From Ectocarpus siliculosus (Eukaryota > Sar > Phaeophyceae > Ectocarpales > Ectocarpaceae), in assembly GCA_000310025.1 (NCBI GenBank), contig FN649745.1, positions 416,138 to 469,678 on the forward strand: 53,541 nucleotides of DNA. Reading direction: 5' to 3'. This document shows positions 1 to 53,541 of the stretch, piece by piece. The translations under genes were made by a program, and so were the position numbers. The notes under the pieces were generated by a model, which was not told the DNA's origin, ran no database searches, and saw only the letters and a program-made list of their open reading frames with translations. Each line of letters opens with the position of its first letter. Position 1 is the stretch's first letter.

Positions 1-17
1 TGGCTTCGGCCGTTACT

Positions 18-1687
18 TCAAATTCGTTTTTTTCCACTTCGGGGGGTTCCCCTTCTTCCCTTTGCCCCAGGGCACGGACGGTTCCCTTCTTCCCCCGTTC
101 GCCCCAAGGGGACCCTTCGGCCCCGGCACCCCCGGAGGTTTTGGAAATGCCTTTTTGGGCCTTTGCCAGTTTTTACCCTTTTTTTTTCAGGGGGGATTTG
201 ACCCAGGACAAGTCTTTCCCCGGCCATTCGGGGTTTTGTTCCCGCCCGTGTTTTTTCCCGTTCTTCCCCGGCTTTTTTTTTTTTTTGGGGGGGGGGGGGG
301 GGGGTCGTCGTCGTCGTCGTCGACATTGTCGGCGAGTCATGTTGCCGAGAAGGGATGAGACGAAAACACAGGCGGGTGTATTGTAAGACCGATGGACTAT
401 ATTGTGCGCCCCATTGAGCAAGAGAGGGGGGAGCCGCGAAGGATATTCTAACAGGACCGGGCACCATTTGCCGCGGTAACGCCTGTCGCGTCTCGCCTGA
501 ACCCCCCCGCAAAGTCATGCGGGACATGGCAGGAGAGCAGCAAAGGGCGCTAGCAGCGATCGAGTGTTGGCAGCGGTCCTTCGAGGAGTACAAGTGGTTT
601 TCGTCTCGAAATGGATACATGGCCAAGGCCACACCATGAAGGCAAAGCAGCAAAACAAGTGGGTAGATGTGCCAAAATCTCTCGCTCACTCCCTCCCTCT
701 CTTTCATCCCCAAACCCACCTTCTTGAAACCGTAAAAAGCCAGCTGACGGAGAAACCCCGAAACCTTGGGGTCCGTGAAAAAACGCGGCATCGTCTGATC
801 ACAGCGAGGAAGGAAAAAAAAGAAGGGGAAAAAAGGGCGAGGACGGCAAACAAGCAAAGGAGATGTCACACCGATTTTCCGTGAACGGCCTCCTCAGGAC
901 TCCGGCATGGGGATGCCCGGGGATAAAACTGCCCATTTTTTCTCGGTGTGACAGCATAGTTGGGCAACACCAACTCCCACACACAGCAACCAGGGCATTC
1001 AAATGGGTGAGAGTTGAGAGCGTCTGCTACAACCTCCACTCCACACGCAAGCAAGAGTAGCAGCGACTATCGGGATCGAATCCAACAATTTGGACAACTA
1101 CGAATATTCCACTGCTTCCTCCACCAACACCCCCCCCCCGGGTGGTCCACCAACATGGCCTGCTATCGTTACCGCCCAAACCAGACCAAGATGACAAGGT
1201 TCCGCTCGAACCACCACTGTCCGCGCTAGAACAAGGTGCGCCTGCTCCGTTCTGTTCCCAAGCTGCATCATTCTTGAAGCTCCTCACCTCTGCCTCAAAC
1301 AGCTGAGGGTCTTCGATAACCACGCTCCCGGTCTCCCGCTCCCACCAAACCTGTGGGTTCCCCTCCACGAGCATGTCGTACAAAATCGACAGGAACTTTG
1401 TCGGCACGCCCCTTCGTCCCGGGCCCCTACCACCACCCCCCCCACCGCCGTTACCCCCCGTAGCCGTCCCCCCGGCCTTCCCTCCTTCCCCCTTACCGCC
1501 GGTACCGACTCCTTTGGGAACGGCCGATGTTGGCGGCGGCGGCGGCGGAGTCGGCGGGGGCATGGCGGCCGGTTGTTGCTTGGGGATCATTGGGGCGATC
1601 GGTGTGAACCGAGGAGAAGAGAGGGGTGACACGGTCACCGGCAGGGGGGGGGAAGCAGGGGTCGCAACGTGCTGCTGCGGCTGCTGC

Positions 1688-1722
<35 letters not shown>

Positions 1723-3877
1723 TTGCTGCTGCGGCAGCATTTTCGGTTGTTGCCCTTGTTGTGGGATTTTCAACATCCCTTGGTAGAAGGGGCTTAAGGG
1801 GAGAAACGCGGGCGAGGACAGGGAAAGGGGTACCATGAGGAGATAGCAATAAAAAGAAGGCAAGGACTTCCATGGAGAGAGAGAAATTGCAAAGGCTGTA
1901 GGGTGAAATAACGATCGGGTCTTGGGGAGACGTATCACAGGTGAGGAACAACGACACCACGGTTGTTATTGGTCCACACGTTTCCCGACCCCCTCCTGGA
2001 CACGAGACCAGTGTTTGGCACAGGCTTGAAAATACACAAGCCCACTTGCAGCATTGACATCACCAGTAAAGCATCGGGGGGTGCTGCCACAATACAGGAA
2101 GCAGGTCTCCCTGCCAGAAATCAGCGGAGTTTTTGTCACAGGCTCCCTCTCATGCACATTTCACTCAAACAACCCGCTCTGCTAAGCGCTGCGATTTTCC
2201 TGCCCTCCTCACATCGTGGTGCGGAGTGCGCTCCATTCACGCGAGCCAGCGTCTCCCATAGCCGCCGCGTTGATGGCGGCCACCGCAGCCGCCGCAGCCA
2301 CAGACGGAGGCCCCTGCTGCCCCGCAAGCTCTTGCCGAGGAGCCAACACCAACCCCCGCCCCCGCTGCTGCTGCTGCTGCGGTCTTTTCCCTACACGATG
2401 AGGCTGTTTTACGAAGTCGCCAACCGGCGCACTCAGGAGAGACACCGGTCCGCTGCTGCTGGAAGCGGCGCCGGCGCCAGTGAAAACCCCGCCGCCCCTC
2501 AACGTCGCGGGGCCGACCGCCGCTCCCCCTCCCACGAGGTTCATGCCGGCCTTTTGTTGCCTTTGCGCACCGCCGCCGATCGCACGCGCCATCATGGCCC
2601 CCACGCCCGGTGACTGCTGTGGCAGCCTGGAGCTTGAATCCTGGGATGACCAACCGTATGTTGGCGTTTGTTGAGGACCCGTCCGAGCGGTGCCGCCTCC
2701 GCCGCCGCCGCCACCCCCATGGGAGCGGTTAACCGGCCACGGCCCCCCCGCCGTAACGGACCGCGCAAGCACGTTCGTCGTTGCACCCATACCCCACTGC
2801 TGCTGCTGCTGCTGCTGCTGAGCGCGGGGGGAATGGTGCGCAACCTGAGGCAGCAGAGGCTGCGGTACTCCCCCCCCGCCATAGCTTTCGCCACTGCGGC
2901 CTGCTACGCGAGCAAAGGGTGCCTGCTGCTGCTGCAGCTGCTGTTGCTGTTGCTGCTGCTGTTGCTGTTGCTGCTGCACGATGCGCGGTTTTTTCTGACC
3001 CGAACCGGTTCCGCCCATCGCAGAGCTGTCGCCAGCAACACCGCCACCGCCACCGCCGCTGCCGCTCCTTTGCGCCTGCGGAGCAACCCAGCTCCCGGGA
3101 CTCGCTGGTCGCGTCGACGTTCCTCCCATCCCGCTGCTGGGACACGCTGCGCGGTCGCCCTCGGATCCTCCTCCTCGGCGTGCCGCCATGCCGGCGGGCG
3201 GGGAGGCCACCCCCCATCCCCCACCCGCCCCCGCCGCCGCCGGGGATTGCGGCTGCCGGAGCGGCGGCGCCGAATCCTGCGCCTGCGAAGGCGGCATCGA
3301 TATCGTGCCATATCCCGGAAGCAGAGAAGGAGGCCAAGTGGCGTTGGGAAGGGCGGCGACAGAAAACTGCTGCTGCTGCTGGGTAGACGAAGGTCCGATA
3401 TCTAGGCCATCGACACCCCTCGAACCCCCCCCAGAGAACGGCGACGGAAGGGCGCGCGCGAGCCGTTGGTGGGTCCCGGTACCCCTCTCGCCGCCCCTGC
3501 TGTAGAACCCCGCTGCACCTCCCAAGCCGCTCGGGGACAACGCTCCCGGGCTTCCGCTGCTGCTTCCGCTGCCGCCGCTTTGTGGGAAAGAAAGGGGGCG
3601 CAACTGCGGAGACTGTCGTTGCGGGAGTGCTCCAACCGCGGGCACCGGTATCCCGCCTGTTCGTCCCGGAGAACGTTGCGGTTGCTGCTGTGTTGCTGCC
3701 GGGTTGTTGGGGCCGATGTGCTGGTGGTGGTGTCGCTGGTGGTGGTGGTCGCGGCTTCTGGTGCCGGAGAAGTTGATGGAGGAACGGAGGGAGGGGAGAG
3801 CTTGGCTCTCGGGGAGCTGGCGCTGGTGCTGGTGCTGATGCTGCTGTTGTTGCCCCAAACTACCAGGATACTGGAAG

Positions 3878-3917
<40 letters not shown>

Positions 3918-4736
3918 CTGGGTGAAACTCGGGAGGAGGGGGTCCCAACAAGGCCAAGGAACTGGACTGCTGCCTCACCTGGGACAACAAAACATTGGCA
4001 GAGGATAAAGGTAGCACGAGTACGATCGGACGGCGGCAGATGAGAGGGGTCACGACGCTGCCCCGACTTAAGCGGCCGAAGGTCTACGTCTAGATCATAG
4101 GTCAGGCAGAGGTGTGGGTTGGGTTTGATGGGCTAGATCGAGCATTGGAAAGACCTTGTCAAACCTTTCTAGACACACCACGTACTCACGCCGACAAAGG
4201 TAAACAAACCCTCAAAGGCCCAAAAAGAGACACAAGCAAATATATACGTACCTAGGAAACAACATACGCGATACCACAAACGAAGACATGGGTGCCAAAT
4301 GCTCTGCATACAATACCGACAAGAATATACAGCCTCTGCTAAAGTGATTCGGCTGCCCTCTGACGAAAACAGCTGCGACGCAGAAAAAAAACGCGGCGCA
4401 GCCCCTCAATCGGTATCCCACCCTTCTGCCATCCTCGGCAGCCAGCAAAGGCAAACCCACCCCATACAACGTTCTCGCCATGTGACCGCCGAGGGCAATC
4501 TTGTCGCGGAACTCCTACGAAGCCTTTCGTTTCGTTGGCTTATTGTACAGCAGTACAAAGAAAAAGCGGCCGCGACGCTTCAGCCACTTGGCCCCGAAGT
4601 GCTGCTGTGACAGGCGACCCCACGCTGATTGTTGAGTATACCCAAGCGTTGAACTTCATACCAATAATGTACCAACGTTTACCTCGGGGTTTGTGAAGGA
4701 TGAAAGCTGGGTGCTGCCCACGCCCTCATTCGTCAT
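18..4736 (-). CDS. Heat shock factor-like transcription factor with long Gln-rich N-terminus
   Basis: Probable nuclear transcription factor binding heat-shock elements. Proposed exons: 4736-4683, 3978-2213, 2110-2064, 1778-1288 and 794-18. All have GT/AG borders and phases agree, giving about 1044 residues. The HSF DNA-binding domain is split between the last two exons. Residues ~750-786 (KFLSILYDML, VWWERETGSVVIED) carry helix 1 and the beta strands. The next exon carries the recognition helix (GFLRQLAFYGFKK), and YPFRDENHLY near residue 850 may match the conserved end of the domain. The family consensus RQLN reads RQLA here. Residues 19-606 are rich in Gln, Gly, Pro and Ser. HSFs usually have the domain near the N-terminus, so a length of ~750 residues before it is odd; the Q-rich exon could be another gene. 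The 47-nt exon 3 and the start (the frame is open to 4883) are the weakest parts. Confidence 0.6.
274..320. repeat. Homopolymer T run, G run and TCG triplets
   Basis: About 15 T are followed directly by about 18 G and then TCG triplets. Positions 1-360 are full of short homopolymers. This looks like a low-quality contig edge as much as true low-complexity DNA, so the C-terminal reading frame of the HSF-like gene that crosses it should be treated as unreliable. Confidence 0.7.
1669..1733. repeat. CTG/CAG triplet run
   Basis: Near-perfect CTG repeat on the plus strand inside the HSF-like exon that also carries the DNA-binding domain. In the coding frame (minus) it reads as poly-Gln with a few Pro; a shifted frame gives a long poly-Ala stretch, which is an artefact. 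Confidence 0.85.
2919..2978. repeat. CTG/TTG triplet run coding poly-Gln
   Basis: Imperfect CTG/TTG triplets read as about 18 Gln with one Leu on the minus strand within the large Q-rich exon of the HSF-like gene. Further short runs lie at about 2801-2820 and 3367-3384. Confidence 0.8.
3877..3917. repeat. CTG triplet run coding poly-Gln
   Basis: About 13 near-perfect CTG triplets read as poly-Gln on the minus strand near the start of the Q-rich exon of the HSF-like gene. Pure triplets of this length are expected to vary between individuals. Confidence 0.85.
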
Positions 4737-6293
4737 GCCAGCCGGGGCTTTGCTAGGAGCCGACGGGGAGGGGAAACGGTGCACTGCTTGCTGTCCGCCT
4801 CCAATTGGTCGCGGGTCCCTGTCGTCGGTTTGCACCTGCTGTCGTGCTCTACGCGAGCCTGATCGCGAGACAGCAGGATGCAATCACCCCCTGTCCGGCG
4901 GCAATAATAATGATAAAACAGAAAACAGCAGTGTTTGGGTGCCGGGGTGAACACCGTCGGTATCGCGGCATGATTGGGAAGGATCCGCCGCGAAAGGGTG
5001 GACGAAGTCTACAGCTGTAGGTCCTACCGTAGGTATCTTCCGAGACTAGAAAAGTTAGAAACCAAACAGCACGTAAACTTGGTTCTTCATAATTTGGGCC
5101 ACGAAAGTCACAACCAGAACGAGCCGTGGCTTGTCGCCTACCCTACACAACCGAAAGCAAGGGGGGGTGGACCATCATGACGCAACCTCCTCCGCGCTCG
5201 GTACGCAACACCGCACACCGTGGTTCACGCACGAACACGCGACACTCTGGTTTGATTGGCTACCATGTACCAGGGTGAGGCAATTGGTACCACTCACTAT
5301 GCATACGAACCTCCAAACCTCTGCTTGTGTAACTAACAGCAGGACGGAGAGACAAACAGCAGCACAGCAGTGGCGAAAACGGTACGGCTATTGTCCACGC
5401 GGGCATGTTGTCCCTACAAGCACGGCATACAAGCTGGGTACCCGGCGTTCGCGTGCGAAAATTACTTACACAAATTGTTCCCAACACCAGATGTGCATGT
5501 TGGACACACATATGTATGGTTTCGTAGTTGGGGGGTGGGGGGGGTCTGCAACCTGCTTCGGCGGACGTACATTGGCGTGGTTTGTACGACATAAGCATAT
5601 GGTACGACATACCGCCGTAGTTTCTGCGCGTTGACAAACGAAACATTCGTATTGGGGGGAACAACACGTACGGGGAAGCATTTTTAACCTCAGGGTGACA
5701 AAAACATTTCGCAAGATAATACGCGCTCTCTCGTGGTACACAGACATTGTACATTGAGAGTGTGCGTGTGTGGACTACTCGTTCGTGCGGGCTGCCGCTT
5801 TTTATTGGGTGGTGATTTTTGGCATACAAAAGGCAAGTGAAAGAATCGGCGGCATGGCGAACGATGATAAGTTCACCATGAACATATTCCCCGACTGTAC
5901 CATCCCAAGAATCCATTCACCTAAATCACAGCCTCTCCAATCTCCAGCAGCCCAAACACGACGCCCAGCAGGGGAGACAAGAGTGCACGGGTGTCTGCTT
6001 GCCCAACAAGCATTCGCATCGAGCGATCCACACATCCCATATTGGTGTAGAGAACCAGAACCTTGCTGACTTCGGAGATTTCGGAGATCTCCCATCTTTT
6101 CGATCTGTTTTCGATGACGTCGGACAGGAGGACGTCGAAGAGGAGTCGTCGAGATCGTAATCTCCACACACGCACGTTGTGCCTCCCGTTCCCTTTGCCC
6201 CCCAGCCCCTCTACCGCAGCCCCTTGCCGGGACACACAACACGAGATAGATCTTGCATCTTTCAAACAGGGGGCGATTTCTACAACCCGGGGG
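4737..6293. other. Intergenic region between divergent HSF-like and TPR genes
   Basis: About 1.5 kb between two divergent genes. Open frames here on both strands (for example 5260-5916 minus) show no recognisable domain. The region probably holds both promoters, but no motif could be assigned by eye. Confidence 0.5.
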
Positions 6294-9200
6294 ATGGCGG
6301 CACGCCGGGGAAGCACTCGTCGATTCTCACCATCCTCGTTGCTGTTGGTGATGTTGGTGATCATCTTCGCCGTGGGGTGGCTGGGCTGTGCTGAAGGATT
6401 TGGCCTGCTGCCGCCGGTAGCAGACCTGCTGCTGCAACCAAGAACAGGTGTGTTGGGGGGCTGTGTCGCATGCTGTCTCCCGCCCTTTGGTCGTTCGCTG
6501 GCCACAGACGAAAGAACCAGGAGGGCGGACAATGACAGCAGTGATTTTGAATTCGAGTTCTATGTGAGGCGGTCTACAACAGCAGCAGCAAGAGTGTATT
6601 AGTACAATACGTTGCGAAAGCCCCGCCGGTGGCAGATAGTGTTACGCCTGTGCTGTGCTTCTGCTGCTACAGTCCTCTTGGCGCTGGATTCGATGGACAG
6701 GGGAGTGGGAGGGTGCAGAATTGCTTTGAACTGCAGCAGCCGGGGCGTCGATCCTGAAGTTACACAGCACGGACGCGGTGTGTCGTGTGGGGAAATTTTT
6801 CGTACTTTGCCGACACACGCGCGTGTTCTCGCTTTCTACTCAAGAGTCCACGGATGCCTTGTGTTGGCTCTCCCCCCGTTTACAGGGATTCAATCGAGTT
6901 GTCGGTGATGTCGGTGATCGCTGTCGCCAATGATTTCAGCGTCAGGGCTTTTAGGGCACCCGTCCTTTTGCTGAACTGCGCAGCAGAACGTTCTAGAACC
7001 CCGCCGTTTGATCATTTCCAGCAAAGTGTAGGCAAGACAGATGGATTATTTCGGCACACGCCCGCAATGGTATTTTGGTATTCACGTGTAGAGGATCTAC
7101 TGCTGCAACAACGATGTCTCTCTCTTTTATAGTCTCCTGCGGAGTTTGGGTTGACCCACTGCAGTATGTTCTCGTCTGGGGTCTATTTGCAATCTGCACC
7201 CGGAGGTTGGGGCGATCTATGTGCGCTGTTGCCGCATACTCCAGTAGTACTTGTATCGTTCAGCAAATATTTTGGCGCCCACCGTCCCACTAAATAGGCT
7301 GCTGAGAGGGCGCGTGCCGTTTGTTGCGTAGGCCACTCGACCCCGTCGCCACACACACCAGCCCCTTCAACGTTCAAGATCCCAAACACTACAAAAAGAT
7401 CCTTGCTTACACTAGTTCTTCGAAAAAGGGGGCGAATTTGTTGGCCGTCAAGCTATGGTATACACTAGGAGGTTCGTCTAACGGTGTTTGTATTGAGGGC
7501 TCTCCCCCGGCATTTGCGGGTCACACTGGAGCCGTTTGACTGCCGTTTGTTCTTTGTACAAGGCATGATCTCTTCGTGTTGCGGCCGATACCGCCGAACG
7601 TGCATTTCTTGTAGAATTTTATTCTAATAGTTGTTTTGGGGTTCTCACAAAGGATCCTTATGAATCCTCCCCTTCGCCACCCGCCCTGCGAACCCTGGTG
7701 GTTGGGAACTTGATGGTCGTGCTGTCAATACTGAAATCAAGTGTATTCAGCAGTATTCGACTACCGTAGGTGACACAAGATGCCACGCCCCCCGAACCGG
7801 TTTTCAAAGCTCTATTTATCCGTAGCATAATAGCCTGACAGCGCCGAAAACGGCGGCGTTGAAGCTGTCTCGCCGAGAGCTTTCCGAAAACGTATCATGT
7901 CTTGATGCATCCTCTCCGCCGTGAAGTAATCGAGCTTTGAAAATCGCTGCAGGGGGTTGTGGTATCTTGCGTCACCTGCGGCATAATAAGTGACGGTTTC
8001 CAACCGCTTGTGTCGCTTGACGCCCGTGGTTTCCTTGGTGCAGCTACGAGGAAGACGACATCTCTCCGGCAACGACAACAGCAGCTCGGAGGGCGACGAA
8101 GTTCGATTGGCGTCAGCATGAGGGGAGAGGAAACACCGTGTAATCGGGCAGGGTTCCTCAAGGTCAGCACTGCTGCAAGGTTGCAGACCCAGAGTTGGCG
8201 GCCAGCAAGCGTCATGAAAGGGTGCCTACGCGATTTTAAAGTCGCCTAGCACAGCCTGGGACTCGCGATTAGTCTATTGAAGCATGAGTGCTCCCGATGT
8301 GCTCCGCCGCAGGAGGCTCTTGTGTGTCAAGTTTTAAATTTGCCGCTCTGCGAGAACTTGACTTCGGCAGTAAGCGAGGATACTATCGTTTGACACGAGG
8401 CACCTGGTTTCATACACCGTGTGCTCAATCCCCTCACGCTTTGTGTGGTGGTCCAACACAGGCCCGAATCACCACATCGCCCACACAGCCTAATTATTAA
8501 TTATTTACCATGCGCAGCGACATCTCTCGACAACAGCAGTAGCCCAACCATGCTCGTCAGTTCGCACACCCCACTACTTCACCACTTGCGCCATGACTTG
8601 GTCACACTTGATACCCCGGTGATGGACCCCAAGTTGCCCCTTGAACGATCACAGTGGTCAATGCTTTGTGGTGAGCTTGCTCTGCGAAATCCCCCGTCCG
8701 CCAAATACCCACCACCCCTACCGATCAAGCACAACGGCTCGTGGCACTAGCAACGGTTCGCGACTGCACCCCCCCACCTTTTTTTAACGTCACATGCCGC
8801 GCGCAGCGGCCATAGTTTCGACCCCGCCCCACTCCCCCCGAATCATCCACCCAACGCTCCACGCCGTCGACAATTGAGCAGAACGGACTTGCGTTGCTCG
8901 TCGGCTCGGTAGCGGTAGCGTCAGCGTCTCCAGCCGTGGCGGAGACGGATTCGGACGAACTGGACGAAGAAACCAAGCAGAAGATCACCCAGGTAATAAA
9001 TCTACAACCTTTTGGGGCCGCGATGTTTTCGCCGGGTCCCTGAGCAAGCGATACATGCCTCTTTTGTCTCTCGGTGAAACTCGGTTTGTTGGCGCCAGAG
9101 GGACAGCCAGTCGCGGCGTCAAGCTTTTAGGCGGCCCAGACTGCCTGCTGTGTTTTTTTCTATTGAGACGACCCCGGTATACTTCGTTGGTGCATCCCCC

Positions 9201-12200
9201 CCCCCCGCCAGGCGTTGATGGAAGCTCTAGAGGGCATGGAAGGCATGGAGCTCACGCCGGGGGGAGGGGCGCAGTCCAAGGACGTCCTCAAGGCGTCTTC
9301 GGATGTGCTGCCTAACAGGAGCCCGTTCGAGATGCAGTACGAGCTGTTCAAGCGGGGGATGGAACTCGAAGACGACGATGACTTCGTTGGCGCGGAGAGG
9401 CAGTGGACCGAGATCATCGAGAACTTCAACAGCCCAAATTTCCGGGCGACCAACCCCGGGAACAAGGTGCTGCTGGCCAGGGCGTACAGCAACCGCGGCA
9501 ACACGAGGCTGTCGCTGCAGAAGACGAGGGAGGCCATCCTGGACTACAGTGAGTCCATCGACCTCGTCCCGGAGAAGGGGGAGTTCTGGCTGGCTCGCGG
9601 GGTGGCGTTCGAGGTGAGGATGCGTTTTTTTCCGGAGGAGAGTCCTAGTGGGAGAGAAGAGGATAGGGAGGAACGGGGTCGGCACACACGGCCGGTTTTT
9701 ACTTGTGGTAGCGGGTATTTTGGCTGTGCCGCGCGTGACAGAGATTTGTCTTGGCCAGGGAGAGATGCGTCCCTTTCGTGTCTAAGCACGGATCACGTTC
9801 TCGCGTTTAGGAGAGGTTTGCGTCGCCAGTTACGAAAAGAAGAGCGACATCGTTGACGGGACGATCGATGGAAACGACGTCGGACTTGTGCACTCACCGC
9901 TCTCGGGACCTTGATTCGGCTACGGTAGCAGCCTCCGCCTGGACCCCATACCTCCAGCGTTAAGGACGCGTCTTTCTTCTCTCAGACGCTATCATTTCTC
10001 CTTTCTCCTTGTGTGTTCTTTCCCTTGGGTGCTTTGCCCACGAAACCACAGGACATGGCCGACCGCAAGGTGCTGGCACGGGCAGACCGTAACGTGGAGG
10101 TGGCGCGCACGTTCTACGAGAGCGCTCTTGCTGACTACGACCACGCCGTCGTATTGGACCCACAGGTACGGCCAGCCAGTCAGCCAGCCGTGCGTGTGGA
10201 CATTTACAGTCTGTGGTGGTGTGTTGTTGAGCAACGTGTTTTCGTCGTGTTCTCCTCCCCCTGTCGTGTGCATCCATGGCTCGTTTATTCGTTTATTCAC
10301 GGCACTGGCAATATCTCCGTACGCGTTTTTGTTTGACAACAATCGTTTTAGATCGGACTTGGACAGCCATATCGCCCCCTTCCCCCGCCCCTCTCTCTCT
10401 CGCTCGTCCTCTCTCACCGCGTACGGCAGTACAGTCGGTTGTGCCAGGAAGATCATCATATCCGATACTTGCCTTGATTAGATTGGAGCCCGTGCCTCTC
10501 TCACGCACCGGGGTGTCGAATGACTACCTTGACCGGCTGCACAGGTCCACACCAGAACCCTAGACTCTTGGCTCTGTCCGGTCTTTCGGCCCTTTCATCC
10601 GGCCTCTCGCTCTCCATCATTCCGATTCCTCTTCTTGCGGTGCCGAACGGCTATTGTCACGAAACGCCCCCAATACTGCAGGATCCCCGCGTGTACATCA
10701 GTCGTGGCGACGCGAACACCCTCCTGGGCCAGGGACGCGATGCGCTGGACAACTACATCCGCGCGGTCAACCTAAGCCCCATGACCCCTGAGGTCAGTTC
10801 AGTTCGGGACGCGAGTTTCAGCGTTGTGTTTCTTTCTGGCTTTTGTTCTTGACTTGTCGATCTTATGCGGCGATGATATTGCGGCGTTGGCACTGCGTGC
10901 ACGCTGCGGGCATGCCGGCTTTGAGTGTCGGGAAGCAAGATGGAATGCAAACGATATGACTGTGTAGCACCAGCCTGTTGGCAGCTTGAGCCTGCCGTCG
11001 ATGGAGGCCTGGCGGCAGCTCATGTTCGTCGCACGGGTTGGCGAGTTGTTCGGCCTGTTTTCCTGGAACTGTGGGCCGTGGACACACGCACACCCTCGCG
11101 GGCCCCCGGACAGATCATGGCCTTGAGAAGGATCTCCCACGTTTAGCGGCACCGTCTTTCATTGGTCAGCGGGTTGGGTGGTCGATGAACGTTGGCACAA
11201 GCACACACAGTTAGGGGTGTCAATCGGGCACATTTTGGAGGCAAAAAAACGGCCGGTCTATTCGGCGATTTTGGGGGGGGGCACACGGATTGGGTTCTTT
11301 TTCGGTTCTTTTGAATGCCCGCCTATTATACTGATTAAACAGTACATTACTCAGTTTCTTTGTGCAGTTAGACCTGCGCCCAGGCCAAAGCGTGGCTCTT
11401 CATACGTTACACAGACCTGGACACAAGTCCAATTGAGGTGACTGCGAGCTCGGTTTTCTCTTAAAGTTAAAGGGCGGACGAACAACCCCCAAAAACTAGG
11501 TTTTTCCCGGTTTTTTCAGCTGTTCTACTCACGTCCAAGGCGACCTTTGCTCCTATCGAAAAAGCGAGCTCGCAGTGCTCTACGCTGGGTTTACAGCCTA
11601 ACCCACACAACAAACCGAATACGAATCGCATCAGCCACCCCCGAGATCTAGATGTCCGAAAATGGCCCCTCCAGCGGCTCTGCAGCGCCTGCTGCAGCCC
11701 CCGCACGTGACCCTACCAAAAAAAAAAAACGGAGGTCCGCTTTCGGCAGCAGCAGGCGCGCTGCACGAAATCTGAGGAAAAGTGGAGAGAAGTTTGAAGA
11801 TAGGACGGGGAAGTCTGTAGCCGAGGCGTCAGCAGCAAATAACACGCGGCGCGCTATCGAACGTGGCAGCCTCAACGTCGTGGAGAGAGTGCTGGAGGAA
11901 ACGAAGGAGGAGTTGGTCAAGAGTAAGAAAATTGCGGTAGAGAGCCAGGCTAGCTGCAACATGGCGATGGAGTTTGCGCGCGAGAAAGACGATGAGCTCA
12001 AGCGGGAGCGGGCACGGAGACAGCAGGCGGAGCAAGAGAAACATGAGGCTACGCGAGAGCAGGAGGCGGCGGCCGCGAGTCGGCGGCAGGCGGAAGAGAG
12101 AGTCCGCGACATGTCGAAGGAGCTGGCCGGTCTGAAAGACTCGGTGAAATCGCTCCGCAAGACCAACGCCACCCTCTTGGAGGATGCAGGGATACCAATC

Positions 12201-15200
12201 GTCGCCGACGATCCGCCCCCGGAGGAGGACAGCACCCGCAGCCTCGAGGATGAACTCTTGCTCGAGAAGGTGAAGGCCGAAAGACTGCAGCGGAAGGTCG
12301 ATTACCTCACGCCGATCGTGGCCGGACTCAAGCGACAAGTTTCCAACGAGAAAAAAAAGGTGCGTGCGTGCGTGCGTGCGTGCGTGTGTTTTTTGCAGTT
12401 GTTTTTTTCCCGTAAATTTTTACGAGTAGAAGTATGTTTTTTTATATAGATGTCAACTTTATAGAACGTTTAGTACTACCTGCTGCTGGCTGCTGTGAGT
12501 CTACATGAGGTAGCTCTGGTGTCCCTGCTCATTTGTAGTATAGCTATTATATTTGTATGCTTTATTTTTTGTTACAATGCCGTGATGTAGTTGTGCGCGC
12601 TGTAGCGCACGGATTCAAGCAGAAATTTAGCTGTTGTACACGGCGGAGTATACAAAAATCCGCTTCCGCTGCTGCTGTACTGCCTATTCGATCATGTTGC
12701 AGACGAAGCGAGCCAAGCTTAATCTTGGGAACCTCAAGGCTGACGAACCGGTGGGGGGGGCGGAGCAAGAGGAACCTGAGCAGGAGAGGGTAAAGGGTGG
12801 TGGGGAGTTGCTCTCTGCAGAGGATGAGAAGAAGGTGTTGGAGCGCGTCATCAAGAACCGTCTCAAACCCGGCGGAAAATTTGGTGAGACTGCTGCCAGG
12901 CTATTTCAGTCGTTTGTGCAAGGGGGCGTCTCTCTCAACATGACGCAGCAGCTGCTTCAGTCTACCATGTACCACACCACGGGGGTGCGACTCAAACAAG
13001 ATCTCAACATCACGTGTGCCCGCAACACGGTCAAGGTTCTTGCTCTCGGCATTACGCAGCTAGATGGGAATGAGTTGGTCAAAGCGATTCTCAAGGCGCC
13101 GTTTTTGCTGATTGCCGGTGACGAGTCTCTCCGCAACGGGGACAAGAAGTTCCCCATCTTCGTCGCTTTTTACGACGTGGAGGCGGACGCGCCGTGGTTT
13201 GGATTGGTGCGCGTATGTAGCATGAAAGACAAGACAGCAGAAACACAGGCTCAGCTTTTTTACGAGACGATCGTCGACACGCTCGGGTACCCAAAACACC
13301 AGGTGCTCTACGTGTTGAGTGACAACACCGCGTCTGTTTCCTCTGAGGGGAAGGGTTGTGTGAAGCTGTTGCAGAGAAAGCTACGGGGAGAGGATACCAC
13401 CAAAAAATCCACAAAAAGAGCTACAGGAGGCACCAGCAGCGGCAGCAGCAGCAGTGGTCGTGGTGTTCAGCAACGAAACGCACCGGCGGCGGCGGCCGAA
13501 CGGGCGGGGGCGGGCGGGGGGCGGGCCAAACGCAAACAAACCGCCGCTGCAGAGGGAGCGGACAAAAGGCAACGCAAACGGGGTGCAGGGGGGGGGAAAG
13601 GGAAAGGGAAAGGGAAAGGGAAAACAGAGGCACCGCCGACTCCTCCTGCACCTACCAGGACGAGTGGTCGCAACAGGACGCAGACATGGAAAATCCAGGA
13701 GGCAGATGGGGGGGGCAGCTCGGCGGAAGAGAGCGGGTGTGAGAGCTGAAGCGTTTCACTGGTGTTGATACTTGCGTTCTTCAGAGATGCTCGCGTCTCT
13801 ATTTGCAACTAGATGTCATGTGTTGGATGCGTTTTGTTGTGGAGGTCATGTGGTGGTGGGAGGGTTGTTTTCAGTAGCTTCCTTCGTACGCGTGAGGTCT
13901 TTTCGCGTGTGACCGAAGTTGAAGTTGAACGAGAAGTTTTGTGATTTTTGATGCGTTCGTGCGCGTGAGCACGCACTCAACAAGAGCGTTGAGAAGCATG
14001 GTGTGAGAGATAGCAAACGACGCTCGACTCTGTCGTTATCTACCTGCGGCCTTCTGAGCTGCAGCCTTCGTTTTGTACACATGATGGCGGTGTTGCACAC
14101 GGAGAGGCAGAGCGATAAAATGATGTTTGTGAAAGTAATGTTTCGCTGTTGATTTTTTTCCGACGATTTTTTTCCGACGATTTTTTTCCGACTTGAAAGC
14201 AACGTCACTCAACCGCCGTCCACATTTACTCCGACTCTAATTCTGCTGCGGTCACCCGCGGCCGCCGATTCCCTTCCTTCTCTAACGTAACCAGCAAATC
14301 ATCTGCAGCTTCCGGTTCCAATACTCTTTTTCTGCTCAAGTTTTCGGCCGGTTTTCGTGCGTGGGAGACAGCCTTTGCTTCCCTTGCCTTCTCCAAAACC
14401 TTTTTGCCAGCGGCACGGATTTTTTCGCCCGTCGCATCTGCGCACACGATATCTCTAGACTCGGCTGACTTCCACCCCCCAACACGAACAATATCCATCT
14501 CAGCCATGTCCGTCTTCTGTGCGCATGAGTCGAACTTCGAAAAGAAGGCTTCGATCAACTGCTGGTGAATGGGAACAAAGTAGAATCGGTGACACACCAA
14601 CTTGTACAGGAGGGGAAAATCGAACAGACGCGCCAACGCTGACGTACCCTTTGGTGCACCCTGGTCAACCTCCTTGTCACCCCACCCAGAATTCGCATAC
14701 TGCTCGAGTTCGTTCCTCACAGAACGGTCGCTATCAATGCGTGAAAACAGCCCGAACGTCAACTCATCTTTCCTTCTTGCATCGGTGGTTCCCCCCAAAT
14801 CCTTCACGAGCTGCGTTCGGTATTCCCTCTCCCTTTCCGTGCGCGGCTCTCCCTCGTATAGAGCAGACCAAGCTACATGAAGGAAGGCACGCGCAAACTC
14901 CGGCCCCACCGCCTGCTCTACAGCCCCTTCCCCCATGATTCCTGTCCGAGCGAAAAACGAGGGGCATCCAATCCGCGCCATGCTCAGAGGTAGCTGCTGA
15001 TGCCGCTCCATCCACTTGATCCATCGCTGCTTGAACTCGGCAAAAAAACCCTTGTCCTCACTGAAGTTTGTCATGAATAATTTCGCCTGCAGCACGACAG
15101 CGACAGCGTTTGCGACCAGTTCAAGCGGTAAAAACATTAGTGTCACCAGGCAAAAAGCAGAAGCAGTGGCACCAGTACTAGCGACAAGCACCAGCCGTTA

Positions 15201-17764
15201 CAAGCAGTGAGAGGTAGTGGCGCGACAAGCAGAGGGAGGTAGTAGCAGCAAGAGGGTGCGGAGAAATGTGGAGGGGGTAACGACGAAAGCAAGTTGATGA
15301 GAGAGAAAAAAACGTGAAAATTCGCGATATTGCAAACCACCACGGCCGTTCACACAGCAGCAGCAGCAGCAGCAGCAGCAGCTCCAGGCTGAACCCCTCT
15401 CTATTCCAAACTGCAATACTCAGGCCCGCCACCACTCACCATCGCTTCAGATAGGGTTGTTTGAACGCGTTCCAGGACCGCTGCGAAGTAGGTCTTGGGG
15501 TCCTTGCGGATAGTCTCCAACTTGACCAGCAGCAGGCGAGAGAAATCAGCCACCTCCACCAAACGCATCCCAGGAAACAGCTGCCGACCGACCCCTTCGC
15601 CCTTCAAAAAGAACCCGCCCTTGCCACGAATCCAGTTGTACGCCCAGTCGAACAACAGCTCCCCGAGCCTTGCCGTGAACATAACATGCACACGAACCAG
15701 AGGGTCTCGCAGCATGTACGCCGATTGGAGCCAGTAGTTCCTGAATGTGGTCTTGTTGAGGTTGCGAGCAGCGTACTCGCAAAAAAGCCACTCAACCTGC
15801 TCCCAGCGTTTACACAGGAGCTTGGCCCCGTCCATAACCACCATCCAACGCGTCTCGGCAGGTCTGACGAACTTGATGAGCCATGGCTTCGCGTCCGGGA
15901 ACTGCTGCTGCACTACCCTCTTCCACCGCTGAAAATTGGCGTTCGAGGATTCCGAGCGGCTTGTGTTGTACCAAACCATACCAAGAAGGGAGAAAACATG
16001 GTCGCGCTCCCACTCATGCCAGGAACCCTTACCAAGCGGGCCCATGAAGTACACACTAGTCATGCCCGCAGTGATAGAGATGTGCAGGACGTGTAGAACA
16101 CACCCCAGGCGATGCGCGTGAATGATGGGCGGCTCAACCTCGCTGCCGCCGCCGCCGCCGCCGCTGCTGCTGCTGCTGCCGTTTTTTTCAGCAGCAGTAG
16201 CGGCGGCGGCAGGTGTCGGCGTGGCTTCACCGCCCGGCTGCTGCTCGGGTGTGTTATAAGGCATGTGTTGTAGAGTGGAACCGCGCAGAGGTGTTGTGGT
16301 TGTGCCCACAGCAGCAGTGCATATCAGAGCTCACACACGAGCGGCGCAACGGCGCCCTCGCGCGTACACGTCAGCTGTTTTTGGGGAGCTTTCGGACCGT
16401 TCCGTGCAATTTAATTGGCCAGCTGATTTTCCATCAGCAAGATCCGAGGTCGTTTTTTCAAATTTTTTCCTATAGGAAATTTGGCCGATTGACACCCCTA
16501 ACAGTTTTCTTCTGTTGCTGCTGTTTCTGTCTTTGATCCAAAGGATAGTTTAGCCTCCCCCATGCTGGCCCCTCGCGGGGTCCCAGTTCATGGCAGATAG
16601 AAGTGTTTTGTGTTTTCAACCGCACGAGACTGAAGTCTTTTCATTGGTCAGCCGGTTAGCGCGGTCGATCCTAATAATAAAAACACACACACTGTTGGCG
16701 TTTTCATCTGCTTACGACAGATGCCCTTTCACTTGTCGGCCGGTTGGAGCGGTCGATCTCTTTTAAGACGCACACACACGGCACGACCATTTTTGAATTT
16801 TGGTGTGTGTTTTTATTTCTTTTCAGTTTCGAGCGAAGGTGGCGCTGGCGGAGCTTCAGGTAGGGCACAAGCAGAAGGGCGCGCACCTCATCGGGCAGCT
16901 GTTGCGTCGTTACCCGAGCTACCCGGAAATGCTGCTGGCGGCCGCTTCGGTGAGGTCTCGCTCTTCATATGTGTTGCAATCGTTGTCGCTACTCTTCCTG
17001 CTGCTTTTATTGTGTTGTTGTCGGGGTTGCTCTTGTTTGTCTACTTCACCCCAAATCCTGGGCGAACACTAATATACGAATCCGGCATAGCGGCACCTCG
17101 GGTAGCTGAGACACCGCGAGCCTAATGTGTCATCGGCGTAGCAAGGGAGGGATTGGGAGTTCGATTACCATGGTTTAGTTGTGCCGTCCGCTTTTTGGTC
17201 GAGCTTCATGTGTCCGGTTTTATTAACGTTCCTGTGGTGCCTTTAACCCTGTCCGATTTTGTTGTTGAAATTTGGAACAATTTGGGCGTGTTGCCTGGCT
17301 TGAAACAACGTCCACCTCCGTTGAGATTCTTGAGTGAACGAAGTACTTCTGTGTATCTCTGTGAGATATGTCCTCGGAAAGCGATTCGCTTTGTACTTGC
17401 GGGTCTTAGCGAAAGAGACTTCGGGTCGAAAATAAGGATATTAAAGGAACGTGGCGCATTTTTGCCGTCGCGGTTGTTCTTGCAACATTCACGGAGCCCC
17501 CCCTCCCCTCTTCTGGTATGATGACGAAACCAGGTGGCCTGGAGCGACGGCGAGTTGGTAGAGAGCCAGGAGATGTTCGCCGAAGCGATTCGCTTGGACG
17601 GGCGCCTCATGGACGAGAACTACATCTGGCTCATCCTCCGCTGGCCGGAGCAGCCGCTCAGCATGGTGAAAGCGCTCCGCTCGGCCTCCAGCGCCCCGAA
17701 GGGGAGCGGCCTCGAGGCCCTGGGGCTAAAAACGCTCCTGTCTATGCCCCGCGAGGTCATTTGA
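6294..17764 (+). CDS. TPR protein, chloroplast (thylakoid) lumen common-family-like
   Basis: Helical-repeat scaffold protein, probably plastid-targeted. Well-supported exons: 8882-8992, 9212-9613, 10052-10165, 10682-10792, 16827-16949 and 17534-17764 (TGA). All are phase 0 with GT/AG borders. A tentative first exon, 6294-6563, encodes a basic start, a hydrophobic stretch and a CAEGF site like a heterokont plastid signal peptide; it also joins in phase 0. The next exon adds a second hydrophobic stretch ending in ASPAVAE, which resembles a thylakoid-lumen cleavage site. TPR motifs are visible: RAYSNRGNTRLSL with AILDYSESIDLVP, then SALADYDHAVVLDP, and VYISRGDANTLLGQGRDALD with a following helix. 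Total about 453 residues. The resemblance to plant lumen common-family TPR proteins is from memory. Intron 6 is about 6 kb because a hAT-like transposon sits in it. The first exon is the main doubt; there could be an unseen exon between 6564 and 8881. Confidence 0.7.
7812..8078 (-). other. Orphan coding-like fragment in intron 1 of the TPR gene
   Basis: An 88-codon open frame antisense to the TPR gene. Its second half (NPLQRFSKLDYFTAERMHQD and onward, to a stop) has normal protein-like composition, unlike most shadow frames nearby. No family was recognised. It could be a decayed transposon fragment or chance. Confidence 0.2.
11207..11211. repeat. Left target-site duplication ACAGT
   Basis: ACAGT lies directly before the left terminal inverted repeat and is repeated exactly after the right end at 16501-16505. 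The duplication cannot be extended to 8 bp: CACACAGT on the left against ACAGTTTT on the right. Confidence 0.75.
11212..11227 (+). repeat. Left terminal inverted repeat
   Basis: TAGGGGTGTCAATCGG, exactly matching the reverse complement of 16485-16500. Similarity continues loosely for a few bases inward (GGGCACATTTTGG against GGCCAAATTTCC). Confidence 0.85.
11652..13749 (+). CDS. Transposase subunit A: coiled coil plus N-terminal half of DDE core
   Basis: Two exons, 11652-12359 and 12703-13749, phase 0, give 584 residues. Donor is AAG/GTGCGT and acceptor TTGCAG. Exon 1 starts with a Ser/Ala-rich leader and a basic KKKKRR stretch (possible nuclear signal). A long charged coiled coil follows (residues ~75-235, heptad-like Glu/Lys/Arg/Ala), suited to subunit pairing. 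Exon 2 holds the RNase H-like part: IAGDESL with the first acidic residue near D376, and VLSDNTAS with the second near D443, followed by EGKGCVKLLQRKL. The family's next blocks (C-x2-H, TRW, catalytic Glu, C-terminal dimerisation part) are absent. Instead the protein ends in a low-complexity Ser/Gly and Lys/Arg tail with repeated GKGK, then a stop. The missing blocks are encoded on the other strand at 16264-14226. No BED zinc finger was seen. Confidence 0.7.
12360..12390 (+). repeat. TGCG/GTGC tetranucleotide run at donor site
   Basis: Five to six GTGC units begin exactly at the GT donor of the transposase A intron. Repeat-length change here would move the donor within identical sequence and would probably be tolerated. 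Confidence 0.7.
14151..14192. repeat. Three perfect 14-bp tandem copies
   Basis: GATTTTTTTCCGAC is repeated three times without mismatch between the 3' ends of the two convergent transposase genes. Being T-rich on one strand and A-rich on the other, it may serve in 3' end formation; that role is a guess. Confidence 0.75.
14226..16264 (-). CDS. Transposase subunit B: C-x2-H, TRW and C-terminal half
   Basis: Two exons, 16264-15440 and 15086-14226, phase 0, give 561 residues. Donor is ATG/GTGAGT; acceptor GTGCTGCAG. A flexible Gly/Ser/Ala leader (residues ~10-45) precedes HRLGCVLHVLHI, which has the Cys-x2-His spacing typical of hAT-like cores (C55, H58). PAETRWMVVMDGAK (TRW 138-140) matches the conserved RW motif of the same region. 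Exon 2 has QQLIEAFFSKFD followed by a Lys/Arg-rich end and stop. The third catalytic acidic residue (Glu) should lie in exon 2 but cannot be fixed by eye. This is what should follow subunit A in a normal transposase, yet it has its own start, opposite strand and own stop. The acceptor is the least certain part, because the frame is also open upstream of it. Confidence 0.65.
16485..16500 (-). repeat. Right terminal inverted repeat
   Basis: Reverse complement of TAGGGGTGTCAATCGG, directly followed by the ACAGT target-site copy at 16501-16505. Just inside it is a short palindrome around CCTATAGG. Confidence 0.85.
16501..16505. repeat. Right target-site duplication ACAGT
   Basis: Exact copy of 11207-11211, directly outside the right terminal inverted repeat. 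Confidence 0.75.
16636..16785 (+). repeat. Diverged tandem repeat in TPR-gene intron
   Basis: Two diverged copies of a unit built around CATTGGTCAGCCGGTT, then CGGTCGAT and an ACACACAC stretch, begin near 16636 and 16726. A third copy lies at about 11155-11210 directly left of the transposon. The transposon therefore landed beside or within an older intronic repeat. Confidence 0.6.
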
Positions 17765-19570
17765 CAAGGTTTCGAGCTTCTCGACCTCGGCGTCTTTGTC
17801 CTGATCTGACCGGGTTCGGTTCGACGTTTTTTATCGCATCTGGTCACGTCGCACGGTTGTCTGATGCCAAATTGACCTGAGGTGCAGTCTTGCTTTGGTC
17901 TACGCAAGCCGGCTCCGCAAGCTGGTGATGCCTGGTGCTGAGGAGTGGGCCCAGTCGATCAGGGCACCGGCTGCTGGTTTACCGAAGACGCTGCGGGGGG
18001 TGTGAACGAGAAGAGGATTTGCGAAGGGGGGGGGTGAGGCTTTTGGCAGAGTACTGGCTGGTGGATGTTGGGGATTAGAAGCGTGGGAGGAAGATGGCCG
18101 AGCATCGCACCAGTGACGGGTATTCTCAGGCCCCATATCGCAGCTAGGGGTTACGCGAGAGGGGCACGAGAGGAAAAGGGGAGTTCCTTGTTGAAGGTGG
18201 CAGCTGGGCTGCTCCCGATCGCATGGAACGGCGTTTTCACGGCCGTAACACGCGGACCGACAGACAGCGTCGTTGTGAATACTGTATAAAGAGGGGTGTG
18301 TATCGTGCGCGGTCCGACACGTACTCGGATGTACGTTCGATCGTTTTGAAACCGTGCGGGTGGTTTGTGTGAGAGGTAAAGCAAAGTATTGTTGGGTCGT
18401 AAAGCGAGGCACACGCCGGATGTTAGTAACGTGCGGAGGGACCACCAAGCGCACCTGCGTGGATGGCGACGTGTCGCTTTGGACTTGTTTTAAGGTTTGG
18501 TCGGGATTGCGAGAAAAGGGGCAGCCGCCCATCAAAGACGTTGGGTTGTTCGGCTTTGGCAGAAAACATACCCAGCCGCAACGCGACGGCCGAGAGGACA
18601 CATGATACGTAATTTGATGGCGTGTATGTTGGGCATCCCTGGGTTTGACTGATGATGTGGAGAGCGTAGGACCTGTGGTGTTCTTGCAAATCCACACGAC
18701 GCAACAGTGGACACAAAATTTTCGTCGTATTGCCGTCGAAAAGCATTTTTCCTTGCCAAGGATTTTGAGCAACGCAAGTGGTGAAGACTCTTCGCCAACA
18801 GCCCTTGGCTGCAATGGTATGAAAGCGAGGCACGAATTGGGCTGAAAAATAGCTAATTGCAGTTGTGTGGGGGGGGTAAATTCGGTGTAGTGTGCGTTTG
18901 GGCGCGTTGCACAATACATATCATGCGAGCTTAGACGACCGGGTGGCGAATTGGTGGAGGAGGCGCGGGTGTGAGAGCGCATGGTTGGACCTTTCGTGTA
19001 CTTGCCCACTTTGTCGAGAGTTGCTGTTGCGCTGGCACGAGTCAGATTGGGCGTGTGAGAACTAGATCGTGTGGCAGTCGGTCGGTGTCGATGGCAGTCT
19101 GAGGGTGTGCGGTACCTTGAATCACCAGCCTGGTTGTTCTAGTGTGTGTGTGATGTCGCGGTTGTAACGTTGAATGTGTAATTGGGTGAAAGAGTGTTCG
19201 CAGCAGCAAGTCGATGAGATTATGATTGCGCGATGTGGGTTGGTACGGCATGTGTCGTCTGTATTAAAATGAGTTTTTGTTTCCGGGCTACCTTTGCACG
19301 TGGCTGCGTTTGCCTTGGATCACCCGGTTTTCCCTTGAGTTTGTTGGCACCAAGTCTCTTGTTCTCCCTGTCTACTTCTGGTATGTTTCTTGCGGTAGTG
19401 GTATTGGCGCTCTCCAGAGTTTTGTTTCTGGGAGGGATAAATGCACGGAAATGGCAAGAGATGTGCCGTTGATGGTCTTGCTTGGTCCTGCGTGTCGTTT
19501 GGGCTCTTGGATGTATTGAAAAAGGCGGGTGCTTCCCCGATCCTCACGTTGTAGCGTTGCACTCTGGTCG

Positions 19571-19715
19571 GCCGTAATATTGAACTGAAAGAGTGTGCGA
19601 ACGGTGGTAAGAGAAAAATAACACGAACGATGTGTGTCAATTCCGGTCGTAAAATTGAACTGAAAGAGTGTGCGAACGGTGGTAAGAGAAAATTAACACG
19701 AACGATGTGTGTCAT
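19571..19715 (+). repeat. 75-bp tandem duplication, two copies
   Basis: Copies start near 19571 and 19646; both contain TTGAACTGAAAGAGTGTGCG and ACACGAACGATGTGTGTCA with only a few substitutions. A weaker relative (GTAATTGGGTGAAAGAGTG) occurs near 19180. Confidence 0.75.
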
Positions 19716-20711
19716 ATTTGTGCAAGTTCGCAAGCGTATATGGATGATGCCTTCGGGCACCCGGCTGAGTCACCGAAGGAGACACTCGGGCAAACGGGTT
19801 GTGCATGCAGGGAGGTTGGCAACAAGAGTCGCACAAACCTTCACCCACCAAAGCCAATGAACGAAGATTCCCCGAAACCGCGAGTGTACCGCTACAATGA
19901 TTCGCCGGGAATGTGACTGGCCGAGGGCATATATCTACTCTGCACGGGATAATTCCTTGGCACACCCGACGTTGCCATGGTACTCGCCAAGATTGTTTTG
20001 GAGCAGGTCGACGTGTTGGCAACGCCTCTGAATGATCGATCATGTCGCGTTCTTCTTTCGGCGGTGGTAACGTGTGCGTACCGTCCGGCGAAGGTGTGCA
20101 AAGGGCAAGCATCCCCTCCTACCGAACTGAACGAAAGAGTTAATATAAGCGGTTTTCGCAAGGACCAACACGTGAGATTCGTGACATCGACCTGAGCACG
20201 AGTCCTCATCATTTCCCTCTTTTCCTAAAACCCAAACAAATAGGGGTGTCAGGGTCCTTGGACGGGGGATACCGGTAGTCGAATTCGACATGGCGATCGA
20301 TTTCGGGCTACTGGCGCAGGACGGAGAATTTTCATAAGAGATATTTTCGACTACTCTTCGCTCTTTCTCTCTTCGGACAAGAAATCTGCATCACCCATAT
20401 GGAGTGAAATCGGACGTCGTAGACAGAGAGTGCTCTTGCTTCCCTTTGGGTTCCTCTCTGCCGAATGATGACAAAGAACGCCTCTTTGACCAAGAAAATA
20501 TAACGCCTCTGCCGAAACTCGCCAACCCCCCAAATTCACGGCCTCCCCCGTGCAATGGTGGCTTCGTTCGTGGACACCTGGTGACAAAACCTACGTACAC
20601 ATAACACCGACGCCTGTCGTCCTCTCCCGAAAGATTCAATATTGCACTTTGTGGGGTGGGCACACCGGCCGCAGAGTGGATGGAACGTGTTTGCCTCCTG
20701 GCCGCGAAGCT

Positions 20712-20968
20712 CTGCTGAGCTGTCCAGACGCAGGTCTGATGCCACAATTTACCATACGTTCCTGGGCGCTGATTCTTGCTGGAAGCAGCGCGGCAAGGAC
20801 TGCACGGATGATGGTGTCGTTGTTTCGTGGTGATGGTGACGGCGCGTCCAGTTGGTTGCTCCAGGCTGTAAATAGTTTCGTCGAACAATGTCGTACGTGG
20901 CGTGTGGAAAGTAGGAGATGAACGAAGTGAAGAGCCAAAGAGGACGCGGTACACAGCAGTCGTTGGAT
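20712..20968 (-). repeat. Inverted repeat arm 1 (257 bp)
   Basis: Reverse complement of 21409-21664; about five differences were counted by eye over the arm. Both arms start at ATCCAACGACTGCTGTGTAC and end at GACAGCTCAGCAG, with abrupt loss of similarity outside. The spacer is 440 bp. Confidence 0.85.
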
Positions 20969-21408
20969 ATCTTGTCCAGTACAACTTCGTGACTTGTCCA
21001 TGACTCACCACGGGTTTTGCCAATACCACAGCTAGCTCCTGTTGTATTCGGGGAAAGGACATACAAAGCCATGTACATCTGGTCGGTTAGGTTTCGCAAC
21101 CTATCGCCATACCAAGGGTTATCAATTACCATATATTACCATATTACTTTCTCCACACCAAGGTATCAATTTTCATATTTTGGAGATTTTCTTGGGAGGG
21201 ATCGGGTGGTAGTCGTCTAATTGCAATACAAAATATAGGCCCCCCAGGAAACCAGGTTTGCGTCCGGGTACCTATATGCGCGAGAACGGACCCTCTCTTG
21301 TGAACCCCCAACCCATGATCACAAAAACGGGTACGTATGTAGCGCATCAAGAGAGCACCTAACCCGCTGACAGTATGCATGAAACATCTTCACTCAAGGC
21401 ACACGTTG

Positions 21409-21664
21409 ATCCAACGACTGCTGTGTACCGCGTCCTCTTTGGCTCTTCACTTCGTTCATCTCCTACTTTCCACACGCCACGCGCGACATTGTTCGACGAA
21501 ACTATTTACAGCCTGGAGCAACCAACTGGACGCGCCGTCACCATCACCACGAAACAACGACACCATCATCCGTGCAGTCCTTGCCGCGCTGCTTCCAGCA
21601 AGAATCAGCGCCCAGGAACGATGGTAAATGGTGGCATCAGACCCGCGTCTGGACAGCTCAGCAG
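21409..21664 (+). repeat. Inverted repeat arm 2 (256 bp)
   Basis: Partner of 20712-20968. Read in the shared orientation, one frame stays open across both arms, so the unit may derive from a coding or transposon sequence. No family was recognised. Confidence 0.85.
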
Positions 21665-22857
21665 TCCCCCATACTATGCGGCTTGCTTGAAGCGGAGTCC
21701 AAACCCCAAGAAAAGAAAATGGCCAACAACATTTTTTTTGGCAGTCCGGAAGGAGGGGGAGGGGGTATTCAGGTGTGCGGGATGGCTTTTTACGTGCACC
21801 CTTGGCCATACTGTACCCGAAAAAAATATCAGCATATGAGCGGAAAACGAGCACACCACGACACCCTGATACATCAAATCCGGATGTCCATCCGTCCTCG
21901 GTATGTCACGGGTAGTGAAAGTGTTTGATCCCACATGCAAGCCTTACGCTATCATCTGGCTCGAAGAACACGAGCAAACCAGCTATTACGCAATCTTATC
22001 CCTCGGGCATGGAATCGTCGGTCCATCCGAGGCCAAAACGCGTCGCAAACCACAAGGTAGGCACACTCTGTGGGCAGGTTCGTGGAACGCCGCGTACTCC
22101 ACAAGCGGAATGTTGCCTTGCGGACGACATACATACCTCCTGGGAGGAATCTGTGGTAAACACGAAGCCATATGCCCTGGGGGGGCTACAGGAAGTCAGG
22201 TGGAGGCTGTGTTTCGGAGGTGAAGGAAACACTCTCTGAGTTGCTGAGGACGAGATCCAGATCACTCAAGACATCTTCCTGCGTCGATGGCTGAATGGCA
22301 GCATGCGGTGCAACAGAGCAGTTGGTCGCGCGACAGATGTATCAGAGACGCCGTTGGGGTGACATGCAGGTGTAGTACAGTAGTGTTACAAGGGCGCTTA
22401 GTGCCAAGGGATTTGACCGGCCTTTTGTGCTGTTCACCCGGCACCAGCCAGAGTATGAGACCACATCAATATGCGTCTGTGCCACACCATACTACCGGCC
22501 TTATATCAGGGCGACCGGTCTTCTTCGGGGATCAATATTGCTGTAGTACAAGTAACAAACTCCGGGCGCTTCATTTTGTGGGGAAAAATTCTGCAGACCC
22601 AAACAGCGACGAGCCAAGATGGCAGGCAGCACCAAATGAGAATCCCGCGCGTGCTTCGTATCGTCAACGCGGTAGAGTGTCATCGTACGCAGCAATGTGC
22701 GTCCTTGAAATGGAATGCCGAAAAAGGGGTCCATAGTGTAGCACGCAAGCACGTAAGTGTGGGCAGAACAAGTGAACGTTAACTGTACCGTAAAGAGCGT
22801 ATGAAAAAACAAGATTTGTATCCCAATCTACTGAGTACCAGCAATCACGCACAGGCC

Positions 22858-25800
22858 CTAGTATGCCCTTACCGGTTCGGCAGCTGCATTGTTGTTGACG
22901 ACAGGAACATCTTCTGTTCGCTGTGAGATACCCGCCCCCGTCGCTGCGGCCCCGTTGTCGTTGTCCTCGCCATCACTGTCGGGAATGTCGAGATCCAGGC
23001 TGCTGTTGACGGCGCTTTCCGGCTGTGCTTCCTCTAGCGCACCTCCATCACCGGCCTCCTCCACGTCCTCCTCGACTCTGTCCTCTTCTGCCCCGTTTTC
23101 CTCTCTCTCTTCTCTCGTTCCCGCCACGTGGTCGTAATCCGAGGTGTCAAACGGTTCCTGTGCGGCAGGCGCCCAGAGGAACCGCTGGCTCGGCACATCA
23201 CCCCTACCCCCGCGATCTCCCGCTGCCGCCGCCGCCGCTGCTGCTGCTTCCACCCCAGCCCTCGATCGCACTTGAGACGAACCACCACCGACGGTGCGTC
23301 TTCTCGCTCCGTCGCTTGCTCCGCCGTGATTCGACGGCGACGAAGCTGATGCCAGGGACGAGGAAGAGGGTTCTTGCTGTTGCCGCGGTTGCGTTGGCGC
23401 CAGCGCCCAGCTCGGCTCGTCCGCTGCTGACGGCCCTGCCCCTTCACCGTTCTGGCTGTCCGCAAGACCGCGGTCAGAGCCATCACCGTGGCCCAGTGCG
23501 TGGTCGACCGGCAAGGAGGGGCTAAGTGGTACTGCTGCCGCTGCTCCCGCTTCCCCGCGCGCACCCAACCCGGCCTCCGCCGCGATCCCACGCACGATTG
23601 TTGGCGAAACTGCTGCTGCTGCTGCTGTGTGACGCTGCCGAACATCGCCAACCCTGCTTTCATCTAGGTCAGGAGGGAGTTGCACGCGGCCACCAAGGTC
23701 GGTCGTGGCACTAGCGGCCGAAGAAACGGCAGGCGTCGTGTTCTCCTCGGCTGCGTTTCGCTCCTGGGTGGCTGTGTCGAAGATCGAAGGCCCTCGCGGG
23801 GCGGCACCAGCAGATCTGCTAACCGAGGGCGCCGTAAATGGGTCGGCTGACACGATGCTGTTGTCTTCGCCGCTGCCTACGACGCCCGGTGCTTCATCGT
23901 CGGTGCTCTGATCATCCTGTGAGTTCAAGTATATGACGGGTAGTGAGATTGTGCGCATGGGGTACGTTGAGCACAAGCATCAATCATTTCAGCACAGACT
24001 TGGAGGGTGCTCCTTCGACGTAGGCTTGTCAGTGCAAAGTTTCTTTTGCTCTCCAACATGGCCCAAAGCACCACCTCACTCCTACGCCAACAAGCACCCA
24101 GAACCCGAGCAGGGGGTGCACATTCGAAAACACCAACACCCAACACGAAGGTGATGCGCCTCCTCTTGTTCCTCCCCCCCACCCGTATTCTTTGCCGTTG
24201 ACGTTATTGATGATTCTCCCAGTCCGGGAAAAAATACCAACAAGTACCGTTCGAGCACGAGGATATTTCCCTTGGAGTTCCCCCCCTCCAGCCACATCCG
24301 CCTAACCTTCCGCCCACTGGCTCACCATCATGTCAACTTCAGCGATGCTCTCCTGAGACCCTGGAGGAAGCTCTTCCTCCCTATCCGCGGCCACCATCTC
24401 ATCATGCCGCATCACCACGCCACCGAGCTCGGCGTTCTGGTTTCGCCCTCCCGCACCGCCGCCTTCCGAGGCATCCTGGAAAACCCATCAAATCACGCCC
24501 TCAAAATCATCTTACCGGAGCAACGTACGCGAGAGACACATGTCCCACATGAAATTCCACGGTCTCTTCTGTGAGATCGACTGCCATGAAACAATACGTA
24601 GTGTGAGCCGGGAAACAACTACAAAAAATAATTGAAAGCGGGGATTAACAAACACGTCAGCCGCTCACGTCTTTAAACTCCTCTTCTTCATCCTCCTCTT
24701 CCTCGCTGGCCGCACCGCGCTGCTGGGCGTCCTCTTCTGCCGCAGCGGTGCTACCGGCGGCGGCTGATGAGCGCAACCGCGAGAGGAAATAAAACACAGT
24801 AAGGTGTACACGGAAATCGTGCCGCAGAACGACGACGCATTAGAGAACAGGCCACGCCATTCTCGCCCAGATACTGCTGTCACATCAGAACAACGAGACG
24901 CCCCTCCTTTCTCGCGGGGCGCGTGCATGAGGATTCCAATATGCACGCAGGGAGCACTACGAGCACACCAGCATCATCACGGACACACGAAATAACCGTC
25001 AGCGCTATAGCGACGTGTATTGGGTCCTCTGTGTGCCAGTCGGTCTCTGTCTCTGTCTGTCTGTCTGTCTGTCGCTCTCTCCTCCTCGCGGGTGGCTGGT
25101 GTGCGTGGGGGTATTTTGATGGGCACATGGGGCACGCGCCGTGCGTGTATCCAGACCGGCGCGCCCCGACGTTTGGTTCGATTCCGGTTCGCCTGAAGCC
25201 AGATTTGATTGTGCCATTTCGTCCTGGTTTCAATCTCTCGCTGGTCAGGAAGAAAGGGTGGGTGGGAAATCTCCATCTTTTTACCCTTGTGACTGAGCGC
25301 TCATTGTCTTTTCCGGGTTAAATATCGATATTTTACTGCTGTACTTTTAGGAATGTACTTTTTCTTCGAGATGCGCCCAACCTTGGTCCCGACTGAGGAG
25401 GTGATGGGTTCTCAAAGAGGGCACGTACCGTAGCTGTTGACGATATTCACGACGTTCGTCTGCGGTTCCATCACCAGCCCATCCTGTTGTCACGGGACAG
25501 CGCACCAATTTGGGAAAACCGCGGGTACTTGAAGTGCATCGAGGGAGTACAAACGGGCTGGGACGAGAGGGGTCCCCGGAAGGTAGTGGAGGCGATGAAG
25601 GCGGGGATAATTGGGCATTGGCAGGGAAATGCATACACGCTAGCGCGTGTGGCGCAGCAACCCGAAAGTAGCAAGGATACAGTGTGAAGCGTATCGAACG
25701 AATGAAGCCACGACGTGTACCAAAATACACGATGATTCCGACAAGTATTATATCTCTGCTTCTTTAACAGGTAAGGAAACTGTCACAGGGTTGCTCCTCC

Positions 25801-28800
25801 GGCAACAAGCCAACAGTAAGGGTGGTAACGTGTACGTGTGCATGGTTGATTCTAAAACCTGCAGCGACTTGTGCGTTACAATCTGTTCAAACCTGCCGTT
25901 CAGACACACCTTCGAGTCAGGTACAAGCGGCGGCAGACCATTGCCGTACTTCTGTCTTAACTCGAGGAGCATCGACTCTCCCGAGAACTTCATGAGGTTG
26001 CTGATACCCCACAGCTCCCCCTGCTCTTCACGAACTCCCTTCGAAACACGAGCACACGCGCAAACAAAGCATGGTACGACGGGGAGGGAGACGAAGAAAA
26101 AGACGAAGCGAACTGTCTCAGCCATGTCACTATAGGCTTCGCATCCCGCTCCACTCCGGCTTAGGATGATGGTTGAGTACATACATGCACATGAGACATC
26201 TCCCTTGATCACTGCAGACGTTGCTTCTTGGACGACATTATTACCCTTTGTCGTCGGTCAGCCTCTTTCGCACTAGGCAAGACTAAGATTTTCGGAAAGG
26301 GGCTACTAGCACCGCTATCGGGTAGAAGTGGGCGTCAAAGACACGCACCGGCTGCCCGCTGACACAAGCGCCAAGTGCGCACGGGAGCACGTACAGCAGT
26401 AACCCATCCGACGTGAGGCAATACCGTTACCTGGACCCCCTCGAACTGTCGCAACCCTCCCTCCGCCTTCTCGCCCATTGTCGCAGCGCTGGTCTGCGGG
26501 AAGTCGGTAACGTGTTGCCATCCCGCAAGGCAAGCAATGGCGGTGTCACTTGTGGTGGCCACAAACGAGGACGTGTGATTACGACTTCGTCGATTTCGCC
26601 TTCAGAGCTCGCTGGAAGAAGCAGCGAGCGATCAAAGACATGCTCAATGCAAAACGGGCGATAAAATGAAATGCACAGTCTTGACGGGAGCGGGGGGAGG
26701 GAATGAGCTACATAGCGAGGGCAGCCGGAGGCCAGATTCTTGTACAAGACCGCTTGCTTACATCCCTACGACGGATGCCGCGAAACCTTCAACGTTAGGT
26801 TTGCGATCGTACCGCACTAGCCACAAGGACGCAAAGTATCTCGTCTCGTTGAGGCCAAAACCGCTTGTCACCAAGCGAGGGCACGTTGAAGAATCTACAG
26901 GGATCAAACATCCCGTCAAACGTTTTAAATGGTCTACCAGGCTACCGATTAGGCCTTTTTCACCTCTTTACTGTTTTGCTGCGTTCCGCAAGCGGGAAAA
27001 TGGACGGCAAGATAACTCTATCACCTGAAGCTTGTATATCTGGCGCATGTAGGTCAGCTCTTCGATCGTCCCCGTGCTCACCAGCCGAAACACCTGCCAT
27101 ACACGATAAGGGGTACGGGCAGCATTCTCACTCACAGGAAAATACTGGACAACCAGTTTGCGAAGTCCGCAGAAAACAAAGAAGGAAGGGTGGTGCAATT
27201 GCCAGCGTCTGAAAAAAAACAGTGACCAGGTACGGCAATCAACGGTTGGACACTACAACCGGGTCTTGAAACAGATAAACCAGTTGAAGACACGAGGCCA
27301 ATCATTCCCAATCTCCACAGGATATCAAACAGTAGTTAACCCTAGCACGATGTTACATATTTACCAACACAAACAACATGCTCAAACCTACGATTCCCAT
27401 CCCCTCGAGTGGGTCTTGACCCATCAACACTCCCGAGGCGATTTTCTTCCATCCGAACCGGTGCAGCCACCTAGACCAAGTCACACCCCAACAGAAAATC
27501 CCCCTGTTCATCCTCACCTCCACCTCTTTCAGCTGTCCGATCCGGTACGCCCTGTCTTCCGCCTGCGCGTCCTGCGCAGGGTTCTACGGAGGGAGAGGGT
27601 GCGGGAGAGTACTCATTGTAGTGCTTGACACGCTGTGTGAACCATGATCTCAAAATTCTAAACGGGCCAACAGCACATCCGCGGGGCGCCACTCGTTTTC
27701 TCACCCAGTTAACATCGTACAAAATGACCTTGCTAGCAGCCTGCAGGTTGAGCCCGGTTCCGCCAGCCGTGGTGCTGATGAGGAACACGTTGTTCTGGAT
27801 CGCGTTCTGCTTCGTGAACCGGTCGATCATCTTCTGCCGCTGGTCCTTCGCCGTGTTGCCGTCCAGCTTGAGGAACGTGTACCCCTGGCTAGAGCAGAGC
27901 GCCTGCATCGTTTCGGGCGGCGGCCGGGGAGTAGTCGCGGCGGCAAAACCAAAGGAACGGAGTACTCAAAAAAGACAGTAGGGTAAGCGGATAACTAAAC
28001 ACTTCGGAGCATTCCAACGCGGCGGCGGCACAGCAAACAGCGGTCGCAGACGAGGGAAGTGAGCGGTCGGAGGTGGCAACATGACTATGCGACAGCTATC
28101 GTTGTTACGCTTCAGTACCCAGTGTACAATGTCTCACGCGTTGTCGGAGCTGTAAGACTTCGCCACCCTCGGAGTACAAAGCCCATGACAGGGCCTCAAA
28201 GGAAGGTGGGGGACATCAAATATGGTCGAGGCAGCTCTAATGAAAGCGGCGCGTGACTTTCGAGATACCCCGCCGAGGCCCCTACATCGTCACGGCGTTG
28301 GCTGCGTACTATTTAGTTCGCCCTCGTTCCTCCCTTCCTTCTCTGAATGTTTTCTTGTAAGATGGGAGGTTCATGGCTACGTGCGATACTAACTTCAATG
28401 TCCTAGAAGGGAAGGCAGGTAGTGACGGTACCGTGAGCGCCCTGTCGGGATTCTTGTATTGGGAAGGGGAGGATACACACGGAGGGGGAATTATGCCGAT
28501 ACCAGCAACAAGTAAAGTAAAATAACCTGCGGACACAAACAGCAGCTACGTGCAGCAACTTTACTTCCCGACTGAAGCAGCTCATCACGTACCTGGAGGA
28601 TGTCGAGCATCGCCGTGCTGTAGCTGAACAGGAGAACCTTGTGCTTGTTCTTGAAGCGTTCCAGCAGAACCTGTGCGATAGAATCAAGGCGGATAAGTGG
28701 CTGGGAGGCGAGACTTGAACCAACGAGTTAGCAGCAGGACCGACCATAACAACAGCGGTTCGGTACCAGAGTGGATTCACGACAAGACATCAAACAACAA

Positions 28801-31800
28801 CCTCCCAACCCCGCCACCACGCAAGTTCAAATGCTGCCGCACACGCACGTACCTTGAGTGTCCTCATCTTGCCGCAAGTGTCGTCTCGACAGAGCTGCAG
28901 GAAGTTCTCCGGCCGCGCCAGCCTCCTGTCCCATTCGCCTCCTCCGCCCCTGCCGCCGCCCCCTCTTCCTGCCCCGATGGAACTCCCTGAAACCGCACCC
29001 CCGCCGTGCTGTCCGGGGAGGTCGGCCATGATGACCCTGGCCTCCTCGCTGAAAGCCACGTTGGCGAAGGCGATGTCATCGAGCATCTTGTGCGCGTTCT
29101 CTCCGTACTTGTACGGAGGCTTCACCTGCAGACGTGTCCATGTCATGTTGAAATTTCTCATTTACAGCAGGAAGACGAGCTGTTGACAAACGAGAGTAAA
29201 TTCACCGTTTGGAGGTGCGCGCAAGTGTACTACCACTCCCCGTACGCGTGTGGCAGTTAAAACCAATACACAACCGTTTGGGAACATGTTTTATCTCTCC
29301 ATGCGCTCGTTGTGACCGCTTAATCGACCTATCGACATGCTAATTGATCAAAACAAATGCAAGGCACGATGTCGGATGGTACGATCAATGTATCTACGAA
29401 GCTTCTCCTGTCCTGAAACAAAGAAACATCTAGAAGGCAAAGCCAAAATTTTAAGAAAATCAAACTCTCAACAGCAGTTGGCTGCTGTCTTGTCTAGATA
29501 ATGTACACCGTGGCAGAATACTACCAGCGTCACAACTCCTACCCGACGCAAGGTGCCAACCGCAAGCACCACAGCCAACGTGGTAACCGTATTCAGCGCT
29601 ACAAAGAAATATGGTGGGTCTTTCCGTGTCTTGTGACACTGCTCTGATGCAGCAGAGGCAGCAAATCTATCCAACTGACGGGGTGTTGCTGAGGAAGGGG
29701 ATGCTTCAAGCCCCGCCGTCATTACGACATCTGGTGTCACACTGCCGTACTTCTGTTGAATGTCATGCTTGTAGAGCACTGCTGATCGTATCAAAAACAA
29801 TCCTTGAGGCCGAGCCTACCTGCAGCAAGGAAGGGTGGTTGGCAAGCTTCTGCAGCTTCGAAATGGCCGAAAACGAGCAGCAGTACGGGCACCCTGGTCC
29901 CTGCAAAAAGAGAAAATGAGACATGGTTGCGCACCGGGGGGGTGGGTTGATGGAGACAGAAGACGACCATGCAGTAAGAGCAAAACAGCAGCTCAGTGAC
30001 CACGGCCGTCAGAGCAACACCACCCTCAGCGTAACTCACCACCGACCTCGGTACCAAAACCAAGACAAGAAGGCCTCCATACCTTCTTGCAGACCTCTAG
30101 GTCGGGGTGGAACCTGCGCCAGATGACCGCACGGGGGTCCACCAGGTCTTCGGACGTGTCGTCCTGAGGCCACATTCCGCAGCAGCTTCCGCTCCTCGCG
30201 TCCGGCCGCCCACATGGGCACGGGTCGCTGGCACTGTGTATCATCAAACGAACGCAGAGTTGATACATCGTACCGTGCTTGGGCCTTTCACAGCAGACAT
30301 CGATGCCGATAACAACAGTGAGTACCACGAGGAATGGATGAATGGATGAAAGTGTGTGTACTTCTTAACGTTTTTGTAGCAAGGCATGCGTGCATTGTAA
30401 GTTTCTCCAAGCTGGAAGGTATTGCCACCGGCCACCTACTTCCGTCGGGTGCGTCCAAGCACAAGCCCTAGCGCAGCGACAGCTTTCACACAGAGAACAA
30501 GCGAAGCACACTGCCACGCACGCCGTGCCTCTCTGTCTGTTGTGTGTTGCTGAAGGCGCGTTGTCTCGTTCCTCATTGCGCCGCGTGCTGACCACAGTAC
30601 TTTTGCCAGGAAGAATAAAACGTATAATTTACTTTTAAACAAAACCGAACAACAGAAGGCTTGTTGTCTGAGTCGAGTTCACCGATCACATCGCAGAATA
30701 GGCTACAGCCACGCACAGTCGCATACGCCTCACCACAACAGTTACTAGCGTGGAGACTGCTGTGACGGAGGATCCCTCCCCCTTATCGGGGGTTTGTTCA
30801 GCACAGAAATATGGCATAGGGCCGGGAAAACCACCAGATTTTTTGTTGCTGTGCAAGAAGGCGAGGGGTTGAGAATGAGGAATGGGGTGGCCGACAGGAG
30901 GACTCAGTAGCACAAGCTATGTACACGCACATCAACGACTCACTTGGCGAGAAGCTTGAACTCCGGCAGAGAGAGGACCGTCCTGTAGACGAGCTTCTGA
31001 ACGTGCGTGAGGTTGCAAAACACCTGATACAAACATGACCAACGGCACAAAAACGCCAAGACGGGGTTCAGAGCAGCATGCGTCGCAGTGTAGCAGCACC
31101 ACCCACGTCCCAGCAACACTAGGACCAAGAAACCAGCGACATCAGCACCAGCGGAGCCGTGATTCTTACGAAAGAATCTTCGCGCTGGTCAAGACGGTAA
31201 AGACAGCTCCTTCTACGGCATGTGCATGGATCAAACCACAGAACAGCGCTGAACGAGCGTGAGTTTGCTCAACGCCTAACACCAGGTTCTGCTTGTACCG
31301 ACCATACGGAGGCGATGTGAAGGCGGACACTCAGAAGGAGGATGTAGGGGAACAGAAGCGTCACGTGTCAATCATTCGTCAGAGGGGAGGGGGTGCTTGC
31401 TCGAGCAAATAGAGCATATTCCCGAGCCAGGCGGCCTCGGCGTGCGCACCGGTGCTTCGCACACCTTGTGCAAGCCTCCACAACCTCGTTTCAAGCCACA
31501 ACAGAATCCCAACAAGGCCGAGAAGAGTGGTGGCGAAACACAAACATCACCCATGCCACTCACACACGCGAAAAACTCTACGGCAGCGGCACCATCTCTG
31601 ATACAAGAGACATGACACATGGACTTGATACACCAAAACATCACGAACAGCTCACCACGGTTCCGATCTTCCCCTTTAGCAAGTCCCCCAGGATGTCCTG
31701 CGAGAAGCGGGCGGCGAAACGAAGCCCCGTCGTATCAAGCAAGTGCCAGCGATGGCACAACGACAACATAAACGGCAAGGTGAAACGACGGAAATGAAAA

Positions 31801-34800
31801 GATCAAACCCCGTTTTCGGCCAACAACACTCGTTAAAAAGCCGAACCAACGCCGCACCTGGCAAACAAGAAGACTGCAGAGTGCGTGTAGGGGCGCCGCA
31901 AACAGGAAAAACACGAGGGGCACACTTGGGAGGTGGGCATGCTGCCCTCCCCCAACTCCTATCGACACGCCTTACAGCCTTACGCTCAATAATTCGCCGC
32001 CACCAAACGCACAAAATACACATGCCATCCCTCGCCGCAGCTAGCTGCAAGGTGGTGGAAGAAGTGCACCACGGACACTGTGCTCAAATGGACGCCGGGC
32101 GGAGAAACAAAACAAACATGTTCGCTGTTTGACTTTGGGAGAGGGAAAGATTGCTGCGATGCGACGATACCTTGACCCGGCGAAGGACGACCTTGTCGCG
32201 GGTAACACCCATCTCGTCGATGCGCTCCCTTCCCAGCAGCACGTCCGCCCTACTGGCCCCGCGCTTCCTGCCCCGTAGGATCGGTTCTGTAAAGTGCCGC
32301 TGTGTGGGGATAACACCCACGCGAATTTCGAAGAGACATGGGGGGGAGGAGAAGCGCAGGTTGCGGTGTACACATGGCGACATAGCGGCGGTCTCCGGGT
32401 CATGGACGTGGGAAGGGAAGGCGGAGGAGGCATGAACTGCGTTCCCACACCACCTAGGATTGCTGGGCGAAATTGGTAGAATCCGTGGTTTCGCGAAATA
32501 ACAGCAGTACCGACAGCTACAGCACTAACGACACCAAAACGACAGCATGGTAGTGCCAATAATATAGTTCGAAACGGGAGCTTCGTTTACTCGCCGCCAA
32601 CCACACACAAAAGGTATCCCCCCTGCTTGTTTGCAGCGCGAAATCCCTACCGTACTACCCACCTTAAAGTCGTCCTGGCGCCCGACACAGCCGGGTTGGA
32701 CCGTGTTCAGGAGGGACCAGTACTCGTCCAAGTTGTTCTGGACCAAGGTGCCTGTCAAGCCGATGAAGACCTCCGCGTTGACCAGTTTCTGCACCGCACG
32801 ATTCCTGTTGTGCGGTCGATGCATCTCGGGCTGTCGGCTGATTGGCCGCTTTACGGCTGACGATGGGTCGTGATCAACAGTGCTGTTTCGCTCGAATACG
32901 CTAAAACAATCCGTGTGCCCTGCATTGAATCTGAGGCACTTTACAGCTTGAACCGAAACCTCTAAGGGTTGCGTGATTTCCTTCTTCCCTACCCCTTGTT
33001 CCACGGGATTTACTCCTCATTCATAATTTCGGAAACCTAGACGCGCCCCCCACCCCAACCTCTAGAATCGATCGTCATTGAAACCACACTAGCCTCTTTG
33101 CTTCGCCTCAAACTCGTTGGATGAATGACTCCAATACGGGGTGTACCATGCAGTTAAACAGTAAGGTCCTTCTAAGCATCCACTTGGTAGGATGCAGAAG
33201 GGAAGACGGTTACTGCAGTGGGTTTCAATGCGAGAAGCGCAGCAACAGCAACATCAGCAAGAAGAACCAAAAGGACCAACGGCAACACACAGTACACAGC
33301 AGTCAGCGCACTTGTTGGTGTAGGGATTCTTGTAGTGGTGGAACTCGTCGAAGACGGCAGTCAGCCAGTCGAACTCGGACAGAGTCTCGATGCTATTGGC
33401 AAACATGGTTTCGCCGACCACTACCACCTCCAGGAGGCCAGCCTTCAGACGGCTCTCCACTCTCTGAAAGACAATCAAGAAAGGAGGGGGAAGGATGTCG
33501 ACAAACGGCCCATTTTCAACCGCGATCAGCTATGAATTTTCATCATGGTATCATCGTCACGACTTCAAGATCAAGCTGCTTGAACATACACGAAACTGTT
33601 TGACATGCACGTGAACTTCCGGGTACACGTCTTCTCCCGAGCATAGCAAGAGCAGACCGCGCGCGGGGAACATTGCTCATTTCATCCTGATTTCGATGAT
33701 CGAATGTTTCTCGTTCTGCTGAACCACTACTTTCAACACATCGACCCTACATCATGTAGAATTGCATGTCCCCGACACAGCCCGACAAACTATGCGAATC
33801 ACGGCAAATGATTAGACATACGTATTTCTAGACAAAAATAATTCCAGTCATACACAAAAAAATAAAGGAAAACAAAACAAAGAGCGATGGGTATACGGCA
33901 GTGCGTTGACAGTCACTGACATTGTTCCCTCGAAGTACTACATTGTCAGGTCGTACTCTTAACACAACACCACACAAGTATTCCGCACACAACACAATAA
34001 CACACGGCAGAAATTTCTGTACTTGTAGAAAATGTCATCGTAGTCTTGGCGTGCATGATGGTATGAACCCCATGGTATGAACCCCAAAACACATTATTAT
34101 ACTACCCCCTTGCGAGACAGTACTACACAACCACCTCAAAAAATTCCGTGAAACAATGGGCGCGATCTTCCTGTCCCCGCCGTCAAAACCACCACAACAA
34201 CAGAAGGATTTTTCGCCGTGGTTGACGGTTCGTCCACAACCGCCGACTACGAAGAAAGGCAATTTGCGCAACGCCTCCTCCGTTGAAACTCGCCTGGAGG
34301 GACTCGGGTCCAGCGGTGCTGCCCCCCGAGGTAATGCAAGCCGTCTCGAAGTGTCCCCAGGTCTTGAGGTGACCCGTCCAATTCGGCAAGACAGACCTCG
34401 GGCAGACAATGAGGACGGGCTTCCCGGCGACGCTGACGTGCCCCTTGCAATCTTTGCGCCTCTTGATGTCCATCCGGTCTCGCCTCGTGCCTGTGTGGTT
34501 CGCGGGATACATGGTACGTATAGCCACCAAGACGACGCGGGAGACACAGACGTAGGGGCACGTTGCAGAGGTGATGTACACCACGGTATTGTAGCAGCAA
34601 CAAGACAAGAGACCAACGGCACGCCAACACAGGCCCCTAGGTCACCACGGTACCCGCCGCCACCACCACCACCACCAACACAGTCACGACAAAAACACAT
34701 CATCACTGAAAACGAAAAGGCGACAACAACAACTAACATGGAAAGCACCGAGCACCTGTTTTCTTGAGGAGTGCAAGGAGGAGAGCGATGGTCTGCACGG

Positions 34801-36551
34801 TCTTCCCAAGGCCCATGTCGTCAGCAAGAATGACCCCCTTCGGCCCGTCGGTGTGGCGAACCCTCCGGTACATGAACTCGACCTTCACCGAGCGAGAATT
34901 CGATCATGACGGGGGTAACCAAGAGTAACCAACATGGTATAGAAGCGACAAAGAGAGCGTTTGAGATAGAGTGTACGGTGGACAAACTACCAAGGCCTCG
35001 CACGAAGCAGATAGCTGGGATCAATAAAACCGTACGCGATTGTATGGTATGCGATATTTAGCGTACACTGGCGTGGCTTGACGCATCCAACGCTAACTCC
35101 GGATTTTGAAAAAGAAAGGTTGCCAACAGCGTTGCTGTCCACAGCAAGTTTTGTACAAGAAGTGAACACAGTCAACGGGCACCATCATCAACAACACCAA
35201 TTGCAGTGCTGCACACATCTCCACCCTCGGCAAAAAACGTTCCGCCAACGAAGAGCACTCAGGGAGCAGGATATATGCGTACCCCTTCTCTCTGGTAGCC
35301 CTGAAGGTACCGGTTCGCCGATGCGGGTACTTCTGCCCGTTCTCCGCCTGCCTCATTGGTTAGCACCAGCGGTCTCTTCCCAGGGTCCTCGAAGGGCGGG
35401 TTCCTTATCGTCGGCTTCAGACCCTCCCCTTCGTCGTCAAGATCGTCATCAGTCTCCCCCTCCTCCTCCCCCCCCCGTACCGTCACCACGTTTTGGCCAC
35501 CCTCTCGCTGCTGCCCGGCTGCGCAATTGAAGTCGTCGTCGTTGTCTAAGCCAAATCCCACTTGCATCTCATCGCCGCTGCTTTCACCGTGCGGCTTGCG
35601 TTTTCGGCTGCCGCTGCCGCCACCACCGCTACCACCGTCACCGCAACCACCGTCACCAAAGCTGTCGTCAGTATCAAAGCTGCTCCTACGCCTATTGCAG
35701 CCGCTGCTGCCACCCACGCCGGAACAAGCATCCCCCCCTAGCGAGGCGGCCCGCGGAGATGAAAAGCCGTGAGCGTCGCTGCTATTGCACGTCCCGCCGT
35801 CCGGACCGTGATTGGAACCCGGTGCTTTGGTGCGACGCCGGGGCTCCACTCCTCCAAGTGCAACTCCTTCGTTACTGCTGCTGTCGCTACTGAGGTTGGC
35901 TCGGCGAGGGGGTGAGGGTTTCCTCCGAATAGTCGCCGCTTTTTCTTCCTCTCTTCTCCTCTTCGTGGCGGTGCCTCGCGGGCTGCTACTGCTGCTGGCT
36001 CCTTTCCCCGTGCTCTCGTGCATGGTGCTACCGCCACCGCTCTCCTGTTGCCGACCACGACCGTTGATGTTGCTCTCGGGGCTGGTGTCCCTTTGCTGTT
36101 TCGACCGGGCAGCGGCAACAGCTGCGGATGTAGCTTTTGCAAAGAACTCATCGAACATCTCGTTGTCGCTGTCCGTTGCGCCATGAGCTGTAGTAGCGGG
36201 AGCCTTCACGGCAGGAGGCTTGGTCGGAGGCGGCCGCGGTCCGGCTGTTGATGCACCAGCAAATTGTGCATACTCCTCGTCGTCGGAGCTGGACAAAAAC
36301 TCACTCCAAACGTTAAAAGTTGACGAGACAGACTTTCCGGCCCGGCTTGTGCTGGTGCTTGAGAACGGGGTGGAGGCCTTGGCGGTTGGTTTGGACGCTC
36401 TCGGTGCGACGGCACTGTCGTGTTTCCTGCCCGACCCAGGATTACCCCGCCTTGAAAGGAAGTCTTGTTTCGCGCTTGACAAAGCGGCACGTGCTTCTTG
36501 AGCGTCTTTACTATCCTTGCTCAATCTCGGGGCGATGCTTTTGGAGTCCAT
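22858..36551 (-). CDS. SNF2-family DNA-dependent ATPase, ERCC6L2/CHR9-like
   Basis: Probable nuclear Swi2/Snf2 translocase in DNA repair or chromatin remodelling. Exons: 36551-35283, 34882-34756, 34490-34294, 33463-33312, 32804-32663, 32299-32171, 31697-31656, 31023-30944, 30233-30083, 29900-29820, 29125-28853, 28670-28593, 27902-27705, 27583-27518, 27093-27025, 26493-26431, 26038-25910, 25483-25429, 24763-24669, 24475-24326, 23916-22858. All phases agree and the sum is 4605 nt, 1534 residues. Residues 1-405 are a disordered Ser/Gly/acidic leader. Next come RYLQGYQREGVEFMYRR, Walker A DDMGLGKT (K450), VLIVCPRSVLPNW, Walker B DEFH (570-573) with KNP, and LTGTLVQNN. VFCNLTHVQKLVYRTVL, DPCPCG...CC (718-731), CGKMRTLK and LLFSYSTAMLDIL follow. 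The end of the helicase core is STTAGGTGLNLQAA, NPAQDAQAEDRAYRIGQ and EEQGELWGISNLMKF. From memory this order and wording match ERCC6L2 and plant CHR9. The last exon is an Ala/Ser/acid-rich tail. Intron 3 uses a GC donor. Confidence 0.88.
25045..25080 (+). repeat. GTCT tetranucleotide microsatellite
   Basis: CTGTCTCTGTCTGTCTGTCT-type repeat within intron 18 of the ERCC6L2-like gene. No function seen. Confidence 0.7.
33464..34293 (-). other. GC-AG intron 3 of the ERCC6L2-like gene
   Basis: Exon 3 ends ...CTCCAG and the intron starts GCGAGT. The acceptor is TTTCAG at 33464-33465, before AGAGTGGAG. Only this join keeps phase 0 and a continuous family-like protein (GPESLQ then RVESRLKAGLLEVV). 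No GT donor in the right phase was found downstream before the frame stops resembling the family. GC donors with an AG before them are a known minor intron class. Confidence 0.65.
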
Positions 36552-37101
36552 ACTCCTCTGTGTCTTGCTCTGTGGTGCGCCTGTGCTGCCGACTTACCAC
36601 CCGCTACACGACGTGGGTGAGGAAGTGCAACGACGAATTCGCGCAGATCAAACCAATAACGCCTCTTTGAATTAATTGTCGAAATTCACTCGCACAACCC
36701 CGCAGGACCCCAGCCCCGTCAGCCACAACAGACAACCCACCAGAGTAGTTGTGCGAAGCACCGCCGTGGTAGTTATTGTAGATGAGATCGCCGGTCATTG
36801 TTATCCAATGAACGATAATAACGACTCTAAAGACGGAAACCCACCGACTTTGGCGACGTTCTGCCCGAAGGATGACTATGTGAGTGTAGCGCGTGCATGA
36901 GGACAAGTAAGTGTAGTCTTATTAACTGTAGAGACAAAGCAGTGGAGTCTCGTATCTCGTATGCATCCTCCTGCTCAGTGGATAGATATGTTCCCTTCTG
37001 GACTGATGTATACACGTCTCGGCAGTGCACAAAGTGGGTTGCCCTACTTTGCGTTGTTTCCCGCGTGCTGAATAATCTGTCCTGGTATCACCACATGAAT
37101 A

Positions 37102-37758
37102 CAGTAGCGGCTACGGGTCGGGACAAGCCAATTTCCCTCTCTTAAATCCGGCTTTCTCTTACACCGTCGTTGCTACCGGTTTAAAAGAATATTCGCTTAA
37201 AACGAATGTCGATGTATGAGAATATTCTCTGAAACCGTAGCAAAATCGAAATGCCGTCAAAGATGGACGCTCCTCATCCCAATAATATGACCCAAGAGGT
37301 TGAGGAGAGCGTGTATCATTTATGTCACGTAACGTGCAGGCGTCAGCACCTTCGGCTGGCTCCAAACACCGCCCATTCTGTTAGTTGGCGAACATTTAAC
37401 CCAAGTACGCGGTACGCTCTTGGTACCTGTGTTAAGAAAATAAACCATGGTGTCGTGCGATACATTTTTAGTATAAAATATATACACGCAGAAAAAACTT
37501 AATTTTGAAGCCCCTGGCGTGTTGTCGGGGACAGCTGTGCATCGACTGCCCGCTGCGCAGGGTATGGTGTCTGCGGCTGTGTATGTGTGTTGTGTGATGT
37601 CCACGTGGGTTCCAGATGTTCGATATAAGAGAAAATCTCAGAAATAAAGAGAAAATCTCTCTTAAACCCGAAACCCATTTGGTCGGGACAAGCCAATTTC
37701 GCTCTCTTCAATCCGTACTTGCTCGCAAACATGTTCCCTTAAACCGTAGCCGCTACTG
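37102..37758. mobile_element. MITE-like element with TA target duplication
   Basis: The ends are perfect 15-bp inverted repeats, CAGTAGCGGCTACGG, flanked on both sides by TA. A CAGT start plus TA duplication is the pattern of Tc1/mariner-type elements. At 657 bp and with no transposase frame it would be non-autonomous. Internally, a ~34-bp segment starting GGTCGGGACAAGCCAATTTC occurs as a direct repeat at 37116 and 37681, and AGAGAAAATCTC occurs twice near 37627-37660. Confidence 0.6.
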
Positions 37759-38161
37759 TAGCAATGGTGTCTATGGTTCAAACGTAGTACATATTGTACA
37801 GCAGTAGTGCGATCCGCGCGCGTCGAGTAGTGAACAAGGTGCGGGCGTGGGGGAAGGAGACAAAAGACAAAGCAGTGTGGCGGCAACAACTCGGCAAGGC
37901 ATGGCCCTCATAGCATGGCACCCGTAAAGATGGGAAAGTCATACGCGCCTCTGCGGCACGTGTGGCAAATTCTTGACAATGACTGTACACTAGCCGTGCT
38001 TTAGTGCTCATCTTTGCAACTTTGTCACGTGTATCGACCATTCTCCGAGGTGCCACCGCCCTCAGCGGTTGGTGTTGGTCTGGGTACTCAGTTTTCCCAG
38101 GAACGGGCGATGAAGAAAAACAACCATTTATTATGCATTATGCATGTCCAGAGCGTGTGAA

Positions 38162-38163
<2 letters not shown>

Positions 38164-38224
<61 letters not shown>
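38164..38224. repeat. CT dinucleotide microsatellite
   Basis: About 30 uninterrupted TC units upstream of the PRMT7-like gene. It makes artificial Ser-Leu and Arg-Glu repeats in open frames on both strands. Confidence 0.95.
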
Positions 38225-38228
<4 letters not shown>

Positions 38229-39150
38229 TTCCACTCATACCCTCCCACGGACTTCATACATGTACCCCGAGAGGAGACATACAGATCGGCCTCATATCCA
38301 AAAGTACCACACCTTGTACCCGCCTTTCCCTCTGATTCTACCTGCCGCGCTTGTTGAGCGGCGTGCCTTGCGGGGAACGACAATTAATTTTGAATTGTTT
38401 TTTGCCTTGCGAAGATCGTACGCTGCCACGGATGTCAAGCGGTCCAATGTGCGACATTAGCTCCGAGTCTGGCGGCTGCGCCATCACCCCCCTACCCCCC
38501 TACCACCTACCTCTAGCTAATCGCTTAAAGGGTTGGCCTCGCCGAAGTACATATCATGTTTGTTCTATATGGTATTGGTATTGAACAGCGTCTTGACGAA
38601 CGAGCATGCCGTTCGCGTCCTTCCGCAAAGCATCGGCGAACTCCTAGCTCCGCCCAGGATTAAGAGCCACTGCTGCGGGGGGGGGGGCAGGTTATGCCAA
38701 GGTGCGTCAAGACCTCGCACAACTCCGGTCATAGTCCTTTCACCGTACGAACAAATTTCATATCTCGCAGTTTCTATTTACCCTAGAACGGCCTCGCCTC
38801 GAGATCGAACTGCAGAGATCCGATCCGGAATCACTCAGAAGAATCCCTCTGCCGTGTGTGCATTCATTTTTTAATTTCGAAGTTCTACATACTCCGATAC
38901 AGGGCAGCATGATAGTAGAGGGTCATGTCAGTAGAGTAAAACAGATCAAAGAAGCCGTGATGGCACACACGTGCGTCCTGTTCTCCGGGTTCACGGTGTA
39001 TCAAAGTTTGTTGATTGTTCGATGGTTACATTTTTTCTCGCTTTCCAGCATCCTCTTGGCGTGCGTCACTGTCTGAGTTTTGCGGTGCAATTTCGCATGA
39101 CAAATAGTTTTGTCCTTCGTCTGTGTCTTCGGTTCTTTCACCCGGCTTAG

Positions 39151-42100
39151 CTGTCAACTTTCGACATGCTTCACGACAATGCCCGGAATCGAGGTGCGGA
39201 TATATTTACGATTCTTCATCGCAGTTAATTAATATTAATATGATGTGCCCAGATGTGTCTGGTGTTTGTAGACCGCTGCTACTGCTGGTGCTATGATGTT
39301 CGTATGTAGGGTTTGCTGCGTGAATCACCAGCAAGCGTGTAAAACGCAACCGACGCGCCTGAATCAGTTGAGCTGCCAGGGGAAAAGGTTGACGACTGAA
39401 GATTGTTCTACCAAAAAGTGTTCTAACGTTTTCTTGTTCATCCACCCCTGAACATGCTTGCAGCGTACAGCGAAGCTGTTCGCTTGCTAGCTGCCAAATC
39501 TGCCCACAGCGACAATACCGAAGCCGTCGAACGATGGCTTGACATCGGCACCGGGAGCGGACTTCTAGCAAGCCTTGTAGCCGCAGCAACGACTTCTACC
39601 AGGACGGAGGTCTACGCGTGCGAAGGCGTGAACGAGGTGGCCGACGTCGCTGCCCAGACCTTTCAGAAGAACGGAGAACGTGTTCGTCTGTTTCTCGGCC
39701 GCTCGACGGAAATGGAGATCGGCAGGGACCTACCTTCTCGAGTACCGCGTGTTATCTCGGAGCTACTCGGAACAGGTCGGTCGATGAATTGGTTCCCCTC
39801 TATTCCACTTTTTGTAGACAGCACCCTGCTCGCAATGCTTTGGCAGTTCGGAGCTGCTTGCCAGTCCATTCTAAGCGAGCACGAGTAGGTCTAACGGGAA
39901 AAATTATTTACTGCTTACAGGTTCGTGGCTGACTGCAAGGCAGAAGAATCAGGTAGGCACTCTTTAACACAGCAACACGTTTTCGCCCTTTAAGTGCAAA
40001 AAAAGAAAAAAAGCAGCCACTCTCGGTCACCAGCAGTCATCGGTCGAAGTCACCTCCCGTCGATAACCTTTCCAGCTCGCTGGTTTGAGCAGTGAAACCC
40101 CCTAGAAGTATCCATTGCCAACACGCTACCGTCTTCACTTCGAAACCGTCGCTCAAACGAAACGTCAGGCCTGTTAGAAGAAGGGATCCTCCCGACCTTG
40201 CGGGACGCCAAGGCCCGTCTTCTCTCGCCCGGGTTTGTCTCTATCCCATCGAATGCGGAGGTGTGGGCTTTCTGCTGCCAGAGCTCGGAGTTGCACAGCA
40301 TGAGCCGCCTTTTGCCTTCGGCTGGGACCAGCAGCGGCGAGAGCTTCCGAGCGCCGTCCTCCGAAGAGTGGGAACGATGTCCTGGGGCGGCCGGTCCGGT
40401 ATCTATGCACGAGAATGGGATGGTGCAGTTCCACCCGCTCTCCCCTTCTGTGAGGATTTTCGAGTTCGATCTCATGTCATGTGATAACCCTCTGCCGGGA
40501 CCGGAGGGCCGCAGGTGCGAAGTACAATTCCCGATCGATACCATCTCCGGTGGTGACGGCGAGGTCCACGCAATCGTGTGCTGGTGGCAGTGCTTCATGG
40601 ATGAAGACCGGACGATTGTAATGAGCACGTCCCCATTGCCGCCGCCGAAGGCATCGTCGGAATTTCGAACAGAACCTCCAGCTTGTACGCCTCCACATCG
40701 AGATCACTGGCGACAGTCGGTGTACCTCTTGAGCAGGCCGGTTCAGGTGGAAGCGGGCGACACCGTGTGCGCCATCGCTTGCCACGACGACAGCACGGTC
40801 TGGTTTGAAGCTGTTGCGGCAGCTACTAGTCGCAGATCAGCGGGCCCAGGAAGGACAGTACACGATGGAGTAATAGCAGGAGCAGGCGTACCAACATTCG
40901 GAACGTCAGCGGCTTCCCGGGGAATCGACAACACGTTTGCACCACCGGGCGGGAAAGCAGGAAGAGATGAGCATGATTGGGAGAGAGAGACCATTTCCCG
41001 AGAGACGAGTATTCGCTCCTTCCCGCCGGTGTGTGTATGCGGCTTACATCGGACTTGTCCACCGTCCCGCATCCAGATGCTGAACGACCAACACCGAACA
41101 GATGCGTTCCGATCGGCCATCAGAGCGATTCTTCTGGGCACTCGCAAAGCCCAAACACAGGACGAGAATCGCACCGCTGCTAGTGCTGTCGATTCTGACG
41201 CTGAGATCGCCAGGGTTGCCTCCGGAGAGAAAAGAAGACGCACCGCGTCGGCGTGCGTCGCTTGTATCTCGGACGGCTTCCTGCTGCCGCTCCTTGCGGC
41301 CCAGGAGGGTGCATTTGAAGTTCTCGAGATTCAACCCTCCACCGCCTACAGAGCGATGTGTCGGGACGTGTACCTCGCGAACGGAATAGATATCGGCGAG
41401 GGTGACCACGGCAACGATCAAAGGAGGGTCATTCGACAGTTCCCCGGCGGCGTGTTGAACGTGTACGAGCTCCTGACGCCGACGTCCGCGGACAACGACG
41501 CGTTTGGTTTGGCAGGGAAAAAACTCGATGCTGTGGTCGGGGAGCCCTTTTTCGCGGACCTATCGACGGCCGCCTGGTCGTTGGAGTCACTGTTGTTGTT
41601 TTGGTGCGCGAGGACGGCCCTAGAGGCCGGCGGGTGCTTCTCGCCGAGGACGAAGGTGATGCCAGCTAGAGCGCGCCTGGTGGCTTGCCCCTTCGCATGC
41701 GAGCTTCTCTTTAACAGCCGGTGTCGTGTGGGGACCGTGGAAGGCGTCGACATGTCTGCGGCGAACGACGGCCTCGGCCTCGAGCGGCGTGTAGATGAAG
41801 CTAATCACGGAGGAAGCGGGGAAGGAGACGAAAGGCGGCGTCCTGGAGAAGTCGAGTCGTTGCGATTGTCGGAGTTTGGGCACCAGCTGCTTGGCCCGCC
41901 GACGGCAGTCCTAGACATGGATCTGACCCGGCCACTGTGCGATTTGCGCGGCGGCCGCACTGAAATTCGTTGCTTCGGACATCATCCCCGTACCACTGCA
42001 GTGGCACCAAACGATGGGGGGCGGAGGGTTAGCCATGTGACATGTCATGGCATTGGGCTTTGGGTCGATTTTTTTCTGGATGAACAGATGTCGCAAGTGC

Positions 42101-42240
42101 TCTCTACCGGACCGGAAGTGCTCTACTGGGCGCAGGGGGTGTTTTTCTTTGAGAAGGGATGGCTGGTACCGCCGAGCGGCAGGAGCTTTCACCTGGAAAC
42201 CGCCTTGGTAGATGGAGCCCTCCGTGTGCATGTCTCCTAG
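39151..42240 (+). CDS. PRMT7: PRMT7-like protein arginine N-methyltransferase (5' incomplete)
   Basis: S-adenosylmethionine-dependent arginine methyltransferase with two tandem methyltransferase-like halves, as in PRMT7. Exons 39151-39193, 39464-39775 and 40169-42240 agree in phase (1 and 1) and give 808 residues plus a missing start. The first exon reads TFDMLHDNARNR, matching the family's DML-D--RN motif. The second has the cofactor loop LDIGTGSGLLA and the acidic YACEG. The double-Glu loop is split by intron 2: ISELLGT joins GLLEEGILP, so both catalytic Glu are present. Then HAIVCWWQCFMDEDRTIVMS and HWRQSVYLLSRP match the first half's barrel. The second half shows GFLLPLLAAQEGAFEVLEIQ, VGEPFFADL and CHGIGLWVDFFLD. 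The last exon is 2.07 kb without an intron, with a low-complexity insertion (~40860-40990). It is convergent with the POT1-like gene, stops 823 bp apart. The first coding exon was not found. Confidence 0.85.
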
Positions 42241-43063
42241 AAGTATGTGTCGTTCTGCAGTAGTGCAGATTTCATGGAAAGGAGGGTGCGCTTTGACTTT
42301 TTGGCGACGCAAAAATGGCGACGAAACAAGAGAGGCACAGAAATATCGTAGGAAACGCTGGACCTCTCTCGTACTTGGTGGTCTAACCACTACTATCATT
42401 TGTTTGCTCGGGGACCTTGTGCACAGCTTCTCCTCGGTCCACGTGCAGAGAGGGGACTTGAAAACTTAAGATTTTTTGTGTGTCACGGGAAGCGGGCCAA
42501 CTAACAACACACGCTGCACAACGGCCCAAGCAACTCAGCCAAGTGCCTACACGTGAGCAAAATCTTCAACTTGAAGGGGAACACATGAAAGCCGCTATGT
42601 ACAAGAACAAATTGAAGAAGCCAAGGCAACCTTCACATGCGCATGACATACATCTATGTGGTGAACAGACTCGAATGTGGAAGGCCACCACTGCTTCCTG
42701 TCCTTACACATATCCAGGCCTGACATGCGATAACGTCAATTTGTTTGGGAACCATAAACTACAATAAGGAACAACGGACACTTCCGACCCACTATGTAAC
42801 CCGACAAGATATTCGAAAGCGATTAATTATCCCACGAACAGAAATATTGAGGGTCTGTTGGAATCGTAGGGATCACGTTAGCCGGCTTCAACGCCACAAG
42901 AAAAACTATGGCAACAAACCTTGGAATTTTTGTACGTGCTGCTTTCGTCACGAAAAGCCCATGTACCACACCAAAAGACGAAAGTACAGAACCTTCAATC
43001 GTAAGCGCAAGGCACAAAACCAACCCGATGGCATTTCGCCCCTGTGACAGCGAACACCCCCCT
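42241..43063. other. Intergenic region between convergent PRMT7-like and POT1-like genes
   Basis: 823 bp between two stop codons, expected to contain both 3' UTRs. A Lys/Arg-rich open frame at 42745-43047 (+) has no recognisable domain and was not called. No terminator or polyadenylation signal could be assigned. Confidence 0.5.
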
Positions 43064-46000
43064 TCAACCTTGGTCTTCTAAACAAGACGGGGCGATGATG
43101 CTGTAGCGCTTGCACTTGTCTCCCCTGTGCCTGATTTCCACCAGGGGCGCCAGGTAAGAGCGTAGGCGCAGCTCAACCACGCCCCCTCTAGCTTTGCCTG
43201 TGCTGGTAGACTCAAGACGTGTCAGGACCCGCTCCACCCTCGACCGGACCTCGAGGCTAGTATAGAACTCTGCTGGGGACGGGGATCCTGGCAGTAGGAG
43301 CGATGCGTCGGGGCCCGATGCGATGGCATCGACGACCCCGTAGTCGTCTTCGAGTCTCAGCGTGAAGAGGAAGTGTAGTCTGTAGTTGTCCGACTCTGGA
43401 CCATGCCGCACAAAATCTTCCACCTATCGAGTAGGGGTCGGATAGAGAAAACGCCAACGAATGAGACACGGGTTGAGAGCGGGGGGTGGTAGGAGTGTTA
43501 GGGGAGAGAAACAAATTGCTCTTCTTTCGCTCTCATCCACGATCAGTTCATCCCGTAGATATTACTATCCGTTTCTTTTTGCGTACAACAAAGTTGTTTG
43601 GAAAGACCGATGTAGCCTCGAGGGTCTAGATGAGCAGGAGTCCTACAGACGAAGGTGTGTACTGTATCCCTCCGATTCGAAAAAACAGAACCGTCCGCTC
43701 GGCCGGGCCGCAATGAGCCTCCGAATAATCGCCGGCCCTCGACCTTTACACAACCATACGACAGGTTGCCGCGACGAACTGAACCGAAAAATGCGCGACG
43801 TCACCCGCAAACGCATGTTAAACCACTCTCTCATCTCTACGCCTACCTTTGGGGGCCAGTGGGAGACAATTCTGGCTCGAGTATCGAATACATTCGGGGC
43901 CGCCGTGGATCTGACAACCTCCAGGTTAGACATCCGTTTGCCTTCGGGCGCCTCCGGCCTCCGTTCAGCCCCCGCCCTTGTCTCGGTCCTATCTTCTGAC
44001 AACGGCAGGGCCCGCTTCGTTCCTCGCGCCGATATATGCCCCCCTTCTTCAGCTCCCTCGCCGCCAACCCCCATACGAGCATTGCTAGTCCCGAGGACAT
44101 CTTTGCTTGCACCACCGCGATCAAAGAAGGGACGCTTCCCTCTATTCCCCGCCGGCCTGAACGGTGGCCCGGGATGTTGCCGCCTCAGCAGTGGCGCTGG
44201 TTGTTGGGCAGAAGAAGTTGGGACCTTCCGCGGCGCCGCCCCCGCCGCGGCAGCGGCGGTGAGGGACGATGGAGGAGAACGCCTCTCACAACCGGTTACC
44301 CGGGAGGAAGATGTCGCTCGTCCCCTGTTGTCGCAACCAGAGGAAGGGCCAGAGGCGGCAGCACTGGAGGCGGAAACACCGGGGTCGCCGTTCGTCGAGA
44401 GCCCCTTTCCCAGGCTGGCAGGTATTGGGGCTTCCATACTCCCACCGTTGCCACTGGAAGCACCGTTGCCGCGCGGCGGAGGCATTTGCCGTGAGCATAT
44501 CCCGGCCGTCGCTGTCGCTGGTGCCGGTGCTGAGCACGGCGGGGGACACACGGGGGATGGCGCTTTTCTGGCGCCGCTGCCGGTGCTGCCACCCGTGTTG
44601 GTCTCACCACCACTGCCCGTGCGGCCTTCACTGCCGCTGGTACTGCTGCTGCTGCTAGCGCTTGCGCAGTGCGTTGCGTAAGACATGGCGATGTGCTGAA
44701 CCTCGACCATGCTGGGATGCAGAGGATTGACGCTCGAACCCTTGTCAATCATTTTGGCCGACATGTTTCCTGTAGCTCTGTTCTTCACAATGGTCAGCCG
44801 GCGCAAACGGACCCACATGCCCGGCGACAGTGCCAACGCTTCCCACTGCATTGTTTTTTATCCGTTGTTCACGATGAGGCACGGGACAAAGATACGTGTG
44901 AGGTCGACCGATTGAGTACAGAAAACAGTGTATTGGTGTAGACGGGGCAACCACCGTAGATAATCTTGATAGGTGAGAGGCGGCAAGAAAGTAGAAGCCG
45001 ATTCGATGGGGCGCCCCATGAAAGAGGCGGGAATCACAGAACTGCTGGACGCCGGCGAACTAAGCGTTAAAGCAGTACCAGCTGAAAAACGAAAAAAAAA
45101 GCGAAATATATACAATTGTATGCATATCAAACTGGAAACGAAATCATCCGAAGACAATACCGTTGGAGAAAACTCGTTCCATTGTCTTAAAAGATGCGGG
45201 AAATGGGGGCTGAATAACAGACACAGCACACGCGAAACCACGCCAACACCGCATCTCCGCTCTCGACTACAGCCAACTTCTCAACTTCACACCTCTCTTT
45301 TGTTTTCCGTGACCTCAACCTTGAGGTGCGCCGGGATTGGAGGAGGCCGCGGGTTTCCCGGAGACCAGCCAGGCTTTCCCAACGCCGTACGCACTCCCTT
45401 GAGCAGGGCGGCGTCACGCCGGTCGTCCCATTCTTTCCCAGGCATCGAGGAGGCAAATCCCGTCCCGTCGGCAACGTAGACCTCCGACAGGGAGCCCGCC
45501 CCGCCTTCGGCCTTCTCATGCTTGGAAGTCAAGCAGCACACCAGGTCCACCTTTAGTTTGGGTGCATTGTTTCGCGGCGAAGGTGCGCGGAGAGGGGGGT
45601 TGTTGTAAGGTGGGGTCATGCTGTGCTTCTTTGATGCAGATCAAACCCAGCAGGGATGCACTACAAAATGCAGCAATTGCGGCGAGGCATCAGGACTTCT
45701 CCACAACAGCAAAGGCAGGGGCTCTCCCATCGTACACAATCGTACTTCTATCTAGCAAGCCCTTCTTCCACACAGCCATAACCCGTACTCATTGTTCGAC
45801 ACTCCGAGGATCTACGCAAATACGTGCGGGAAGCAGTTGATGACATGGCGCCGCTAGGCTACCCGTCGAAGACCATCCGTCATGTCGCTGAACCACATCT
45901 TGCACGTAGACGTCTGCCCCGTACAACCTCGGAGCCCATTCGCACCGCTTCCGCGTTTTCATCACCCCACACGTTTTCTAGCCGCGTAACTCACTTGCAT

Positions 46001-48894
46001 CTCGCCCAGTGTGAATCAACTTCTACATCTGGCGTCCTCACCTCGAGCTTTGAGATCACATCTCCGGACTGTGGTCGTCGGAATATGTCTTGCACCCAGA
46101 CTTTCACCTCCGACGACGATTTCAGCCACAGATGCGGCGATTTCGTCGCTAGCCAATCGCTCAGCGCGATACACCTGCCAATAGTCATGGTTTCACCCGG
46201 GTGAAAAAAGTCCCAAGTTACCCGGTATCGCACACACACTCAGTGATCAGGTCAAACAATCGCTGGAAGCTTCCTGAAAACACAACAAATCGCGCTCTCG
46301 CGAACTCGGCACACTCATCGGGCCAGTAAGCACAAAAAGGTGAACAAGCCAGCATACCAGCGATAACGAGTAGAGGCGACAAAGTTTAAGAGAAAACCAC
46401 TTTTGGCTAAGACAACAAGAGATGCACAAAACAGCAGTAACAATGCCAGGCACGCACATATCACCTGTCTTGATCCACCTGCGACAACGTGTAGTTCGCC
46501 GAGGATGATTGCACCTCCCAGTCCGTGGCAGGCAATACCGCGTCTGCCTCGCCGCCCCCGGCATCCGGCCCCGAAGGCGGCGAGTCATCATCCGGGTCAG
46601 GGTCCTCGTCATCGACACCACCGTCGCCGTCGCCGCTAGCAGGAGAGATGCCGCCGATAGGGCACTTCTGATAGGTCTCCCGCATGGCCTTCTTCTTGCG
46701 GATGACGAGCCAGGCGGCGCCTCCAGCAGCCAGGAGCTGAGGCCGCCCGCGGTACTCTTGAACCTGTCGCGTGCAGAGCATGTCAGTTTCGTCTTGCGTT
46801 TGCGTAAGCACGTTCCAGTGAGGTACAGGTGCAGGAAACGATGATTCACGTGGTAATGTAATCAAAGTGGCATATCCGGCGGCAGTTGTACCCTTCAGAC
46901 GACCTGATTGTCGGCGCTGCATGCATGCCAAAGGAACAATGCTTGAGACAGCAGATACAGCTGCTGCAGCAGCACCACCACCACCCAAGAGGCAACGGCG
47001 ACAACAATCACGACTCCCGTCCACCAATTATCAGGCGTTGCGCAGTCGCCTCACTCGCTTTACCTTGGCGCGGTGGAGCCTGACGATGTCGCCGACCATC
47101 AGCGGCGCGGGCAGCCCCTTGAGAGTCGAGCTGAAGAAGTTGCACGGCACAGCGTCGTCGGACTGGGGGCAAGACTCGTCCAGCAGGCTCACCGAGTTCG
47201 TCAGGTCCCTTCCCCGGGACTGGTGACGGTGGGTGAAGGAGCAAACCACGCCGTACACGTTCGTCTTCTCTTCCTGCACGCGGATGCTATCCAGAGTAGT
47301 GTATGCGTAAGACGCCTTGGCTGCGGGAGTAGGGTGGCACGGACGAGCAGGCAGGCCGGGCCGGCGGCACCAACAGAAGGTGTGCAACGTGTCGATATTT
47401 AAAGTGCGGCTACGGTGTGTGTGGGGGGGTGGGAGATAACTAGGAGCAACCAACGGCATCGTACAATTCGTGTGCCACCTCTTGCTGAACGAGCAGGCTG
47501 GCCACGTCCTTGTTTACGCCGGGCTCAATCGCAGAGAAAAAGACAAGGAGGAGCGGGTGCGATAGATGCGATACTACCATGCAGGCATCTGCTTGCAGAA
47601 AAAAAAAATACAAATAGTATCGTGTCCACCGAAGCGTCCCGCGGCTGTAGGAGAGAAAAACACACATGACGTAGCTAGATAATCTCAACCGAAATTCGGC
47701 ACCATTATCCCCCCTCGTGAAACTCACCAATCCCAAATGAATGCAGGTTGTTAGCCGAGGTCTCAAAATGTCAAGCTCTCGCCTAATACAATCGGGCCGA
47801 GACATACTACCAAAATGCAAGGGTCGCGCCGTTGGGTCGTGGATCCTTTCAGTTCCTTCACGCTCGTGCTATCAAGGTTCAAACGCGACACCTACGAAAT
47901 ACACCGCCACACCTCCACATAACACCGCTGTGCCACACAATCTCCCAACTCAAACCGCGACAGAAACAGGACCGCCACCACCGCTCTCAACTGACCTCTT
48001 CCCCCTCCCCCTCCCCTCCCCGTCGGCGCGGCCCCACCCCTAGACCCCGCCCCCGGTTGCGCCGCCTTTCGGACGACCTTGCAAGAAACGACGTCGTCCG
48101 CTTCGTCGCTTCTTCCTCCACTGCCCCCCGCGACGCCGGCGAGGTGGTCCGCCGCGACCGCGCCCAGCGCCAGCAAGGAGTCGTCGCGTCCGGTATGAAA
48201 CACCAGACAAAAGGGGTGGTCCCCGTTGTCGGACGCGGAAGGGTCCGGGTGAACGAGTCTGGCGGCTGGGCCGGAGACCTGAGATCGAGAGTCGTGGTGT
48301 ACCGCGACAGGTTTCAGAGGGGAGGCGGTACGTAAACAGCGCGAGATGGCAACGTCAGCAGTAGATGGAACAGGTGTTCACTTTGCGTGTGAAGGGGGGT
48401 TATCAGCACCACCGCCATGCCTGTATATTAACACCAACACGAGTGTGGGTGTCTCGGGGTATGATTTTACAGGTGCTTCATTGCAAGATACCCCATGTAC
48501 CAGCGATCGTTGTCTAACAAGGCAAGCTGAAAGACGACACCCGTGGTGAACATGGAAGCGTGCCTCGCAGACGCCTAAGTAGCAAAAGCATTTCCTTTTG
48601 CCACACTCAGCGGACAAAAACACGTAAGAGAGTGGGGCGAGAAGTTTGGGTATCCTCGCCCACAAAATCGGCCTTGAAGGCATGGGTCACCTCTATGTCA
48701 TCGCCAGGGCCGATGCCGGAGTGGTGGTCATCCGCCCACTTGTCGTAGAAGTAGGCATCGATGCGGTGATGGAGATTGCCGTTGGCGCCACTGTTGCCCG
48801 GAAGGCTGAGGTCTCGGAGGGTCACTTGGAACACCTTAGGACGGGGGAATACACAAGGTTGGAGAGGAGGGGGATCGGGTGCCAGGAGTGACAT
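43064..48894 (-). CDS. POT1: POT1-like telomere single-strand DNA-binding protein with N-terminal extension
   Basis: OB-fold protein expected to bind telomeric single-stranded overhangs in the nucleus. Exons: 48894-48691, 48278-47996, 47588-47451, 47320-47064, 46763-46465, 46174-46042, 45550-45293, 44845-43847, 43423-43064. All phases agree, giving 976 residues. OB1 starts at YAYTTLDSIRVQ (~213) with VYGVV, SVSLLDES and VGDIVRLHRAK, the clearest POT1 signature. OB2 follows: NYTLSQVD, then VDLVCCLTSKHEKAEGG, VYVADGTG and SPGMWVRLRRLTIV (~385-560). Residues ~575-820 are a Ser/Gly/Pro linker. The C-terminal OB is NLEVV...FDTRARI joined to YRLHFLFTLRLEDDYGVVDA. Upstream of OB1, three exons add ~200 residues, including VFQVTLRDLSLPG, DAYFYDKWADD and GPGDDIE joined to VSGPAARLV, an OB-like pattern. 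The start ATG at 48894 is a guess. The donor before OB1 (G/GTTGCT) is weak, so the first three exons could be a separate gene. Confidence 0.8.
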
Positions 48895-49050
48895 TCGGAT
48901 GGTGTAGTGAGGGAGGGGGGACTGGTTGGGGGTTGAGGTTGAGGAGGAGAGAGACGCGGCTGGTGCTGCTGGTGCTGTCGTCCATGAGAAGTTGAACCTG
49001 GTGCGCTTTCCACAGGACACAACGCGAACCTCTATACATTCCTCTTAGTG

Positions 49051-49258
49051 GCGTCAGCGACAGTGCGATGTGCGGCCCAACCTTGTCTTGCGATGAGTGC
49101 GGACATCCTCTCAATTTTGGGGGGTTGTGGCCCGTCGTCACTGAGGCCATGCCCCAGAAAGCCAAAACAGGTTTTGCCATGGGAGTCGACGCCGACGTCA
49201 ATGACGATTCGGTGATGTATTATGACCCTACTGTAGAAGAGCACCGAGCAACGATCAA
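49051..49258 (+). repeat. Inverted repeat arm 1 of a 1.6 kb foldback-like structure
   Basis: Diverged reverse-complement partner of 50440-50656. Shared landmarks are GGCRTCAGCGACAGT at the outer end, CTTGTCTTGCGA, GGCCATGCCC and CACCRAGCAACGA at the inner end, with small indels between. Confidence 0.7.
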
Positions 49259-49723
49259 CTTTTTCACGATGGCGAGTCAGTGTCGGACGCAGGGATACAC
49301 TTCTGTTGAGCTAAGTCTGAGTGAATGCACCAACAGTGTTGATCATGTTTTTCTTGGGAGCGTGCGCTCTCGCCTCCGCTCGTTGTGTTGCTTCGGAATA
49401 AACTTCAGGGAAATCTGTAATCGCAAGAGAAAACTCGCCGAACCAGCATCTGGCTCAATTGTATGCTGGCAAGCTGCCGGCTCGACCTGGCTCCAAGAAA
49501 CGTGCGCGATGTTTCGAACGGAATACAAGCGCTAAATTGTCCCACCAATAAGATACACAACCCTTTTCGGGCTTGTCGTCTTGCGTCACCCGCGGGAGGC
49601 TTGACACCCCGTCCCGAAGGGCGACGTTCTCAGCAACACAAAGTCCCTGCTTCTACTGAGACTCAGATGTACAGTAATGCGCAAATGGTACGATCTAGAG
49701 CAGCAAGAGGAAGAGCATCCAGA

Positions 49724-49814
49724 GGAATGTTTCGCAAGGGCCACGGTGTCTGTTTGCATCCAAATAAATACAGGCCGTTTGTGGCGTAACATCGTGGCCG
49801 TTGCGAAAAATTCC
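49724..49814. repeat. Imperfect palindrome, 26-bp arms
   Basis: 49724-49749 and 49789-49814 are reverse complements at 23 of 26 positions, around a 39-bp loop. The arms contain TTTCGCAA and GGCCACG. It lies inside the left direct repeat of the same structure. Confidence 0.7.
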
Positions 49815-49910
49815 TGTTGGAATCTTTCCTCCTTCTCCTCCAGATCGTACCGTTTTGGCAGATACTGCTGTAAACTACATCTGATTTCTCAATAGCATGG
49901 ACTTTGCAAT
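49744..49910 (+). repeat. Direct repeat copy A
   Basis: Similar to 50247-50408. Shared blocks include GGTGTCTGTT, GCATCCAA, TTGTGGCGT, CGTGGCC and, at the end, CATCTGATTTCTCA followed by CATGGACTTTG. Confidence 0.65.
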
Positions 49911-50246
49911 GCTTGTTGAAGATACCCCTCGACTCGCCTTTATCGGCTGTGGGTTTCGCCAACCTTATCAGTATCGACGCATGTCGCCGAGGACAACATG
50001 TTACCCGCACTACAACCTACGCGTGCAGTCCAGAACCTTTTCCAACGCCCCCGCAGCCGAGTTCGGCCTTGACCTTGGCCGAGGCGACGCTGTCTCGAGC
50101 CAAGATCGAGGCCGAACGCTGCCGCGAGGTCGTTGACAAGGCGCCCGTCCAGCACCGATACGTTGTAGTGCGGGCACGATATTTCTCCAGCAGCATGTCA
50201 TCGATACGGATGTGGCTGGAGGGACCCGCGGCCGAAACAATATTGC

Positions 50247-50408
50247 TGATTCGGTGTCTGTTCGCATCCAATTCAATACAGCCAGCTTGTGGCGTGACAC
50301 CGTGGCCATTCCGAAAAGTTCCTTGAGGGTTCATCCGTCTGCTCTAGACCGTACCACTTCGGGTTGCATCTGATTTCTCAGTGCATACATAGCAGCATGG
50401 ACTTTGTA
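50247..50408 (+). repeat. Direct repeat copy B
   Basis: Diverged copy of 49744-49910 in the same orientation, placed just before the right inverted arm. Confidence 0.65.
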
Positions 50409-50439
50409 GCACTGGGACACCCACTCCTCCCCATCAAGA

Positions 50440-50656
50440 CGTCTGTCGTTGCTTGGTGCCCTTCTTCACTACATGGGGTCACAATGCAGCACCGAACTGT
50501 ATATCGGCGTCGGCCTCGACTCTCGGGGCAACAGTTTTCTTTGCTTTCTTGGGCATGGCCTCAATGAGGGCGGGCGAAAAACCCCCACAAAAATGAGAGG
50601 ATGTCGACACTCGTCGCAAGACAAGTCTGGGCCGCCCAAAGTACTGTCGCTGATGC
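50440..50656 (-). repeat. Inverted repeat arm 2 of the foldback-like structure
   Basis: Reverse-complement partner of 49051-49258. The outer end is ACTGTCGCTGATGCC on the plus strand. Confidence 0.7.
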
Positions 50657-51616
50657 CAACACGAGACGGTTGTATCCAAGTTTGAGTTGCGTCCCAAGTT
50701 TCTAATGGAATGTGTGGTGTGGAGAGCAAACCGGGTCCAACCTCTAGTTAGATAATAAAAGGCCGTGAGAGAGGGGCGAGCTGGCCCGCTTTACTTGTAG
50801 GCGAGTTTAGCGTGTCCACTGACTCCTACTAATCTGTGGCAACACCCCGAAGGTAGATCTCCGATATATCACCTGGCGTGCCAACCGACGAGACAATCTG
50901 ACGTGACATTCACACGACCCCATGGCACAGCAATATCAACGTTGACACGTGTAACGTTTTCATTAAACTCTGGGCACCAGTCGAGCTTGCATCCCCAAAA
51001 TAGCAGTAGCGGTTGTCAACGGTGCATGCCGTATCCGCGCGGGCTCTCTGATGATCGGTGCCTTCCCCGTTTCCCCACTGCTGTACCAACAATGGGCCAA
51101 ACCCAAACAAGAAGGGTGAACATTCGTTCTGACCGCCGAGACCCCACCATCAGCTGATATACTGCTGAAAATACAGCAGTAGCTCCTGCTACAAATGCTA
51201 CAACAGTACGTCCGGCGAGCCAAGCTATGTAAATAGTGAGCATCAAGTACCGCCGGACATCCCCCCCCCTCCTCCGTTCCGAAAAACACTGATACCCGTT
51301 GTACATGCGTTAAAAAATCAAGGATGGATCGTAGAAGAATTCTGCAGTGTGACCCTGGATCGGAGCTTCTCTGGAGATCACAAGCCACGGCTGTGCGGTT
51401 GTTGGGGTTAGACTACCCATTGCCATCGACGCTTCGCAACAATGGTTGACAAGTGAGACGAATTAAGAAACGGGCGAAGAGCCCCAGGGGCAACAGGCAA
51501 CAGGCAACAGGGAGGGTCAGAAACACGGGCTATCTCCTAAGAAAATGCCAAACGAACCCCTTGTTCGTGAGAGACGAAACGTCTTGAATGGTGACACGGA
51601 CACAGCCCCGTGTTTC

Positions 51617-51847
51617 CTAATCGCTCACTTTCGTAGCCCCCTCGATCGGACCGTCGCTGCCCACAGTCCCGTAGTCCTGCGTCTCGCTGTTGTTCGCCGT
51701 TGGCGTCATGCATGCGTGTATCGGAAATACCGTCTGCACCCTTCCTCGCAGCTTCTCCACCCGAATCGACTCCCGAGTCACCTCGGCAATGGATCGGGCT
51801 ACCGTGGGAGTGGAAGAAGCCATGGCCCTCGTCGGGGGTTCTACCAC
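51617..51847 (-). other. Candidate terminal exon of an unidentified gene
   Basis: An open frame entered after a CTGTGGTAG acceptor-like site; it reads VARSIAEVTRESIRVEKLRG, then ends in SDGPIEGATKVSD and a stop. Composition is protein-like, but no upstream exon or family could be identified. May be chance. Confidence 0.25.
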
Positions 51848-53519
51848 AGCAGTAAAGAACGGGTGGCTTGCTGTCGTGCTGTAGTATGTAGCAGGCCTGC
51901 TGCAGAAGCTGGAAACTGGCTGTTTGGGTATTAAATGTTTTTTTGCTCTCCCACGGTTCTCGTCCTGCTTCTCGTGGTGATGGTTAGCGAATCACTACAA
52001 GATCGTGACCATGCGAGAAACGTCTTGCTTCGTCCTTGTTTCGCCCCTCTGCTTTGTTTGCTCGTGCTGTGTACTGCTGGTGGGTCGATGCTGCTGTGTG
52101 TACCGAGCCAGGCCCGGCCCAGCTCAGGAGCCCCGTGGATTGTTGACCATCCCCCCCAAGTACTGGGGGTCGCTACTCGCTGTCGTTCAGCACTGACCAG
52201 CAGCCACTCTCTCTTCCCTGCTCCATGGAGGCGTTGCAGGCGTTGCCACGACATGAACTTCGGCAAGAGCTCCTCAGGTATCTGCTATGGTTGATCGCCT
52301 CCAGGTTTTTATCAAGATCAAGAAAATATACGTACGTCTTATTGACATTGTGGAAAGTGAGGTGACTTCAACCCGTCAACTGTCTGAGACACATGTGACG
52401 CAGTATAGCACCCCGTCATTGGGAGCGATTTCGAGCCCGTTTTCTGTTTTCATAACAATGCAGGAGGCCCCGATTTTAGATTTTAGAAGCAGAGCGTAGA
52501 AAATTGTCTAGGCCTCTGTGGAAACCTGGCGATGCTGTCGTTGTAACGAAATTGGGCGTCGCCCAAAACTATTGAAAACTCCGCAGGGGGGGTGGTATAC
52601 TGCATCACAAAGAGGTGGTACATGTAGATATGACAGAACTTGTTGGGCAGAGACGAACATTACTACAAGTATTGTACACAGTACGGCGCGAACATTATCA
52701 GTGAAGCAGCAGTTCTTGGATACTTCCCACCACTTCGGGTGTATGAAATAATCGGTCCTGGTAGTCGAACGGTTGCGATTTTGTTTTGCCGCGTGTTTTC
52801 GATGGAGAACTCAATGTTTCTTCGGGGTCACAACTTATTGTGGGCAGGACTTCCTGTGTATCCCATTGAAGCAGTGCAACCCTTGAAATGGCGGTGGCTT
52901 CACTGTTTTACTTACTTCTGTAAGCGAACTATGTATCACGCAAACACCACCCATCCATACAATCGCGATGTTTTGCTGCTCCTGCCCTCCCTTTGTTGAC
53001 TAAGACACCTGCCCTTGGCACAATTCGATTTTGGTTTGCAAACCAAATGATGAGTGACTTCCAGCAGCAGGTACGGATTTGGGGTGCTCGACGTAAGGAC
53101 AACGCGATGTTTAAAGTTCTCCATCAAGAGCGGAAAAAATGTCTCTGTTGGACCGAGGTATTGCTACGGTCGTTTCATGAATGAATATGTATGAGCGTTT
53201 TGTGTCGTCTTAAAACACGTGGAAGCCGGTGATCCATTGTGCGTACTTTCATAGTCAGACTCGAAGTCTTTGACCGAAGCCCAGCATCCAGACGGACATG
53301 TTGCAGACCAAAGAGCACTTCCTCGTACAAACTAGCGCAATAGTGTCACCTCATTCGATGGGGTTCGACGCCGAGGCATGGCCACACCCACGCCTTGGGT
53401 ACAAGCTGCCAAGTATTAACCCCGTCTGACTGATGTATCAGCCATGGCATGGCCCTAGACAAGACATTTTCTCACACAAATAACCCTTTGGTGTGTATCG
53501 AAGGCTTTGCCAGGTGCTA

Positions 53520-53538
53520 CCCCCCCCCCCCCCCCCCC
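53520..53538. repeat. Poly-C run at window end
   Basis: About 18 C followed by TTT at the very end. With the homopolymers at the other edge, it suggests that sequencing or assembly stopped at such runs. Confidence 0.85.
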
Positions 53539-53541
53539 TTT

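Follow-up and report, generated by a model that had tools for sequence, protein, structure and literature searches.

A DDE transposase normally consists of one polypeptide chain; to our knowledge, the two-protein transposase systems described so far keep each active site whole. RAG1/RAG2 and ProtoRAG are encoded by convergent gene pairs and form a two-protein recombinase, with 5-bp duplications in the case of ProtoRAG; RAG1 alone has the whole catalytic triad, and RAG2 is an accessory subunit. The two-protein transposase of Tn7, TnsA/TnsB, has a complete active site in each protein, and its genes are co-directional. The product of mudrA, a gene of the maize transposon MuDR, is a whole transposase. 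In the parts of the literature drawn on here, MuDR is described as a convergent gene pair with promoters in the inverted ends, in which mudrA encodes the transposase MURA, and as having long inverted ends and 9–11 bp target duplications (PMC3310237). Harbinger elements of Ectocarpus itself carry two tail-to-tail genes (PMC12477816), and in the Nuwa lineage of Harbinger the second gene encodes a Myb/SANT DNA-binding protein beside the transposase (PMC12730594). According to the cited passages, hAT transposons usually generate 8-bp target duplications (PMC3942097, PMC12730594), with groups showing 5, 6 and 7 bp distinguished as hAT5 (Repbase), hAT6 and hAT7, and KDZ (Kyakuja-Dileera-Zisupton) elements combine a KDZ transposase domain with 7–8 bp duplications (PMC12730594).

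Here we describe a transposon of the brown alga Ectocarpus siliculosus that carries two convergent genes, A and B, within one pair of inverted ends. It lies in a stretch of 53,541 nucleotides (contig FN649745.1, positions 416,138 to 469,678), referred to below as the window. In our view it is probably a DNA transposon of the cut-and-paste kind, with a DDE-type transposase made as two proteins from the convergent genes. The literature matches listed for a split DDE transposase in convergent genes included none, with most subscription papers and Repbase Reports outside the scope of that search.

Structure of the element and its copies

The element spans positions 11212–16500 of the window (5,289 bp). 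Its 16-bp inverted ends match perfectly, and it is flanked by a 5-bp target duplication, ACAGT. The ends are short and start with TAG, which we take to be a hAT-like trait. Its features are as follows.

11207–11211, no strand: left copy of the target duplication ACAGT, a direct repeat; similar duplication at C201 and C98
11212–11227, plus strand: left inverted end TAGGGGTGTCAATCGG, 16 bp, 0 mismatches to the right end
11652–12359, plus strand: gene A exon 1, with a basic start resembling a nuclear localization signal and then a long stretch rich in E, K and R, by eye a probable coiled coil
12703–13749, plus strand: gene A exon 2, with the first half of a putative catalytic domain, a basic low-complexity tail (net +16) and the stop
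13120–13122, plus strand: codon of the first Asp (GDES) of gene A, Asp376, putative catalytic D1
13321–13323, plus strand: codon of the second Asp (LSDNT) of gene A, Asp443, putative catalytic D2
16264–15440, minus strand: gene B exon 1, with an acidic low-complexity leader (net −4), C-x2-H and ETRW
16102–16091, minus strand: C-x2-H motif in gene B exon 1
ending at 15845, minus strand: TRW (ETRW) motif in gene B exon 1, after C-x2-H
15086–14226, minus strand: gene B exon 2, the C-terminal half, with the FPLL..QQLIEAFFS block
14552–14550, minus strand: codon of the candidate catalytic Glu (IEAFFS) in the QQLIEAFFS block of gene B exon 2
16485–16500, minus strand: right inverted end TAGGGGTGTCAATCGG, 16 bp, 0 mismatches to the left end
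16501–16505, no strand: right copy of the target duplication ACAGT, a direct repeat; similar duplication at C201 and C98

The initial annotation had described both genes as open, spliced and enclosed by perfect terminal repeats, and our models, predicted from reading frames and splice signals, agree. Gene A (11652–13749, plus strand) has one GT-AG intron and encodes 584 amino acids, and gene B (16264–14226, minus strand) has one intron, with donor GTGAGT and acceptor CTGCAG, and encodes 561 amino acids. Both are stop-free, the terminal repeats have 0 mismatches, and the genes converge with their stop codons ~480 bp apart. The blocks that the annotation had picked out are all present: the acidic positions IAGDES and VLSDNT followed by a basic tail and a stop in A, and the leader, C-x2-H, TRW and C-terminal part in B. 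Sequence related to A exon 1 is present at C18 (E 2e-5), and inspection by eye suggests the same for C98 and C23.

Several repeats lie in and around the element. Between the stops of A and B, a 14-bp unit, GATTTTTTTCCGAC, is repeated three times (14151–14192), and these units appear by eye to be more numerous in the C201 copy. Copies of a 19-bp motif resembling TTTCATTGGTCAGC lie to the left and right of the element (11157–11175, 16639–16657 and 16727–16745) and, by eye, look like a fragment of a tRNA-like short interspersed repeat. The right flank (16502–16625) is part of a high-copy dispersed repeat with at least 44 matches, the window's own two included, from 40 scored of 697 candidates; most listed matches start at or near CAGTTTTCTTCTG. 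Elsewhere in the window, positions 40096–42240 (plus strand) contain 714 codons open from stop to stop.

Near-identical copies were sought in a genome assembly of 189 Mb and 492 contigs. With at most one mismatch, the 16-bp end has five matches: the window and C201 have two each, and a lone one lies at C33, where the fetched 7.5 kb has nothing in common with the element and its flank beyond short simple repeats. In the window and C201 copies alike, the ends match at 16/16 positions and the flanks at 5/5. The C201 copy is 98.8% and 99.0% identical to the window over two aligned parts and has the same layout, with an assembly gap across most of A. The copy at C40, which aligns over 4,031 bp at 99.4% identity, lacks A exon 1 and both ends; its A exon 2 is open, and a one-base frame change lies near the start of B exon 2, similar to one in C201. 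The window-type family therefore comprises three copies found in the genome, two of them damaged, and both genes are open end to end in the window copy only. The initial annotation had named the lack of another copy with both frames open as refuting an established split; no such copy was found, an objection outweighed by the diverged families that share the split. A genome search found no clean empty site with the joined flanks of either the window element or C201. One of eight fetched copies of the right-flank repeat (L065) reads GACACAGTTTTC across the junction, and its upstream sequence differs.

Diverged families, past selection and target preference

Protein searches of the genome, with fetching confined to matches of E 0.02 or below, identified more distant relatives. 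At C98 and C23, A is 52% and B 41–42% identical to the window proteins, and C18 is weaker; C30 and C15 have A only, and C11 has B only. Stops and frame changes disrupt the C98 and C23 loci, which are relics. At all six loci with parts of both genes (the window on C20, C40, C201, C98, C23 and C18), A and B are convergent, on opposite strands and tail to tail, with C201 counted on 45 A residues beside its gap and the C18 relic of A lacking the D1–D2 part. Because the same two genes recur in the same convergent order at five further loci, the arrangement is not due to chance. The break point is also common to the window, C98 and C23 families: in both relics A ends in an R/G-rich basic tail shortly after the second Asp block (SDNTA..GGCV), and a short B leader stands directly ahead of the C-x2-H block, ALRIGCLLHVLH.

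The earlier proposal that the split layout is established is thus upheld by the convergent layout of C98, C23 and C18 and by the break point shared with C98 and C23. That proposal would have been refuted by other copies encoding one uninterrupted transposase on a single strand; none was found among the fetched loci of the genome. Nor did the fetched loci or the genome protein searches, with the same E threshold, yield a single-chain relative with A and B colinear. Two further collections, viral_contigs and genome_contigs, hold viral, bacterial and archaeal sequence by their descriptions. Relatives were found neither in viral_contigs with the A1 or A2 query nor in genome_contigs with the A1 query, but each scan was seeded by two short peptide patterns, and with that seeding and such content these negatives say little.

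Comparison of A between the window and C98, C23 and C30 gave pS of 0.69–0.82 and pN of 0.18–0.32, and comparison of B with C98, C23 and C11 gave pS of 0.71–0.81 and pN of 0.36–0.39. These values are rough because tblastn alignments favour conserved frames, and the ranges exclude the rows comparing the window with C40. With silent sites near saturation and the proteins conserved, A and B were both long under selection and their layout appears old. Between the window and C40, differences at the first, second and third codon positions number 1, 1 and 1 in A and 1, 5 and 2 in B, with silent sites not enriched. The selection detected on A and B is past selection, the window–C40 differences being too few to tell recent selection. 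On the simplest reading, the three families inherited the split from one ancestor, in which case the split itself would be old.

The element at C98 has inverted ends TAGCCCTGCGCCTGACCC and ACAGT duplications. Ends of this type have 42 matches in the genome at two or fewer mismatches, compared with 3 for a reversed control, so that chance probably accounts for a handful of these matches. Flanks were counted for the 40 of the 42 that were fetched: the sequence outside the end is exactly ACWGT in 28/40 and ACNGT in 30/40, with no clear preference in the bases beyond, and the background frequency of ACWGT in the window is 0.0014 per base. Among the 15 end pairs listed, the flanks form an exact 5-bp duplication in eight, match at four of five positions in four and match less well in three. 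One of these last three, at C84, has ends 155 bp apart and is probably no element. One of the exact pairs has ACCGT on both sides, which indicates a duplication rather than a part of the end. Judged from these flanks, C98-type ends are those of a mobile element that inserts into ACWGT.

Just one of the listed pairs is full length, and 13 of the 15 span 1.3–2.5 kb. The terminal parts of five of these shorter elements, fetched whole, are 70–84% identical to C98. At C44, a shortened derivative encodes the start of A and, on the opposite strand, the first 44 residues of B, the two facing each other; because it retains both gene starts, it represents a shortened form of the split element. The elements of 1.3–2.5 kb (for example L058–L062) mostly occupy ACWGT targets, and the C4 and C155 members share 94% identity over 1.8 kb. 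A scan for ends next to ACNGT found none for the C23, C18, C30, C15 and C11 relics.

Relationship of A and B to known transposases

Neither A nor B has a significant match to a DDE family in Pfam, PDB sequences or a local hAT profile. The Pfam search extended to E 1 for all exons and to E 10 for A exon 2 and B, with the HMMER filters dropping most matches above 0.1. No Pfam family reached its cut-off; the nearest was KfrA_N, with A exon 1 (E 0.0029, 18.8 bits against a required 26.1), which we read as similarity between coiled coils. Pfam detected no hAT C-terminal dimerization domain (PF05699) in B, no BED finger in A or B, and no Harbinger-type DDE or Myb/SANT protein in either, and the target duplication is 5 bp rather than the 3 bp of Harbinger. 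KDZ profiles had been suggested as a further comparison; Pfam gave no KDZ match in A or B, and the duplication is 5 bp. Our own profile of the hAT C-terminal region, built from five local hATs, had its best score in window B elsewhere in the protein, where it was equalled by 45 of 1000 shuffles, and it did not match B of C98 or C23.

Two ordinary single-chain hATs of the genome, L010 (C354) and L011 (C9), have long open frames and an ER-FS motif and are nearly identical by eye. Read as A followed by B, the blocks D, D, C-x2-H, TRW and E occur in the same order as in L010. The spacing compares as 67 vs 66 residues for D1–D2, 314 vs 316 for W–E and 85 vs 63 for C–W, and in L010 the distance from D2 to the Cys, where the A/B chain is broken, is 24 residues. 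Searches with hhalign against L010 returned nothing significant, and profile alignments gave z of 0.6, 1.7 and 0.4, with 12, 3 and 17 of 60 shuffles scoring as well. Aligning the joined blocks to hAT, as the initial annotation had proposed, therefore recovers the block order and the D1–D2 and W–E spacing but no significant alignment or profile score. The C/D-x2-H motif occurs in hAT, Kolobok, P, MuDR and Dada transposases according to the cited part of PMC3706591, and because it is common to several superfamilies it is not by itself proof of hAT. The target duplication is 5 bp in the window, C201, C98 and the shortened relatives, compared with the 8 bp usual for hAT.

The hAT label given to the element at the outset is not supported as it stands: no Pfam hAT domain is detected, our own profile does not see B, and the L010 alignments are at or near chance. 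We refrained from classing the element as a hAT because the Pfam, PDB and local hAT comparisons yielded nothing significant; the 5-bp duplication and the presence of two genes also depart from the usual hAT pattern. The element may be called hAT-like in its block order, and not a hAT member.

Structure prediction from single sequences was of poor confidence. The AlphaFold model of the A core (pLDDT 43) has the order β1 β2 β3 α1 β4 α2, with D1 at the end of β1 and D2 just after β4, and the model of the B exon 1 part (pLDDT 38) is mostly helical. For the A model, the best Foldseek match (E 0.047) is an unrelated oxidase, with Hermes at rank 10 (E 0.12). The best VIA-align match (Z 4.9, rmsd 4.8, 94 residues aligned) is an unrelated protein and lies within the background, and Hermes is absent among the VIA-align rows listed. 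Assignment of A and B to the DDE type is based on their conserved motifs and the order and spacing of those motifs. Glu454 of B is our candidate for the third acidic residue; C23 shares the Glu with the window, the C98 relic has Gly there, and many other acidic residues of B are invariant.

A proposed split transposase and its alternatives

The reading that we find best able to explain these observations is that A and B together would make up one catalytic domain, acting in trans. An alternative that we regard as unlikely, though deserving of weight, is a pair in the style of Harbinger or MuDR, with one protein a whole transposase, the other an accessory DNA-binding or regulatory protein, and the likeness to a cut chain fortuitous. 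MuDR provides a precedent, being a convergent pair in which one gene encodes the transposase (cited part of PMC3310237). None of the sequence comparisons joins A and B into a single chain, the sub-threshold match of A exon 1 is to a DNA-binding family (KfrA_N), and B is rich in invariant acidic residues. Against such a pair, neither protein has a Pfam match to proteins of Harbinger or MuDR type, and a 5-bp ACWGT duplication differs from the 3 bp of Harbinger and the 9–11 bp of Mutator. A has GDES and LSDNT and then stops, and the remaining blocks, C-x2-H, TRW and E, follow in order in B; this order of motifs over the two proteins makes a whole transposase with an accessory protein less likely.

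We give almost no credence to the possibility that the window copy is a simple inversion or rearrangement of an ordinary single-chain transposon. It would fit a family with three copies found, two of them damaged, but C98, C23 and C18 have the same convergent layout, C98 and C23 have the same break point, and silent sites are near saturation. A layout common to diverged families rules out simple inversion of one copy. It is also improbable, if less so, that the split is real but degenerate, with A and B as remnants of an enzyme and the elements mobilized only with the aid of an undivided transposase encoded elsewhere. The stops and frame changes of the C98 and C23 relics are in its favour, as is the predominance of 1.3–2.5 kb elements among the listed C98-type pairs. 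Past selection on both genes argues otherwise, and no undivided relative was found in the genome, where weak matches can escape searches.

One version of the split transposase is more specific, and in our judgement the case for and against it is evenly balanced. One RNase H-like domain would be cut between strands 4 and 5 and shared by the convergent genes, so that the enzyme would be active only when A meets B; the arrangement would be ancient, maintained as at least three families diverged, and would involve docking through charged tails and a strict palindromic target, ACWGT. In the broader reading that we think probable, A would supply the N-terminal part, with the basic region, the probable coiled coil, RNase H-like strands 1–4 and two catalytic Asp residues. 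From B would come strand 5 bearing C-x2-H, the TRW-containing insertion region and a C-terminal helix with the third acidic residue. Binding of A to B would restore one active site, and the complex would cut at the inverted ends and insert the element into ACWGT, creating the 5-bp duplication. Docking may be aided by the basic A tail and the acidic B leader, located exactly at the chain interruption. The net charges at the broken ends are +16, +13 and +11 for the A tails and −4, −9 and −6 for the B leaders, with −5 for the partial C11 leader. Opposite net charges in each family suggest docking of A and B through their tails, a post hoc reading from few families.

If this mechanism is correct, dividing a catalytic domain over opposite strands could provide a built-in safety switch, in that no cutting would occur unless A and B are both expressed, and their joint expression could be limited by convergent transcription. 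Such a natural enzyme, already split and with a defined 5-bp target, would also be a useful starting point for controllable gene insertion. Annotation by single-chain homology overlooks such elements.

Compared with hAT elements (Ac, Hermes and hAT5), the window element has the same block order, D1–D2 and W–E spacing near that of L010 and, like hAT5, a 5-bp duplication. However, hAT transposases are one chain rather than the products of two convergent genes, the target here is a strict palindromic ACWGT, and the similarity is not significant. PIF/Harbinger elements also have two convergent genes within one pair of inverted ends, but their duplications are 3 bp rather than 5 bp. Maize MuDR is like the window element in its convergent pair and unlike it in duplication length and in its long ends. 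RAG1/RAG2 and ProtoRAG resemble it in the convergent pair and, for ProtoRAG, the 5-bp duplication, and differ in their undivided triad. Tn7 TnsA/TnsB is similar in consisting of two different proteins, but with separate, whole active sites and co-directional genes.
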